Part shown: in pieces, positions 1 through 64,000 of the stretch
Position numbering within the stretch: the stretch's first letter is position 1
Layout of the letters: every line of letters starts with the position of its first letter
DNA from: Cyanobium sp. Cruz-8D1
GTDB taxonomy: Bacteria; Cyanobacteriota; Cyanobacteriia; PCC-6307; Cyanobiaceae
Direction: 5' to 3'
DNA: 64,000 nt
NCBI RefSeq assembly: GCF_024345975.1
Contig: NZ_JAGQCD010000021.1
Location: 1 to 64,000, forward strand
Translations under genes and position numbers: made by a program
Notes under the pieces: model-generated
Told to the model about the DNA's origin: nothing
The model's database searches: none
Seen by the model: only the letters and a program-made list of their open reading frames with translations

Positions 1-162
1 GCCACTTCAACAGGCAGAAGCAGCAGGAGGTGATGGCAACGGGATAGGGGGGCCAGGCTCCCACGGCTAGATGGGAAGCCATCCGTAGCTAATCGCCTTG
101 TCCTTGTATGATTTGTACCCTAAAATCCGCACAAGCCGGCTCACACAAAGTGCCGGGCTGAG

Positions 163-2313
163 GTGGATGGCGTGAGCGCAGGCATTATGCGCAACAGGCT
201 CCTAGCGCCCCGGTTGCAGGAGGCAATCGTTGCCCGGCTGGGCTGGAGCAGCCTGCGCCCGGTGCAGGAGCAGGCCGGCGAGGCGCTGCTGGCTGGTGCC
301 AACGCGGTGATCCTGGCGCCGACGGCCGGCGGCAAGACCGAAGCCTCCATGTTCCCCACCATCTCCCAAATGGTGGAGTCGGCCCCTGATGGCGTTGGCG
401 CCCTCTACATCGCGCCGATCAAGGCCCTGCTCAACAACCAAGCCGAGCGCCTTGGCCTCTACACCGAAATGGTGGGCCTGCGCCGCTTCGTGTGGCATGG
501 CGACACCGACGACTCCTCCCGCCGCAAGTTCCTCAAGGAGCCGGCCGAGCTGTTGATGACCACCCCCGAATCCCTGGAGGTGATGCTCGTCTCCCAGCGG
601 GTGGACGAAGCCAAGCTGTTCGGTGATCTGCGGATTGTTGTGATCGACGAGGTGCATGCCCTCGCTGGCTCGGACCGGGGTGCGCACCTGATGAGCGTGC
701 TGGAGCGCATCGCCCGGCTGTCACGCCATGACCTGCAACGAGTTGGCCTCAGCGCCACGGTCGGCAATCCTGCTGCGATCCTCATCTGGTTGCAGGGTTC
801 CTCTCAGCGGCCGGGTCAGGTTGTAGATCCACCGAAACCTGCGAGCCGCCGCCAACTGCTGGTGGTTCACCGGCCGGAGCTGCGGTTGCTCGCCCACGAT
901 GCTGCCCGGATGGCCCAGGGCCAGAAGAGCCTGTTCTTCTGCCAATCCCGCGCCATCACAGAGAAGGTGGCCGAAACCATGCGGCGGGCTGGCACCACCG
1001 TGTTCGTGCACCACAGCGCTGTCTCCAAGGAGGAGCGCCTCCTCGCCGAGGAGGCTTTTCATCGGAGCACGGCGGATGGCAGTGGTGCTTGCATCGTCTG
1101 CACCTCCACCCTCGAGCTGGGTATCGATGTGGGTGATCTCGATCTGGTGCTCCAGGCCGATGCCCCGGACACGGTGAGCTCGTTTTTGCAGCGCATGGGC
1201 CGCACCGGCCGGCGTGATGGCCAGGCTGCCAACACCACTTTTTTCTGTGAATCCAGCGAGAGCGTGCTGCAGGCCACGGCGTTGATCGAGCTGGCCAAGC
1301 AGGGATGGGTAGAGGACGTGCCGATTCAGGGCCGCTGCTGGCCTGTGCTCATCCACCAGCTGCTCACCATGGCCTTGGCCGGTGGTGGCATAACAGCAGA
1401 AGACGCCTGGAACCACCTCTCCAAGGTGCCGGACTTCGCCGGAATCAGCCGACCAGAGTATGAACGCCTCATCCGCTGGCTGCTCGCTGATGGCGGGCTG
1501 CGGGAGGCCTCAGGCCAGCTGGTGATCGGTCCCAAAGCGGAGAAGCGCTTTGGCCGCAAGAACTTCATGGAGCTGTTTGCGGTGTTCACCAGCCCGGTCA
1601 GCTACACGGTCGTGACGGCCGCAGGGCAGCCCCTCGGTTCGCTGCAGCAGGAGTTCGTCGATCGCCTGGTCGATGGGGTCAGCAGCTTTCTGCTCGGCGG
1701 CCGGGGCTGGGTGGTGCAGCGCATCCAGCACGATGACCGCCGCGTGTTTGTGGATCCCGCTCCACGCGGCAAGCAGCCCACCTGGGGTGGCTACATCCCC
1801 CAATTCCTCGGCCTGGAGGTGTGCCAGAAGATGCGCGACATCTTGCTCTCCTCAACAGCCTTCCCCTATCTCGATACGCAAGCCGCGGCTGTCCTCGAGG
1901 AGAAGCGAGAGGTGATCCAGCCGCTCTTTCAGTCCGGCCGCGGCGGCATCGAGGTGAAAGATGGCGAACTCCGCTGGTGGACCTTCGCTGGCGGCAAGAT
2001 CAACGCCACGCTGCGCTATGGCCTTGAAGCTGTCGGCGGTGACTGGAAAATCACCACCGACAACATCCTCGTCAAGGCCAAGGGTGAAGGCATAACGCCC
2101 GAGCGGTTTCACGATGCGATCCAGCGGCTGGCCTTACCTGATATCTGGGACGACGCCAAGCTCTGGAAAGATGTCGCTGAATCACTCCCTAACTACAGGC
2201 TCAGCAAGTTTCAGGACCTGATGCCGGAGTGGGTGGAGCAGGAAGTCATTTCTAAGTATCTGTTATCAGTAAAGCGAACCCAAGGATGGATAGCCGTAAC
2301 GGAAATTGCCTAG
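163..2313 (+). CDS. Lhr-like superfamily 2 DEAD/DEAH helicase (BrxHI-like)
   Basis: A 716-residue SF2 helicase that should couple ATP hydrolysis to movement on, or remodelling of, nucleic acid. Visible motifs are Walker A APTAGGKT (Lys58), the DEVH box near residues 162-165, SAT near 197-199, and the motif VI segment QRMGRTGRR near 346. The size and the long C-terminal region after the two RecA folds fit the Lhr-like group that includes BrxHI of type 2 BREX (Pgl) phage-defence loci. The start used is GTG at 163; ATG at 187 is an alternative. No partner BREX gene is visible, since upstream genes lie outside the window, so the BREX link is inference. The TAG stop falls inside a perfect 18-bp palindrome. 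Confidence 0.85.
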   Translation: MDGVSAGIMRNRLLAPRLQEAIVARLGWSSLRPVQEQAGEALLAGANAVILAPTAGGKTEASMFPTISQMVESAPDGVGALYIAPIKALLNNQAERLGLYTEMVGLRRFVWHGDTDDSSRRKFLKEPAELLMTTPESLEVMLVSQRVDEAKLFGDLRIVVIDEVHALAGSDRGAHLMSVLERIARLSRHDLQRVGLSATVGNPAAILIWLQGSSQRPGQVVDPPKPASRRQLLVVHRPELRLLAHDAARMAQGQKSLFFCQSRAITEKVAETMRRAGTTVFVHHSAVSKEERLLAEEAFHRSTADGSGACIVCTSTLELGIDVGDLDLVLQADAPDTVSSFLQRMGRTGRRDGQAANTTFFCESSESVLQATALIELAKQGWVEDVPIQGRCWPVLIHQLLTMALAGGGITAEDAWNHLSKVPDFAGISRPEYERLIRWLLADGGLREASGQLVIGPKAEKRFGRKNFMELFAVFTSPVSYTVVTAAGQPLGSLQQEFVDRLVDGVSSFLLGGRGWVVQRIQHDDRRVFVDPAPRGKQPTWGGYIPQFLGLEVCQKMRDILLSSTAFPYLDTQAAAVLEEKREVIQPLFQSGRGGIEVKDGELRWWTFAGGKINATLRYGLEAVGGDWKITTDNILVKAKGEGITPERFHDAIQRLALPDIWDDAKLWKDVAESLPNYRLSKFQDLMPEWVEQEVISKYLLSVKRTQGWIAVTEIA

Positions 2314-2323
2314 AGCTAGGCAA
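2306..2323. repeat. 18-bp palindrome carrying two inverted TTGCCTA motifs
   Basis: TTGCCTAG, two bases, then CTAGGCAA form a perfect palindrome that includes the stop codon of the helicase. A further TAGGCAA lies at 2384-2390. The same TTGCCTA heptamer occurs four times next to the integrase at the other end of the island (16373-16433). It could be a recombinase or regulator binding site; that role is inferred from the repetition only. Confidence 0.5.
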
Positions 2324-2441
2324 ATCGATTATCAATTCAAGTTATTTACATACTTCGGCCTCCCCTAAGGCAGTTGCTTGAAATAGGCAATAGCGATAAA
2401 TTGGCATGGCTATTATGGCGGCTAAAATACAACAGGCAATG

Positions 2442-3383
2442 CTAGAGCTGAAAGTCAAGCAAGCATTTCTTTTCGTTGCTCTTGAGAACTTCTCCGTCAA
2501 AGCTTAGCAGGCAAGGGGCTTGAACAATTCCTGCCTCTATGATTGCGGTAAGCATCACCGAGAACCCAATCGCAATGCTCAGCCATTGGACCTGCAGCAA
2601 TTGACAATGACGCAGGTCAGCTTGCCTTGTCTTTGCCAAAGTTGAGATGGCAAGCGGTTCCACAATATACTGCTGATAGGGATCCTTGCTCAGCTCTCCA
2701 GTGTTGCACAGTGAGTCAAGAATATACTCAGTCTTTAGCTTAATCGAGTCGACATCTGGGTGACTAGCCCAGTAGATCGAATACTTCCTCGTTAAAAGAT
2801 CGTGCACATGAAAGCGAGTTCGATTAAATGCGTATTGCGCAATCACATACTCAAGCAGCTTGTCCCTGTCGGCTTCCTCCAATGTCTTAAGCTGAAATAG
2901 CTTCTTTCGTACAAAAGATACGACCTGCCTAAACAAGGCAATGCCGTAGGGGAACATAGTAAGCCGTTTTAGATAATAATCAATAATGCCATTAATGATG
3001 ATATCGTGAATTCCCCAATATTGAACAAACTGAATTCTTCTGCCTTTTAGTCTGGCGATGCTCATCTTGGAGTCACCCGAGTATTGCTGCGCAGCCTTGT
3101 CCCACGCTTTGCCTTTAATGACAAGGCCTTGGCATGAAAGCACGAGGAAGCAAGGCTCTCTATTTTCGAGAATATGAACGCGCTGGCAATTCACATGACG
3201 AGCATCGTCTCCCGATCTTGGAATACTGCCAACACACAATCGCTCGGTTGCCCTAGCAAGCGCTGCCTTGGCCAGTAGAAGCCCTACACGAAACTTGAGC
3301 CTGTCAAGCCTCTTTAGCTGCCTTCTCATAGAACGCTTGATTTTTTCACTGAAAAGTGTTTTTGCAGGATACTTTTGGATCAT
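2442..3383 (-). CDS. Hypothetical protein with C-terminal membrane segment
   Basis: A 313-residue protein of no family I recognise. The N-terminus is strongly basic (many Lys and Arg within the first 40 residues). The middle is soluble-looking and rich in Tyr, Lys and Ile. Near residues 270-292 there is one clear hydrophobic stretch (WLSIAIGFSVMLTAIIEAGI), followed by a short tail. The DNA is visibly more AT-rich than the core genome, which suggests transfer. It stands alone between the helicase and a degraded stretch, in the same orientation as the three-gene module upstream of it. A membrane-tethered effector in a defence context is possible but unproven. Confidence 0.6.
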   Translation of the reverse strand: MIQKYPAKTLFSEKIKRSMRRQLKRLDRLKFRVGLLLAKAALARATERLCVGSIPRSGDDARHVNCQRVHILENREPCFLVLSCQGLVIKGKAWDKAAQQYSGDSKMSIARLKGRRIQFVQYWGIHDIIINGIIDYYLKRLTMFPYGIALFRQVVSFVRKKLFQLKTLEEADRDKLLEYVIAQYAFNRTRFHVHDLLTRKYSIYWASHPDVDSIKLKTEYILDSLCNTGELSKDPYQQYIVEPLAISTLAKTRQADLRHCQLLQVQWLSIAIGFSVMLTAIIEAGIVQAPCLLSFDGEVLKSNEKKCLLDFQL

Positions 3384-3593
3384 CAGTAAAACAGCAGTTT
3401 CTTCTATTCGGCAGATTTATCCTATTTATTGTCTGCGCTGCTGCTTTGTATCGTGCTTCCTTGCAACCGTAGCGCCTCCTCGTATTCAGCACCGATCCCC
3501 AGCCCTGAGTCCTCATCTGGGGTCAATCGCTACCGCTGCGCGGGCCTTCGGCTACATGCCCACGTGGATCAGGCAGGCCAGGGCCAGGTCGCT

Positions 3594-3950
3594 TCAGCTG
3601 CCGAGCAGTGTCTTGATGCTGCGGGAGGTGCCGGGCTCATTGATCTGCAGCCCACCCTGACCGACGGGCGCCACCTCGCTGGGCAGCGCCATGAAGCGCT
3701 GCTGATCCATTCCCTCAACAGCTGCAGGGCTTGGAGGCAGGCGCCCAAAGCTCTGTCACTCCCCCCCGCCATGCCTTTGCCAGCTCGTACTTCCTCGCTA
3801 AGTCGATCCCGGCGCCCTGCCCCGGCAGCAGCTGCTGCGCACCCACATAGAGGATGCAGCAGGCCACCTGTAGGACTGAGATGGTGGTGCATCCCTCGTA
3901 CCGCTGCAGTTGGTGCTTCTGGTTGGGGTTGTTCTGGCCACATCGGATTA
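3594..3950 (-). pseudogene. Possible degraded reading frame in the 3384-4004 gap
   Basis: This 620-base gap has no convincing intact gene. One minus-strand frame reads protein-like from roughly 3950 down to a stop at 3594, interrupted by an in-frame TGA at 3756-3758. The last intact piece runs from ATG 3710 to the stop at 3594 (38 residues, containing GGLQINEPGTSRSIKTLLGS). The upstream piece reads ...HQLQRYEGCTTISVLQVACC... I recognise neither. The rest of the gap shows nothing further. The frame may be chance coding potential in GC-rich DNA. Confidence 0.25.
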
Positions 3951-4004
3951 GAAGAACGGAACTCCGCAGTGACCCATGAAGCGGCTTTTCAATTCACTTA
4001 AAAG

Positions 4005-4868
4005 TCATTCATAGAGGAGAAAAGAGAGAGTTAGACTGTCAAAGTCAAGCCGATCACTGTACACATATTCGGCGGCGGTGAGATCATCCAGATATGCAAC
4101 CTGGCCCTCAACTGAGGTAAATCTACCATTCGGCTGTATCAGTGCGAGCCAGGCATCTAGCTGTTCATACGGGGTGGGACTGCCTGGAAGTCCATCATCT
4201 TTTTGGATGAAATGAAAGAACAGCTCGACCTGCTCATCTCCCCATGAGGGGCTAGCCTGGACACGTATTTCACGCAGCTGGCGAAGGGCTTCTCCTTCAG
4301 AAGAGTTCTTCTTGTACTTGTCCGAGAGGCGTGCGAGGAGAGGCTTTGCCATTACCACAAAGTCATCCGGAAAGGCAAAGCGTGAGCGCTTACGTTTCAA
4401 TGCATCAGAAAAGTGGCGTACATCTTCATCCGTCAGACAGCCACGAACTCGCTGATACTGAAGAAAAAATGGCTTTTCTATGACCATCACGCGGTCGAGA
4501 TCCACAACTAGACCTTTCTCTTGAAGCCCACGTAAATAAGCAAAACGTGGCCGCTTGCCGCATTCGACTGAGCGGACATCACCAACGGAGACCAATGGTG
4601 AAACTTCAAGAAAAGGTCTCTGCTGAAATGGACGCACGATGTCGCAAGTCTGAGTCACGATAGCCAATCCGTCTACCTGCTCTTCAACAATGTCGCCATC
4701 TACATCGTTCTCTGCTATAAGCTGCTTTGCCGATGGCGTGATGGGCATTGTGTCACAAAATCGCCAAGCGAACCAGAACTCCCCAAGTACACAATCTCCC
4801 TGCTGCCAATCATCGAGAGAATCGTCGGCTCCCTCCAGGCGAGGATCTGGTTCAGAGGATTTGTCCAC
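4005..4868 (-). CDS. Unknown protein with TQTCDIV motif, third gene of module
   Basis: A 287-residue protein, probably starting at GTG 4868, which lies 17 bases inside the preceding gene. I do not recognise a named domain. Near residues 70-77 it has a motif AIVTQTCDIV, followed by a Pro-rich hydrophobic strand (PFLEVSPLV); related proteins with a VVxSQxCDI motif are familiar as hypothetical proteins in accessory DNA. The N-terminus is acidic and the middle is rich in Lys/Arg with charged helices. No signal peptide or membrane segment is seen. The extensive overlap with the DNA-binding protein gene implies translational coupling, so the three products probably act together. Confidence 0.7.
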   Translation of the reverse strand: MDKSSEPDPRLEGADDSLDDWQQGDCVLGEFWFAWRFCDTMPITPSAKQLIAENDVDGDIVEEQVDGLAIVTQTCDIVRPFQQRPFLEVSPLVSVGDVRSVECGKRPRFAYLRGLQEKGLVVDLDRVMVIEKPFFLQYQRVRGCLTDEDVRHFSDALKRKRSRFAFPDDFVVMAKPLLARLSDKYKKNSSEGEALRQLREIRVQASPSWGDEQVELFFHFIQKDDGLPGSPTPYEQLDAWLALIQPNGRFTSVEGQVAYLDDLTAAEYVYSDRLDFDSLTLSFLLYE

Positions 4869-5532
4869 GCTTCACTTTCCTCGCCTTGGCAACTCTGACC
4901 CGTCCTGAAGAAGAGATGGGTGTGTCGTCTATTTCAGCATCAAAACCTGTCAGCGAGGGTGGCATTTTATCCTTGATTTGAACAGGGTTGGCTTGGGGCG
5001 GCCGCCGGCGATGCGTTTTCACTACACCAAGCTGATCTCGCACCTCCTCATATTTATCCTGAATGAGCAATTCGAATGGTGAGCGATCACCATTTTCAAG
5101 AGGCTCGAGCAAGAGCGTACGGTTGGCACGAGCTGACCCCCTGTCAATCGTACGGATTAAAGTTAGTAGGTGATACAACTTTTCTTTATTCTTTTCTGAC
5201 AGCGGCTTCCCGCTTGCCCAGAAATGCAAGGAGCGGCGCTGAACACCAAACAACCTGCTCAGCTGATCCCAAGACAGCCCTGTTTTGAATCGCAGCTCGT
5301 GAATGGCTTTGCTCGTGGGGAGATCCAGGTCTTGGTCAACACTCAGGCACCCGCCAGAAGAGGTATGCTCTGATGAATAGAGCCTGATCAGGAAATCCAG
5401 AAGATCACCGCTATAGGGATAGGATCCGGTACCGAACCCTCGGGTTACAACGTCGGCCTGCCCAAACACCTGGGACAGCCCAGAGCCTGTGGACTGCGAG
5501 TGACTCACTCCACGCGACTGCAAAGAGATCAT
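4852..5532 (-). CDS. Xre/ParS-like helix-turn-helix protein, middle gene of module
   Basis: A 226-residue protein with a likely helix-turn-helix at residues 76-128 (TGLSWDQLSRLFGVQRRSLHFW is the core). After it comes a segment at about 138-170 (LLEPLENGDRSPFELL) that resembles the pattern of the Xre/MbcA/ParS toxin-binding domain. The C-terminus is basic (RVRVAKARKVKR). The ATG start overlaps the stop of the TIGR04255 gene as ATGA, and its own 3' end overlaps the next gene by 17 bases. The likely role is a DNA-binding regulator, and perhaps antitoxin, for the operon. The HTH is fairly clear; the ParS-like reading is a pattern resemblance only. Confidence 0.7.
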   Translation of the reverse strand: MISLQSRGVSHSQSTGSGLSQVFGQADVVTRGFGTGSYPYSGDLLDFLIRLYSSEHTSSGGCLSVDQDLDLPTSKAIHELRFKTGLSWDQLSRLFGVQRRSLHFWASGKPLSEKNKEKLYHLLTLIRTIDRGSARANRTLLLEPLENGDRSPFELLIQDKYEEVRDQLGVVKTHRRRPPQANPVQIKDKMPPSLTGFDAEIDDTPISSSGRVRVAKARKVKRGQIL

Positions 5533-6332
5533 TGTTGCTCACCTCCATAGAATGCCAGGAAATCATCGGTCACCACCCAGCGGAAAAAAGTGTAGATACG
5601 CTCGGAAAATAACTGTGCACGGTTGATTATAGCTTCCACGTCAACATTAATTGACGTATGATCAAGTGTTGACATGTCAAGATCAAGGATCCAGCTTGGT
5701 GAGTCCAAGGCTGGAATGATCAACGGGTCTAGGCCAACGTTCTTGGCTAGCTGCCCCCATCGAGCGACTAGGGTGGCATGAGGGAGATTAAATTTATTTT
5801 CAGTAATACTAAAATCTTGTTGATTGAACTGAGGCAATCCAGCAATGCCGCATATTTCATCTCTGACCAGTGATCTAATTTGATGCACGGCTTCCCCGCT
5901 AATCCGGTCGACATAGCGAACACCTAAGCGGTCGACTACGGCAGGGTTGACATGCTCAATGAGTGCAGAAACAGCCTCGCGCAAACGAGCAAGAAAGTCG
6001 GCTCGACTAGTATAAGAACTCGTCTCAATAGCCAGAAATGTTTGAGCCAGGGAAACCGTCCATGTGCTCTCAAGGTTGGCAAATCTCCACACCTTCTCTG
6101 TTTTGGTGGAAATTGAACCAGAAGACTCAAAGTTTATTTGTTGTACTTTACCGTGCGTCAACAAGGGGTACTTCGACAAGATCTCCTGCTGAAAGGGCGC
6201 CACGAACTCATCCGTGGCGACAGCGAGAACTTCCGAGAAGCGAATCTGGGCGATCACGCATACCAACGGGGCTCGCTCCAGCGCCACCTCCTCGGGGGGT
6301 GGGTCCGTGAGGGGATCATTGAAAGCAACCAT
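5529..6332 (-). CDS. TIGR04255 family protein, first gene of module
   Basis: A 267-residue protein that fits the sporadically distributed TIGR04255 family. An N-terminal PLVCVIAQIRFSEV strand is followed by a possible helix containing FQQEIL and a central RLGVRYVDRI. The C-terminal region is SINVDVEAIINRAQLFSERIYTFFRWVVTDDF, with the aromatic residues typical of the family end. Its biochemical function is not established. It is the promoter-proximal gene of a three-gene minus-strand operon with 4-base and 17-base overlaps. Base composition is lower in GC than the core genome, consistent with acquisition. ATG 6332 is the only good start. Confidence 0.75.
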   Translation of the reverse strand: MVAFNDPLTDPPPEEVALERAPLVCVIAQIRFSEVLAVATDEFVAPFQQEILSKYPLLTHGKVQQINFESSGSISTKTEKVWRFANLESTWTVSLAQTFLAIETSSYTSRADFLARLREAVSALIEHVNPAVVDRLGVRYVDRISGEAVHQIRSLVRDEICGIAGLPQFNQQDFSITENKFNLPHATLVARWGQLAKNVGLDPLIIPALDSPSWILDLDMSTLDHTSINVDVEAIINRAQLFSERIYTFFRWVVTDDFLAFYGGEQQ

Positions 6333-6615
6333 GGGGTGCCTGGGCCGGGAGCATGCTGGGCTGAGCGCCCAAGTGTGAAGTGGACTGTGAAGCTAGCCTG
6401 GCAGGCCTGGCACCAGAGGCAAGAGGTTGTGAGCCCTTGACACATTCACTTCATCCGCATCGGCCGACCTGATCCTGAAGACCCCTTGCATCAGAAACCT
6501 GACCAGCCTGCGGGGTGGTCGGCAGGTTCCACGAGGCTGCAAGCATGGATTGCACTTCTGCCTGTAGCACGGTTTCCCTTGCCTTGCTCGGCCTGGCTCG
6601 GGACGCCATTGGTGC

Positions 6616-6897
6616 TCAGTAGTCCTCGGGAAAAAGCAGCGTGGTGATCGGGCCGCCACCCTCGCCGCGCAGGTCTTGGGTGATCACCCAGATGGTGCCG
6701 TGCCCCGGGGTGTCGTAGCTGGAGAACAGGCGCCCTTCTGCGTGACTGTGGTCTGAGTTATTGGCCGCCTTGTCCTCGGCATCGAGGTTGCCCCAATCGC
6801 GGGCGGCATGCCGATCAAGCAGGCTGATGATCACCTCATGGGATACGGCAGCGGCGACAGCGGCCGTGGCGACGACCTTGCCGAGGGAGTGGCGCAT
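6616..6897 (-). CDS. Small conserved mobile-element protein
   Basis: A 93-residue protein resembling a small family widespread on plasmids and islands. These proteins begin with a hydrophobic strand (GKVVATAAVAAAV) and contain a LDRHAARDWGNLDAEDKAANN core, then a short Ser/Tyr/Asp segment, and end in strands WVITQDLRG and TTLLFPEDY. Such proteins are often labelled, probably wrongly, as restriction subunits. No function is known to me. It is the last gene of the recombination block running from SLOG through Gp157-like and Rad52-like genes, 72 bases after the Rad52-like gene. Confidence 0.7.
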   Translation of the reverse strand: MRHSLGKVVATAAVAAAVSHEVIISLLDRHAARDWGNLDAEDKAANNSDHSHAEGRLFSSYDTPGHGTIWVITQDLRGEGGGPITTLLFPEDY

Positions 6898-6969
6898 GGT
6901 GTAAAGAAGTCGAAGGTGACGCAGGGGCCAAGGTCATGGCCCCATCAGGTGGACTGAAGTCTGACCAGC

Positions 6970-7857
6970 TCAGCTGGCCTGGGCTGCAGCGCCAGTAACC
7001 ATGGTGAGATTCCCGCCGTCGGTGTGCTGCACCAGAAAGGCCTCGATCCAGTCGTGATGCCTGCGCTGGCAGATCCGATCAGCGATCGTGTGGTCCTCGG
7101 GGGGCACCTGGAACCGCTTGCGGAAGGCCTTGGTGAACCCCTCCAGGACTGGCCGGGGGAGAGCCCTGATCGTGTCGCACAGCTGGTGGATGGTGGCTGG
7201 ATCGAGGGGCGCTAGGCCTGGATCAGGAGACGGTGCTGATCCTTCTTCAATGGGTGGCTCAGTTTTCGATGTCGCCGCCACCTCGTGTTCCTGGGCACGC
7301 AGAGGCCTGGACGCCGGTTGAGCCACCACCCGCAGTTGAGTGGGCCTGACACTGCTTGGCGACCTGGAACTGGGCCGCTCCCCCGTCTCCACTGCCCCGG
7401 TGACCTCCCGCTGCTGCTTGTCATACAGCGCCAGCCCGAACGGGTTGCCGAAGGTCATCAGCGCGCGCTTCATGGCGTCGGTCTCGGCTTCCTTGAGGGC
7501 CGATTCATGGGCCTGACCAAGATCCACGTCGATGCCGTGGCCGGCGCCGCTGCCCTCGCGGATCAGGGTCGGCTGGCCGGCGGTGCTGACACTGATACGC
7601 ACTCGGGCGGTGTAGGTGACACCCCAGCCGGGTTTCTGCTCCCGCCCGATGGTGCGTTCGCTCTGGTTGACGCAGCGGAGAGCAACGGTTTCCCGCTGCC
7701 AGCCGTCAAAGCCAAAGATGCGGTTTGCTTCCGCGATCACCTGCCAGCCCTCCAGGTAGCTCACCTGGCTGCGGCCCTGCTCCCGCTGGCGCACCTTGGC
7801 GCGATCCAGAGGGGCGGAGAGGGCAGTGATCTGCTCGGCGGAGAAGGTGCAGGTCAT
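6970..7857 (-). CDS. Rad52/Rad22-type single-strand annealing protein
   Basis: A 295-residue protein of the Rad52/Rad22 family, which anneals complementary single strands during recombination. The N-terminal 150 residues carry the expected signature: SYLEGWQVIAEANRIFGFDGW, a GSGAGHGIDVD turn, then AHESALKEAETDAMKRALMTFGNPFGLALY. The C-terminal half is a low-complexity linker rich in Pro, Ser and Arg, followed by a charged helical tail. Such proteins are common on phages and plasmids. Here the gene sits downstream of Gp157-like and SLOG genes, so the block probably serves recombination or replication of the element. ATG 7857 fits the family start. Confidence 0.88.
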   Translation of the reverse strand: MTCTFSAEQITALSAPLDRAKVRQREQGRSQVSYLEGWQVIAEANRIFGFDGWQRETVALRCVNQSERTIGREQKPGWGVTYTARVRISVSTAGQPTLIREGSGAGHGIDVDLGQAHESALKEAETDAMKRALMTFGNPFGLALYDKQQREVTGAVETGERPSSRSPSSVRPTQLRVVAQPASRPLRAQEHEVAATSKTEPPIEEGSAPSPDPGLAPLDPATIHQLCDTIRALPRPVLEGFTKAFRKRFQVPPEDHTIADRICQRRHHDWIEAFLVQHTDGGNLTMVTGAAAQAS

Positions 7858-7945
7858 GACGGTGCTCAGGCGTGAGGAGGGATGTGGTTTGGAGAAGCGG
7901 GCCCGCCACTGCAGTGGGCCATGTCGAGGGGGCCTCTGCCCCCCG

Positions 7946-8575
7946 TCAGTGGATGCGCCAAGAGCGGCGGGAGAGGAGCTGGGTTCCGGTGATCTGGCGG
8001 CCAGCCTTGAGGGCCTCCTTGATGGCGTTCTTGTCCGGTTTGGTGGTGGTGGTGACGGTGAGCCACTCGCGATCGAGGGCCTCCTCGTCGTCGATCACCA
8101 CGGTCTGGGACTTGCGGCTTGTGAGCTCGTGATCGGGGAACGAGAAGCGGGTGGCCGCCGGCTGCAGCTGGGTGAGGACAAAGATCAGCGATTCCTCCAG
8201 GGCATCAGCCCGGCCGGCATCACTACGGGCAAGATCGGCAAGCCGCTTGGCTTGCTGCTGGCGGTAGGCGGCCTGACCGCGCAGGTGCTCGATCACCCAG
8301 CAGGTGGCATCGGCCTTGGCGGCCAGGGCGGCTTTGTTGCCCTCCTCTGCCAAAAGAGCAGCCTCCAGCTCAGCCAGAGCTGAGGCGTGCTGCTCAGGAT
8401 CATCGGCTTCCAGCTGCTCGGCCAGCTGGCCGATGGCGGTGGTGAGCTCCTGGGCCTCGATGCCCAGCTGCCATAGGGAACCAGATCGACGCAGGGAACA
8501 GGCAGGACCTTTTGCCGAGGGGGCTGCCGCTGGGGCATCGGCTGGAGCTGCGGAAATGGGGGTGAGAACGGCCAT
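7946..8575 (-). CDS. Siphovirus Gp157-like protein
   Basis: A protein of about 209 residues from ATG 8575. A longer frame continues upstream, but its added residues overlap the SLOG gene and look like shadow. The region from LWQLGIEAQELTTAI onward is a long coiled coil typical of Gp157. The C-terminus has the diagnostic order of a short beta strand with SRKSQTVVI, then TTKPDKNAIKEALKAGRQITGTQLL. Gp157 of streptococcal phage was linked to phage resistance, but the family is mostly found in phage and plasmid recombination blocks next to annealing proteins, which is its position here. Confidence 0.78.
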   Translation of the reverse strand: MAVLTPISAAPADAPAAAPSAKGPACSLRRSGSLWQLGIEAQELTTAIGQLAEQLEADDPEQHASALAELEAALLAEEGNKAALAAKADATCWVIEHLRGQAAYRQQQAKRLADLARSDAGRADALEESLIFVLTQLQPAATRFSFPDHELTSRKSQTVVIDDEEALDREWLTVTTTTKPDKNAIKEALKAGRQITGTQLLSRRSWRIH

Positions 8576-8628
8576 GACGGCGAGAAGAAGAGAAGAGGAA
8601 CAGGGCGCGCCAGCAGGCGCAGAAGGCT

Positions 8629-9105
8629 TCAAGGGACGAGGGAGGCGCGTGGCTGCTGGACCTCCGCCACGGAGATCGGCACCGGCGAGCGGGAAGCCAT
8701 ACGCCGCGCCTGCTGCACGAGCGAGGCTGTGCCGGCACCACCGGGGAAGGCCACCACCAGCACCGAGGCGATCGACCCCGGCGATGTATGGGCCAAGGCC
8801 CGGGCGATGGCCTGCTCCAGCAGCTCGCGATTGCGGATCGGCCCGGCGGCGCGGCCATGGCGGCCCCACTCGGCCGGCATCACAAGAGAGCACCAGCCCA
8901 GCTGATGGGCGGCACGGGCAATGGCGGCATCGGCGCCCCGAGCACCGCCATGGAGCAGCAGATGGACAAGCCGCCCGCCGCTGCGGGCCAGCAGCTCGGC
9001 GGCAACCCGCTGATGGGACCAGGCCAGATCACGGCCGCCACCGGCCGCGATCACCAACGAACGAGCAGGGCCAGAACTTGGCTCGAATGAATGACAAACA
9101 ACCAT
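8629..9105 (-). CDS. SLOG-fold DUF2493 (YspA-like) protein
   Basis: A protein of about 158 residues with a Rossmann-like SLOG fold. Visible motifs are AAGGGRDL near the start, LLHGGARGADAAIARAAHQLGW, PAEWGRHGRAAGPIRNRELL and VVAFPGGAGTASLVQQAR. This is the DUF2493 arrangement, predicted to bind a nucleotide or nucleotide-derived ligand. The start used is ATG 9105; TTG 9129 would add eight residues. It heads the leftward recombination block (SLOG, Gp157-like, Rad52-like, small conserved protein). SLOG proteins can act as sensors in anti-phage systems, but here a housekeeping role for the element is equally likely. Confidence 0.8.
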   Translation of the reverse strand: MVVCHSFEPSSGPARSLVIAAGGGRDLAWSHQRVAAELLARSGGRLVHLLLHGGARGADAAIARAAHQLGWCSLVMPAEWGRHGRAAGPIRNRELLEQAIARALAHTSPGSIASVLVVAFPGGAGTASLVQQARRMASRSPVPISVAEVQQPRASLVP

Positions 9106-9642
9106 GAAATCAGCTGCCTTGAGGGACAACTGATCGGGGCATCATGCCGCTGATGAGAGTGCGGCAGTGATAGCGAGATCAGGGGATGAAGTTGCCGCAG
9201 GCGATGGGCTCGGGGCCTTTGGCGCGATCCTTATTCTACCAGTACAGATGCACCTTTGACACAAGCAGACCGCTTGCAGGCCAGTGGATCTTGGCAATCA
9301 CAGGACACCAAGACCGAGCCCATACCAGCCCTGGCTGAGCAACCAGCAACCCTCCAAATTCAGCACCCAGGCAGCAGCGAATGGCCGCGCAGCCGCGCGC
9401 AGCAAGACCTGCAATCAGAGCCCCTTGATTCATCCCTCGCTCGCCGAATCACCACGGGCACCGCAGCCGCGGGCATGCCCTTCCGCCTCATACCCCCACC
9501 ACGGCCCCAGCGCGGAGGGCAGCGGCGGCTGTCTGACGTCAGCCACGGCCCAGCCGTGGCAAGTTCAGGACGGCCGCCGCTGACCGGAGCAGCTCGCCAG
9601 CGCAGCCAGGTGTCAACGGCCTGCCGAGGGTGATGGCAAGAG
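9106..9642. other. Non-coding gap between divergent SLOG block and AbiE operon
   Basis: About 540 bases without a believable gene; frames open here have unnatural Pro/Arg/Ser-rich products. The leftward block must be transcribed from here. One weak minus-strand promoter candidate has TAGAAT as the -10 (complement of 9233-9238), with no good -35. A short palindrome CCACGGCCCAGCCGTGG lies near 9543-9559. Confidence 0.4.
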
Positions 9643-9685
9643 CTCTGTGGACAGAGTGTCAGAAACTCACGTAGTCTTCTGACAC
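9643..9685 (+). promoter_or_regulatory. Palindromic operator candidate of the AbiE operon
   Basis: A perfect 9-bp inverted repeat, GTGTCAGAA (9656-9664) and TTCTGACAC (9677-9685), is separated by 12 bases. Next to it lies a second palindrome, CTCTGT-GG-ACAGAG (9643-9656). Both are 32-74 bases upstream of the abiEi start. AbiEi antitoxins repress their own promoter by binding inverted repeats, so this is the likely site; binding itself is inferred. Confidence 0.6.
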
Positions 9686-9716
9686 AACAGAGCACAACAA
9701 GGCCCACAGAGCCGCC

Positions 9717-10331
9717 ATGTCAGTACTGAGCGAGCAGATCCTGGAAGCCGCGGGCAAGCGCCCGGATGGATCCCTGCTGGCTGCCAAGCAGTTCCTGGCG
9801 CTGGCCAACCGCGCTGCGGTGGACCAGGCCCTGAGGCGCCTGGCCGCTCGCGGCAAGCTCGTGAAAATCACCCGCGGCCGCTACGCCCTGCCCATCACCA
9901 GTCGCTTTGGCATCAGGCCTCCGGCGCCGGAGGTGGTGATCGCTCAGCTCAACCAGGAGGGTGCCCAGCAGCTGGTGAGTAGCGGTGCCGCCGCGGCCAA
10001 TGCCCTTGGCCTCACCACCCAGATGCCGGTGCAGCAGACCTTCCTGGCCCGCACCCGCAGCCAGAAGCGCTACGTCTTCGGGAAGCAGCAGGTCACGATC
10101 CGTCCGGCAGCCGCCTGTAACTTCCTGCTGCCCGATCGCCCTGCTGGCCAGGCGATCCGAGCACTCATCTGGCTTGGCCCCGATCAGGCTTCAGCAGCCA
10201 TGCCGACGCTCCGCCGTGTGCTGCCGCCGGTGGAGTGGGATGGCCTGCTCGCCGTTCGCGCCGAGCTGCCCCTGTGGCTGGCGGAGCTGCTGAGTGAACA
10301 GGCTCTAGAGCCGCAGAAGGCTCATGGCTGA
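9717..10331 (+). CDS. abiEi: AbiEi-type antitoxin (DUF6088 family)
   Basis: A 204-residue type IV antitoxin and autorepressor. The N-terminal 60 residues form a winged helix-turn-helix (QFLALANRAAVDQALRRLAARGKLVKITRGRYALP). After this comes a domain with SSGAAAANALGLTTQMPVQQTFLARTRSQKRYVFG, typical of the DUF6088/AbiEi group. Its stop overlaps the start of the toxin gene by 8 bases, so the two are translationally coupled. In the known AbiE system the antitoxin does not bind the toxin but counters its activity and represses the operon. Together the pair stabilises mobile DNA or aborts phage infection. ATG 9717 is the first good start after the operator repeats. Confidence 0.85.
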   Translation: MSVLSEQILEAAGKRPDGSLLAAKQFLALANRAAVDQALRRLAARGKLVKITRGRYALPITSRFGIRPPAPEVVIAQLNQEGAQQLVSSGAAAANALGLTTQMPVQQTFLARTRSQKRYVFGKQQVTIRPAAACNFLLPDRPAGQAIRALIWLGPDQASAAMPTLRRVLPPVEWDGLLAVRAELPLWLAELLSEQALEPQKAHG

Positions 10332-11385
10332 GTCCTGGTTCGCGCTTTCCCCAGAGGACCAGAAGGAAGCCCTGGCGGTCGCTGCTGCCGAATCTGGCTG
10401 GCCGGCCAACCTGCTGGAAAAGGACATCTGGGTGGTCTGGGCCCTGCAGACCCTGGGGGCAGAGCAACAGTTGCTGGAGACCCTCACCTTCAAGGGGGGC
10501 ACTTCGCTCTCGAAGGCCTATGGGCTGATCGATCGCTTCTCGGAAGACGTCGATCTCACCCTCAACATCCAGCACCTCTGGCCTGAGGTTGATCTCTCAG
10601 CAGCAGTCAATCCCAGCCAGGCGGACAAGCGCCGAAAAGCCGCAGATAGAAAACTCAAACAGTGGGTCCGGGAGATCCCCATGCCGCTGCTCCAGGCTGC
10701 TGCCGCTGCAGCCGGTGTCACCCTTGAGCTGGATCTGGAGCAGCCAGAAGCAGGCCGCCGGCAGCCACCCACCATCGTCATCCACTACCAACCGCTGATC
10801 CCAGCGGCAGACAACAGTTCCGGTTATGTGCGGCCGACGGTGCGGCTGGAGTTCGGCGCCCACTCCACCGGTGAACCGCATGGGCCGATGCCCATCTCAT
10901 GCGAAGCGGCGACCCATCTGGCGATGCTTGACTTCCCTGCCGCCAGGCCACTGGTGATGGACCCGAAGCGCACCTTCCTGGAGAAGGCCGCGGCCATCCA
11001 TGTCTCATGCAGGAAGGGCCGCTGGGGCAGCGGCGAGGGCGAGCGCTATTCACGGCACTGGTATGACCTCGATCGCCTGGCCCGTGCAGGTATCGCGGAG
11101 GCGGCGATCCGTGACCGGCCCCTCGCCGTTGAGGTGGCACAGCACAAGGAGGACTTCTGGCGTGCCACCGACGCCGATGAGCAGCCCATCAACTACCTCC
11201 ACGCCCTCAATGGCAACCTGCAGCTGGTGCCGATCGACGCCGCTCGGCAGGCCCTGGAGGCTGACTACAAAGCCATGACCGACTCGGGCATGCTGCGCGG
11301 CGAGATCCCGAGCTTCGCCGAGCTGCTGCAGCGAATCGCACTGTTGGAGCAGCAGTGCAATGCCATCGGCAGCACTTTCACCTGA
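10324..11385 (+). CDS. abiEii: AbiEii-type nucleotidyltransferase toxin
   Basis: A 353-residue member of the AbiEii/AbiGii nucleotidyltransferase toxins, DNA-polymerase-beta fold. The catalytic signature is intact: GGTSLSKAYGLIDRFSEDVDL, with GG at 58-59 and the acidic residues at 74, 76 in the SEDVDL segment. KAADRKLKQW, the central GYVRPTVRLEFG and a C-terminal KRTFLEKAAAIH segment also match. Homologues transfer nucleotides to tRNA or other targets and stop growth. It lies directly behind the antitoxin with an 8-base overlap. The active-site residues appear intact, so it is probably functional. Confidence 0.87.
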   Translation: MAESWFALSPEDQKEALAVAAAESGWPANLLEKDIWVVWALQTLGAEQQLLETLTFKGGTSLSKAYGLIDRFSEDVDLTLNIQHLWPEVDLSAAVNPSQADKRRKAADRKLKQWVREIPMPLLQAAAAAAGVTLELDLEQPEAGRRQPPTIVIHYQPLIPAADNSSGYVRPTVRLEFGAHSTGEPHGPMPISCEAATHLAMLDFPAARPLVMDPKRTFLEKAAAIHVSCRKGRWGSGEGERYSRHWYDLDRLARAGIAEAAIRDRPLAVEVAQHKEDFWRATDADEQPINYLHALNGNLQLVPIDAARQALEADYKAMTDSGMLRGEIPSFAELLQRIALLEQQCNAIGSTFT

Positions 11386-11708
11386 AGCCCAGCCCTGCAA
11401 CAGCAGCCTCCTTGGCACGCGGGAAACCGCGTCGACCGGCGAGCTCCAGGGCCACCCCAATCAGTGGGGGATGCACCGGAGGAGACACCTCACTCCCCCA
11501 CCAGAGCAGGAGCCCTGACTGCGATCTCCCAATGGGGGGATCAGGGGGAGCGGGGATCCTTGTTTTTTCCATTCATGTCCACAACAAGGGGGGTAGGAAA
11601 AAGAAGAGCCAAAACCAGTCCCCCTCTCCCCCCTTACCTCAGATCCCTTGTGATCACTTGTTTGTTCTGGGGGAGAAGCCCTGCTCCCCCATCACCTCCC
11701 CTGCTCCC
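11386..11708. repeat. Intergenic block with TGGGGGA / TCCCCCA repeats
   Basis: A 323-base gap between the convergent abiEii and prim-pol genes. TGGGGGA or its complement TCCCCCA occurs at 11465-11471, 11494-11500, 11668-11674 and 11685-11691. A longer version is at 11533-11540 and related G-runs lie between, giving strand-asymmetric purine and pyrimidine stretches. It could be an iteron-type origin for the neighbouring replication protein or paired terminators for the convergent genes. No coding frame is convincing. Confidence 0.4.
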
Positions 11709-14501
11709 CTATGCGGGGAGTTCACCAGTGGCCCGGTAGAGCAGCCCACCTCTGGGGCCCTCGCTTACCTCTCCGACACCCAGCTCTGCCAGAGCCTGCA
11801 TGGCCTGCTCGGCCAGGGCGGCATTGGTTCCCTTCTTCTCCTTGGAGTTCATCTGCTGGCGCAGCTGCCCCCAGGTGACCGCGCTCCTGGCCTTGCGCGC
11901 CAGGGTGTGAATGCGCCGCATCAGCGACGAAACGCCTCCTTCCTCGTCACCCGCCGCGGCCTGCTCATGGAAGCCCAAGGCCCAGTCATCCATCGTGTCG
12001 ACCAACTCGATGGCCCGCTGCAGCGTGGCCACCGGAACCTCCAGCTCACCCTGCTCATTCAGCACCGCCAGCTCCAGCAGGTGCAGCAACACCGCGACCC
12101 GCAACACCTTGCCCGCTGACTTGCCATACAGCGCACCCTGAGCATCAAGCCGGGCCTGCTGCGCCTGGATTTGCTTGTTGTGCTCGTAGACACTGAAGGC
12201 CTCGATCGCCTCAAGATCCAGCTGGTAGCGATGCGCCGGCATCGTGTAGATCCGGCGGGCATAGGCCTGCAGAGCCTGATTCGCACCGTTCACGGCTGCC
12301 ACGCCCTCGTCGCTGATCAGGGTGGGCAGGGGCACCGTGTTCTCCGGCAAGGGCGAAAACAGGAAACGTGCCCATTTGCCTGATGGGTCGCCGCCCTTGA
12401 TCAGCTCCCGCAACACACCGGGCTGAATGGCCCCGTAAATGCTCACCTGGCAGCGGTCATAACTGCGATCACCGGCTGACACCCGCAGCGAGGTGTAGGC
12501 CTGCCCGTCAAACAGCTCGAGCAACTGCTGTTCATCGGAGCCTCTGCCCGATCGGTAGGCGTTCATCGAGCCAAACAGGCCCGAGAGCTCATCGCGCAGC
12601 ACCAGCACACTCAGGCCTCGTTTATCGAGTTCCTGCAACTGCTGAACGAAGGCCTCTCCGGTGTAGTCCTGAATCTGCAGGTAGATCGCCACCGGCTTGG
12701 GCGGTCGCTCGTCCTTGGTCTTGCAGCCTCTGCACTGCTCACGCCAGGCCTCCATCGCACGGGTGTTGGCGGCAGCCATTTCCCGTTTGAGCTCGTGCGC
12801 CGGTCGGCGGACCAGCAGCTTCTCTAATGGCGTTTTCTTCTGACCGGAGCGGCCCACCGTGGCGACATACAGATTCGCCGGGGTGACGAAATCGGTGTAG
12901 GGGTTGCCGCAGATCGTCGTGCCCAGCTTCACCAGGCCGCTGATGCCAGCCAGATAGGCCGTCGCCACCACGTGATCGCAGTACGGCAAGTATTCCGTGA
13001 TTCGCTTGAGCGCATCCGCCAACGGCAGCGGGAACAGGCGATCCAAAGTGATGGGTGCACGCGCCTGGTGCCGAGCCAGGTCCTCTTCCAGAGCGCTGGC
13101 TTCCTGCAGCAGGACATCCCGCTGCTCCTCCTCCAGCCGGACGGCGGCGAGCAACTGCCTGAGTTCCTGGGGATGGAGCTCGGCTGCATCCACCAGATCC
13201 CCGAGCAACAGCTCCAACTCGGTGGGCGACTGATGGGCTGCAACCGCTTCCCGCAGCCGATCGCGGCACTCCTCACGGCTCAGCGGCGGTGGCTTGCTGG
13301 GACCGGAAGAGGCATCAGCGGATGCCCCACTGCTTGCGCCTTGGGACTCGCCGCGGCCGCGCCAACGGCGGGTGCGATCACCAGACAGCCAGGCGTAGTG
13401 GCGCTCCGCCTTATCGGGATCGCTGGGGCGACAGCCCGCCCGATCGATGGACGCCAGAACCCGCTCCGCCTTGTCGCCGATGTCGAGGGCGGCAATTGCC
13501 TGCCCCAGCAGCTGGTCAGGATCACCCTCAAACCTCAATCCCTGATCCAGCAGGAGGTTGTGCCAGCTCCAGAGCTCCTTCACGAAGCCGGTGAGCTGGA
13601 GGCTCCGATCGGGCGCGGCTGATGCATCCCCGCCATAGGGCCGTCCTCCCGCCAGCACGTCCTGCGCCTTGCTGCCGATCAGGTCAGCCAGCTGCGGGCA
13701 GGTGCTTACGCCCGTCGGTGCTCGCCGCTCACTGGCCGGCGGCGGCAGCAACGGTGGCGATGGGGCGGCCGGCTCTGGCGCGACCTTGACCTCCGGGAAG
13801 ATGCCGATGGAAGCCAGGTCAGGCACCTCCATAAAGCGGTAGGCCGCCTCGGGGTTGATCAGCTCATAGGGGCCCTTGCCATTGCGGGTCGGGGCACAGA
13901 CCGACACCCGCGTGCCGGCAAGAACTTCGCCGCGATGCGGACCGCCCTGTTCTGTCGTGAAGTTGCAGTGCAGGCCACCTCCAGGTCGCTGCCAGCTGAC
14001 CATCCGATCCGTGACCCGGACATAGATGTGCACCCCGCCGCTGGGGGTGCGCTCCATGCGGGTGTCAGCGAGCACTGGGTACCTGTCGACCAGGTTCATC
14101 CAGTCCTCTTCCAGGTTCTGAACGCTGCCGTAGTGCTTGGTGTCGAAGTCGATCGACACCACTTCCCCGCCGGGGATGACAGCCAGGCCGATCTCCTTGC
14201 CCAGTCGCTCAGCTATCGCAATCCGCTCCAACAGCATCTCGGGCGGTACCGGGCGCGCATGGCTGATCAGCTGGGGCTCACCATCTCCACGCCAGAACGA
14301 TGGGTTCTTGCCCGTGATCGCGGGCTGCAAGGCGCCGCTCTTGAGAACAGGCTCCCACTCACCGGTGGCCTGGCTCTTGCGGCGCCTGGGGCATAGCTCC
14401 GCTGGTAGCTCCACCGGAATGATGGTCTGCAGCTGGATGCCCTGAGACGACAGGCGACTAACTTCCTCCCAGAGCAGGTCGTAAGCAGAGGGTTCAGACA
14501 T
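11709..14501 (-). CDS. Prim-pol / DUF3987 replication protein
   Basis: A 930-residue protein with an N-terminal archaeo-eukaryotic primase-polymerase domain and a C-terminal DUF3987 helicase-like region. Prim-pol motifs are VVSIDFD (acidic residues near 118-121) and TPSGGVHIYV (His near 159). A Pro/Ala/Ser-rich linker lies around residues 250-280. The DUF3987 part contains VATVGRSGQKKTPLEKLL in the P-loop position and VLRDELSGLFGSMNAYRSGRGSDEQQLLELFDG. Such proteins are the replication initiators of many phage satellites and integrative elements. It probably primes replication of this island after excision. ATG 14501 is chosen over GTG 14504. The RHH gene lies just upstream on the same strand. 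Confidence 0.85.
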   Translation of the reverse strand: MSEPSAYDLLWEEVSRLSSQGIQLQTIIPVELPAELCPRRRKSQATGEWEPVLKSGALQPAITGKNPSFWRGDGEPQLISHARPVPPEMLLERIAIAERLGKEIGLAVIPGGEVVSIDFDTKHYGSVQNLEEDWMNLVDRYPVLADTRMERTPSGGVHIYVRVTDRMVSWQRPGGGLHCNFTTEQGGPHRGEVLAGTRVSVCAPTRNGKGPYELINPEAAYRFMEVPDLASIGIFPEVKVAPEPAAPSPPLLPPPASERRAPTGVSTCPQLADLIGSKAQDVLAGGRPYGGDASAAPDRSLQLTGFVKELWSWHNLLLDQGLRFEGDPDQLLGQAIAALDIGDKAERVLASIDRAGCRPSDPDKAERHYAWLSGDRTRRWRGRGESQGASSGASADASSGPSKPPPLSREECRDRLREAVAAHQSPTELELLLGDLVDAAELHPQELRQLLAAVRLEEEQRDVLLQEASALEEDLARHQARAPITLDRLFPLPLADALKRITEYLPYCDHVVATAYLAGISGLVKLGTTICGNPYTDFVTPANLYVATVGRSGQKKTPLEKLLVRRPAHELKREMAAANTRAMEAWREQCRGCKTKDERPPKPVAIYLQIQDYTGEAFVQQLQELDKRGLSVLVLRDELSGLFGSMNAYRSGRGSDEQQLLELFDGQAYTSLRVSAGDRSYDRCQVSIYGAIQPGVLRELIKGGDPSGKWARFLFSPLPENTVPLPTLISDEGVAAVNGANQALQAYARRIYTMPAHRYQLDLEAIEAFSVYEHNKQIQAQQARLDAQGALYGKSAGKVLRVAVLLHLLELAVLNEQGELEVPVATLQRAIELVDTMDDWALGFHEQAAAGDEEGGVSSLMRRIHTLARKARSAVTWGQLRQQMNSKEKKGTNAALAEQAMQALAELGVGEVSEGPRGGLLYRATGELPA

Positions 14502-14592
14502 CACCCCTCAGCCAGACACTTGCCTTCTCTGGATGTAACAGCACCAACCGCGCTGTGATGAACTGCAGTAGCCTCATGAGATCCCTCTCGTG

Positions 14593-14625
14593 TCCCCGTT
14601 GCCCTGCCAGGCGCGGGGATTTTTT
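14593..14625 (+). terminator. Rho-independent terminator with no plus-strand gene before it
   Basis: The stem is TCCCCG (14593-14598) with CGGGGA (14614-14619), extended inward by GCC/GGC, and is followed by six T on the plus strand. No plus-strand gene ends here, so it may end a small RNA starting in 14505-14590 or block antisense transcription toward the RHH gene. Confidence 0.55.
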
Positions 14626-14803
14626 ATTGACCTGATTTCTCGGCAGAACAGCGCAGCTGATCTAACCCACTCCGGATCAGGGCCCTTGCGACCGCTGAGC
14701 GTGTCGCCCGAAGACGCAACGCAGCACGGTCGATCTCAGCAATGACATCGGGCTGAACCTTGATGTTCAGCTGTTCTGTCGGACGGGGCTCAATCCTGAT
14801 CAC
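14624..14803 (-). CDS. Small ribbon-helix-helix DNA-binding protein
   Basis: A 59-residue protein read from GTG 14803. It contains the classic ribbon-helix-helix order: a beta strand TEQLNIKVQPDV, helix IAEIDRAALRLRATRSAVARALIRSGLDQL, and a short tail. CopG/Arc/MetJ-type proteins of this size are autoregulators, plasmid copy-number repressors or antitoxins. It sits 122 bases upstream of the prim-pol gene on the same strand, so control of replication gene expression is a reasonable guess. No strong Shine-Dalgarno sequence is seen before the GTG. The fold is well supported by the sequence pattern; the target is unknown. Confidence 0.72.
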   Translation of the reverse strand: MIRIEPRPTEQLNIKVQPDVIAEIDRAALRLRATRSAVARALIRSGLDQLRCSAEKSGQ

Positions 14804-14850
14804 TGGAGGAATACCAGGAACATACAGAAGTGTTATTCAGCTGACTCGGA

Positions 14851-14904
14851 TAATCCACTCCCAAGTTTGGGAGGCAATTTGGGAGGCAAGTTGGGAGTGG
14901 ATTA
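14851..14904. repeat. 14-bp perfect inverted repeat enclosing tandem 12-mers
   Basis: TAATCCACTCCCAA (14851-14864) is the exact reverse complement of TTGGGAGTGGATTA (14891-14904). The 26-base interior holds two adjacent exact copies of TTTGGGAGGCAA (14866-14877 and 14878-14889), so TTGGGAG occurs three times in a row. The block lies 50 bases before the excisionase-like gene and 47 bases before the start of the divergent RHH gene. It looks like an operator or recombination-directionality site. Confidence 0.7.
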
Positions 14905-14953
14905 GATAGGGCACCAGAAGCAATGCTTTGAGTACGCCACAAGACGGCACAAA

Positions 14954-15238
14954 ATGGACAACGTGGTCACTGAACTCACTGCTCAGCTGGCACAGCTCTC
15001 AGCCCAACTCAAGCTGCTGAATGCACAGAACCAGCCGCAGCCCGCGCATAAAGCAAGCCCCTGGCTACCCCTGCGCGAAGCAGCACAACTACTGCACTTC
15101 AAATCACCCCGCGCCCTCAAGGCCCGGATCTTGCGCGGCGGCTTCCCTCCCGACTGCTACCGGCAGCTGCCCTCACCCTCTGGCAAGCGCCACTCCTATC
15201 TGGTGAATGTGGAGCGCTATCTCAAGACGCTGCGCTGA
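14954..15238 (+). CDS. Excisionase-like small DNA-binding protein
   Basis: A 94-residue protein. An N-terminal coiled coil (VVTELTAQLAQLSAQLKLLN) precedes a compact domain, WLPLREAAQLLHFKSPRALKARILRGGFPPDCYRQLPSPSGKRHSYLVNVERYLKTL. The domain has the helix, turn, helix, wing and final helix order seen in excisionase/AlpA-type MerR-like proteins. Its 3' end overlaps the 3' end of the integrase gene by 17 bases in convergent orientation. The position next to an integrase and after a structured repeat block supports a recombination-directionality factor; this role is inferred. Confidence 0.65.
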   Translation: MDNVVTELTAQLAQLSAQLKLLNAQNQPQPAHKASPWLPLREAAQLLHFKSPRALKARILRGGFPPDCYRQLPSPSGKRHSYLVNVERYLKTLR

Positions 15239-16367
15239 GCACGGCCTGCAGTGACTCCATCTCGTGGGCATCAAACCAGCGCTGGTAGACGCTGCTATGC
15301 ACCGCAAGGCTGTGGCCCATCGACTTAGCGGCCAGCGACGGGGAGATCTTCGGGTTGTGAATCGCCCGAACCGCCCAGGCATGGCGCAGGTCATAGGGCT
15401 GAAATGCAGCCCCAGCACGGCGAAACGCCTGCCCCATCAAGGCACCGACATCCCGGTGGCTGCGCTTCTGGTTGAAGGCCGGGAGGCGCTTGTTCTGCAG
15501 CGACCAGCGTTCGATCCAGTCGGCCGGTAACGCCAGCGACTGACGTGAACCGGTCTTGCCATCAGTAATGCGGAGTAGCCCGGACGGCTGCACCTCTGCG
15601 AACAGCAGCGCCTCGTGAGGCCGGCAGCCGTAGGTGGCGGCTACCGCCACAGGCCACTGCCATGACGCAGAGAGGCCATCGATCAACGCCTCGATTGCCT
15701 CGTCGCGAGGCAGCTCGCGCGGAGACTGACTGCGTGCCGCGCTGTAGCCCTTGCCAAGTTCCCGCAGTTGGGACACCAGCTCCTCGGGCCAGTCGAGCGC
15801 CCTGGCCACGGTGGCCGCAGCCTGGGAGGCCCGCCGGCGCGACCGACTGCCAGCCGTTGTGGCCTCCACCACAGCCACCAGGTGCGCAGGCTCGAGGTTG
15901 CTGATCGCGATCAGCGGCGCTAGCGGTGCTTCGTAGTCGACCTTCCAGCTGTCGTCAGCGGAAGGTCCTCGGCGCCGCTGCTTCCCCCACCAGCCGCGGG
16001 TCAGGCGGATCGCCTGGCGTCCGCTGACCCCCTGCGACTCTTCTGTCGCTTCCGATTGCGGGTCCTGCCGTTGACGCCCCTTCGGCAGCCATGGGATCCA
16101 ATCAAAGGTCTCTGCCCCAAGCCGGTGGCGCTCCAGCGCATTGCCAAGCTGCTCGGCCAGCTGCAGTGCCTCGCTGGCCTGATCCGGATAGGCGAGGCCC
16201 GTGCTGATTCGGTGTTGCCTGAGTCCCGTCCCAAGCGGATCGGTCGGCCGCGGCGGCATGGTCGCCCGTAGCCGCACCCGAGCACCCACCACATCGAGGG
16301 TGACTCCGTGGCCTTTCAGCTTCAGAGCAGCGTTCTGGCGGCTGAGCCAGGGATCTGAGGGGGGCAC
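15222..16367 (-). CDS. int: Tyrosine recombinase / integrase of the island
   Basis: A 381-residue phage-type integrase that should insert and excise the island at the adjacent tRNA-Arg gene. Catalytic residues read as Arg249 (ATYGCRPHEALLF), Lys271 (TDGKTGS), Arg328 in YDLRH, His352 (SMGHS) and the nucleophile Tyr361 (SSVYQRW). The usual His of the HxxR box is replaced by Tyr325, an accepted variation in the family. The N-terminal 150 residues would hold the arm-binding and core-binding parts. Its start is 144 bases from the tRNA 3' end, with four TTGCCTA repeats between them. Confidence 0.9.
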   Translation of the reverse strand: MPPSDPWLSRQNAALKLKGHGVTLDVVGARVRLRATMPPRPTDPLGTGLRQHRISTGLAYPDQASEALQLAEQLGNALERHRLGAETFDWIPWLPKGRQRQDPQSEATEESQGVSGRQAIRLTRGWWGKQRRRGPSADDSWKVDYEAPLAPLIAISNLEPAHLVAVVEATTAGSRSRRRASQAAATVARALDWPEELVSQLRELGKGYSAARSQSPRELPRDEAIEALIDGLSASWQWPVAVAATYGCRPHEALLFAEVQPSGLLRITDGKTGSRQSLALPADWIERWSLQNKRLPAFNQKRSHRDVGALMGQAFRRAGAAFQPYDLRHAWAVRAIHNPKISPSLAAKSMGHSLAVHSSVYQRWFDAHEMESLQAVLSAAS

Positions 16368-16372
16368 CGGAC

Positions 16373-16433
16373 TTGCCTAACCACTTGCCTAATCGTGGTC
16401 GATCCGTGCCGATTTGCCTAGCTTTTTGCCTAA
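16373..16433. repeat. Four TTGCCTA direct repeats between integrase and tRNA
   Basis: Copies start at 16373, 16385, 16414 and 16426. Spacing is 12 bases within each pair and 41 bases between pairs, a regular two-by-two layout. Three copies extend to TTGCCTAA. They lie just before the integrase start and inside the expected attachment region, so arm-type integrase sites or an integrase operator are the likely roles. Confidence 0.65.
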
Positions 16434-16510
16434 CAACCAGGGGTGGGCAGAGGGCTTTTCCGGGGCCTTTCTTCCCTGAAAACCCTCTCTGCGACTGGGG
16501 GTTTTAAGAA

Positions 16511-16584
<74 letters not shown>

Positions 16585-16776
16585 ATCCCTGTGATTATGA
16601 AGGCTGCCGGACCCCGCCACGGCCAGTGCCTGACACCCTGAACCCCGGAACAGGGCAAGGGCCTGCTCGGACGTCTTCACTTGAAAACCCAGCGCTGGAC
16701 TGGGGATCCTGGCCCGGGACCAGGCTGTGCGGGTTCACGAACGAAAGAAAGCGGATTCTGTGAAAAGGGTGAAAGG

Positions 16777-16785
16777 TGGTAGTAT
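16777..16785 (+). promoter_or_regulatory. Extended -10 promoter candidate for the CTERM protein gene
   Basis: TGG-TAGTAT matches an extended -10 element and lies 33 bases before the ATG at 16819. No good -35 hexamer is seen, as is common with extended -10 promoters. Confidence 0.35.
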
Positions 16786-16818
16786 TTCGTCGGTACGGCT
16801 TCTTTCCTTCTACTCATC

Positions 16819-17586
16819 ATGCTTTCGCCTAGAACGCCCATAGGCCTTAGGGCTGCGCTCAGCGCAAGCCTGACCGCCTCTCTTCTTTCCGTCAGCCCGG
16901 CCCAAGCCCAGGCCAACGCTCCCTCCGGCAACGAATGGCCCGGCGGGGTCGACGGCACCAGCAAGCCCGCTGACTGCGCCACCTTCGTCCCCGGTGCCGT
17001 CGTCTTCGGTGCCGGCTTCGCCTGCACCTCCGGCGACAAGATCTACAGCAACTTCTTCAATACCACGGACACCAGCAACCAGCTGGCCAACGGCATCTTC
17101 CAGTTCGCTTTCCAGGGCACCAACCACACCCTGTCTGCGATCAACAGCTTCACGCCGGGCACCTACGAGTTCGGCTACACGATGACCGTCTTTGACGCCC
17201 TCAACACCGGTCAGAGACTGGCGAGTGCCTCCACGTCGGCCACCTCCTCCAACATCGGCGCCGGCATCCCGGCCTGGACCAAGACCCTGGATATCGCGAC
17301 GAACGACGAGTCCCTGTTCATCACCACCAGCCAAGCCGGTGGGCCGGTTGTGACCTCCGACGGCCCCAAGACCTTCGGTGTTCTTGTCCAGCCCGTTTCG
17401 GCCGACTTCATCTCGAAGCTGGTCGTTGCGCCCTTGGCGAACAACGCCGTTCAAGGGATTACCGACACCATCACCCAGAAGTTTGACGAAGGCGAGACCG
17501 TTCCCGGCCCGCTGCCCATCCTGGGTGCCGCCGCTGCCTTCGGCTTCTCCCGCAAGCTGCGCAGCCGCATTAAGCAGACCGTCTGA
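16819..17586 (+). CDS. Secreted protein with CTERM sorting signal
   Basis: A 255-residue exported protein. It has an N-terminal signal peptide (basic start, hydrophobic run, AQA cleavage site near residue 31) and a low-complexity Thr/Ser/Asn-rich middle that looks beta-structured. The C-terminal tail VPGPLPILGAAAAFGFSRKLRSRIK has the Pro motif, hydrophobic segment and basic end of the PEP-CTERM-like signals processed by cyanoexosortases. It is expected to be anchored transiently in the inner membrane, then cut and delivered to the outer surface or extracellular matrix. Function of the mature domain is unknown. It has its own terminator downstream. Confidence 0.75.
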   Translation: MLSPRTPIGLRAALSASLTASLLSVSPAQAQANAPSGNEWPGGVDGTSKPADCATFVPGAVVFGAGFACTSGDKIYSNFFNTTDTSNQLANGIFQFAFQGTNHTLSAINSFTPGTYEFGYTMTVFDALNTGQRLASASTSATSSNIGAGIPAWTKTLDIATNDESLFITTSQAGGPVVTSDGPKTFGVLVQPVSADFISKLVVAPLANNAVQGITDTITQKFDEGETVPGPLPILGAAAAFGFSRKLRSRIKQTV

Positions 17587-17611
17587 GCCCCTCTGCTCAC
17601 GGGTTTGCCCC

Positions 17612-17634
17612 CCCACTTCGGTGGGTTTTTTTTT
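17612..17634 (+). terminator. Terminator after the CTERM protein gene
   Basis: CCCAC-TTCG-GTGGG stem with a UUCG-type tetraloop, followed by nine T, 25 bases after the stop codon. Confidence 0.85.
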
Positions 17635-17726
17635 GGGCTTACTCCAGGCCTGGAGATCGCTCCTGCAGGCGGTGGCCCTCCTGACAGACGGCGGCACGCC
17701 GGTAGATTTGGCCTCCCGTCTGAAAA

Positions 17727-18503
17727 ATGCCCGGAATGAGTGCAACGGAACTCAGATCTTCCAGCAGCAATGAGATCCGCATCAGGAAGGAGGCCGCCCG
17801 TGCCTTCTCCGTCGTAGGGGTCGTCTCCATCGGCCTGGGTCTCGTCGTGCTGGTGTTCAGTTCCCTGCCGGTGCGCCTGATGGACCCCGTCTGGCAGTTG
17901 CAGCTCTCAGGCGCGCTGACGGCGGGGGGGTTCTCGCTCCTGATCGGTACGCTGCTGGTCTGCACGGCCGGCGCCTTGCCCGTCTCGCCCCCGCCCATCC
18001 AAGCCAACGTGAAGCTGTTGCGTGAAGTCTGCACCTGGGTGGCGATTCTCTATCTCGCCCTGATTCCGATTCAGCTGTATGCAGGCGTACGGGTGCTGCA
18101 GCAGAAATCGGGCGAGGAGGGACGAACACAGGCAAGCTGGAAAAAGTTCAGGAAGCAGCTTGAGGCCACCGGCAACGAGCAGGAGCTGCGTGCTCTGCTC
18201 GGGCAACTGCCCCAGCCCATCAACCTGCCCGCCAAGCTCGACCTGCCCTTCCCTGCGTTCAAAAAGGCCATCGTGACCCAGGCGGATTCCCGCTTCAATG
18301 CCCTCATTTACCAGACCAACCAGGCCCGCTCCCAGCGCCTGCAGGGCTTCATCGGCGAAGCGGCGAACAACAGCCTCAAGTCTCTGCTGTTTGCCGCCGG
18401 ATTCGCCGCCTTCGCCCAGGGGCGTGAGGGTGGACCCACCCTGCTGAAGAAGGCTCAGGGGTTGTTCGGCAACAAGTCCCGCCGGCGCAGCCGCACGGCA
18501 TGA
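17727..18503 (+). CDS. HpsJ-like membrane protein
   Basis: A 258-residue protein with three likely transmembrane segments in the first 130 residues (about 27-50, 63-84 and 105-123). A cytoplasmic or periplasmic part follows with LRALLGQLPQPINLPAKLDLPFPAFKKAI and then a helical C-terminus with a basic end. The order resembles cyanobacterial HpsJ-like proteins, linked to hormogonium polysaccharide and to cyanoexosortase systems. Its position directly after a CTERM protein gene supports a link to the sorting or export of surface material. The first 7 residues may be replaced by a start at Met4. Confidence 0.6.
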   Translation: MPGMSATELRSSSSNEIRIRKEAARAFSVVGVVSIGLGLVVLVFSSLPVRLMDPVWQLQLSGALTAGGFSLLIGTLLVCTAGALPVSPPPIQANVKLLREVCTWVAILYLALIPIQLYAGVRVLQQKSGEEGRTQASWKKFRKQLEATGNEQELRALLGQLPQPINLPAKLDLPFPAFKKAIVTQADSRFNALIYQTNQARSQRLQGFIGEAANNSLKSLLFAAGFAAFAQGREGGPTLLKKAQGLFGNKSRRRSRTA

Positions 18504-18536
18504 GGGCGTGGGGGGAGGGCTCCTTACACTGACCCC

Positions 18537-18954
18537 GGAAAGCAGGCGAGGTGATCGCGATCGGTGCGGTGCGGCCTTCGGGCCACAGCCGCGGCCGGTT
18601 GAGGAAAGTCCGGGCTCCCCAATGGCCAGGCTTGCTGGGTAACGCCCAGTGCGGGTGACCGTGAGGACAGTGCCACAGAAACACACCGCCGATGGCCGGC
18701 CGGGCTCGCCCGGTGGCACAGGCAAGGGTGCAAAGGTGCGGTAAGAGCGCACCAGCGGCATCGAGAGGTGCCGGCTTGGTAAACCCCGGCTGGGAGCAAG
18801 GCCCAGGGACAGCGGTTGGCCATCTTCCCCGTCCCGATTCCCATGCGCCGCTCGAGGCCGCCGGTGACGGCGGTCCCAGACAGATGATCACCCCCCCTGC
18901 CGTCGGCGTGCCGCTGGCAGGGGAGAACAGAACCCGGCTTACGTCCTGCTTTCC
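18537..18954 (+). ncRNA. rnpB: RNase P RNA (type A, cyanobacterial)
   Basis: Conserved signatures are present in order: GAGGAAAGTCCGGGCTCCC (J3/4 and P4), ACAGAAA in the middle, GGTAAGAGCGCACC, AGAGGTGCCGGCTTGGTAAACC and the 3' AGAACCCGGCTTACG (P4 partner). GGAAAGCAGG at 18537-18546 pairs with CCTGCTTTCC at 18945-18954 to close P1. It is the catalytic RNA for tRNA 5' processing and ends 14 bases before rnc, so two RNA-processing genes are adjacent. Confidence 0.95.
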
Positions 18955-18968
18955 CCCCTTGCCCCGCG

Positions 18969-19724
18969 ATGACTCCCCAGCGCCGCCAGCAACTCCTGGC
19001 TTTTCTGGAGAGTCTCGGCTTCGGCGCCGGCTCCGGCCTGCGGCCCCTGGATCCGGATGCCGCCAGCGAGGCCCTGGCCACCCTGGATGAGGCGCTCACC
19101 CACAGCTCCACCGGCCAGCCCCGCCACCACGACCGCCTGGAGTTCCTCGGCGATGCGGTGCTGCGTCTGGCGGCCGCCGAGTTCCTGCGCGCCGCACACC
19201 CGTCCCTGAGCGTCGGCGACACCTCCGCCCTGCGGGGCCAGCTGGTGTCCGACCGCTGGCTGAGCGAGCTGGCCCGCGCCATTGCCCTGGAGCCGGTGTT
19301 GTTGCTGGGGCCGATGGCCGCCGGTGACCAGGCCGGCCGCGCCACCGTGCTGGCCGAATGCTGCGAGGCCCTGGTGGGGGCCATCTACAGCGTGGGCGGC
19401 GGGCCCCAGGGCGGGCTGGCGGCCGTGCAGCACTGGCTGGCCCCCCACTGGCAAACCAGCGTCGCCGAGCTGCTGGCCGATCCCCTGCGCCACAACTGGA
19501 AGTCGGTGCTGCAGGAATGGAGCCAGGGCCAGGGGAAGGGTCTGCCCGCCTACAGCTGCCGCGAGCGCAGCCGGGTGCATGGGGATCCGGAGCGCTTCGA
19601 ATGCCGGGTGGAGGTGGCCGGCCTGAGTGGCGTGGGCCGGGGCGGTTCACGGCGGGAGGCGGAACAGCAGGCCGCCCGGGCTGCCCTGGAGGCGCTCGAA
19701 CTCAGGCCTGCTCCAGGGTGCTGA
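18969..19724 (+). CDS. rnc: Ribonuclease III
   Basis: A 251-residue double-strand-specific endoribonuclease. The catalytic signature HDRLEFLGDAVL lies at residues 54-65 (Glu58, Asp62) and the second acidic site is in AECCEALVGAIY, where the usual Asp is Glu. A C-terminal double-stranded RNA-binding domain begins near residue 170 (NWKSVLQEWSQGQGKGLPAY ... GVGRGGSRREAEQQAARAAL). It processes rRNA precursors and structured mRNAs. The last 23 bases overlap the convergent ndhS gene. Confidence 0.93.
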   Translation: MTPQRRQQLLAFLESLGFGAGSGLRPLDPDAASEALATLDEALTHSSTGQPRHHDRLEFLGDAVLRLAAAEFLRAAHPSLSVGDTSALRGQLVSDRWLSELARAIALEPVLLLGPMAAGDQAGRATVLAECCEALVGAIYSVGGGPQGGLAAVQHWLAPHWQTSVAELLADPLRHNWKSVLQEWSQGQGKGLPAYSCRERSRVHGDPERFECRVEVAGLSGVGRGGSRREAEQQAARAALEALELRPAPGC

Positions 19725-19881
19725 GGGGCACGGTCACCAGCTTGTCCCAGTTGCCGCCTTCGAACAGCACCGCCGCCATCGCCCCGCTGATGCGCTGCAC
19801 GAAGCCCTGATAGCCGTTGTAGATGGAGCGGGGATCGCGCACCACCACGGTGGAACCGGGCAGGATCGGGCTGCTGGCCAT
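19702..19881 (-). CDS. ndhS: NAD(P)H-quinone oxidoreductase subunit S
   Basis: A 59-residue protein read from ATG 19881 with the SH3-like NdhS signature: ILPGSTVVVRDP, then YNGYQGFVQRISGAMAAVLFEGGNWDKLVTVPLSTLE. The GGNWDKLVT block is characteristic. NdhS forms the ferredoxin-docking part of the cyanobacterial NDH-1 complex on thylakoid membranes, supporting cyclic electron flow. The gene is short and its 3' end overlaps the 3' end of rnc by 23 bases in convergent orientation, so antisense interaction of the two transcripts is possible. Confidence 0.9.
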   Translation of the reverse strand: MASSPILPGSTVVVRDPRSIYNGYQGFVQRISGAMAAVLFEGGNWDKLVTVPLSTLEQA

Positions 19882-19972
19882 GACGGAGGCCCCCTGGAGC
19901 CATCAAGTGGGGGCATTATCGGGCCCCGGTGCCATGGCGCGATGATGCGCCCGCAAAGCAAGCGCTCAGGCC

Positions 19973-20539
19973 GTGGCCGATACCAGCAACGAGGCGCCCG
20001 GAGCCGACGACCCCGGGGAGCTGATGGCCGTGGGACGGTTCGTGGCGGCCCAGGGCATGGGCGGGGAGGTGCGCCTGCTGCCCCTCAGCGACTTCCCCGA
20101 GCGATTCACCAGACCAGGGATGCGCTGGCTGCAGGCCCCCAAGGGCGAACCGCGGCCGGTGCGGCTACTGGCTGGCCGGCCCCTGCCGGGCAAGAACCTG
20201 TTCGTGCTGCGCCTCGAAGGCGTCAGCGACCGCAACGCCGCCGAAGCCCTGGTGGACCAGCACCTGCTGGTACCCGCCAACGACCGCCCCAGGCTGGAGC
20301 CGGGGGAATTCCATCTCCTTGATCTGGTGGGGCTCCAGGTGCGGCTGCTGGAGGAGCCCCAAACCCCCCTCGGCACCGTGACCGACCTGCTCCATGCCGG
20401 CAACGATCTGCTGGAGGTGGAGCTCACGGCGGGGGGCCGGCGGTTGCTGATCCCCTTCGTGGAGGCGATCGTTCCGGAGGTGAACCTGACCGAAGGCTGG
20501 ATCGGCCTGACGCCGCCCCCCGGCCTGCTCGACCTCTGA
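19973..20539 (+). CDS. rimM: 16S rRNA processing protein RimM
   Basis: A 188-residue ribosome-maturation factor for the 30S head. The N-terminal RimM domain reads [28 protein letters not shown]. The PRC-barrel part contains [15 protein letters not shown] ... [19 protein letters not shown] ... [14 protein letters not shown]. It binds ribosomal protein S19 and assists late 30S assembly. The start is GTG 19973; no better ATG is in frame. It is followed by manC on the same strand after 92 bases. Confidence 0.93.
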
Positions 20540-20631
20540 CGTGCCCCCCAGTGCGGCGGAACGCTGACGAGCGCGGCCGCCTCGGGTTGAATGGGCCCGA
20601 CTGATGGTCCTGCGGGACAACTGCGGCCGCC

Positions 20632-22086
20632 ATGGCTTCCCCCTCCCTGGTTCCGGTGATCCTCTGCGGCGGCACCGGCACCCGCCTCTGGCCCCTGTCG
20701 CGGGCCAGCTACCCCAAGCAGTACTGGCCCCTGGCCGGCACCACAGAGGAAACCCTCCTCCAGCAGACCCACCAGCGCCTGGAGGGCCTGCCGAACCTGG
20801 CAGCGCCGTTGCTGATCTGCAACGAGGACCATCGCTTCATCGTCGCCGAACAGATGCGCCAGATCGGCGTGGAGCCGGCGGCGATCCTGCTGGAGCCGGT
20901 GGGGCGCAACACCGCCCCGGCGGTGGCGGTGGCGGCCCTGCAGGCCACCGCCCGGGGTGACGACCCGCTGCTGCTGATCCTGGCCGCCGATCACGTCATC
21001 CGCCGGGCCGCCGATTTCCGCGCCACCGTGGCCGCCGGCATGGCGGCCGCCAGCGCCGGCCAGCTGGTCAGTTTCGGCATCGTGCCCACCAGCGCCGAAA
21101 CCGGCTACGGCTACATCGAGGCCGCCGGGCCCATGGCCGCCGCCACACCCGTGCCGATCGCCCGTTTCGTCGAGAAGCCGGACAAGGCCACCGCCGAGGC
21201 GTTTCTGGCCACCGGCCGCTTCACCTGGAACAGCGGCATGTTCCTGTTCCGCGCCAGCGCCATCCTCTCGGAGCTGGAGCGACTCGCCCCCGAGGTGGTC
21301 AGCGCCTGCCGCAGCGCCCTGGAGCACGACAGCGCCGACCTGGAGTTCCTGCGGCTGGAGCGGGAGGCCTTCGCCAACGGCCCCAGCATCGCCCTCGACG
21401 TGGCGGTGATGGAAAAGACCGACCGGGGTGTGGTGCTCCCCCTCGATGCCGACTGGAGCGACGTGGGCAGCTGGGCGGCCCTCTGGGAAACCTCCCAGCA
21501 GGACCCCGAAGGCAACGTGCTGCGGGGCCGGGTGATCAGCGAGGGCAGCCGCAACTGCTACCTGCGCAGCGAACACCGCCTGGTGGTGGGGCTGGGCGTG
21601 GAGGACCTGGTCGTGGTCGAAACCGACGACGTGGTGCTCGTGGCCCACCGCGACCGGGCCCAGGAGGTGAAGGGCATCGTCGGCCGGCTGGAGCGGGACG
21701 GCGCCCCCGAGGGCCGCGCCCACCGCCGCATCTACCGGCCCTGGGGCCACTACGACGGGGTGGTGGAAGGGGAGCGCTGGCAGGTCAAGAAGATCTCCGT
21801 GAAGCCAGGCGCCAGCCTCTCCCTGCAGATGCACCACCACCGGGCCGAACACTGGGTGGTGGTGCGGGGCACCGCCGTGGTGGAAAAAGACGGCGTGGAG
21901 GAACTGGTGGGTGAGAACCAGAGCACCTACATCCCCCTGGGCGCCCGCCACCGCCTCACCAACCCCGGCAAGATCGCCATGGAGCTGATCGAGGTGCAGA
22001 GCGGTCCCTACCTGGGCGAAGACGACATCGTCCGCTTCGACGACCGTTACGGACGCAGTGACGTCCAGCCCCTGACCCCGCGTTGA
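20632..22086 (+). CDS. manC: Mannose-1-phosphate guanylyltransferase / mannose-6-phosphate isomerase
   Basis: A 484-residue bifunctional enzyme that makes GDP-mannose for surface polysaccharides and compatible glycans. The N-terminal nucleotidyltransferase has the CGGTGTRLWPLSR loop and PKQY motif, then ILAADHVI and FVEKPDKATAEAFLATGRFTWNSGMFLF. The C-terminal cupin domain (KPGASLSLQMHHHRAEHWVVVRGTA) is the isomerase active site. The stop codon lies inside a palindromic repeat that separates it from the convergent glmS gene. Confidence 0.93.
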   Translation: MASPSLVPVILCGGTGTRLWPLSRASYPKQYWPLAGTTEETLLQQTHQRLEGLPNLAAPLLICNEDHRFIVAEQMRQIGVEPAAILLEPVGRNTAPAVAVAALQATARGDDPLLLILAADHVIRRAADFRATVAAGMAAASAGQLVSFGIVPTSAETGYGYIEAAGPMAAATPVPIARFVEKPDKATAEAFLATGRFTWNSGMFLFRASAILSELERLAPEVVSACRSALEHDSADLEFLRLEREAFANGPSIALDVAVMEKTDRGVVLPLDADWSDVGSWAALWETSQQDPEGNVLRGRVISEGSRNCYLRSEHRLVVGLGVEDLVVVETDDVVLVAHRDRAQEVKGIVGRLERDGAPEGRAHRRIYRPWGHYDGVVEGERWQVKKISVKPGASLSLQMHHHRAEHWVVVRGTAVVEKDGVEELVGENQSTYIPLGARHRLTNPGKIAMELIEVQSGPYLGEDDIVRFDDRYGRSDVQPLTPR

Positions 22087-22153
22087 GGGCGCCGGCCTGC
22101 GGCGGGCGAGCCCGCTACGCGGGCAACGCCGCCTTAGGCCGGCGCCCTCAACG
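22081..22153. repeat. Palindromic repeat A at the end of manC
   Basis: A perfect 18-bp inverted repeat (22081-22098 with 22136-22153) encloses a GC-rich 37-base core that is itself a hairpin (GCCCGC/GCGGGC in its centre). The left arm contains the manC stop codon, and the right arm is its mirror copy. The same core occurs in inverse orientation in repeat B. It would act as a strong transcription-ending hairpin, but no T-tract follows. Confidence 0.75.
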
Positions 22154-22212
22154 CGCCAGGGGCTGGGCAGGGGAGGGAGGCCATGGAAGGCTCTCGAGCC
22201 CGTTCCCCCCGG

Positions 22213-22299
22213 GAGGGTGTCGTTCCGCGGTGGGCTCGGAGGCGGCGTTGCCCGCGCCAGCGGGCTCGCCCGCCGCAGGCCCACCGCGGAACGACACCC

Positions 22300-22301
<2 letters not shown>
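22213..22301. repeat. Palindromic repeat B at the end of glmS
   Basis: A perfect 23-bp inverted repeat (22213-22235 with 22279-22301) encloses a 43-base core that is almost the reverse complement of the core of repeat A, differing by a one-for-two base change in the loop. The right arm runs into the glmS stop codon. The flanking arms of A and B are unrelated to each other, so each core sits in its own mirrored flank. Confidence 0.75.
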
Positions 22302-24198
<1,897 letters not shown>

Positions 24199-24254
24199 AG
24201 GAGAAGCAATCCGGCGGGAAACGGGAATGGTGAGCCCAACGGGAATGGTGGGCC

Positions 24255-24282
24255 AAAAAAAAGCCCGGCGCTGGCGCCGGGC
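24255..24282 (-). terminator. Terminator after psaC
   Basis: On the minus strand GCCCGGCG (complement of 24275-24282) pairs with CGCCGGGC (24263-24270) and is followed by eight T. It separates psaC from glmS. Confidence 0.88.
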
Positions 24283-24316
24283 AAGAGCTTATGGGAGGGC
24301 AGCGGCGCCGCCGGCG

Positions 24317-24640
<324 letters not shown>

Positions 24641-24711
24641 TCACCCTTGTTCATACGGCGAAAGGGGCCGACCAGGGCGACCCGTAGGATGCTGCCTCCC
24701 TCACAGCAGCC

Positions 24712-24954
24712 ATGTCCCAGGAAGCGATCTTCGAGAAAGTCCGGTCGATCGTTGCCGAACAACTCAGCGTGGAGGCGGACGAGGTCAAGCCGGAATCCAA
24801 CTTCCAGAACGACCTGGGTGCTGATTCCCTCGACACCGTCGAGCTGGTGATGGCCCTGGAGGAAGCCTTCGACATCGAGATCCCCGACGAGTCGGCTGAA
24901 GGAATCCTCACGGTGGGCGACGCCGTCAAATACATCCAAGAGAAGCAGGCCTGA
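24712..24954 (+). CDS. acpP: Acyl carrier protein
   Basis: An 80-residue acidic carrier of growing fatty acyl chains. The phosphopantetheine attachment Ser is in [25 protein letters not shown]. It lies 7 bases before fabF on the same strand, so the two probably form an operon supplying fatty acid elongation. Confidence 0.98.
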
Positions 24955-24961
24955 GGCGTCC

Positions 24962-26209
24962 ATGGTGGAGGGTCTCCGCCGCGTCGTCGTCACCGGCCTG
25001 GGCGCGGTCACACCGATCGGCAACAACGTCGCGGATTACTGGGAAGGGCTGATCAGCGGCCGCAATGGGGTGGCGCCGATCACCCTCTTTGATGCCTCCC
25101 GCCATGCCTGCCGCTTCGCCGCCGAAGTCAAGGACTTCGATACGGCCGGCTGGCTCGAACCGAAGGAAGCAAAGCGCTGGGACCGCTTCTGTCAGTTCGG
25201 GGTGGTCGCGGCCAAACAGGCCGTGGCCGATGCCGGCCTGAGCATCGACGACAGCAATGCCCAGCGCGTTGGGGTGGCGATCGGCTCCGGCGTGGGCGGG
25301 CTGCTGATGATGGAAACCCAGGCCCATGTGCTGGCCGACCGCGGTCCCGACCGGGTCAGCCCGTTCTGTGTGCCGATGATGATCCCCAACATGGCCACGG
25401 GACTGGCGGCCATCGCCATCGGCGCCAAGGGCCCCAGCAGCGCTGTGGCCACCGCCTGCGCCGCCGGCTCCAACGCCATCGGTGACGCCTTCCGGTTGAT
25501 CCAGATGGGCCTGGCGGACGCCATGGTCTGCGGCGGTGCCGAATCTGCGATCACCCCCCTCGGGGTGGCCGGCTTCGCCAGCGCCCGGGCCCTCTCGTTC
25601 CGCAACGATGACCCCGCCACGGCCAGCCGTCCCTTCGACGCCGAGCGCAACGGCTTCGTGATCGGTGAGGGGGCGGGCGTGCTGGTGCTGGAAAGCCTGG
25701 AGCACGCCATGGCCAGGGGCGCCCGGGTGCTCGGCGAGATCATCGGCTACGGCATGACCTGTGACGCGTACCACTACACACTTCCCTCCCCGGGCGGTGT
25801 GGGGGCGGCGGAGGCCATCCGGCTGGCCCTGGCCGATGCCAGGTTGGAGCCGGAGGCCGTCGATTACGTCAATGCCCACGGCACCAGCACCCAGGCCAAC
25901 GACAGCAACGAGACCGCCGCCATCAAGGCAGCCCTCGGGGCCCACGCCATGACCATCCCGGTCAGTTCCACCAAATCGATGACCGGCCACCTGCTGGGCG
26001 GCAGCGGCGGCATCGAGGCGATCGCCGCCGTGCTGGCGGTGGCCCACAACCAGGTACCGCCTACGATCAACTACAGCACGCCCGATCCCGCCTGCGATCT
26101 GGATGTGGTGCCCAACCAGGCCCGGGAACACAACGTCAACGTCGTGCTTTCCAACTCCTTCGGATTCGGCGGCCACAACGTCTGCCTCGCCTTCCGCCGG
26201 ATGACCTGA
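24962..26209 (+). CDS. fabF: Beta-ketoacyl-ACP synthase II
   Basis: A 415-residue condensing enzyme that elongates acyl-ACP with malonyl-ACP. The catalytic triad is visible: Cys in [14 protein letters not shown], His in [11 protein letters not shown] and His in [13 protein letters not shown]. The start at ATG 24962 follows acpP by 7 bases. The C-terminus [16 protein letters not shown] is typical. tkt follows on the same strand after 58 bases. Confidence 0.97.
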
Positions 26210-26267
26210 TCACCCGGTGCGCCCGCCCAGGACCACCTCCCTTCTCCCTGCACTCCCCCGTCAAGCC

Positions 26268-28286
<2,019 letters not shown>

Positions 28287-28312
28287 GCTAGCCGAGACGT
28301 TCAACAGACACA

Positions 28313-28344
28313 AGACCTCCAGTATTCAAGGGGGTCTTTTTTTT
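28313..28344 (+). terminator. Terminator after tkt
   Basis: AGACCTCC and GGGGGTCT form a stem around a 9-base loop and are followed by eight T, closing the psaC-side core block before the polysaccharide region. Confidence 0.85.
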
Positions 28345-28473
28345 GGTAGATGGGCACAAGATGTTCAGTGGCTGCATCAAACCCATGCGGCAACCGAACA
28401 GCGGACATAGGCAATGGGGCCGGTGAAACCCTAAAAACCGTAGGCGTCCCGACAACATTTGCGAGCCGAGCAC

Positions 28474-30642
28474 ATGAACAAGACGTCCTTGGACGATTTA
28501 CTTGCAAAGTTGGCTTTCGCAGGTTTCATCACTATCGCCATAGCCTTGGCACCATTGGGCTCCTTTGTTGATGAAGACGAAAAGATCGCTGTTGGCATAT
28601 TCGCTGCCAACGGGATGATGCCGTACAGGGACGTGTTACTGAATCACGGCCCATTCCCATTTCTCATAGGGTCCTTTGGCTACTGGGCTGGTGGTTCCGT
28701 AGGCTCTCTGATCGCCCTAAGGCTTGTACCAATCCTTTTGGCGATAGCCACAGCGGTCGTGATTCGATCAAAAAGGCTGTTCTCCTCATCTCTTAGCTCC
28801 TCAAGAGCCCAGGCTTTATGGTGCGTGCTGTTAGGAATATTCTGGTCCAAAGGGGTTTTGCGCATGGGCCTCTATCACGGGATGGGCGGTTTGATTGCCT
28901 GCCTTGTCTTACTGCGCGTGATCGTGCCGATCCTAAACAACAACGAGAAACCATCAAGATCCCAGCTCTGGGAGTTTGCCGGCCTAAGCTCTCTACTTCT
29001 AAGCCTTTCGGCAACGTTTTTGCCGTTCATACTTCTCACCAGCTTGGCCTGCCTACTAGGGCTGGCAGGGCGCAGAGACAGCCTCAGCAAAGCGATCCAA
29101 TCAAGAAATTCCGCACGGCATTCCATACAAACAGAGATCATACGTTTCATGGCCATTGCAGCCTCATTCTCACCGGTATTCACGCTACTCATCCTGGCTA
29201 GCCTTGGTGCGATCACACCTATCGGGCTTTACCTAGGGCATCTTTACTTCAACAAAGTAGTTTTTGCGAAGTTCAACCCTCCATTGCCATTTGTTCCCAG
29301 GGATTTTGACATTCATTCACAGCTTCTCCCCGCTCTGCTAGTTCTTGGAGTTGTAACACTTCCCCTTTTAATCAATCAGCATACAACCAAGGCTCCTGAG
29401 ACAGAAAGTCCATACCCTCAGCAGCGGTCGGGCTTTTCGAACAGTCAGTTCCAACGAGTTTGCATTAGCTTTTTTACATCCTCGTCCATCCTTTCCCTCG
29501 CTTACCGCTCTGGACCATTCAACCTAGCCGAGTTCCACTCGCTCCCATACACAGTTCCCGCCTCTGCGCTTGTCCTAGTCGGATGTCTGCGCCTTTTAGA
29601 AGTCAGAAGAAACACAATATTAGCCTCAATTGAATCACCTGGATCTAACCTTAAAAACCGGGCTATTGGCATTGCCTGCATTTTACCCCTTTTTCTGTTC
29701 GGACTTTTTAGGTACAAGACTCAAACCAATAAGCCAATAGGCTACTCCATGCATCCAGTCCTCGAAAGAATGATAGATGGAGAGAAAAATGATACCAACA
29801 GGTTCCTGGTAGAGTTGATTTCCGCAATTGAATCAGAAAGGGGGATACATGCAAAGATTTACTCTTGGCCTTTCAATCCCGATTTCTATGCAGCTCTTGA
29901 TCGCGCTTCCCCATATCCAAGCACTTGGTACCTTTGGTATCATACTGATATCGAAAAAGATCCCAGCTTGGCGGACTATAGGGTCTGCAATCGAGAGGAT
30001 ACCGAAAGGCCCTCGATTATCTCCTATGCCAGCTCAGCAAACTTCGACAAACTTTCAGGGCATCAATCTGAAGTCTATGGAAACTGCCTAATCAAGCTTC
30101 AAAACGAAGAGTACCTAAAGCTTGGCGCCTCAACCTACATTCATAAAATGCATAGGCAGCTAGCAAGAGAGCTGCTCGATACATGGCCAAAGAAGGCATC
30201 CTACATGGTTCCATTATGGCATTCGAGCGGCACTATGGCAGACCAAACGATGTATGTTGGAGTGCCAAAGAATCAGCGTATCCGATTCAAGATTCCAGCA
30301 CGCCGCCTGACAACAACAGATGGAATCCACATCCGAATTGGTACCTATGGGCGATCCAGCGACGGACAGGTGACGTTCTGCGTAAAAGATAGATTGGGCA
30401 CGCAAAAAGCATGCTCGAATGCGCTGGACAAGTCTAGGATAGTCGACAATGCGATAATGGCAATAGCTATTAAGGATTCAAGGGAGATCTTGAATAGCCG
30501 GCAAGCTATTCTCACGGTCGAAGACCGTACAAGCCAATCCTCAGCAAGCAAAAGCCCTGACATTGCCATTTACACCGTCATAAACACGGCGAAAGATCCA
30601 GTGTCCTATCGTTCATTGGCACTCTGGGAGCACCCCTGGTGA
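28474..30642 (+). CDS. GT-C type multi-pass membrane protein, AT-rich
   Basis: A 722-residue integral membrane protein from ATG 28474 (TTG 28459 would add five residues). The first loop after the opening membrane segment contains VDEDEKIAVGIFAANGMMPYRDVLLNHGPF. This matches the acidic-pair loop followed by P-Y-R-D of lipid-dependent GT-C glycosyltransferases such as the ArnT/PMT group. About ten further membrane segments lie in the first 420 residues; the rest is a periplasmic domain with several Tyr/Trp-rich stretches. The gene is clearly lower in GC than tkt, suggesting recent transfer. The donor and acceptor are unknown. Confidence 0.65.
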   Translation: MNKTSLDDLLAKLAFAGFITIAIALAPLGSFVDEDEKIAVGIFAANGMMPYRDVLLNHGPFPFLIGSFGYWAGGSVGSLIALRLVPILLAIATAVVIRSKRLFSSSLSSSRAQALWCVLLGIFWSKGVLRMGLYHGMGGLIACLVLLRVIVPILNNNEKPSRSQLWEFAGLSSLLLSLSATFLPFILLTSLACLLGLAGRRDSLSKAIQSRNSARHSIQTEIIRFMAIAASFSPVFTLLILASLGAITPIGLYLGHLYFNKVVFAKFNPPLPFVPRDFDIHSQLLPALLVLGVVTLPLLINQHTTKAPETESPYPQQRSGFSNSQFQRVCISFFTSSSILSLAYRSGPFNLAEFHSLPYTVPASALVLVGCLRLLEVRRNTILASIESPGSNLKNRAIGIACILPLFLFGLFRYKTQTNKPIGYSMHPVLERMIDGEKNDTNRFLVELISAIESERGIHAKIYSWPFNPDFYAALDRASPYPSTWYLWYHTDIEKDPSLADYRVCNREDTERPSIISYASSANFDKLSGHQSEVYGNCLIKLQNEEYLKLGASTYIHKMHRQLARELLDTWPKKASYMVPLWHSSGTMADQTMYVGVPKNQRIRFKIPARRLTTTDGIHIRIGTYGRSSDGQVTFCVKDRLGTQKACSNALDKSRIVDNAIMAIAIKDSREILNSRQAILTVEDRTSQSSASKSPDIAIYTVINTAKDPVSYRSLALWEHPW

Positions 30643-30857
30643 TACCGAGAGACTTGAGGTAGGGCGGCTGCCATTTCTGAAAGCTCCGGAAAGAAGATTA
30701 CAGGTAATAATTGGAGCGGCCGATCGGAACGATTTTAATGCTACGAGCCTTTTGTCCAAACTTCGTTTGTTGAATCAGCTCAGGGTATTACTCCTGTGGC
30801 AAACAACTCCTCCCATGCACGATCATCCGCACAGGGATCATCTGCTGGTGGCCTGGC

Positions 30858-31826
30858 TCAATCGTCGACCGCGTGCATAGTTGGAATATTCATGCGGCTG
30901 CTCTCCACCACCAGGGGCAGGCGCAGGGTGCGCTGGTTGATGAAGCCGATATACTCGCCCAGGATGCCAAGGGCGAACATCATCGCACCGGCGAAGAACA
31001 GAGCCGAGACCGACAGCATGGCCACCCCGAACTGGAAGCTGTCCCAGAAGATCAGCTTGCTGAGCATCACCACCATCGACAGCAGGATCGACAGCGCCCC
31101 CAAGGACAGGCCCGCGGTAGTGATCAGCCGCATCGGCTTACGGGAGGAGGTAACGATGCCGAGCACACCGAAATCGACCAGGAACGACAGGGAGGCCGAA
31201 CTGCTGCCCCCCTTGCGATCGGCACTCACGTAGGGAATCGTGGACCACTTGAAGCCGATGGCGCAGACCAGACCCTTGATGAAGGGATAGGAATCGATCG
31301 ACTGCCGCAGGGCAAGAATCACCGAGCGATCATAGATACCGAAACCGGTGGTGTCACGCACCATCGGATAGTCGGAAAGCCACGACAGCGTGGCGTAGTA
31401 GATCTTCTTGCAGAGAAACAGGATCGGGCTTTCATGGCTCGAACGCCGAACGGCAAAGATCACCTGGTTGTCGCCCTGCTTCCAGGCCGTGATCAGATCG
31501 GCCACCAACTCGGGGGGATCCTGCAGATCCGCCATCAGAAAGACATTGGCATCGGCATCGGGCACCAGCAGGGCGTTGGCTGAGGAGCGCACGAAACCGA
31601 AGTTCGAGACATTGCGAATCAGGCCAACCCGCGAATCCCTTGCCGCCAATCCCTCGATCAGAGCGACGGTGTGGTCTGTGGAGCAATTATCCGCGAACAC
31701 GATCGAAAAGGCATCGTCCGGAAACTGTTCAAGTACCCTGGAGAGCCGCACATAAAGGGCTTCTACGTTGGAAGACTCGTTGTAGCATGGGATGCAAATG
31801 GCGATATGATGAGTCGATGTCGTCAT
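30858..31826 (-). CDS. Polyprenyl-phosphate glycosyltransferase, GT2 (GtrB/DPM1-like)
   Basis: A 322-residue enzyme that moves a sugar from a nucleotide donor to a lipid carrier on the cytoplasmic face. The GT2 domain reads ICIPCYNESSNVEALY, FADNCSTDHTVALIE, a DLQDPPEL metal site and a GIYDRSVI loop. Two C-terminal membrane segments follow (about 233-256 and 268-292) with FALGILGEYIGFINQR at the end, the standard GtrB layout. The usual DDGS/DNGS is DNCS here. It is divergent from a small flippase-like gene whose start is only 6 bases away, suggesting a shared control region. Confidence 0.88.
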   Translation of the reverse strand: MTTSTHHIAICIPCYNESSNVEALYVRLSRVLEQFPDDAFSIVFADNCSTDHTVALIEGLAARDSRVGLIRNVSNFGFVRSSANALLVPDADANVFLMADLQDPPELVADLITAWKQGDNQVIFAVRRSSHESPILFLCKKIYYATLSWLSDYPMVRDTTGFGIYDRSVILALRQSIDSYPFIKGLVCAIGFKWSTIPYVSADRKGGSSSASLSFLVDFGVLGIVTSSRKPMRLITTAGLSLGALSILLSMVVMLSKLIFWDSFQFGVAMLSVSALFFAGAMMFALGILGEYIGFINQRTLRLPLVVESSRMNIPTMHAVDD

Positions 31827-31832
31827 GAAACC

Positions 31833-32174
31833 ATGCTGACGAAAGGCCTGTTGCAGGCACTGTATCTTTTGGCTGCCGTTCTAGCGGCATGCCTGGGCCA
31901 ATTCATCTTGCGGATCCGCCCCCCGTCCGAAGGCATCCGGACAACATTTCTCTATCTGGTGGCCTCGCTGCTTTGCTATGGCGCGTCCTTCGGAATCACG
32001 GCCCTTGTGCTGCCCGCCGCCGATCGCAAACTGGCGGTGTTGATGCTGAGCCTGCAGTATCCGCTGCTCTATGTGCTCTTCGCGATCAAGGATTCGGCCG
32101 CACTGCCACCGGCCAGCTTGGTGGCGATCAGCCTTGGTTACGCCATCGTTGCTGTGGGCATGTTCGGGCGTTAG
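31833..32174 (+). CDS. Small four-helix membrane protein, flippase-like
   Basis: A 113-residue protein with four hydrophobic segments covering nearly its whole length (about 6-24, 37-58, 66-84 and 92-111), the size and layout of half-size DMT/SMR or ArnE/ArnF-type transporters. Between a GT2 and a GT-C gene the natural guess is a flippase for the lipid-linked sugar, replacing GtrA. Several upstream in-frame ATGs exist but would overlap the divergent GT2 gene; ATG 31833 leaves 6 bases between the two starts. Its stop overlaps the stop of the convergent GT-C gene by four bases. Confidence 0.6.
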   Translation: MLTKGLLQALYLLAAVLAACLGQFILRIRPPSEGIRTTFLYLVASLLCYGASFGITALVLPAADRKLAVLMLSLQYPLLYVLFAIKDSAALPPASLVAISLGYAIVAVGMFGR

Positions 32175-33592
32175 GTTCGGCCGGGGCAGAGTCGATCGAT
32201 CTGGGGCTGGCCCAACTGGAAGTTCCACGCTGGACCTCCAAAGATCTGAATTGGCAGCGATTGTGGACGGCTGCATTGCTCCCTAATCTGATCCTCGTAG
32301 ACGAGGGTCCTGATCTGGCCCGTGGCACTCATTTCAGAGACAGGCCTGTTGATGACATTGTTGTGATAGAAAACGACGGTCAGCATCAGCCAGACGGCCA
32401 GGGCACGAGCTGTTGCACTGTTACGCGTTCGCTGGTCCCGGACCAGACAAACGAAGGCCATCAGCAACACGGATAGAAACAGGACGGTGTTCCAATAGAA
32501 GAAGCGCCCGCCCGCATCCTCGACGACCATCAGCTCGAGCTCCACCCCGCGACGGGTGGCCACCAACAGGCTGGAGAAGGAGAGCACCAGGGTGGAGAAG
32601 ATGGCCAGATACAGCAGGGCCGGCTGTCCCATGCGCGCTGTCAGCACGCGCAAGCCCAGCAGCACCAGGGCAAGCACCACAAGAACGGCTAGCAACTGCA
32701 GGGGATCAGGCAGGCCCCGCAGGACCCACCAGGGCTTGTAGCCCCCCAGCAGCGGGCTGATCAGGTGAACCGTGAACCAGTCGAGCAGCAGGGCGGGCCG
32801 CCTCAACAGCTTGGCGAGCGCCTGGGCCGTCGAGAGGGGGTAGTTGGTCTGCAGCTGGGAAAAGTAGATCTGCAGGGACGACAGCAGCACCGGCAGGCTC
32901 AGCCACAGGGGCCTGATCGGCAGCCGCCGGCGACGCAGGCCATGGAAGATCAGCAGCGGAATCGTATAGATGGCCATGAAGGGGCCGGTCAACGCTGCCA
33001 CCAGCCCGTAGAGCAGCAGCAGGACCTGGAGAAGCGGAGGTCTGAAGACCTCCGGGCGACCACTCCCTTGCTGCGCCACCACGCCATAGGCGATCAGGAT
33101 GAAGCCGAGCGGAAAAAAGATGTAGGCGTTGGGGAGATTCAGATAGGTCTCGCCGGCGTAGGGGTAGTAGACGTAGGGGATGTAGGCCACGCGCATCGCC
33201 CGGCTGAAGACGTTGGCGCCAATCAGGGCCTCGACGCTGACCAGGGGCAACAGCCAGGACACCCAGGCCACCAGCAGAAAGAAGCCGGGATAGGCCAGCG
33301 GCGAGAGCAGGTTCACGGCCGAGAGCGCCGTGAGGCGCTGCAGCAGATGGCTGTATCCGGCATACAGCTGCAGCAGCGAACCGGTGCCCTGGTCGATGGC
33401 CTGCTGCAGGAAGATTGAGCCGTCCTCGGCATACAGCCCGGGTTGCAGCGAAACGGAAGGGCGCCGCAGGTGGTAGCCAAGGGCGCAGAGGCCGATCAGG
33501 GCGGCGGACACGAGAAAGCCGTGCAGCCGGGGAGGCAACCGCTGCTGCGCTGACTGCCGGAACTGCTGGATCTTGTGGAGTACGTTCGCCAT
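32171..33592 (-). CDS. Multi-pass membrane protein, likely GT-C glycosyltransferase
   Basis: A 473-residue membrane protein with about eleven hydrophobic segments. The first loop carries LYAEDGSIFLQQAIDQ, an acidic pair where GT-C enzymes place their catalytic residues. A second loop contains YYPYAGETYLNLPNAY. A soluble C-terminal tail of about 65 residues is predicted after the last helix. I infer that it uses the lipid-linked sugar made by the neighbouring GT2 enzyme. The start is set at ATG 33592; an upstream TTG would add four residues. Confidence 0.6.
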   Translation of the reverse strand: MANVLHKIQQFRQSAQQRLPPRLHGFLVSAALIGLCALGYHLRRPSVSLQPGLYAEDGSIFLQQAIDQGTGSLLQLYAGYSHLLQRLTALSAVNLLSPLAYPGFFLLVAWVSWLLPLVSVEALIGANVFSRAMRVAYIPYVYYPYAGETYLNLPNAYIFFPLGFILIAYGVVAQQGSGRPEVFRPPLLQVLLLLYGLVAALTGPFMAIYTIPLLIFHGLRRRRLPIRPLWLSLPVLLSSLQIYFSQLQTNYPLSTAQALAKLLRRPALLLDWFTVHLISPLLGGYKPWWVLRGLPDPLQLLAVLVVLALVLLGLRVLTARMGQPALLYLAIFSTLVLSFSSLLVATRRGVELELMVVEDAGGRFFYWNTVLFLSVLLMAFVCLVRDQRTRNSATARALAVWLMLTVVFYHNNVINRPVSEMSATGQIRTLVYEDQIREQCSRPQSLPIQIFGGPAWNFQLGQPQIDRLCPGRT

Positions 33593-33646
33593 GGGTGTGC
33601 GCAATGGCTCCGCTCAGTCTGCCATCAGGTCCGTTTCAGGCTGATT

Positions 33647-34705
33647 TCAGGTTGGCTTCAGGTTGGTTTCGGTCCAGGCGAGCATGCGGCCGACGCCCTC
33701 GCGGCAGGAGATGGCCGGCGACCAGCCGAGCAGCCGCTGGGCCTTGCCGATATCCGCAATGAAACAGTCCTGGTCGCTGGCGCGGCGGGGGGTGGGCGTG
33801 TACACCAGTGGCGGGATGGCGAGCAGCTCCGCGAGCAGGGCGAACAGCTCCAGCAGGCTGAGGGAGTTGGCGGCGCCGCCGCCGATGTTGAAGATCTCGC
33901 CGTTCATCGGCTGGCGGTGGTCGTAGGCGGCCCGGTAGAGACGGATCAGGTCGTCGGCGTGGAGAACATCGCGCACCTGCTTGCCGGTGCCGGCGATGGT
34001 GAAGGGCTCGGGGGCCGCGCCCGCCTGATGGGCACGCTTCTGCTCGATCGCCTTCTGGCAGAACCAGCCCACCCAGCCCTGGTCGAAGGAGGCGAACTGG
34101 CGGCCGCCGAAGATCGAGGAATGGCGGAACACCACCGTTTTGAGGCCGTACACCCGGGCCCAGTCGCGCACGTACTGATCGGCGGCCCCCTTGGAGCAGC
34201 CGTAGGGGGTGGAGAAATCCAGGCCCAGCGACTCGTCAAGCCCCTCGGGATGATCCGGTAGTTGGTAGCGGGTGGGGGTCTCCTCGTAGCGCAGCCCCTC
34301 CAGGTCGCCGTAGACCTTGTTGGTGCTGCTGTAGGCGATCAGCGCCTCAGGGGAGAGGGCCCGGGCGGCCTCCAGCACAGCGAAGGTGCCGAGCACGTTG
34401 GTCTGCAGGTCGCGGGCGGGATCGGTCAGGGAGGTGGTCATCGCCACCTGGCCGCCCACATGGGCGATGTAATCGAAGGGGGCGTGGCGGCGGAACACCG
34501 CCATGACGGCCTCGGCGCCGGCCAGGTCGGCCTGGATGAAATGGAAGCGCCCGGGGGCGGCCTGCTGCTCCAGCCAGGCCAGGTTGGCGGCCGAACCACT
34601 CCGGAACAGGGCATCGACCACGATCACCTCGGCGCCGTCCTGCAGGTAGGAGGCGGCCAGGTTGGAGCCCAGAAAGCCGCAACCACCGGTGATCAGGACC
34701 TTCAT
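33647..34705 (-). CDS. CDP-paratose 2-epimerase-like SDR protein
   Basis: A 352-residue short-chain dehydrogenase/epimerase, last gene of the CDP-dideoxysugar operon. The NAD motif is GGCGFLGSNLA, the catalytic region has SSTNKVYGDLEGLRYEE and the YxxxK site is YGCSK, preceded by LDFSTP as in RfbE enzymes. HSSIFGGRQF and GNGKQVRDVL-like TGKQVRDVLHADDL also match. It should convert CDP-paratose to CDP-tyvelose, or act similarly on a related sugar. It starts 5 bases after the stop of the reductase gene, so the two are co-transcribed. Confidence 0.78.
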   Translation of the reverse strand: MKVLITGGCGFLGSNLAASYLQDGAEVIVVDALFRSGSAANLAWLEQQAAPGRFHFIQADLAGAEAVMAVFRRHAPFDYIAHVGGQVAMTTSLTDPARDLQTNVLGTFAVLEAARALSPEALIAYSSTNKVYGDLEGLRYEETPTRYQLPDHPEGLDESLGLDFSTPYGCSKGAADQYVRDWARVYGLKTVVFRHSSIFGGRQFASFDQGWVGWFCQKAIEQKRAHQAGAAPEPFTIAGTGKQVRDVLHADDLIRLYRAAYDHRQPMNGEIFNIGGGAANSLSLLELFALLAELLAIPPLVYTPTPRRASDQDCFIADIGKAQRLLGWSPAISCREGVGRMLAWTETNLKPT

Positions 34706-34710
34706 CGGAA

Positions 34711-35577
34711 TCAGGGCAGAGGGGACGCGGGAAGCCTCAAACCAGCCAGGTCCGGAACGTATCGCTCGATCTGATCGGGGCGGTCGGGAAGCACACCGGG
34801 GTGCAATCTACCGGTCGCCGCCAGGCGGTCCCATTCCGCCTCGGCGAAGGCCAGCAGGCTGGTGGCGACGCCCGAGCCGATGTTGGTCACCAGGGGGCGG
34901 CCCGGGTCCACATCGGGCCGGCTGCAGGCCTCGAGAAGATGGGCCGCCACGGCGGCGACTGGGATGAAGTCGCTGACCTGGCGGCCGGAGGTCATGGGGA
35001 AATCCTCCCCGGCCAGGGCGGCGCGCCGCAGGGAGGGCCAGAAGTTGCCCGCGAACTGGCCCTCGCCGTAGGCGGTGAAGATCCGGCCGTAGAAGAGCTC
35101 CAGGCGCCGCTCGATGGCGAAGGTGCGCAGCAGCTGGAAAGCCGCCGCCTTGCTGGCCCCGTAGGCGCTCAGGGGCTCCAGGGGGGCATCGGGGGGAATG
35201 GCCGCAAAATGGCGAGCGGCGTTGCCGTACTCGTGGCTGGTGCCGGTGACGACGCAGCGGCGCACCCCCGCCTCCGCCGCCAGCTCCAGTAGCCGCAGGC
35301 TACCGGCGACATTGGCCTGCACCAGCTCGGCCCAGGGCACCTGCTTGGGGCTCACCCCCGCCGAAGCCAGGTGCAGCACCGCATCGACCCCCGCCAGCTG
35401 GGCGGCCTCCAGGCTGGCGAGATCGCCCTCGCACCACTGGGGCTGGCGCGGCATCAGAATCACCGGGGTGGACGCCGGGCTGCGCCGCAGGGCCAGCACC
35501 CGGTGCCCCGCCGCCAGGGCCGCCGCCAGCACGTGGGAGCCGATGAAGCCGGTGCCGCCGGTGAGGAACAGCCGCAT
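34711..35577 (-). CDS. NAD-dependent epimerase/dehydratase, CDP-dideoxyhexose reductase candidate
   Basis: A 288-residue extended SDR with the dinucleotide motif GGTGFIGSHV, LHLASAGVS, TGTSHEYG and the active-site YGASK. In the paratose and abequose pathways a small SDR follows RfbH and reduces the C4 keto group of the CDP-3,6-dideoxy intermediate (RfbS or RfbJ). Position here, between rfbH and the epimerase, assigns that step to this gene; the sequence alone cannot tell which stereochemistry is produced. The ATG shares one base with the rfbH stop, so it is translationally coupled. Confidence 0.75.
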   Translation of the reverse strand: MRLFLTGGTGFIGSHVLAAALAAGHRVLALRRSPASTPVILMPRQPQWCEGDLASLEAAQLAGVDAVLHLASAGVSPKQVPWAELVQANVAGSLRLLELAAEAGVRRCVVTGTSHEYGNAARHFAAIPPDAPLEPLSAYGASKAAAFQLLRTFAIERRLELFYGRIFTAYGEGQFAGNFWPSLRRAALAGEDFPMTSGRQVSDFIPVAAVAAHLLEACSRPDVDPGRPLVTNIGSGVATSLLAFAEAEWDRLAATGRLHPGVLPDRPDQIERYVPDLAGLRLPASPLP

Positions 35578-37067
35578 CAGGCCTGGCAGAAGGCCCGGAT
35601 CACATCGATTTCCTTGGCCAGCATCGGCGCCGTGAGGCCCGGGTAGGTGCCGAGGAAGAGGGTGTCGACCATGATCGCGTCGGCACCGGCCAGATCGCCC
35701 ACCACCCGCAGGGCGTCGGGGCGATCGGCGCGCAGCTGCACGAAGGCCGGCTGGCGCACCAGGTTGCCGCCGAACAGCATGCGGTTGCCGATGCGGTGGG
35801 CATCGAGCTCCCGGGCCAGGTCGGTGCGGCGGAAGGGGGCGTCGGGCTTGACGGCGATCTTGAAGCCGAACCAGGAGCAGTCGGTGCGGCAGCCACTGGC
35901 GTCCCAGGAGAAGCCGGCCTGCGGATCCCAGCCGGTGGCGTGGGTGGGCAGGGAGAACTCGAGCACGTGCTCGGTGGCCACCAAGCCCTCGCGCAGGGTC
36001 TGCCAGTTGCGCTTGCGGGCCTCGATGAACTCCGGCAGGCGGCGCAGCTGCACCCGGCCGATGGCAGCCTGGGGATCGAGCGGTTTGAGGTTGAAGCCGA
36101 GGTGGCTGTAGATGTACTTGTGGTCGTAGCCGGCGGGCAGTTCGCCCAGTTGCCAGTCGAAGCGCTTGCCGCAGGTGTCGTCCTTGCCGGAGGGGCACCA
36201 GCAGTCGCGGCCCCAGTCGCGGAAGCTCTCGGCCACCACCTTGAGCTTCTGGTCACTCACGATGTTGACGGCGCCGCCCTCGCCCATGGTGAGGTGGTGG
36301 GGTGGGTAGAAGCTCTGGGTGCTGAGGTCGCCCCAGGTGCCGGTCCAGCGGATGACGCGTTCGGGGCCCTCATCAAGGCCGGGGCTGTTGTCGCTGAAGC
36401 CGAGGGATTCGGCCAGCTCCCGGGGCATGGAATAGGAGCACCCCAAGGCGTCGCAGTTGTCCTCCACCAGATAGAGGTCGTGGGCGCGGCAGAAGCGCAG
36501 CACGGCCGCCAGGTCGAAGGGGTTGCCCAGGGCGTGGGCCATCATCACGGCCTTGGTGAGGCCGGGGGTGAAGGCGGCTTCGAGCTGGTCGCAGCGGACG
36601 TTACCGGTGACCGGATCGGCGTCGATGAACACCGGCACCGCACCCACCTGCAGGATCGGCGCCACGGTGGTGGGGAAGCCCGCCGCCACAGTGATCACCT
36701 CATCGCCGGGGCGCAGACGCCGCTCGGCGGGCAGGCGGTGGGAGGTGAGGGCCGAGATGGCCACCAGATTCGCTGAGGAGCCGGAATTCACCAGCAGGCT
36801 GTGGCGCACCCCCAGGAAGGCCGCCAGCTCGCTCTCCATCGCCGCCCCTTCGCTGCCGAGGGTGAGCCAGAAGTCGAGGGTGGTGCCCACGGCCGCCTCG
36901 ACTTCGTCTTCGGTGAAGACACGGCCGGCGTAGGGGATGGCCTGGCCGTCGGCGTGCGGGGTGCGCTCCGGGTCGTCGCCGGGACGGAAGCCGGCGTGGG
37001 CCCGGCGGGCGTAATCACGGGTGAGCCGGAGAATCTCCTGCTTGAGCTGGTCGAGGTCGGCGGTCAT
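35577..37067 (-). CDS. rfbH: CDP-4-keto-6-deoxyglucose 3-dehydrase
   Basis: A 496-residue PMP and [2Fe-2S] enzyme (E1) that removes the C3 hydroxyl to make 3,6-dideoxysugars. The fold is that of an aminotransferase, but the usual Lys is replaced by His in SFYPPHHLTMGEGG (His258), the mark of this enzyme. Cluster ligands are Cys205 (EDNCDALG), then Cys289, Cys291 and Cys299 in CWCPSGKDDTC with the expected X1 and X7 spacings. A loop of about 25 residues around 211-236 appears inserted compared with the characterised enzyme. It overlaps rfbG by four bases (ATGA). Confidence 0.93.
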   Translation of the reverse strand: MTADLDQLKQEILRLTRDYARRAHAGFRPGDDPERTPHADGQAIPYAGRVFTEDEVEAAVGTTLDFWLTLGSEGAAMESELAAFLGVRHSLLVNSGSSANLVAISALTSHRLPAERRLRPGDEVITVAAGFPTTVAPILQVGAVPVFIDADPVTGNVRCDQLEAAFTPGLTKAVMMAHALGNPFDLAAVLRFCRAHDLYLVEDNCDALGCSYSMPRELAESLGFSDNSPGLDEGPERVIRWTGTWGDLSTQSFYPPHHLTMGEGGAVNIVSDQKLKVVAESFRDWGRDCWCPSGKDDTCGKRFDWQLGELPAGYDHKYIYSHLGFNLKPLDPQAAIGRVQLRRLPEFIEARKRNWQTLREGLVATEHVLEFSLPTHATGWDPQAGFSWDASGCRTDCSWFGFKIAVKPDAPFRRTDLARELDAHRIGNRMLFGGNLVRQPAFVQLRADRPDALRVVGDLAGADAIMVDTLFLGTYPGLTAPMLAKEIDVIRAFCQA

Positions 37068-38197
37068 GGGGTGGATCGGCCCGGCGGGAGAGAAGCGAGA
37101 TAGGCGGTGAGGTCGTCGAGGCAGCAGGCCAGGGGGTCGTCGCCCGCCTCGATCACGCGGCGGTACCACTGAAGCGTGCGAGCGGTGGTGGTGGCGAAAT
37201 CCCAGCGGGGCGACCAGCCGAGGCGGTGGTGGGCCTTGTCGACCACCAGGTTCAACAGGCCGGCCTCATGGGGGGCGCTGGGATCGGAGGCATCGATCCA
37301 GCGGCCGGGCCAGTGGTGCAGGGCCTGCTCCACCAGCTCCTGCACGGGCCGGTTGGCCTCCAGCTGGGGCCCGAAGTTGAAGGCCTCGGCCATGGCCGCG
37401 CCACCGGCCGGCTCGGCGAGAGCCTCGGCCAGGGCCAGGTAGCCGCCGAGGGGTTCGAGCACGTGCTGCCAGGGACGGGTGGCGGCGGGGTTGCGCAGGG
37501 TGATCGGCTCCCCGGCGCGCAGGGAGCGGACGGTGTCGGGAATGATGCGGTCGGCGGCCCAGTCGCCACCGCCGATGACGTTGCCGGCCCGGGCGCTGGC
37601 CAGGCGCAGCTGGGGCGACTGGTGGGGCAGGGTGCCGCAGTAGCTGGCGCGCCAGGAGCTGATCGCCAGCTCGGCGGCGGCCTTGCTGCTGCTGTAGGGG
37701 TCGTGGCCGCCGAGGGGATCGTTCTCCCGATAGCCGTAGAGCCATTCGTTGTTGCGGTACACCTTGTCGGTGGTGATCAGCACCGCAGCGCAGGGATGGG
37801 CCAGGGGCCGCAGGGCCTCGATCAGGTGGATGGTGCCCAGCACGTTGGTCTGCCAGGTGAGCACCGGCTCGGCGTAGCTGCGGCGCACCAGGGGCTGGGC
37901 CGCCAGGTGCAGCACCACTTCCGGCTGGGTGGCGGCCACCAGCGCAGAAAGGGCGGCCAGATCGCGCAGATGACCCACGTGGTGATCGAGGCGGCCGGCC
38001 AGGCCCAGCTGGTCAAACAGGGAGGGTTCGGTGTCCGGCGCCAGGGCGAAACCAGACACATGGGCCCCCAGCTCGCACAGCCAGAGGGCCAGCCAGCTGC
38101 CCTTGAAGCCGGTGTGGCCGGTGAGCAGCACCCGCTTGCCCTGCCAGAAGGTGGGATCGGGCTGCTGCCAGGCCCGCCCAGGGGAGGTGCTGGTCAT
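37064..38197 (-). CDS. rfbG: CDP-glucose 4,6-dehydratase
   Basis: A 377-residue SDR enzyme making CDP-4-keto-6-deoxyglucose. The dinucleotide motif is TGHTGFKGSWLALWL, followed by LHLAAQPLVRRSY, TTDKVYRNNEWLYGYRE and a DPYSSSKAAAEL active site, all typical of RfbG rather than dTDP-glucose dehydratases. ATG 38197 lies two bases after the rfbF stop. It overlaps rfbH by four bases, so rfbF, rfbG and rfbH form one transcript. Confidence 0.92.
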   Translation of the reverse strand: MTSTSPGRAWQQPDPTFWQGKRVLLTGHTGFKGSWLALWLCELGAHVSGFALAPDTEPSLFDQLGLAGRLDHHVGHLRDLAALSALVAATQPEVVLHLAAQPLVRRSYAEPVLTWQTNVLGTIHLIEALRPLAHPCAAVLITTDKVYRNNEWLYGYRENDPLGGHDPYSSSKAAAELAISSWRASYCGTLPHQSPQLRLASARAGNVIGGGDWAADRIIPDTVRSLRAGEPITLRNPAATRPWQHVLEPLGGYLALAEALAEPAGGAAMAEAFNFGPQLEANRPVQELVEQALHHWPGRWIDASDPSAPHEAGLLNLVVDKAHHRLGWSPRWDFATTTARTLQWYRRVIEAGDDPLACCLDDLTAYLASLPPGRSTP

Positions 38198-38199
38198 GG

Positions 38200-38973
38200 T
38201 CAACCCCAGACCTTCCAGGGGGCGCGGCCCTGCTGCCAGAGATCCTCCAGCCGCTGGCGGTCGCGCAGGGTGTCCATCGGCTGCCAGAAGCCGCGGTGCT
38301 TGAAGGAGTTCAGTTGGCCGCTGGTGGCCAGGGCCTTGAGCGGCGCCTGCTCCCAGACGCACTGGTCGCCGTCGATCAGGTCGATCACCGGGGGCTCGAG
38401 CACGAAGAAACCGCCGTTGATCCAGGCATTGTCGCCGTCGGGCTTCTCCTCGAAATCGGTGACCCCATCGCCATCCAGGTGCAGGGCGCCGTAGCGGCCG
38501 GGGGGCTGAACGGCGGTGAGGGTGGCCTGCAGGCCCTCGCGCTGGTGGTGGGCGATCAGGGCCGTGATGTCCACATCGGCGACGCCGTCGCCGTAGGTGA
38601 AGCAGAAGGACTCGTCGTCGGGGAGGTAGCTGCGCACCCGGGCCAGACGACCACCGGTGAGGGTGGCGTCGCCGGTGTCGACCAGGGTGACCTTCCAGGG
38701 TTCGGCCTTCTGGCGGTGCACTTCCATATGGTTGAGATCCATATGGAAGGTGACATCACTGGTATGCAGGAAATAGTTGGCGAAGTATTCCTTGATCACA
38801 TAGCCCTTGTAGCCACAACAGATGATGAAATCGTTGATGCCGTGGTGGCTGTAGATCTTGAGGATGTGCCACAGGATCGGCTTGCCGCCGATCTCCACCA
38901 TCGGCTTGGGCCGCAGGTGGGTTTCTTCCGCTAATCGGGTACCCAGTCCACCGGCCAGGATGACGGCTTTCAT
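38200..38973 (-). CDS. rfbF: Glucose-1-phosphate cytidylyltransferase
   Basis: A 257-residue nucleotidyltransferase that starts the CDP-dideoxysugar pathway by making CDP-glucose. It begins [18 protein letters not shown] with the nucleotide loop, and has [38 protein letters not shown] and [11 protein letters not shown], all characteristic. [10 protein letters not shown] and [13 protein letters not shown] near the end also fit. It is the first gene of the leftward operon, so the promoter is expected at about 38974-39110. Confidence 0.94.
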
Positions 38974-39115
38974 CAGGAAGGAAAGTGGGGGGGTGGGGTG
39001 CTGCCCTGCGATGTCCTACATGGCTGCAGGCCAAGGCGCTGGGGCAACTTAGCAAGCCGGATCAAACGACCAGATCACACCTTGGAGACAAGTTCCAGCT
39101 CGAATGCCTGACGGC

Positions 39116-40650
<1,535 letters not shown>

Positions 40651-40793
40651 ACGCCCGAAACCTAGCAAGGCTGGAAGGGGGTGGGGCCAAGGCTGAACGG
40701 GGGCAGGGCTGCGCAGCAATGATTCCCGATTCTGTACAGGCTGTACACAATCGGGAACCAGCGCGCCACCACCTCCCCAGGGAAGACGAGCCG

Positions 40794-41402
40794 TCAGGCC
40801 TGCAGACCGTCCAGTGCCACGGCCGTCACCCGGTGGTCGCCATCGCTCTGCAAGCCCGCCAGGGCCTCGCGGGCCTGGGTCGCCTGCGGCTCTTCCCCCT
40901 CGCGCACCAGGCGGCCCAGGATCTCGGCCCCACCGGCCCGCACCGTGCCGTCGCCATCGACGATGGCCAGTTGCGCCAGCTCCAGCAGCCACCCCGCCGG
41001 CATCGCCTCCTGCTCAGCCAGCGCCGAGAGGATGCTGCAGCGCACCAGCCACTGGTCGTCGGCCACAAAGGCGTCCCGCAACAGGGGCCAGGCCCGCACC
41101 ACGCCGTAGCTGGCCAGGGCATTGGCGGCCTCGGCGCGCACATTGGCATCCTCGTCCTGCCGCACCGCCGTCTCCAGGGCCTGCCAGCCCACCTCATTGC
41201 GCTTCACCCCCAGACCAGCACAGGCCAGGGAACGAATCACGAAGGTGGTCTGCTCCAGCCCCAGCAACAGCAAAGGAATGGCCGCCTCGGCCTCCACCGC
41301 CCGCAGTCCCGCCAGGGCGGGCATCGCCCGGCTGGGGTCACCGGAGGCGATCGCTTGCCGCGCGGCTTCGAGATCGGGGGTGGCTTCACTCACGGGGATC
41401 AC
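40794..41402 (-). CDS. HEAT-repeat protein (PBS lyase-like)
   Basis: A 202-residue all-helical protein made of about five HEAT-like repeats. The repeating unit reads AVEAEAAIPLLLLGL, VIRSLACAGLG, DANVRAEAANALASYG, QWLVRCSILSALAEQ and GTVRAGGAEILGRL. Repeats of this kind occur in phycobilin lyases and many scaffold proteins; no lyase partner is close, so only a protein-binding role is claimed. GTG 41402 is used because AAGGA lies 8 bases before it; GTG 41393 is an alternative. It is on the same strand as the next gene but separated by 32 bases. Confidence 0.75.
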   Translation of the reverse strand: MIPVSEATPDLEAARQAIASGDPSRAMPALAGLRAVEAEAAIPLLLLGLEQTTFVIRSLACAGLGVKRNEVGWQALETAVRQDEDANVRAEAANALASYGVVRAWPLLRDAFVADDQWLVRCSILSALAEQEAMPAGWLLELAQLAIVDGDGTVRAGGAEILGRLVREGEEPQATQAREALAGLQSDGDHRVTAVALDGLQA

Positions 41403-41434
41403 GGCGGGGATCCTTCACCTTGGCGCAGCACGCT

Positions 41435-41662
41435 TCAGGCCTGCGGCCCCTGGCGCAGCGCCCGCAGCAGTTCGGCCCGGCGGCGGCGGCGGCGCAGCAC
41501 GCTGGTGGTTAAAAGTCCGCAGCCGATCACCAGGGCCGGCAGGGCCGGCAGCCGATCGGCCCCCTGGCGGGTGAGCAGCACCAGCAGGGCCAGCAGGATC
41601 AGCAGCGGCGCGGAGAGCGCCAGCAGGGCGGCCCGGAACCGGGGGGGGCGACGGCCGTTCAA
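41435..41662 (-). CDS. Small two-helix membrane protein (DUF3188-like)
   Basis: A 75-residue protein read from TTG 41662, whose start codon overlaps the stop of the amidohydrolase gene (TTGA). It has a basic N-terminus, two membrane segments (about 10-28 and 36-50) and a strongly basic Arg-rich C-terminus. Size, layout and the position fit the DUF3188 proteins of marine picocyanobacteria. The function is unknown. A longer frame extends upstream but is antisense to nothing and lies inside the amidohydrolase in another frame, so it is rejected. Confidence 0.6.
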   Translation of the reverse strand: MNGRRPPRFRAALLALSAPLLILLALLVLLTRQGADRLPALPALVIGCGLLTTSVLRRRRRRAELLRALRQGPQA

Positions 41663-42879
41663 ACCGGCCGCTCCATCCAGCGCAGCAGGCTGAGGGCCAG
41701 CACCTTGATGCCCACCTCCAGGCAGCCCTCGTCCGGATCGAAGCTGTTGCTGTGCAGGGGCGAGCAGCCAGCGGGTCCGGCCACCCCCAGGCGGAACATC
41801 GTGCCGCGGGTGCCCTCCAGCAGTTCGGCGAAGTCCTCGGCCCCCAGAGACGGCTGCTCCAGCCACTGCACCCGGGAGCGGCCCAGCAGGGCCACGGCCG
41901 CATCCGCCACCAGCTGGGTGAGCTCCGGATCGTTGTGCACCGGCGGCGAGATGCAGCGGTAGTGCACCCGGGCCTCGCCGCCGTGGCCGCGGCAGAGGGC
42001 ATGGACGGTGTCCTCAATCCAGCCCGGCAGCTGGGCATGCACCTCCAGATCCAGGCAGCGCACCGTGCCGAGCAGCCGCACATGGTCGGCGATGACGTTG
42101 AAGGCCTTGCCGCCTTCGATCAGCCCGAAGCTGACCACCACCGGATGGAGGGGATCGAGCCGGCGGCTGATCGCCTCCTGCAGCCCGCTCACCACCCGGG
42201 CGGCGATCCAGATCGCGTCGGTGCTCTGGTGCGGTCGGGCGCCGTGCCCCCCTTCCCCCAGCACCTCCACCTCCAGTTCGCCCGCCGCGGCCGTGAGACT
42301 GCCGCTGCGCACCCCCACGGTGCCCACCTCCAGGCTGGGGAACACATGCACCCCGAACAGGGCCTGGACGCCGTCCATGGCACCGTCGGCGCACATCCAG
42401 GCGGCCCCCTCCGCCGTCTCCTCCGCCGGCTGGAACAGCAGCCGCACCCGGGCCGTGAGTCGGTCGGCCACGCTGGACAGCAGCCGGGCCACCCCCAGGC
42501 CCACGGTGGTATGGATGTCGTGGCCGCAGGCGTGCATCAGGCCCTGGCGGCTGGAGGCATAGGCGAGCTGGGTGCGTTCCTCGATCGGCAGCGCGTCCAT
42601 ATCGGCCCGCAGGGCCACCAGGGGAGCCCCCAGCGGACCCAGTTCGGCCACAACGCCGGTGCGACCCACCCCTTCGCGCACCTCCCAGCCCCAGCGCCGC
42701 AGCTCCCCGGCCACGAGGGCGGCGGTCTGCTGCTCGTGGCCGCTCAGCTCGGGGTGGCGGTGGATGTGGCGCCGCAGCTGGATCAGCTCCGGCAACGCCG
42801 CCTGCAGGGTCGCGTCCATCCCCAGCGCCTCCCAGGTGGCATCAGCCGGGGCCATGGGGGAAAAGGACAACGGGGTCAT
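41659..42879 (-). CDS. M20 family amidohydrolase (HipO/ILR1-like)
   Basis: A 406-residue zinc peptidase-like enzyme that cleaves N-acyl amino acids or related amides. Metal-binding motifs are MHACGHDIHTTVGLG and PAEETAEGA; the dimerisation domain lies near residues 190-300 (VEVLGEGGHGARPHQSTDAI). A late His is in LGAEDFAELLEGTRG and HSNSFDPDEGCL near the end closes the active site. Substrate cannot be read from sequence. The start could be at Met8 or Met20 rather than at residue 1. Confidence 0.88.
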   Translation of the reverse strand: MTPLSFSPMAPADATWEALGMDATLQAALPELIQLRRHIHRHPELSGHEQQTAALVAGELRRWGWEVREGVGRTGVVAELGPLGAPLVALRADMDALPIEERTQLAYASSRQGLMHACGHDIHTTVGLGVARLLSSVADRLTARVRLLFQPAEETAEGAAWMCADGAMDGVQALFGVHVFPSLEVGTVGVRSGSLTAAAGELEVEVLGEGGHGARPHQSTDAIWIAARVVSGLQEAISRRLDPLHPVVVSFGLIEGGKAFNVIADHVRLLGTVRCLDLEVHAQLPGWIEDTVHALCRGHGGEARVHYRCISPPVHNDPELTQLVADAAVALLGRSRVQWLEQPSLGAEDFAELLEGTRGTMFRLGVAGPAGCSPLHSNSFDPDEGCLEVGIKVLALSLLRWMERPV

Positions 42880-42900
42880 GGGCGGAGGTGCGAAACCGGT

Positions 42901-43707
42901 TCAGGGGGCGAGGGCCAGGAACTGGGCCAGAGCCTGCACGGGAACGGGCGGCCAGCGCCGTATCTGCTGCAGCCATTCTTCCTGCCGGTAGCGGGGATCG
43001 AGGCCGGAGGCCGCGGCCCAGTGGCTTTCCGCCTCCCCCCGGGCGCCCCGCTGCCAGAGCAGCGCCGTGAGTCCGGCCCGGGCATCGGCGAACAGGGGGT
43101 AGCGCCGAATCAGGTCGCGCAGCTGCTTCTCCGCGGCCGTGGTGTCCCCCAGCTGGAAGGCGGCCAGGGCGGCGCTGGAGCGGGCCATGGCGAAGCCCGG
43201 CCGGGCGGCGGCCGCCGCCTCGAAGCACTGGCGGGCCGCCGGCCAGTCGTCCTGGGAGCCCTCCACATTGCCCAGGTTGTAGAGGGCGGAGGCCTCCAGG
43301 GGATCCCGCTCCAGGATCCAGCGGTAATCGGCGGCGGCCGCTGGCCACAGGCCCAGGGCCTCCTCGGCGGTGCCGCGGTTGAGGTGGGGGTCGGCGCTGC
43401 CGGGCTCCAGCTCTATGGCCCGGTCCTGGTCGGCGATCGCCGCCACCGGATCCCCCAGCGCCAGCTGCACGTTGCCCCGGTTGCTCCAGGCCGAGGCGTC
43501 CTGCGGCGCCAGTTCCAGCACCTGGTCCCACAGGGGCAGGGCGTCGCCGAAACGGCCCTCACGGCTGGCGACCAGGGCCCGGTCGAACAGCACCGGCAAC
43601 GAGGCTGTCCCCTCCCCCGCCGCGGCCCACACCGCCGGCGCCCAGGTCAGCAGCCCGGCCAGCAGCAGGGCCAGCACAGACAGAACCGCCCCCGTTCGGT
43701 GTCTCAC
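42901..43707 (-). CDS. Secreted TPR-repeat protein
   Basis: A 268-residue protein with an N-terminal signal peptide ([28 protein letters not shown]) and about six tetratricopeptide repeats. Clear units are [57 protein letters not shown] and [24 protein letters not shown]. Such proteins act as binding scaffolds on the periplasmic or lumenal side of membranes. It overlaps ruvB by four bases, so they share a transcript. The partner is unknown. Confidence 0.8.
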
Positions 43708-44756
43708 GCCGCCACCGCAGCAGGGCCATCGAGGTGGGCGCGGCCGGCGGCCGTGACGATCCGTCCCCGGGGGGTGCGCTGCAGGAACCCCAGTTGCAGC
43801 AGATAGGGCTCCACCACGGCCTCCAAGGTGGCGGGATCCTCCCCCAGGCCCGCCGCCAGGGTGTCGAGCCCCACCGGGCCGCCCCCGTAGGCCCCGAGCA
43901 TCAGCTGCAGCAGGCGGCGGTCGCTGGCATCCAGGCCGCGGCCATCCACCCGGTGCAGGGAGAGGGCCTCCTCCACCAGCGCCGCATCGATCTGGCCGTG
44001 CCCGCCCACCGCCGCCACGTCCCGCACCCGTCGCAGCAAGCGGTTGGCGATGCGGGGCGTGCCACGGCAGCGGCGGGCCACCTCCTGGGCGGCGCAGGGC
44101 CGCAGGGGCAGCTGCAGCAGGCCGGCGGCCCGCACCACGATCGCCTCAAGGTCGTCGAGTCCATAGAACTCCAGCCGCTGGATCAGGCCGAAGCGATCCC
44201 GCAGCGGCGAGCTCAGCGAACCGGCGCGGGTGGTGGCCCCCACCAGGGTGAAGGGGGCCACCGCCAGGCTGCGGGTGCGGGCGGTGGTGCCCTTGCCCAC
44301 GGTGAGATCGAGGCGGAAGTCCTCCATCGCCGGGTAGAGGATCTCCTCGGCCACCCTGTTGAGCCGGTGGATCTCATCGATGAACAGCACCTCACGGGGC
44401 TGCAGATTCACCAGCAGGCCAACGATGTCGCGCGGACGCTCCAGGGCCGGGGCGCTGGTGATCCGGCAGCGCACCCCCAGCTCCTCGGCCAGCACCAGGG
44501 CCATGGTCGTCTTGCCGAGGCCGGGGGGCCCGTAGAGCAGCACGTGGTCGAGGGCCTCCTGGCGGCGGCGGGTGGCCTCCACGGCGATGCCCAGCACCTG
44601 CTTGAGCTCGCTCTGACCGATGTAGTCGTCCAGGCGTCGGGGCCGGAGTCCGTCCTCCCGGACCACCGGCTCCTCCTCGGGTCGGGCGGTGGGATCCACC
44701 AGCCGCTGGACCGGAGGACCGGGTGAGGTCGTTCCTCCCGAAGAGATGATCGCCAT
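43704..44756 (-). CDS. ruvB: Holliday junction branch-migration helicase RuvB
   Basis: A 350-residue AAA+ motor that drives RuvA-bound Holliday junctions. Motifs are [22 protein letters not shown] (Walker A), [24 protein letters not shown] (Walker B), [19 protein letters not shown] (sensor I and Arg finger) and the winged-helix end [20 protein letters not shown]. The start is placed at ATG 44756; a 17-residue upstream extension is not used. It overlaps the TPR gene by four bases. Confidence 0.96.
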
Positions 44757-44936
44757 GGGTGGAGGGTACCGGCCCCCAGCCTCAGATGGTGAGGGGCACG
44801 AAACCATCCGATGGCATGTCCATGTCCATTTAGCGATCAGGGTTCAATTCTGGGACAGGGTCGATGGCATCAGTCGAGATGGTGTCTTGAACGCAACGAT
44901 CACAGTAAGGTAATCGCCTCAGGTTTTAAAAGCTCT

Positions 44937-46184
44937 ATGAATCTCAGCACGGCCATCGCAAGGGGGCAACGTCAATTCCCCGTGATCCTAACCGCACTGC
45001 TGGTGGCCTCCGTGATCATCTCAGCCACATTGATTCTGCGCGACAGCGGTGTTGTGCCTAGTCATCCGATGGATCAGCACTTCGTCGAGTCAGTTGACCT
45101 TGCAATCCGCTACACAAAAGGCAATTGGACCTTTCACTATCCTGCTCTGCAGAACTCGGGTGGCATCACATCAAGTCTGATCGCCGGGATCTACAAGCTG
45201 ATCATTCCCACGTCGAAGACAAACCTCAACTGGCACATCAGAATTCTGGCCATGGTCATGTACCTGGGCAGCAGTTGGTGGATGATTCGCAGCTTGATCT
45301 CTGCGGCACCAATCAGAATCCTAGCCTATTTGCTGATCTGCATCTCAGGGTTTCAATTCATCCAGCCATCCAGTGATTTGTTCGCTGGCTCCTTCTTCAA
45401 CCTTTCCCTGGTCGCACTCAGACAGGCATGGCCTGTTCTTATTACGTCACTGTTGCTGGCAATTTTTGGGCTCACCAAGGTCGACATGATCGTGGCGGCG
45501 ATCATGATCGCAGTTCTCTGGGGGTTCTGGGAGCAACAAAAAGGCCGACAGAATCCCGAAAGACTTGCACTATTCACCTTCGGCTGGCTGCTTCTCTTTC
45601 TTGCGCCAGCATTCCTGATCCAAGGCTCGGATCCATTGGCCGGCAATAGGAGTCTGCTGGCATTCATGAGTGCCTATACAGAATTCCTGGGTTATCACCA
45701 GTTCACAGGCATTCCTGCAGCTGCTGGGATCGACACCATGAAAATAGCCAAGGAGGCAATTTTCCCAGGCGTAAACAACCTTCTGGATATTGTCACGAAG
45801 TATCCTCAGCTGTATTTCGACTTCGTCGCCGTCTCAGCGGCGCGCAGTTTGCCAAACGTCATTCATGCGGGAAAGCTGTTGCTGTTCCCACTTGGTCTGG
45901 TTGTGATTCAGAACAAGAAACTTTCAACGCTTCGCCCCTTTCTGATCATCCTTCTGTTGGCCATTGGCTGCACCCTCATCCCCGCCTGGCTAGTGATCTA
46001 CGTCAGACTACGATATGTGGTAAAGTTATTTCCAGCTATTGTGGTGATTGTCGTGGGCGGCTGCCATGAACTGAGCACCACGAACAAGTGGGCCAAGCCG
46101 ATCCTATGGACGTGTGGCATAGGAACACTGGCCTGGGAAGGCTACTTCCTGAGGGACATGTGGCAATATTCACATTTCAAGTGA
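44937..46184 (+). CDS. Multi-pass membrane protein, likely GT-C glycosyltransferase
   Basis: A 415-residue membrane protein with roughly ten hydrophobic segments. The first loop after the opening helix contains HPMDQHFVESVDLAIRYTKGNWTFHYP, with acidic and aromatic residues where GT-C enzymes have their active site. The start at ATG 44937 skips 42 residues of an upstream in-frame extension that shows no start signal. It lies one base before a GT2 gene and is followed by GtrA and a PIG-V-like gene, so it belongs to a Gtr-like glycan-modifying module. Composition is lower in GC than the core. Confidence 0.6.
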   Translation: MNLSTAIARGQRQFPVILTALLVASVIISATLILRDSGVVPSHPMDQHFVESVDLAIRYTKGNWTFHYPALQNSGGITSSLIAGIYKLIIPTSKTNLNWHIRILAMVMYLGSSWWMIRSLISAAPIRILAYLLICISGFQFIQPSSDLFAGSFFNLSLVALRQAWPVLITSLLLAIFGLTKVDMIVAAIMIAVLWGFWEQQKGRQNPERLALFTFGWLLLFLAPAFLIQGSDPLAGNRSLLAFMSAYTEFLGYHQFTGIPAAAGIDTMKIAKEAIFPGVNNLLDIVTKYPQLYFDFVAVSAARSLPNVIHAGKLLLFPLGLVVIQNKKLSTLRPFLIILLLAIGCTLIPAWLVIYVRLRYVVKLFPAIVVIVVGGCHELSTTNKWAKPILWTCGIGTLAWEGYFLRDMWQYSHFK

Positions 46185-46185
46185 C

Positions 46186-47151
46186 ATGAGTCCATCACGC
46201 ACCATCGATTGCCTGATTCCCTGTTTCAACGAGCAGGAGAGTATCCCTGCACTGTTGATGGAGATAGCGCGCCTTGCCGAGGAAATTGGAAATTCATTCT
46301 CCGAGCCACTGAGCCTTGGCTTGATACTCGTGAATGACGGCAGCACCGATGACACCCAGTCGCTTGCTACCCACGAACTTGAGGTTCTCGCCGGCTTCGA
46401 TCGGAAGATCCTGATCAACTTGAGCAGAAACTTCGGCAAGGAAGCGGCTCTGCTGGCAGGGCTTAGGCAGTGCCGGAGCGAAGCCTGCATCATTTTGGAT
46501 GCGGATCTTCAAGATCCACCTCATCTTATACTAGAGATGATCAACCTTTGGCTGAACAACTACAAGATAGTCAACGCGGTACGCATGGATCGCTCGGACG
46601 ACCTGCTCTTCAAGCGACTGACGGCAAAGGCATTCTACAAAATCTTTGATCGGTTCAGCCACCTCAGAATTCAGTTCAATTCCTCCGATTTCAGATTGCT
46701 AGATCGTGTCGCCATTGACGCGATCCTTTCCTGCAACGAAAGCATACGCTTTTCCAAGGGTTTCTTTGCCTGGGTCGGCTTTAAGCAAGCCAATGTCTAC
46801 TTCAAACGTCCACCGAGAAAGGATGGGGCAACCAAGTGGGGGGGCTGGAAGCTGTGGAATTATGCCTTGGATGGAATCTTCAGCTTTTCCACGTCCCCTC
46901 TCAGAATCTGGAGCTATCTTGGACTCATTGTCACCTTGATCGCTTTTGTTCTCGGGATGGTTGCGATGGTTCGCACCCTGTTCTTCGGCGTAGATGTTCC
47001 CGGATATGCATCACTCTTCACCGCTGTGACTTTTCTCGGAGGGCTGCAATTGGTGGGCATAGGAGTGCTTGGGGAGTACATAGGCCGCGTCTATATTGAG
47101 ACGAAGCAAAGACCCCAATACATCATTGAAAGCACTACCGAATTGGAGTGA
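46186..47151 (+). CDS. Polyprenyl-phosphate glycosyltransferase, GT2 (GtrB-like)
   Basis: A 321-residue GT2 enzyme. Motifs are CLIPCFNEQESIPALL, VNDGSTDDTQSLA, NLSRNFGKEAALLAGL, DADLQDPPHLI and the loop FRLLDRVAIDAI with FSKGFFAWVGF. Two C-terminal membrane segments and the ending GIGVLGEYIGRVYIETKQRPQYII are the GtrB hallmarks. It should charge undecaprenyl phosphate with a sugar for use on the outer face of the membrane. Only one base separates it from the preceding gene, and its stop overlaps the start of gtrA. Confidence 0.9.
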   Translation: MSPSRTIDCLIPCFNEQESIPALLMEIARLAEEIGNSFSEPLSLGLILVNDGSTDDTQSLATHELEVLAGFDRKILINLSRNFGKEAALLAGLRQCRSEACIILDADLQDPPHLILEMINLWLNNYKIVNAVRMDRSDDLLFKRLTAKAFYKIFDRFSHLRIQFNSSDFRLLDRVAIDAILSCNESIRFSKGFFAWVGFKQANVYFKRPPRKDGATKWGGWKLWNYALDGIFSFSTSPLRIWSYLGLIVTLIAFVLGMVAMVRTLFFGVDVPGYASLFTAVTFLGGLQLVGIGVLGEYIGRVYIETKQRPQYIIESTTELE

Positions 47152-47516
47152 AACAGCTTCGCATTGTGCGCTTTGGGACAGTGGGCATTGTCGCTACAGC
47201 AATCCACTCCAGTTCCCTGATCATTCTCTCCTCGTTGACTTCCTTGGGGGGCGGAGTCACCAATATGATCAGCTTTGTGATTGCGTTTGCTTTCTCGTTC
47301 AAGGCCCAGCAGGCGTTCACGTTTAAGGACAGGCTGGGCAAGCAGAAGCTCAACCTGTTGGCCATGGGTGTTCTTTTCCTCGTCAACATTTTGGTCGCAA
47401 TCGCACTTGGAGCCTTCCTGCGTGACAAGTATCGAGTACTCCTTCCCCTTGTACCCGCTGCCATCAACTATCTTCTGCTCTATGTGACATCAGGACTACC
47501 CCAGTTTCGACGGTGA
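47148..47516 (+). CDS. GtrA-like flippase
   Basis: A 122-residue protein with four transmembrane helices of the GtrA family: RFGTVGIVATAIHSSSLI, NMISFVIAFAFSFKAQQAFTFKD, LLAMGVLFLVNILVAIALGAF and PAAINYLLLYVTSGL. The phrase FSFKAQQAFTF is a family signature. It should flip the lipid-linked sugar made by the GT2 gene just upstream. The GTG start overlaps the stop of that gene, so the two are translationally coupled. Confidence 0.88.
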   Translation: MKQLRIVRFGTVGIVATAIHSSSLIILSSLTSLGGGVTNMISFVIAFAFSFKAQQAFTFKDRLGKQKLNLLAMGVLFLVNILVAIALGAFLRDKYRVLLPLVPAAINYLLLYVTSGLPQFRR

Positions 47517-47583
47517 GCAGACGAGTCCACAAGGTCACGGCATGATGCCATAATGAAAGGAGAAAGACCTCTAGAGAGACGAG

Positions 47584-48711
47584 ATGAGACTGGCCAATGC
47601 AATGGGAAGTCAAAGAATCCAGCGTGAGCTTCGCCTCATAATCATCTCTGTGACGCTGTTTCTAGCCCACCAAGCCATGGAAAGCATCTTATTACACTGG
47701 TTTGCATCCAATGGATACAGTGATCTCTGCCAACTCGATTGTCATTGGTACAGAAAGATTGCCGGAGAAGGCTACGAGAGGTTGCAACTAGGTCAGTTCG
47801 ATTACTCAAGAATGGCTAATGTTGCCTTCTTTCCCCTATTCCCTGGCGCCGCTTCTGTGATGTCCCATTTGCTTGGCCTGACATCGCAGACGGGCGTGGT
47901 GCTGACTTCCAAGTTTTTTTTCATGATCTCTATTTATGCATTTATCAAAATGGTCCAAACAATAGCGCCATCGACCAACCCAATTACGAATGGCAGCATC
48001 GCAGCATTTAATCCTTATTCAATCTATGGCAATGCAGGCTATACAGAACCCCTGTTTCTGCTTCTTACTTGTATCTTCTTTGCGCTTCTAGAGAGGAGGC
48101 TGTATCTGAAGGCAAGTATAGCCGGGGCATTACTTTCTGCAACCAGACTGGTCGGGGTGGTTTCAGTGATCTCCTACCTGATCAGCTTGACGCCGCTTTG
48201 GCCATCATGGCGATGGAAGAATCGCTTCCAGGCTCTGGGGGCCATGGCACTGATCCCTACGGGACTTGTCGTCTTCATGCTGCATCTTCAAGAACGCACT
48301 GGTGACCCGCTGGCCTTCATCCATATCCAACGAGCGTGGGGAAGAGCTACTCCTGCTGGGCCAACCAGTTGGCTGGTGGCCTTGAGCAAAGCACTATCAA
48401 GCGACTGGTGGCTTTATCGCTATTGGGGCATTTCTGGAATTGTAGTTTTGCTAATTAGCCTCTTCTTCATTCTACGGGGCAGATATACCTCGCTTGCCTC
48501 GTTCAGTTTATTCAGCACAATTATCCCACTCACCTCCGACTGCTGGGGTCTCTCCCGTTACATCTGGTGGCAGGCGCCAGTACTGCTTTTCATAGCTCTT
48601 TTCTTCGGCCGCAACAGGGCGCTGCTTGCAGGCTGGCTGACTCTCGCCATCGCCGTAAATGTGTGGAGTTACCGCCTCTGGTTTTCGACCACCAACTGGC
48701 ATCTCTCCTGA
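47584..48711 (+). CDS. PIG-V-like mannosyltransferase
   Basis: A 375-residue GT-C type membrane protein. Family signatures are DCHWYRKIAGEGYERL in the first loop, ANVAFFPLFPG, NPYSIYGNAGYTEPLFLLL and RAWGRATPAGPTSW. Bacterial PIG-V-like proteins transfer mannose or other sugars from lipid carriers. It is 67 bases after gtrA on the same strand, the last gene of the module. Confidence 0.82.
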   Translation: MRLANAMGSQRIQRELRLIIISVTLFLAHQAMESILLHWFASNGYSDLCQLDCHWYRKIAGEGYERLQLGQFDYSRMANVAFFPLFPGAASVMSHLLGLTSQTGVVLTSKFFFMISIYAFIKMVQTIAPSTNPITNGSIAAFNPYSIYGNAGYTEPLFLLLTCIFFALLERRLYLKASIAGALLSATRLVGVVSVISYLISLTPLWPSWRWKNRFQALGAMALIPTGLVVFMLHLQERTGDPLAFIHIQRAWGRATPAGPTSWLVALSKALSSDWWLYRYWGISGIVVLLISLFFILRGRYTSLASFSLFSTIIPLTSDCWGLSRYIWWQAPVLLFIALFFGRNRALLAGWLTLAIAVNVWSYRLWFSTTNWHLS

Positions 48712-48844
48712 TCTCTGATCTGTTCTGTTGCTTCGCTCCGATGACCTGCCATCAACCACCCCGTCCTTCCCGTCCTGGGAATGACCGGGGATCATCTGCC
48801 TAGCCTGCGTCTAGCCTCATGATGTTGAACGTTGTTCAGATCCG

Positions 48845-49345
48845 ATGGCGAAGGGGCCAGGCAGAAAGGGCGGTGGCGCCAAGAGCGCTGATCCGGCCAA
48901 CCGGCTGCTGGCTGACAACCGTCTGGCCAGACACCAGTACGAGATTCTCGAAACGCTCGAGACCGGGGTTGAACTGCTCGGCACCGAGGTGAAGTCGATC
49001 CGGGCCGGCCAGGTGAACCTGCGCGACGGCTTCTGCCTGATCCGCAACGGCGAGATGCAGCTCCACAACGTCCACATCTCCCCCCACAGCCACGCCGGCA
49101 AGTTCTTCAACCACGAGCCACTGCGGGTGCGCAAGCTGCTGGCCCATCGGCGCGAGATCGACAAGCTGCGCGTCTCCCTGGATCAGAAGGGCCTCACCCT
49201 GATCCCGCTCAACCTGCACCTGAAGGGCTCCTGGATCAAGATCACCATCGGCCTGGGCAAGGGCCGCAAGCTGCACGACAAGCGCCAGGACGAAAAGAAC
49301 AAGCAGATCGCCAAGGAGACCCGGGCCGCCGTCGCCCGGCTCTGA
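48845..49345 (+). CDS. smpB: SsrA-binding protein SmpB
   Basis: A 166-residue trans-translation factor that brings tmRNA to stalled ribosomes. The N-terminus is basic and flexible; the OB-fold part reads [39 protein letters not shown] and the C-terminal helix region [17 protein letters not shown] contacts the decoding centre. All standard blocks are present. It is convergent with the kinase-like gene, with 9 bases between their stops. Confidence 0.96.
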
Positions 49346-49354
49346 GCAGCGCCC

Positions 49355-51427
49355 TCAGGGGTTGGCGGGTTCCACCGGCGGTGGCGGTGTGGGGGCCGCT
49401 GGGCTGGCGGGCGTCTGGCTGGGGACGGGGCTGGCCGGTGCGGGCACGTCCGGCGTTTCCGGTGTCTCCTCAGGAGCCGGTCGGGCCTCCAGGGCCGGTT
49501 GGGGGGTGGGAGCCGGCGGATCGGCCCGCAACGACAAGCGGATCAGGGCCGGGGCGACGCCGTCGTTGGTGAGCAGCAGCTGCACCGGCGAGCTCTTCTG
49601 GGAGCCGAGGGTGACCACCCGCAGCGGCCCCCTGGCCTCCAGGGCTGTGCCCTCAGCGGAAAAGACGCTCATCTGCAGCAGGGGGGAGCCGTTGACCCCG
49701 AGGGCCAGGCCATGGCCGGCGGGGAGCCGGATCGGGAACAGCCGGGCGCCGCTGGCGGGCACTTCGGCACTCAGGACCTGGGTGGCGCCGGAGGGGGCCT
49801 CGATCGGCTCGATCCTGAGGTTCTCCAGGGTCAGCTCGCCGGCGGCATACCAGATCTGGCGGAAGGGCTCCGGTGGCATCGCCTGGGAGGCGCGGCTCGG
49901 CAGCAGGTTCTGCACACTCGCCGACACCAGCTCCCGCAGCACCGCCGGACTCAGGCCCTGGCGCACGAAGCCGGCCTGGCGCGCCTCCCAGTCGGTGGCG
50001 CTGAAGTTCCCCAGGCGCCGGCGCAGGGGCAGGGGCAGCTGCTCCACCCGGGCCAGCCATTCTTCGGCCAGTTCGTTCCAGACGCGCCGCAGGGGGGCGT
50101 CTTCGAGGGTGTCGGAGGGGAGCCGCCCGTTGCGTTCGGGGTACTGGGCCAGCAGGGCCGCATCCACCAGGCTGAGGAACCAGGCCCGGTCCACCTGCAT
50201 CGCCCGCAGACGGTTGAGCAGCTGCTGGCGCTGATCCACCTCCGAGGGGGGCAGGCTGCTGGGGAGCTCGGGCACCCCGCCGGGGGGCGGTGTAGCCACC
50301 TTGCCGCGGCTCAGCCACCACCAGCCCACCGCCGTGCCGACCACGGCCGACAGCACCAGGGCGATCAGCACCGGCCAGAAGCCCCCCTCAGCGGCCTCCT
50401 CCCGCTCCTCGTAGCGGCGCCGCAACGTATCGGGGGCCGTCACGACCGGAGCTGGCGGGGGCGGCGGCGCCATGCGAAGCGGCAGCTGGGGCTCCACCCG
50501 GGGCTTTTCGGGCGTGCGGATGTCAGCGGCGACCACCTCGCTGGCGCCGGGCGCCGCCGGCGCCGCAGGAGGCACCAGGATCACGGTGCGATCAGCCCGG
50601 GGCACGGGTCCCGTGCTGTCGGGCATGGCCAGGGACTGGACGGCCACCAGGGCCTGGCCCGCCGAAGCGAAACGCTCGTCGGGATGGCGGCTCAGCAGGC
50701 GCTGCAACTGATGCCGCAGCTCCGGCTCGGCCTCCAGCGCCGCCGGCCAGCGCCACTGCATCGTGGTCGGATCGAGCAGGCCCCCTGGGGCCTCACCGCT
50801 CAGCAGCACCAGGGCCACCACCCCGAGGGCGTGCAGATCCATCCAGGGCTGGGCGGGCTCCCCCCTGGCCAGTTCCGGCGGGGCGTAGCCCGGCGTGGCG
50901 CCCAGCAGTCGCTCCCCGGCGCCGCCGCCGGCGGTGCCCCGCAGCAGGCCGAAATCGAGGGGGACCGGCAAGCCGTCACTGTCGCGGCGCAACAGGTTGG
51001 CGGGACTCAGGTCGCCGTGCAGCAGATCCTGGCTGTGCAGGGCGGCGATCACCGGCAGCAGCTGGCGCAGCAGCAGCAGCACCTCCCCGGCCCCGAACAC
51101 CAGCTGGCGCTCCGAGCGCAGCTCCAGCAGCTGCTGGTAGGTGCGGCCCGCCTGCCACTCCCGCACCAGCCAGAGCTGGTCGTCGGCCTCGATCACGGCG
51201 CCGATGCGAGGCACCTGGGGATGCAGCACCCCCTGCAGCCTCGACCAGAGCTCGCGGGCCCTGGCCTGGTCCTGCTCCGGTCCGATGCGGCGCAGGGCCA
51301 CGGGCGCATCGGCGGCGAGCTGGTCGCTGGCCAACCACAGCGACCCCTGCGGCCCGGCGTTCTCCGTGCCAAGGCAGCGCTCCAGCCGGTAACGGCCGCC
51401 GATCACCTGACCCTGGGCTGCCGTCAT
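49355..51427 (-). CDS. Serine/threonine kinase-like protein with cyanobacterial C-terminal domain
   Basis: A 690-residue protein. Residues 1-270 form a Hanks-type kinase domain with HGDLSPANLL (137-146) and DFG (158-160). The glycine loop is poor and the VAIK position reads VALRR, with Arg46 in place of the ATP-binding Lys, so activity is doubtful. A single membrane segment (FWPVLIALVLSAVVGTAVGWWWL) near residue 360 separates it from a conserved domain beginning LNRLRAMQVDRAWFLSLVDAALLAQYP, a Ser-rich beta part, and a long Pro/Ala tail. It is a likely membrane signalling or scaffold protein. GTG/ATG upstream of 51427 are not used. It overlaps the cysteine-synthase-family gene by four bases. 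Confidence 0.82.
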   Translation of the reverse strand: MTAAQGQVIGGRYRLERCLGTENAGPQGSLWLASDQLAADAPVALRRIGPEQDQARARELWSRLQGVLHPQVPRIGAVIEADDQLWLVREWQAGRTYQQLLELRSERQLVFGAGEVLLLLRQLLPVIAALHSQDLLHGDLSPANLLRRDSDGLPVPLDFGLLRGTAGGGAGERLLGATPGYAPPELARGEPAQPWMDLHALGVVALVLLSGEAPGGLLDPTTMQWRWPAALEAEPELRHQLQRLLSRHPDERFASAGQALVAVQSLAMPDSTGPVPRADRTVILVPPAAPAAPGASEVVAADIRTPEKPRVEPQLPLRMAPPPPPAPVVTAPDTLRRRYEEREEAAEGGFWPVLIALVLSAVVGTAVGWWWLSRGKVATPPPGGVPELPSSLPPSEVDQRQQLLNRLRAMQVDRAWFLSLVDAALLAQYPERNGRLPSDTLEDAPLRRVWNELAEEWLARVEQLPLPLRRRLGNFSATDWEARQAGFVRQGLSPAVLRELVSASVQNLLPSRASQAMPPEPFRQIWYAAGELTLENLRIEPIEAPSGATQVLSAEVPASGARLFPIRLPAGHGLALGVNGSPLLQMSVFSAEGTALEARGPLRVVTLGSQKSSPVQLLLTNDGVAPALIRLSLRADPPAPTPQPALEARPAPEETPETPDVPAPASPVPSQTPASPAAPTPPPPVEPANP

Positions 51428-52431
51428 GGGATCAGGGCGGCGCCGCTGCGCTCGGGTTGCTCCAGGCCGCGGCCCGCGAGCCAATCAGGGTCGTAGAGGC
51501 GGGAGCGGTAGCGATCGCCGCTGTCGCACAGCACGGTGACGATGCGATGGCCCGGCCCGAGACGCCGGGCCGTCTCCACCGCCGCCGCCACGTTGATGCC
51601 CACCGAGCCCCCCATGAACAGGCCTTCCTGCCACAGCAGCCCGTAGATCGTGCGCAGCACCATGGGGTCATCGATGCGGACGGCATCGTCGATCGGGGCC
51701 CCCTCAAGGTTGGCGGTGACACGGCTGTTGCCGATGCCTTCGGTGATCGAGTTCCCCTCGCTTTTGAGCGTGCCGTCGGTGGCCCAGCGATAGAGGGCGC
51801 TGCCGCAGGGATCGGCCAGGACGCAGCGGACCCTGGGATCCTGCTCCTTGAGATACAGGGCCACCCCCGCATAGGTGCCGCCGGTGCCGGTGGCGGCCAC
51901 CCAGGCATCCAGCCGGCCGCCGGTCTGCTGCCAGATCTCTGGCCCTGTGCTGCCGTAATGGGCGCGCCGATTGGCGAGGTTGTCGAACTGGTTGGCCCAG
52001 AGGGCCCCGGGCGTCTCCGCGGCGATGCGGCCGGAGAGGCGCACGTAGTTGGCCGGGTCGCTGTAGGGCACCGCGGGCACCGTGCGCACCTCGGCGCCGA
52101 GGCTGCGCAGCAGGCCGATCTTCTCCGCCGACTGGGTTTCGGGGATGACGATCAAGCAGCGGTAGCCGCGGGCATTGCAGAGGTGGGTCAGGCCGATGCC
52201 GGTGTTGCCGGCGGTGCCTTCCACCACCGTGCCCCCCGGCTGCAGCTGGCCGCTGGCCTCCGCCTCCTGCAGGATCCCAAGGGCGGCCCGGTCCTTGACC
52301 GACCCACCGGGGTTCATGAACTCCGCCTTGCCAAGGATCTCGCACCCGGTGAGGGCGCTGAGGGCATGGAGCCGGATCAGTGGCGTCCGGCCCACCGCGC
52401 CGCTGAAGCCCTCGGTGATCCCTGTGGTCAT
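51424..52431 (-). CDS. PLP-dependent cysteine synthase family protein
   Basis: A 335-residue fold-type II PLP enzyme. The PLP lysine is in EFMNPGGSVKDRAALG, the phosphate loop is in VAATGTGGTYAG and the substrate loop is GTAGNTGIGL. The C-terminal CDSGDRYRSRLYDPDWL also fits cysteine synthases. The sequence is close to CysK/CysM, but a related cystathionine beta-synthase-like role cannot be excluded. It starts at ATG 52431 and is followed by the kinase-like gene with a four-base overlap. Confidence 0.87.
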   Translation of the reverse strand: MTTGITEGFSGAVGRTPLIRLHALSALTGCEILGKAEFMNPGGSVKDRAALGILQEAEASGQLQPGGTVVEGTAGNTGIGLTHLCNARGYRCLIVIPETQSAEKIGLLRSLGAEVRTVPAVPYSDPANYVRLSGRIAAETPGALWANQFDNLANRRAHYGSTGPEIWQQTGGRLDAWVAATGTGGTYAGVALYLKEQDPRVRCVLADPCGSALYRWATDGTLKSEGNSITEGIGNSRVTANLEGAPIDDAVRIDDPMVLRTIYGLLWQEGLFMGGSVGINVAAAVETARRLGPGHRIVTVLCDSGDRYRSRLYDPDWLAGRGLEQPERSGAALIP

Positions 52432-52530
52432 GCCATCGCTGTGGGCTCCCATCCGGCTGGCCTTCTCCTTGGCTGCGTGGCCGGATCGTAGGGAACATCC
52501 CTATGGTCGGCCCCAGAGAAGGGCAGGTCC

Positions 52531-53769
52531 ATGGGCTCCAGGGCACACACCCCGGCGGACATCACCAGGCTCCTGCAACGGCTCCAGGCGGTACGGCAGC
52601 ACAGCGAGCGCCTGATCGAGGGTCTGGAACCGGAGGACCTCTGCCTGCAGGGCATGGCCGATGCCAGTCCGGCCAAGTGGCACCTGGGGCATACCACCTG
52701 GTTCTTCGAAACCTTCCTGCTGGAACCCCACCTCCCGGGCCATGAAACGCCCGATCGCCGCTGGGGCCATCTGTTCAACTCCTATTACGAGGCGATCGGC
52801 AGCCGCCACCCCCGCCCCCAGCGGGGTCTGCTCACCCGCCCGGCCATCGGCGAGGTGCTGGCCTGGCGCCGGCGCGTCGACGCCGGGCTGGAGACGCTGC
52901 TGCTGGAGCTGGATCGCGGCCCCGCTGAGGCCGCGCCCCCCCTGCTGGAGCTGGTGGAACTGGGCCTGCAGCACGAGCAGCAGCACCAGGAGTTGCTGCT
53001 GATGGATCTGCTCGACGGCTTCAGCCGCAACCCGCTGGAGCCCGCCTACGGCCAGGAACCGTCTGGGGCAGAGGCTTCTGAGGCCCCCGCCGGCTGGCGC
53101 TCCCACCCCGGCGGCCTGGTGGCGATCGGCCATGACGGCGTCGGCTTCCACTTTGACAACGAAGCCCCCCGCCACCGGCAGTGGCTGGAGCCCTTCAGCC
53201 TCGCCGAAACCCTCGTGACCAACGAGGCCTACGCCGCCTTCATCGCCGATGGGGGCTACCAGCGCCCGGAGCTGTGGATGAGCGAGGGCTGGGCGGTGGT
53301 GCAGGAGCGTGGCTGGTGCGCTCCGCGCTACTGGCGTGGGGAGTGGGAATTCGGACTGGCCGGCCGCCGGCCGCGCCACCCCCAGGCGCCGGTGCGGCAC
53401 CTGAGCTGGTTCGAGGCCGAGGCCTTTGCCCGTTGGAGCGGCGCCCGGCTGCCCAGCGAGGCCGAATGGGAGCTCGTGGCGACAGAGGCCGCGCAACCCT
53501 GCGGCCGCCCCCTGCCACAAGCCTTCGGCGCCCTGTGGCAGTGGACCGCCACCCCCTACCGTCCCTACCCAGGCTTCCGGCCCGCCGCCGGTGCGGTGGG
53601 GGAATACAACGGCAAGTTCATGACCTCCCAGTTCGTGCTCCGGGGCAGCAGCTTCCTCACTCCGGCAGACCATGCCAGAGCCACCTACCGCAACTTCTTT
53701 GCGCCCCACTGCCGCTGGATGGCCGCCGGCCTGCGGCTGGCCAGTGATGGTGCCACCGACCGATGCTGA
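52531..53769 (+). CDS. egtB: Ergothioneine biosynthesis sulfoxide synthase EgtB
   Basis: A 412-residue non-haem iron enzyme that joins hercynine to a thiol donor. The N-terminal DinB-like domain supplies the iron ligands: His in KWHLGHTTWFFE and the HEQQHQE motif near residue 150. The C-terminal FGE-sulfatase domain begins at about 185 and contains the LVTNEAYAAFIADGGYQRPELW and VRHLSWFEAEAFARWSGARLPSEAEWE blocks. Its stop overlaps the egtD start by about 7 bases, so the pair is coupled. It is the first gene of a four-gene operon. Confidence 0.94.
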   Translation: MGSRAHTPADITRLLQRLQAVRQHSERLIEGLEPEDLCLQGMADASPAKWHLGHTTWFFETFLLEPHLPGHETPDRRWGHLFNSYYEAIGSRHPRPQRGLLTRPAIGEVLAWRRRVDAGLETLLLELDRGPAEAAPPLLELVELGLQHEQQHQELLLMDLLDGFSRNPLEPAYGQEPSGAEASEAPAGWRSHPGGLVAIGHDGVGFHFDNEAPRHRQWLEPFSLAETLVTNEAYAAFIADGGYQRPELWMSEGWAVVQERGWCAPRYWRGEWEFGLAGRRPRHPQAPVRHLSWFEAEAFARWSGARLPSEAEWELVATEAAQPCGRPLPQAFGALWQWTATPYRPYPGFRPAAGAVGEYNGKFMTSQFVLRGSSFLTPADHARATYRNFFAPHCRWMAAGLRLASDGATDRC

Positions 53770-54734
53770 TCGACCTCCATCCCGAGCCGGCCGACATGGC
53801 CCGGCTGGTGATCGAAGGCATGGGCCGCTGCCCGAAGCAACTGCCGGCCTGGTTGCTGTACGACGCCGAGGGGTCGCGGCTGTTTGACGCCATCTGCGAG
53901 CAGCCGGAATACGGCCTGACCCGCACCGAGACGGCCCTGCTGGAAGCGCGGGCGGCCGAACTGGCCGCCGCCCTCGGACCGGGGGTGGTGGTGGAGTTCG
54001 GGGCCGGCAGCGCCCGCAAGGTGAGCCCCCTGCTCAGCGCCCTGCAACCGGCCGCCTATGTGGCCCTCGACATCAGCGCCGACCATCTGGCGCCCGCCTG
54101 CCGGGCCCTGCAGCAACGCCATCCCGACCTGCCGGTGCTCGGCATCTGCTGCGACTACAGCCGCCTCGAGCACTTGCCCGACCACCCCGCCCTGGAGGGC
54201 CACGGCCGGCTGGGCTTCTACCCGGGCAGTTCGATCGGCAACTTCGACCCCGTCGGCGCCCGGGACTTGCTGCGCCAGTTCCGCCGGCTGCTGGGGCCGG
54301 ACAGCCGCCTGCTGATCGGCATCGACCAGCCCAAGGCGGTGGAGCGGCTGGAGGCGGCCTACAACGACGCCGCCGGCTGGTCGGAGGCCTTCGCCCGCAA
54401 CCTGCTGACCCGACTCAACCGGGATCTGGAGGGCGATTTCCACCCCGACGACTTCCACTACCGGGCCTGGTGGGAGGCCGGCCAGTCCCGCATCGCCATG
54501 GCCCTGGTGAGCCAGCGGGTTCTGGAGGTACGCCTGGCGGGCCGGTGCTGGCCGTTCGCGGCCGGCGAACCGCTGATCACGGAGTACAGCTACAAGTACG
54601 CCCCCGAGGCCTTCCTCGCCCTGGCGGCCAGCGCCGGCTGGCAGGGGGCGGGCCGTTGGAGCGATCCGGCCGGCGATTTCGCCCTGCATCTGCTGGTGCA
54701 GGCAGACTCGGAACAGCAGCGGAGCGATCGATGA
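53763..54734 (+). CDS. egtD: L-histidine N(alpha)-methyltransferase EgtD
   Basis: A 323-residue SAM-dependent methyltransferase that makes hercynine from histidine. Motifs are LPAWLLYDAEGSRLFDAICEQPEYGLTRTE, VVEFGAGSARK for SAM binding, FYPGSSIGNFDP and the C-terminal TEYSYKYAPEAF. The order and length fit the EgtD family. It overlaps egtB at its start and the next small gene at its end (ATGA), so production of both enzymes is linked. Confidence 0.95.
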   Translation: MLIDLHPEPADMARLVIEGMGRCPKQLPAWLLYDAEGSRLFDAICEQPEYGLTRTETALLEARAAELAAALGPGVVVEFGAGSARKVSPLLSALQPAAYVALDISADHLAPACRALQQRHPDLPVLGICCDYSRLEHLPDHPALEGHGRLGFYPGSSIGNFDPVGARDLLRQFRRLLGPDSRLLIGIDQPKAVERLEAAYNDAAGWSEAFARNLLTRLNRDLEGDFHPDDFHYRAWWEAGQSRIAMALVSQRVLEVRLAGRCWPFAAGEPLITEYSYKYAPEAFLALAASAGWQGAGRWSDPAGDFALHLLVQADSEQQRSDR

Positions 54735-54967
54735 GCAGGGAGGAGCAGCGCCAGTCCATGCGCGGGGTGCGTGAAGGGCTGATCGAGGAACTCGAGGATC
54801 TCTACCGCCGGGCCTTCGACCGCATCGGCGAGCAGGACCTGGGGGAAGGGGCCATCGCCCGGCTCACCCAGCTGCTGCTGCGCTCCCGCGAGGCGGCCAT
54901 CACCCCCCTGCAGGAGGAGATCGAAGCGCCCCTGATCACCCGCGCCCCCGGCGAACCCGTGCCATGA
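54731..54967 (+). CDS. Hercynine metabolism small protein
   Basis: A 78-residue acidic, helical protein beginning MSREEQRQSMRGVREGLIEELEDLYRRAFDRI and ending with a Pro-containing tail. I recognise it as the small gene that travels with egtB and egtD in picocyanobacteria (a TIGR04375-like family). The function is unknown. Its ATG overlaps the egtD stop (ATGA), and its own stop overlaps the start of the next gene, so four genes are coupled in a row. Confidence 0.75.
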   Translation: MSREEQRQSMRGVREGLIEELEDLYRRAFDRIGEQDLGEGAIARLTQLLLRSREAAITPLQEEIEAPLITRAPGEPVP

Positions 54968-55446
54968 GCAGCTGGCTGGAGGAACTGGAGGCGCGGCTGG
55001 ATCAGCAGTTGGAGGGCTTCCTGCGCACCAATCCCCAACAGGAGGAGCTGCTGCGGGGCCAGGCCGCCCGCGACCGTCAGAAACAGTTGCTGGCCGAACG
55101 GGTGCGCCTGCGGCAGCAGGCCGAGGAGCAGCGGCAGCAGCTGCTGAAGCTGGCCGAGGAAATCCGCCAGTGGCAGGGGCGGATCGGTCGGGCCCGGAGC
55201 GCCGGGGCCGGGGAGCTGGCCGGCCGCGCTGAAAGCCATGTGGCGGGCCTGATGGACCAGGGCCGCCAGCGCTGGCAGGCCCTCACCGACCTGGGCCAGC
55301 GCTTCGCCAGCGTCGAGCAGGAGCTGGCCGAACTGACCCGCCAGCGCAACTCCGGCCCTGCCCCCACCCCCGACCTAGAGGCCGACTGGGCCCGGTTCGA
55401 GGCCCAGCAGGAGCTGCAGGAGCTGAAGCGCCGCAGCCAGCGCTGA
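54964..55446 (+). CDS. Hercynine metabolism coiled-coil protein
   Basis: A 160-residue protein that is mostly coiled coil, with two long Glu/Gln/Arg/Leu-rich helices from residues 4 to 75 and 95 to 150. It has no signal peptide or membrane segment. It fits the second egt-linked family of picocyanobacteria (TIGR04376-like). No enzymatic motif is seen; a structural or assembly role with EgtB/EgtD is possible. It overlaps the small protein gene by four bases. Confidence 0.75.
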   Translation: MSSWLEELEARLDQQLEGFLRTNPQQEELLRGQAARDRQKQLLAERVRLRQQAEEQRQQLLKLAEEIRQWQGRIGRARSAGAGELAGRAESHVAGLMDQGRQRWQALTDLGQRFASVEQELAELTRQRNSGPAPTPDLEADWARFEAQQELQELKRRSQR

Positions 55447-55459
55447 ACCCTGCCACCCC

Positions 55460-56260
55460 ATGGGTTTCCTGCTCTCCAAACTGCTGCCGCTCGGCCTCTA
55501 CCCCCTCGGCGTGGCCCTGCTGCTCCAGATCGCCGGCCTGCTGGGCGGCCAGCGCCGCTTCGGCCCGGTGCTCTCCGGGGTGGGCATCGCCCTGCTCTGG
55601 CTGGCGGCCACGCCCCTGCTGAGCCGCCAGCTGGTCTGGAGCCTGGAGGAGCGGGCCGCCCGGCTGACGCCCTCGCCGATCCCCAGCGCCGATGCGGTGC
55701 TGGTGCTGGGCGGCGGCCTGCGGCCCGCCCTGCCGCCCCGTCAGGGGGTGGAGGTGAACGAAGCCGGCGACCGGCTGCTGCGCGCCGTGGCCCTGATGCG
55801 GGAGGGCAAGGCCCCCTGGCTGCTGGTGACCGGCGGCAAGGTCACTTTCATGGCCAATGACCCGGCGGCCGGTGAAGCCCTGCTGGCCAAGGCCCTGGCC
55901 ACCAGCCTGGGGGTGGCCGCCGATCGGATCGTGACCAGCGAGGAGGGGCGCAACACCGGCGAGGAGGCCGGCGCCCTGGTGCGGGTGGCCCGGCAGCGGG
56001 GCTGGAACTCCCTGCTGCTGGTCACCAGCGCCACCCACCTGCCCCGTTCGCTGGCCACCCTGCGTCGGGCCGCCCCGGACCTGCGGATCATCCCGGTGGC
56101 CTGCGACTTCCAGCTGCCCGAGCGGCGCTCCTTCGGCACCCCCACCCTGGCGGGCACCGTGATGGGGGTGCTGCCCAGCGCCGAAGCCCTGGTGCTGACC
56201 ACAACGGCCATGCGCGAGCACCTGGGCCTGGTGGCCTACCGGCTGCGGGGCTGGATCTGA
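55460..56260 (+). CDS. YdcF/ElyC family DUF218 membrane protein
   Basis: A 266-residue protein with two N-terminal membrane helices (about 5-27 and 36-54) and a Rossmann-like DUF218 domain. The signature reads ADAVLVLGGGLRP, RLLRAVALMREGKAPWLLVTGGK, DRIVTSEEGRNTGEEAG and LLVTSATHLPRSLATLRR. Relatives such as ElyC act in envelope biogenesis. It follows the egt operon on the same strand after 13 bases and may be read through from it. Confidence 0.82.
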   Translation: MGFLLSKLLPLGLYPLGVALLLQIAGLLGGQRRFGPVLSGVGIALLWLAATPLLSRQLVWSLEERAARLTPSPIPSADAVLVLGGGLRPALPPRQGVEVNEAGDRLLRAVALMREGKAPWLLVTGGKVTFMANDPAAGEALLAKALATSLGVAADRIVTSEEGRNTGEEAGALVRVARQRGWNSLLLVTSATHLPRSLATLRRAAPDLRIIPVACDFQLPERRSFGTPTLAGTVMGVLPSAEALVLTTTAMREHLGLVAYRLRGWI

Positions 56261-56289
56261 GCTGGATCGCTCGCCGGGCGCTGCGGGGG

Positions 56290-56553
56290 TTACTTCTTGG
56301 GGACCGGGGGCACCAGGCTCACTCCCTCAGGCGGGGGGGTGGGGTCGGGATCGGCGATCAGCATGTGCTGCAGCACGATCTCCGGACGTTCACTGTCCCG
56401 CCAGCGGATGCGGTAGGCGGGCATCTTGGTTCCCCGGCTGGTGGTCTGTTCCACCGGTTCCATGACCCAGCCACGGCGAGATCGCCCCTGGGGATTGCGC
56501 TTCACCACCGCATCGGCGTGTTGAAAGCGAAAACCGACGCGCTCACCACTCAT
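56290..56553 (-). CDS. Conserved small cyanobacterial protein
   Basis: An 87-residue basic protein from ATG 56553, chosen because the upstream extension is Pro/Ser-rich and unlike protein. The body has MSGERVGFRFQHADAVVKRNPQGRSRRGWVMEPVEQ and YRIRWRDSERPEIVLQHMLI, which looks like a small beta-barrel of the SH3 type; the tail is Pro-rich. I do not know a function. It lies just after lysS on the same strand. Confidence 0.6.
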   Translation of the reverse strand: MSGERVGFRFQHADAVVKRNPQGRSRRGWVMEPVEQTTSRGTKMPAYRIRWRDSERPEIVLQHMLIADPDPTPPPEGVSLVPPVPKK

Positions 56554-56591
56554 ACCAGAGCCCCGAGGGGGAAAAGGCCTACTGGAGACCA

Positions 56592-58112
56592 TTATCCCAC
56601 TGCGTCGGTTCCCGCCCTCTCCCGCGCCTCCGGGCGCAGCAGGGGGAAGGCGATCACATCACGGATCGAGGGGCTGTCGGTGAGCAGCATGGCGAGGCGG
56701 TCGATGCCGATGCCGAGGCCGCCCGTGGGGGGCATGCCCACCTCCAGGGCGTGCAGGAAGTCCTCATCCACCGTCTGGGCTTCGGGGTCCCCGGCCTGGC
56801 GGCGCAGCTGCTGCAGCTCGAGCCTGGCCCGCTGATCCAGCGGATCGATCAGCTCGCTGAAGGCATTGGCCGTCTCCCGCCCGACGATGAACAGCTCGAA
56901 GCGCTCCACCAGCCCCGGCTTGCTGCGATGGGCCCGGGCCAGGGGCGAATTCTCCACCGGGTAATCCATCACGAAGGTGGGCTGCACGAGGCTGGTTTCC
57001 ACCGCTTGCTCGAAAGCCTCCACCAGCAGCCGGCCCACGCTGTCGGCCGCCTCGGGGGCCGCCAGGCCAGCGGACTGCATGGCCGCGGCCGCCTGGGCGC
57101 GATCGGCGAAGGTGTTGAAATCCAGGCCGGTGGCCTGCTCCACCAGCTCATGCATGCTCACCCGCCGCCAGGGCGGGGTGAGGTCGATCGCCGTGCCCTG
57201 GTAGGTGAGGCGCGTGTCGCCGCAGACCTCCAGGCAGGCCGCGGCCAGCAGCTGCTCGGTGAGGTCCATCATCGTGTGGTAATCAGCGAAGGCCTGGTAG
57301 ATCTCCACCGACGTGAACTCGGGGTTGTGCCGGGTGCTGATCCCCTCGTTGCGGAAGATGCGGCCGAGTTCGTAGACCCGCTCGAAGCCCCCCACCACCA
57401 GCCGCTTGAGGTGCAGTTCGGTGGCGATGCGCAGGGTGAGGGGCAGGTCGAGGGCGTTGTGATGGGTGGCGAAGGGGCGGGCGTCGGCACCGCCGGCTTC
57501 GGTCTGCAGGACAGGCGTTTCGATCTCGAGAAAGTCGCGCTCATCGAGCCAGCGGCGCATGGCGCTCACCAGCCGCGCCCGGCGCCGGAAGGTTTCGCGG
57601 GTGTCGGGCGAGACGATCAGATCGAGGTAGCGCTGGCGATAGCGCTTCTCCACATCCGCCAGGCCGTGCCATTTGTCGGGCAGGGGCTGGAGCGCCTTGG
57701 TGAGCATCACCCAGTCGGTCACCTTGACCGAGAGTTCGCCCCGATCGGTGCGTCGCAGGCTGCCGTGCACCCCGATCCAGTCGCCGCCGTCCACCAGGGA
57801 GGTGATCTGGGCGAAACCTTCGGGCTCCTCCGGGTGGGCCGCCAGCAGGGTGGCCATCTCGATGAACAGCTGGATCGGACCGGATTCGTCGGCAATGGTG
57901 AAGAAGGCCAGCTTGCCCATCACCCGACGGGTCATCACCCGGCCGGCGACGGCCACCTCAACGGCCCTTTCCTCGCCGTTGGGCAGGTCGCCATGGGCCT
58001 GCTGCAGCTCGGCGGTGCGGTGGCTGGGGGCGAAGCTGAGCGCATAGGGAGCCCGACCGAGGGACTCCAGGGTGCGGGCTTTCTCCAGACGGGTCTCACG
58101 CAGATCCGACAA
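56592..58112 (-). CDS. lysS: Lysyl-tRNA synthetase, class II
   Basis: A 506-residue enzyme that charges tRNA-Lys. The N-terminal OB fold anticodon domain includes [29 protein letters not shown]. Class II motifs are present: [28 protein letters not shown] (motif 1), [26 protein letters not shown] (motif 2) and [14 protein letters not shown] (motif 3). TTG 58112 is chosen as start, giving [15 protein letters not shown] 58184 would overlap the 3' end of rpaB. It follows rpaB by 43 bases. Confidence 0.93.
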
Positions 58113-58155
58113 GGCAGGCTGGGGGTGGAGAAGGGTGGCTGCCCATCCTGCAGGA

Positions 58156-58980
58156 TCAGCCGGCGGCGGCCAGGGAGGCCTCACCCATTCGCTGGGAGGA
58201 GTAGCCCGTGCCCCGCACGGTGAGGATCAGCTCGGGGTTGCGGGGATCGGGCTCGAGCTTGCCGCGCAACCGGGCCACGTACACATCCACCACGCGCAGG
58301 TCGGCGGCGCGGCGGGGGGGATAGCCCCAGAGCTGCTCGAGGATCTCGGCCCGCGGCACCACCCGGCCCGGCTCCCGGAACAGCAGCTCCAGCAGGCTGA
58401 ATTCGGTGTAGGTGAGGGCGATGCGCTGGCCCTCGCGCGTCACCTGGCGGCGGTTGGTGTCGACCACCAGATCGCCCACCCGCAGCACGCCGGAGCCGAC
58501 GGGGAGCTCACGCGGCTCGCTGGTGGCCGCCCCCCGGCCCATGCGCCGCAGGATCGTGGAGATGCGGGCTTCGAGTTCCTTGGGGCTGAAGGGCTTGGGG
58601 AGGTAGTCGTCGGCTCCCAGGTCCAGGCCCGCCACCCGTTCGGCGATGGCATCGAGGGCGGAGAGAAAGATGATCGGCACGCAGGATTCGGCCCGCAGCC
58701 GCCGGCAGACGGCAAAGCCGTCCAGCTTGGGCAGCATCACGTCGAGCACCACCAGATCGGGCTGCTCCTGGTGGAACAGCGCCAGGGCCTCTTCGCCATC
58801 CTCGGCACAGAGCACCCGGTAGCCGGCCAGCTGGAGACGCATCATCAGCACACGGCGGACGGCTGCTTCGTCGTCGACGACCAGCAGGGTGGCAATCGGC
58901 TGTGAGGGGGAACCACCACCCGCGGAAGCCTCCAGATCAGCACCATCGGTGAAGGGGGAGGAAACCGTGGGCATGGGCAT
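58156..58980 (-). CDS. rpaB: OmpR-type response regulator RpaB
   Basis: A 274-residue two-component regulator. The receiver domain has [12 protein letters not shown], the phospho-accepting Asp in [15 protein letters not shown] and Lys in [10 protein letters not shown]. The DNA-binding winged helix has [31 protein letters not shown] and [31 protein letters not shown]. This combination is RpaB (Ycf27), which controls photosystem and high-light genes in cyanobacteria. An Ala/Gly-rich N-terminal extension of about 28 residues precedes the receiver; Met3 could also start. Confidence 0.93.
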
Positions 58981-59135
58981 CGCTCCGGTCCACTCAGATG
59001 AAGAATCGCAACCATAACGCGACGCCGTTTGGGGCCGCGAGCACGGAAACGGCTCCGGCAGCGGGCGTCTGAGCGAAAGGCAACATGTCTTCGGAATCCC
59101 TTGCCTGCCCCGCCGGCGCCGCTCCCTTCAGGGCT

Positions 59136-60449
59136 TCAGGGCCAGCGGGCCTCGGCATAGCGGTTCCACTGCAGCTCGGCTTCGGCCAGGGCCGCATCGC
59201 TGTCGAGCTGCCCCAGCATGGACCGCTGCAACTGGGTGTAGAGGATCGCCTGCAGCCGCTTCACCCCCGGGGTGGCCGGCACCAACACCCGGGCCTGGGC
59301 CAGGGTCTCGATTGAGAGCAGCCGGGCGTTGTGCACCAGGCGCTCCTGGCCATCGCTGGGGACCGCCCCCCGCAGCTTGCGCTCCAGGCTCGCCAGGGCT
59401 CCCCTGGAGGAAGGCAGCACCCGGGCCTCCTCGGCGAAGGCCAGCTGGTTGGCCGCATCGCTCAGGAACAGGGCAAAGCTCACCGCCTCCGGGGCCATGG
59501 CGCTCTGGCGGGGCACCACCAGGTTCATCACCGCCACATTGGCTTCACCGTTCGCCCCCGTCAGGGGCGGGAAGGGGGCGGAGGTGGCGGCAATGCCGGG
59601 GGCGTTGGTCTGCAGGTTGCGCAGGAAATCGGGGCCACTGGCCACCTGGGCCAGATCGCCGGCCTGGAACAGCTCGATGGCGCGCCGGTAGCCCTGGCTC
59701 ACCACCTCCCGCGGCAGCAGCCCGCGGCGGTAGAGATCGCTCCAGAAGGCGAAGGCGCGCCGGCCGACCGGACTGTTGAAGGCCGCCCGCTTGCGATCGT
59801 CCAGAAGCTGCACCCCCATCTGCACCAGCGCCTCCATCAGTTCGCCGGAGTCGTCGGGGACGACGGTCACGAACAGGGCGTAGCGGCCGGTGCGGCGCCT
59901 GACCGCCTCGGCGTAGGCCGGCACCTCCTCCCAGCGGCGGGGCGGGGCGGCCAGACCGGCCCGCTGCAGCAGCCGCCGGTTGGCGATCGTCACCCGGGCG
60001 GTCAGGTACCAGGGGATGCCGAACTGCTCGCCCTGCTGCTGACCCGAGGTCCAGATGCCGGCCACATAGCGATCCGCGGCGCCGGGGGGAAGCAGGGGGG
60101 TGAGATCCCGCAGCCCCCCCTTGCTGGCCAGGTTGGCGGCGAAGTTGGGGTTGAGATTGACCAGATCAGGGGCGGTGCGGGCGAACACGGCCGCCAGCAG
60201 CTTGCGTTCCACCGATCCCCAGGGCACGTCGGTCCAACGCACCGTGACGCCGGGATGGTCTTGCTCCCAGGCCGCGATCACCCGCCGCATGTAGGTGTTG
60301 AAGCGGGGCGCCAGGTCCAGGGTCCAGACGTTGAGCAGCTTGCCCGCGTTGGCCCCGGGCCGCCGCGCGCAGGCCCCGGCGCCCAGGGCTAGGGCGACGG
60401 GGGCGGCCAGCAGGCGCAGGGCCTGGCGTCGTGGCAGGGATCTGGGCAT
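59136..60449 (-). CDS. ABC-type sugar-binding lipoprotein (family 1)
   Basis: A 437-residue extracellular solute-binding protein. The N-terminus has a twin-Arg-like SLPRRQALRLLAAP and a lipobox LGAGAC, so it should be lipid-anchored in the periplasm. The mature domain resembles family 1 sugar binders: VNLNPNFAANLASKGGLRDLTPLLPP, FGIPWYLTARVTIANRRLLQRAGL, and AIELFQAGDLAQVASGPDFLRN. The permease and ATPase genes are not next to it. It starts 3 bases after the mreD stop on the same strand. Confidence 0.82.
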   Translation of the reverse strand: MPRSLPRRQALRLLAAPVALALGAGACARRPGANAGKLLNVWTLDLAPRFNTYMRRVIAAWEQDHPGVTVRWTDVPWGSVERKLLAAVFARTAPDLVNLNPNFAANLASKGGLRDLTPLLPPGAADRYVAGIWTSGQQQGEQFGIPWYLTARVTIANRRLLQRAGLAAPPRRWEEVPAYAEAVRRRTGRYALFVTVVPDDSGELMEALVQMGVQLLDDRKRAAFNSPVGRRAFAFWSDLYRRGLLPREVVSQGYRRAIELFQAGDLAQVASGPDFLRNLQTNAPGIAATSAPFPPLTGANGEANVAVMNLVVPRQSAMAPEAVSFALFLSDAANQLAFAEEARVLPSSRGALASLERKLRGAVPSDGQERLVHNARLLSIETLAQARVLVPATPGVKRLQAILYTQLQRSMLGQLDSDAALAEAELQWNRYAEARWP

Positions 60450-60452
60450 CAC

Positions 60453-61064
60453 TCAGCGCCGCCAGCCGGAGCCCACCTGGCGCCAGAGCAGCAGCTGCAG
60501 GGAACAGAGCATCGGAGCGATCAAGGCCGTGATCAGCGTCTGGGCGAGCAGGACCCGCAGGCCGGATCCCGCCAGATCATCCCAGCGCCACCCCGGCTGG
60601 GCCAGCAGGGCGGGATTCACCCCCTGATCGGCCAGGCTGCGGCCCACCTCCGGTCCTGCCAGCTGGATCGCCTCTCGGGTACTGACCCAGTCCAGGACCC
60701 CCCACTGCAACATCAAGGTGAGGCCGAGCAGGGCGGTGCCCAGAAGGGCGAGCAGACCGAGGCTGAAACTGCGCTGGATCAGCGGTGCCCGCCGTCCCAT
60801 CCGCCCCCACCACCAGCCCAGCAGCAGCAGGGCGGGCACCTGGGTGACGCCGCCGGGGTAAACGGCATCCAGCAGCAGTCCCAGGGCGAGGCCGGCGCAG
60901 GCCCCCGAAAACGGTCCGTCACTCAAGGCCCAGGGCAGCAGCCACAGCACCGCCCAGCACGGACCGACGCCATCAAGGCTGAGCCAGCCCGGCGAGGCCA
61001 GGACGAGCAGCGGCACCAGCAGGGCCGAGGCGACGAGCAGGGGCTGGCGGGTGAGCAGATCCAT
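60453..61064 (-). CDS. mreD: Rod-shape protein MreD-like
   Basis: A 203-residue membrane protein with about five hydrophobic segments. Position after mreC, size and the FSGACAGLALGLLLDAVYPGGVTQVPALLLLGWW segment fit MreD, part of the elongasome that guides cell-wall synthesis. Sequence conservation in this family is low, so the call rests on context. It overlaps the end of mreC by one base. Confidence 0.82.
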   Translation of the reverse strand: MDLLTRQPLLVASALLVPLLVLASPGWLSLDGVGPCWAVLWLLPWALSDGPFSGACAGLALGLLLDAVYPGGVTQVPALLLLGWWWGRMGRRAPLIQRSFSLGLLALLGTALLGLTLMLQWGVLDWVSTREAIQLAGPEVGRSLADQGVNPALLAQPGWRWDDLAGSGLRVLLAQTLITALIAPMLCSLQLLLWRQVGSGWRR

Positions 61065-61810
61065 CAGCGCACCTGCACCTGCACCTGCACCCAGTCAAGG
61101 GCCGAAACCGGCGCGATCAGCTGCACCACAGCCACCGGGGCCGGGTCGGCGTTGGCGTCCATGGACTGGATCACACCCACCGGCAGGTTCGGCGGCACCA
61201 GGGTGCTGGCGGGGGATGTCACCACCACGTCACCGGGACGGGCCTGGGGATCCTTCTCCAGGAAGCGCAGCAGGGGCCGGCCGGTGCCGATGCCGGTGAG
61301 CAGGCCGTGGTTCTGGGTGCGCCCCACCCACACCCCGACACGGCTGCGGGGATCGGTGAGCAGGGTGACGCTGGCGGTGCTGGGGGTGACACTGCCCACC
61401 AGACCGACCAGACCGCCCGGACCGACCACCGCCTGGCCGGCCCGGATACCGCTGAGGGCCCCCTGCCCAAGCAGCAGCTGCCGCCACCAGCCGGCACCAT
61501 CCCTGGAAATCACCGGGGCCGTCACCCGGTTGGGATTCTGCTTCTGCAGCTCCAGCAGGGTGCGCAGCCGCTGGTTGTCCTGCTCCAGCTGGGCCAGCCG
61601 GGCCCCGTCTTCCACCCGGCGGGCCGAGCGCAGCCATTCAGCCTGGGCCGTCCCGGGCCAGAAGGGTCGGCTCAGCAGGGCAAAGGCATCGGCGATCAGC
61701 GCCCCCTTGCTGAGGCGCACGGCCACGAGCGCCAGCAGCACCAGCAGCCAGGGGGTGATCCGCCGCAGGGACGAGCCCTGGACGAAACGCAGCCAGCGCC
61801 ATGCCGGCAT
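61064..61810 (-). CDS. mreC: Rod-shape protein MreC
   Basis: A 248-residue periplasmic elongasome protein with one N-terminal membrane anchor (LLVLLALVAVRLS), a coiled coil (RVEDGARLAQLEQDNQRLRTLLELQKQ) and the beta-rich core VISRDGAGWWRQLLLGQGALSGIRAGQAVVGPGGLVGLVG. The ending VVVTSPASTLVPPNLPVGVIQSM also fits. It lies five bases after mreB and forms the mreBCD cluster. Confidence 0.9.
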   Translation of the reverse strand: MPAWRWLRFVQGSSLRRITPWLLVLLALVAVRLSKGALIADAFALLSRPFWPGTAQAEWLRSARRVEDGARLAQLEQDNQRLRTLLELQKQNPNRVTAPVISRDGAGWWRQLLLGQGALSGIRAGQAVVGPGGLVGLVGSVTPSTASVTLLTDPRSRVGVWVGRTQNHGLLTGIGTGRPLLRFLEKDPQARPGDVVVTSPASTLVPPNLPVGVIQSMDANADPAPVAVVQLIAPVSALDWVQVQVQVR

Positions 61811-61815
61811 GGGGG

Positions 61816-62862
61816 TCAGGCCGTCTGACGGAGGAATTCGGGGGTGTCGAGCACCCGCTCCAGCCGGCTGTAGTCCTCCAGGACCATGCCGCAGCCGTTG
61901 ACCACGCAGAGCAGGGGGTCTTCGGCCACGTGGGTGAGGATCCCGGTCTCGTGGCTGATCAGATCACAGATGCCCCGCACCAGGGCACCGCCGCCGGCGA
62001 GCATGATCCCACGGTCGACGATGTCGGCCGCCAGCTCGGGAGGGGTGCGCTCCAGCGTGCGCTTGACCGCCTCCACGATCACGTTGAGCGGCTCGGCCAT
62101 GGCTTCACGGATGTCTCCGGCCCGGATGTTGATCGTGCGCGGCAGGCCGGAGAGCAGGTGCAGACCCCGCACATCCATGGAGGTCTCGTCGTGGGCGTCG
62201 TCGGGGAACGCCGAGCCGATGCGGATCTTGATGTCCTCGGCGGTGCGCTCGCCCACCACCAGGTTGTGCACCTTCTTGAGGTAGACGGTGATGGCGTCAC
62301 TGAGCTCATCACCCGCCACCCGCACCGACTCGCTCAGCACGGTGCCGCCCAGGCTGAGCACCGCCACCTCGGTGGTGCCACCGCCGATGTCGACAATCAT
62401 TGTGCCCACCGGCTCGGTGACCGGCAGGCCGGCACCGATGGCGGCTGCCACCGGCTCATCGATCAGGTGCACCTGCCGGGCCCCGGCCAGGCCGGCCTGA
62501 TGCACGGCACGGCGCTCCACGCCGGTGACGCCGCTGGGGATGCCGATCACGAGGCGGGGGGCGATCACCCCCCGGCCCTCGTTGCCCTTCTGGATGAAGC
62601 TCTTGATCATCTGTTCAGCGGCATCGAAATCGGCGATGACCCCGTCGCGCAGGGGGCGGATCGCCCGGATGTTGCCGGGGGTGCGGCCGAGCATCAGCTT
62701 GGCCTCCTCACCCACGGCCAGGGGGGTGCCGCGCTCCAGGTCGATCGCCACCACGGACGGCTCCTGCAGCACGATCCCCTTGCCCGAGACGTACATCAGT
62801 GTGTTGGCCGTCCCCAGGTCGATGCCGATGTCGCGGGAGAACTGGAAACGGCGGAAAAACAC
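61816..62862 (-). CDS. mreB: Actin-like rod-shape protein MreB
   Basis: A 348-residue ATPase that forms filaments guiding cell-wall growth. Actin-fold motifs are RDIGIDLGTANTLMYV, IGIPSGVTGVERRAV, DIGGGTTEVAVLSLGG and MLAGGGALVRGI. GTG 62862 gives the family N-terminus VFFRRFQFSRDIGID; an upstream in-frame extension of 22 residues is not used. First gene of mreB-mreC-mreD and the solute-binding lipoprotein, all leftward. Confidence 0.95.
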   Translation of the reverse strand: MFFRRFQFSRDIGIDLGTANTLMYVSGKGIVLQEPSVVAIDLERGTPLAVGEEAKLMLGRTPGNIRAIRPLRDGVIADFDAAEQMIKSFIQKGNEGRGVIAPRLVIGIPSGVTGVERRAVHQAGLAGARQVHLIDEPVAAAIGAGLPVTEPVGTMIVDIGGGTTEVAVLSLGGTVLSESVRVAGDELSDAITVYLKKVHNLVVGERTAEDIKIRIGSAFPDDAHDETSMDVRGLHLLSGLPRTINIRAGDIREAMAEPLNVIVEAVKRTLERTPPELAADIVDRGIMLAGGGALVRGICDLISHETGILTHVAEDPLLCVVNGCGMVLEDYSRLERVLDTPEFLRQTA

Positions 62863-63021
62863 GGGCAGGGCCTCTGGCAGCGGCGAATCATAGGTGGGGC
62901 GATCCCAGCAGACCGGCCCAACCGCCATGGGTGTGACAACCGGGACGAAGGGTGGAACGGAAAGAGAGAGGCCCCCGATCGGGGTGCCCCATCATTGATC
63001 CACTCGTTTCAGGAGCACGCC

Positions 63022-63411
63022 ATGGGCGTCAATTCCATCACCCTCGTCGGCAGAGCCGGCCGCGACCCCGAGGTCCGCTACTTCGAATCCGGCAGCATGG
63101 TCGCCAACCTCACCCTGGCGGTCAATCGCCGCAGCCGCGACGACGAACCGGACTGGTTCAACCTGGAGATCTGGGGCAAGCAGGCCCAGGTGGCCGCCGA
63201 CTATGTCCGCAAGGGTGCCCTGATCGGCATCATCGGTTCCTTCAAGCTCGACCGCTGGACGGACCGGGCCAGTGGGGAGGAGCGCAGCAAGCCCGTGATC
63301 CGGGTCGACCGCCTGGAGCTGCTCGGCAGCAAGCGCGATGCCGAAGGCGGCGGAGGCGGAGGCGGCAGTTTCGGTGGCGGCGAGCCCAGCGAAGAGGAAG
63401 TGCCCTTCTGA
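63022..63411 (+). CDS. ssb: Single-stranded DNA-binding protein
   Basis: A 129-residue OB-fold protein that coats single-stranded DNA. It begins MGVNSITLVGRAGRDPEVRYFESGSMVANLTLAVNRR and has DEPDWFNLEIWGKQAQVAADYVRKGALIGIIGSF. A Gly-rich linker of about 12 residues precedes the acidic tip SEEEVPF that recruits partner proteins. It is divergent from mreB and has its own terminator. Confidence 0.95.
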   Translation: MGVNSITLVGRAGRDPEVRYFESGSMVANLTLAVNRRSRDDEPDWFNLEIWGKQAQVAADYVRKGALIGIIGSFKLDRWTDRASGEERSKPVIRVDRLELLGSKRDAEGGGGGGGSFGGGEPSEEEVPF

Positions 63412-63488
63412 GCCTTTCGACCCAGCTAGTGCTGCGGGGGCTTGTGCCAGTGACCCAGCCGGGTTATCAAGCGGCCTGAAGCCAAAGG

Positions 63489-63513
63489 AGGCGCCCCCCC
63501 GGGCGCCTTTTTT
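63489..63513 (+). terminator. Terminator after ssb
   Basis: Stem AGGCGCCC (63489-63496) and GGGCGCCT (63501-63508) with a CCCC loop, followed by six T. It lies 78 bases after the ssb stop. Confidence 0.9.
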
Positions 63514-63539
63514 ACTGTTCGGAGGCCGTTGGCTCTGGA

Positions 63540-64000
63540 TCAGGGACTGTGACGGCTCTGCTTCCAGAGGCGCAGTCCCAGCCAGGCGGCCCCCGCCAGC
63601 AGCGCCAGCACCAGCAGCACCTTCACCACCCTGGCGGCGGGCTCGATCCAGAGTTCAACGTTGGTGTAGCTCTCCCCCAGCAACAGTCCGGCCAGCGTCA
63701 GCAGCAGGGTCCAGATCAGGCTGCCGGCAGTGGTCCAGAGCAGAAAGGGCGTCATCGGCATCATCTCGATGCCGGCGGGGACGGAGATGAGCGTGCGGAT
63801 GCCTGGCACCAGCCGCCCCCAGAACACCAGAGCCGTGCCGTGACGGCTGAACCAGCGGCGACTGCGCTGAAGTTCCTGAGAGCTGATACCGATCCAGCGT
63901 CCGTGGCGATCAAGCCAGTGCTCGATGCGCTGCTCGTTCACCAGCCGGCCGATGCCGTACCAGGGGAGGGCACCGAGAACGGTGCCCAGCAGGCCGGCCA
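63540..64000 (-). CDS. DedA family membrane protein (5' end cut by window)
   Basis: The visible part is about 153 codons, and the frame stays open to the window edge, so the N-terminus is missing. It contains the DedA/SNARE-associated pattern: an ALPWYGIGRLVNEQRIEHWLDRHGRWIGIS, FSRHGTALVFWGRLVPGIRTLISVPAGIEMMPMTPFLLWTTAGSLIWTLLLTLAGLLLG block and a final membrane helix (VVKVLLVLALLAGAAWLGLRLW). DedA proteins are linked to lipid flipping and envelope homeostasis. A start inside the frame at 63941 is possible, but the conserved region continues upstream of it. Confidence 0.85.
   Translation of the reverse strand, partial: AGLLGTVLGALPWYGIGRLVNEQRIEHWLDRHGRWIGISSQELQRSRRWFSRHGTALVFWGRLVPGIRTLISVPAGIEMMPMTPFLLWTTAGSLIWTLLLTLAGLLLGESYTNVELWIEPAARVVKVLLVLALLAGAAWLGLRLWKQSRHSP

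Follow-up and report, generated by a model that had tools for sequence, protein, structure and literature searches.

The DNA analysed here (the window) is a stretch of 64,000 nucleotides from Cyanobium sp. Cruz-8D1 that forms the left end of contig C23, in an assembly totalling 3.97 Mb. Its first part, from the contig start at position 1 to position 16559, is the portion on this contig of a genomic island whose far end lies on contig C74. The integration target is a tRNA-Arg(CCT) gene on the minus strand (16510-16585), and directly downstream of it stands int (15222-16367, minus strand), which begins with GTG and encodes a tyrosine integrase of 381 aa. Convergent with int lies the gene of a small protein (14954-15238, plus strand) that is called excisionase-like from its position only. 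Toward the contig start, the island carries genes for a DUF3987/primase-helicase-like protein (11709-14504), an AbiEi/AbiEii pair (9717-11385), a Gp157-type protein and a Rad52-type protein, and then brxHI of a BREX system (163-2313, plus strand; PADLOC E 3.3e-265). An open reading frame occupies 3429-4001, and a gene at 2442-3383 converges on brxHI. At the far end, the island side of C74 bears a large terminase gene and genes for an ImmA-type regulator, a PIN protein and a Fic protein. A related 62-kb island in genome G198 encodes BrxL, HerA-type and TGT-domain proteins (among the 10 ORFs scanned), plus a terminase.

The leader between the tRNA gene and int contains four copies of the heptamer TTGCCTA (plus strand), which read TAGGCAA on the minus strand. 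Numbered from the tRNA, they lie at 16426-16432, 16414-16420, 16385-16391 and 16373-16379, with steps of 12, 29 and 12 bases as the first-pass annotation had reported. The TAG of the fourth copy is in frame with int and forms a stop codon 12 bases ahead of its GTG, and the same copy supplies an AGG eight bases ahead of that GTG. No sigma-70-like promoter was recognised in 16300-16620. That annotation had also placed correctly a TTGCCTA palindrome at 2306-2312/2317-2323 and a further copy at 2384-2390 (minus strand); one more copy occurs at 28408. The window thus holds eight copies, whereas shuffles average 2.61 (sd 1.52) and none of 100 reached eight. Throughout the 3.97 Mb of the genome there are 109 copies, or about one per 36 kb, so that the heptamer is not dense genome-wide; the reversed motif occurs 290 times. 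Chance clustering had been thought unlikely at both places, and local counts bear this out: positions 16368-16509 contain four copies (shuffle mean 0.019) and positions 2262-2500 contain three (0.084), numbers reached in 0 of 3000 dinucleotide shuffles in either case. In a less favourable test, which accepts any heptamer present at least four times in the int leader, 112 of 20000 shuffles qualified. Direct pairs of TTGCCTA 5-22 bases apart are found in this genome only in the int array and at C74:8040-8058.

The product of int is a tyrosine recombinase (phage integrase), as judged from its catalytic set and from its family and fold matches. R249, K271, R328, H352 and Y361, which we take to be the catalytic R, K, R, H and Y, are invariant in all 15 integrases compared, and Y325 occupies the position of the H in HxxR. 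The protein matches phrog_1 (E 1.7e-8), while its Pfam Phage_integrase match (E 0.034) is below the cut-off. No relative was retrieved from GenBank phages at E 1e-5. A model of the whole protein (pLDDT 79.9, pTM 0.45) matches the folds of integrases, Xer and integron recombinases with Z scores of 10-12.8; lambda Int is represented among the matches by 1z1g and by the full-length structure 5j0n_F, which aligns over model residues 1-380 (Z 11.0, rmsd 8.5, 301 aligned). The N-terminal 96 residues are modelled (pLDDT 88.7) as a helix, three strands and a helix. Fold matches to this domain are weak, with ribosome hibernation factors first (Z 5.2-4.8) and the arm-binding domain of a P4-like integrase, 3rmp_C, at rank 4 (Z 4.5, 57 aligned, 2.7 A). 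Foldseek returned nothing for it at E <= 0.001, a profile search against solved structures gave nothing significant, and no Pfam arm-binding domain was found in the window integrase; one relative reaches Arm-DNA-bind_3 at E 0.038, under the cut-off. The predicted N-terminal fold is compatible with an arm-binding domain, short of proving one.

Related integrases, whose named records belong to Cyanobium, Synechococcus, Microcystis elabens and cyanobacterial MAGs, are preceded by the same array. Twenty-nine upstream regions were scanned, every one of them found through its integrase. Four exact TAGGCAA copies stand at -65 (or -66), -53, -24 and -12 in nine (L001, L025, L026, L027, L032, L035, L036, L038 and L039), and three others (L028, L029 and L037) have the same four copies with one changed base. 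The leaders of L025 and L035, of L027 and L039, and of L028 and L037 are identical, so the independent number is smaller than the number of loci. Another eight regions (L041-L048), before integrases 52-55% identical to that of the window and at other tRNAs, contain four TAGGCAC-type copies in almost the same positions, with steps of 11, 31 and 12. A regular four-copy array is missing in the remaining nine (L030, L031, L033, L040 and L049-L053). Among these, the array is shifted in L030 and consists of four degenerate copies in L033, of three copies plus an inverted one in L040, and of three in L052; no copies precede int in L031, L049, L050, L051 and L053, where the match to the integrase is partial or broken. 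Integrases about 33-37% identical (L054-L063) have neither a tRNA in the preceding 600 bases nor an array, and were not counted as relatives. Over 10 distinct int leaders, the arm columns are 98.6% alike, as against 85.8% for the spacers and 58.4% for the stretch from core to arms.

The targets of these elements are tRNA-Arg(CCT), tRNA-Ser(TGA), tRNA-Leu(TAA) and tRNA-Met(CAT), and tRNA-Pro(GGG) in the case of the distant L052. Although L040 and L041 share one kind of target, a tRNA-Leu, their heptamers differ, which argues that the motif goes with the integrase and not with the tRNA. This link rests on identity levels, since a tree of 15 integrases, with a single starred branch among its 12 inner ones and with three long rows, has too little support to carry it. 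Elsewhere in the same Cyanobium genome, at C14:70621-71722 (L002 and L003), a second integrase, which is broken, lies next to a tRNA-Met and has an array of the TAGGCAC type. Inspection by eye of other integrases of this genome (L005, L006, L007 and L008) revealed short direct repeats of other kinds, with TCTCAC- or TTCTCTTGC-type units, close before int; they may follow the same layout with motifs of their own.

At the far end of the island, 50 of 50 bases of C74:8093-8142 are identical to window 16559-16510, that is, to the tRNA-Arg sequence from the anticodon stem-loop to the 3' end. This repeat (16510-16559, minus strand) is the att core, attL being the copy in the window, and the tRNA 3' end is duplicated on C74, where no whole tRNA gene was found. 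A pair of heptamers 12 bp apart stands on the island side of the C74 core, and the 23 bases at this pair match window 16370-16392 at 95.7%. The core occurs only twice in the genome, in the window and on C74, which are separate contigs. Its inner 44 bp are present in two copies in 5 of 32 genomes (G000, G167, G198, G208 and G119), in one copy in 26 and in none in G183. The same five are those, among the 32 tested, in which a tRNA-Arg integrase of this clade is present as more than a fragment. In G167, one core copy belongs to a complete tRNA on C28 that lacks adjacent arms, the other belongs to attR, and the int contig begins inside the core; the second copy in G119 has one mismatch, and the duplication in G198 extends over 53 bp at 96%. 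G030 retains an integrase fragment and decayed heptamers beside a single-copy tRNA-Arg, and G143, which lies outside the 32-genome count, a longer fragment with four heptamers, one altered by a base. Used as a probe, the paired heptamer located the C74 far end as well as both ends of the 62-kb island in a one-contig genome.

An empty site was sought by DNA with the right flank of C74 in 42 genomes of the genus, and only a contig-end repeat and short pieces in other genomes were recovered. At the protein level, 5 of 30 neighbourhoods (L163, L164, L167, L172 and L173) have a relative of a 338-aa gene of C74 downstream of the tRNA. This is only suggestive, because the identity is 26-29% and a gene of that family on the window side gives a better match there (33-40%).

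Counterparts of the two ends stand together in two IMG/VR contigs, L180 and L181, which were found via the integrase (84%). Each has two heptamers, the core, four heptamers and int, in that order and with no tRNA gene, and has C74-like DNA on one side and window-like DNA on the other. This layout could represent the attP predicted from attL and attR, or the junction of tandem islands as in G208. In that genome (L101, on C81), far-end arms and core run directly into another int-side array, so that two such islands stand in tandem at tRNA-Arg. A small element at tRNA-Leu in G159 (L099, on C3) has heptamer arms at both ends, with about 5.5 kb between att repeats of 61 bp (98%).

The distance of the outer pair from the core is fixed. 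It lies at exactly -57/-45 from the anticodon stem in seven of nine far-end junctions, namely L021, L097, L098, L101, L180, L181 and the tRNA-Leu element L099, whose integrase is 50% identical to that of the window. The eighth, L302 in G119, was found via the core alone and has TAGGCAA at -57 and a copy two bases off at -45; in the ninth, L026, whose integrase is 97% identical, the other side of the core has neither tRNA nor heptamers. Five of the nine (L021, L097, L098, L101 and L099) were located through the heptamer pair, so that the presence of the pair there is by construction and only its distance counts as evidence. The four found without it comprise two exact pairs, one half decayed and one junction with no pair. 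The 14 columns of the outer pair are identical in six copies, as against 56% in 76 other columns, a conservation that is partly by construction and that we do not count, four of the six having been retrieved with the motif itself. At least 120 stretches of viral contigs that carry the bare paired heptamer were left out of all counts. With the exception of L026, then, predicted arm-type sites are repeated on both sides of the core.

We conclude that the four heptamers are very probably arm-type sites on the int side, used by a tyrosine integrase of the two-footed lambda style. The first-pass annotation had listed integrase arm sites among its readings, and for these four copies that reading is now strongly supported by the far-end pair, the contigs with two heptamers, core and four heptamers, and the array before related integrases. 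A free attP would accordingly read: heptamers at -57 and -45 from the anticodon stem, a core copied from tRNA-Arg between the anticodon stem-loop and the 3' end, heptamers at +123, +135, +164 and +176, and int. The N-terminal domain of Int would hold the heptamers as the catalytic domain cleaves within the core, and arms on both sides would fold attP into an intasome, a scheme that accounts for every part observed. Integration would split attP into attL, with the whole tRNA and four arms (in the window), and attR, with two arms and a 50-bp fragment of the tRNA 3' end (on C74). Since the int leader is occupied by the four arms as far as the start codon, binding of Int probably represses int as well; with an in-frame stop and an AGG supplied by the fourth heptamer before the GTG, it should lower the expression of int.

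The palindrome at 2306-2323, some 14 kb from the array, presents a different picture. It lies between converging genes with the brxHI stop codon inside it, and together with the single heptamer at 2384-2390 it is judged to be outside the recombination site. By itself, it may be a transcription terminator between brxHI and the gene at 2442-3383, a reading on which the balance tilts only slightly to the negative. Its placement between two converging genes and a terminator-like match on the minus strand with 7 pairs speak for this function; against it, 0.3 such matches are expected in shuffles, and the predicted RNA folding is weak (z -1.28 and -1.06, with 28 and 32 of 200 shuffles folding as well).

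That palindrome and array form one system, either a shared operator or a secondary Int site, is very improbable. It is true that three heptamers within 85 bases exceed local shuffles (0/3000), that no other inverted TTGCCTA pair 0-30 bases apart exists in this genome, and that TTGCCT/AGGCAA is dense in the AT-rich segment 2262-3459 (8 vs 1.16 in shuffles, reached in 0/3000). However, the palindrome is inverted while the array is direct, and no other genome in which the integrase is at least 50% identical contains one; G181, with an integrase 31% identical, has one on a different contig. Across 299 genomes, 15 such palindromes occur in 14 genomes, as compared with 12 for the reversed control, a generous control in that the reversed heptamer is 2.7 times commoner in this genome. 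Moreover, the brxHI DNA of the nearest relative, G167, is 83.5% identical as far as window 2261, where similarity breaks off until 3459, which indicates that a swapped or inserted segment starts at 2261. The palindrome and the gene at 2442-3383, the latter present in 3 of 299 genomes including this one, sit in this segment that G167 does not share. An earlier suggestion of a nested element ending near 2.3 kb was right to the extent that a segment boundary relative to G167 falls at 2261, and failed in that neither a tRNA nor a copy of the att core is found there. Thus, the palindrome seems to be no part of the recombination machinery and appears unrelated to the array.

The proposed operator common to two regions of the island finds no support at the excisionase-like gene either, as TTGCCTA is absent from the 220 bases before it in 14 of 14 loci (57 bases only in L038). 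Among the 26 loci compared, 18 others have a relative of this gene next to the integrase, and its product has no Pfam, PHROGs or significant NCBIfam match. Just upstream of it, at 14866-14897, is a 12-bp tandem repeat, TTTGGGAGGCAA, in 2.7 copies. L025 and L026 retain it, in L181 it is altered, and in six relatives at tRNA-Leu or tRNA-Met its place is taken by inverted ACCGTGCA pairs. The tandem repeat looks like an operator. That the int array itself is purely regulatory, with a repressor or the excisionase-like protein controlling int and no role in recombination, is most improbable: the sites do fill the int leader to 12 bases before the start codon, and regular direct repeats are typical of operators too, but the same pair recurs at the far end of the island, beside an att copy, far from int and at a fixed distance from the core.

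Taking the heptamers as arm-type sites, a broader reading can be offered tentatively, although we regard it as rather doubtful. The geometry measured from the anticodon stem, two heptamers beyond the core and four in the int leader, would be kept as integrases move among at least four different tRNA genes, the last base of the heptamer, A or C, would mark two integrase lineages, and the int-nearest site, doubling as in-frame stop and ribosome-binding region, would tie arm occupancy to translation. In such a "portable arm code", the base would keep neighbouring islands of the A and the C lineage, both present in this genome, from cross-reacting.

Arm-type sites of tRNA-targeting integrases have long been known, and their mechanism is textbook knowledge. 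The Int protein of phage lambda binds core sites and arm sites, the arms flanking the core on both sides. The present system shares with lambda the arms on both sides of the core and an integrase model with which full-length lambda Int aligns over residues 1-380; unlike lambda, its target is a tRNA 3' end and all six heptamers point the same way. Another parallel is the KplE1 prophage of E. coli, for which the published account describes an intS promoter that overlaps attL, with binding and autoregulation demonstrated (PMC2951348). KplE1 likewise has an integrase beside a tRNA gene (argW there), arm sites between core and int, and attL in the int leader (PMC2951348). The island described here differs in having its heptamers in a two-plus-four arrangement, with one that forms an in-frame stop right before int, and in that arm binding is predicted from sequence. 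By description, the island also resembles the tycheposons, cargo islands that have a tyrosine recombinase and adjoin a tRNA, and that were first reported from Prochlorococcus (PMC10872708); as a point of difference, C74 carries a large terminase gene. We found no paper on this array in a literature search outside which most subscription journals lay. What is new here is a well-delimited array, of interest because its two-plus-four geometry stays fixed over several tRNA targets and because the heptamer switches between A and C. An unlabelled repeat thereby becomes a marker for island ends, one that helps to delimit islands with phage-defence genes (brxHI, AbiE) in picocyanobacteria, and the array gives a rule, open to testing, for which integrase uses which arm sequence.
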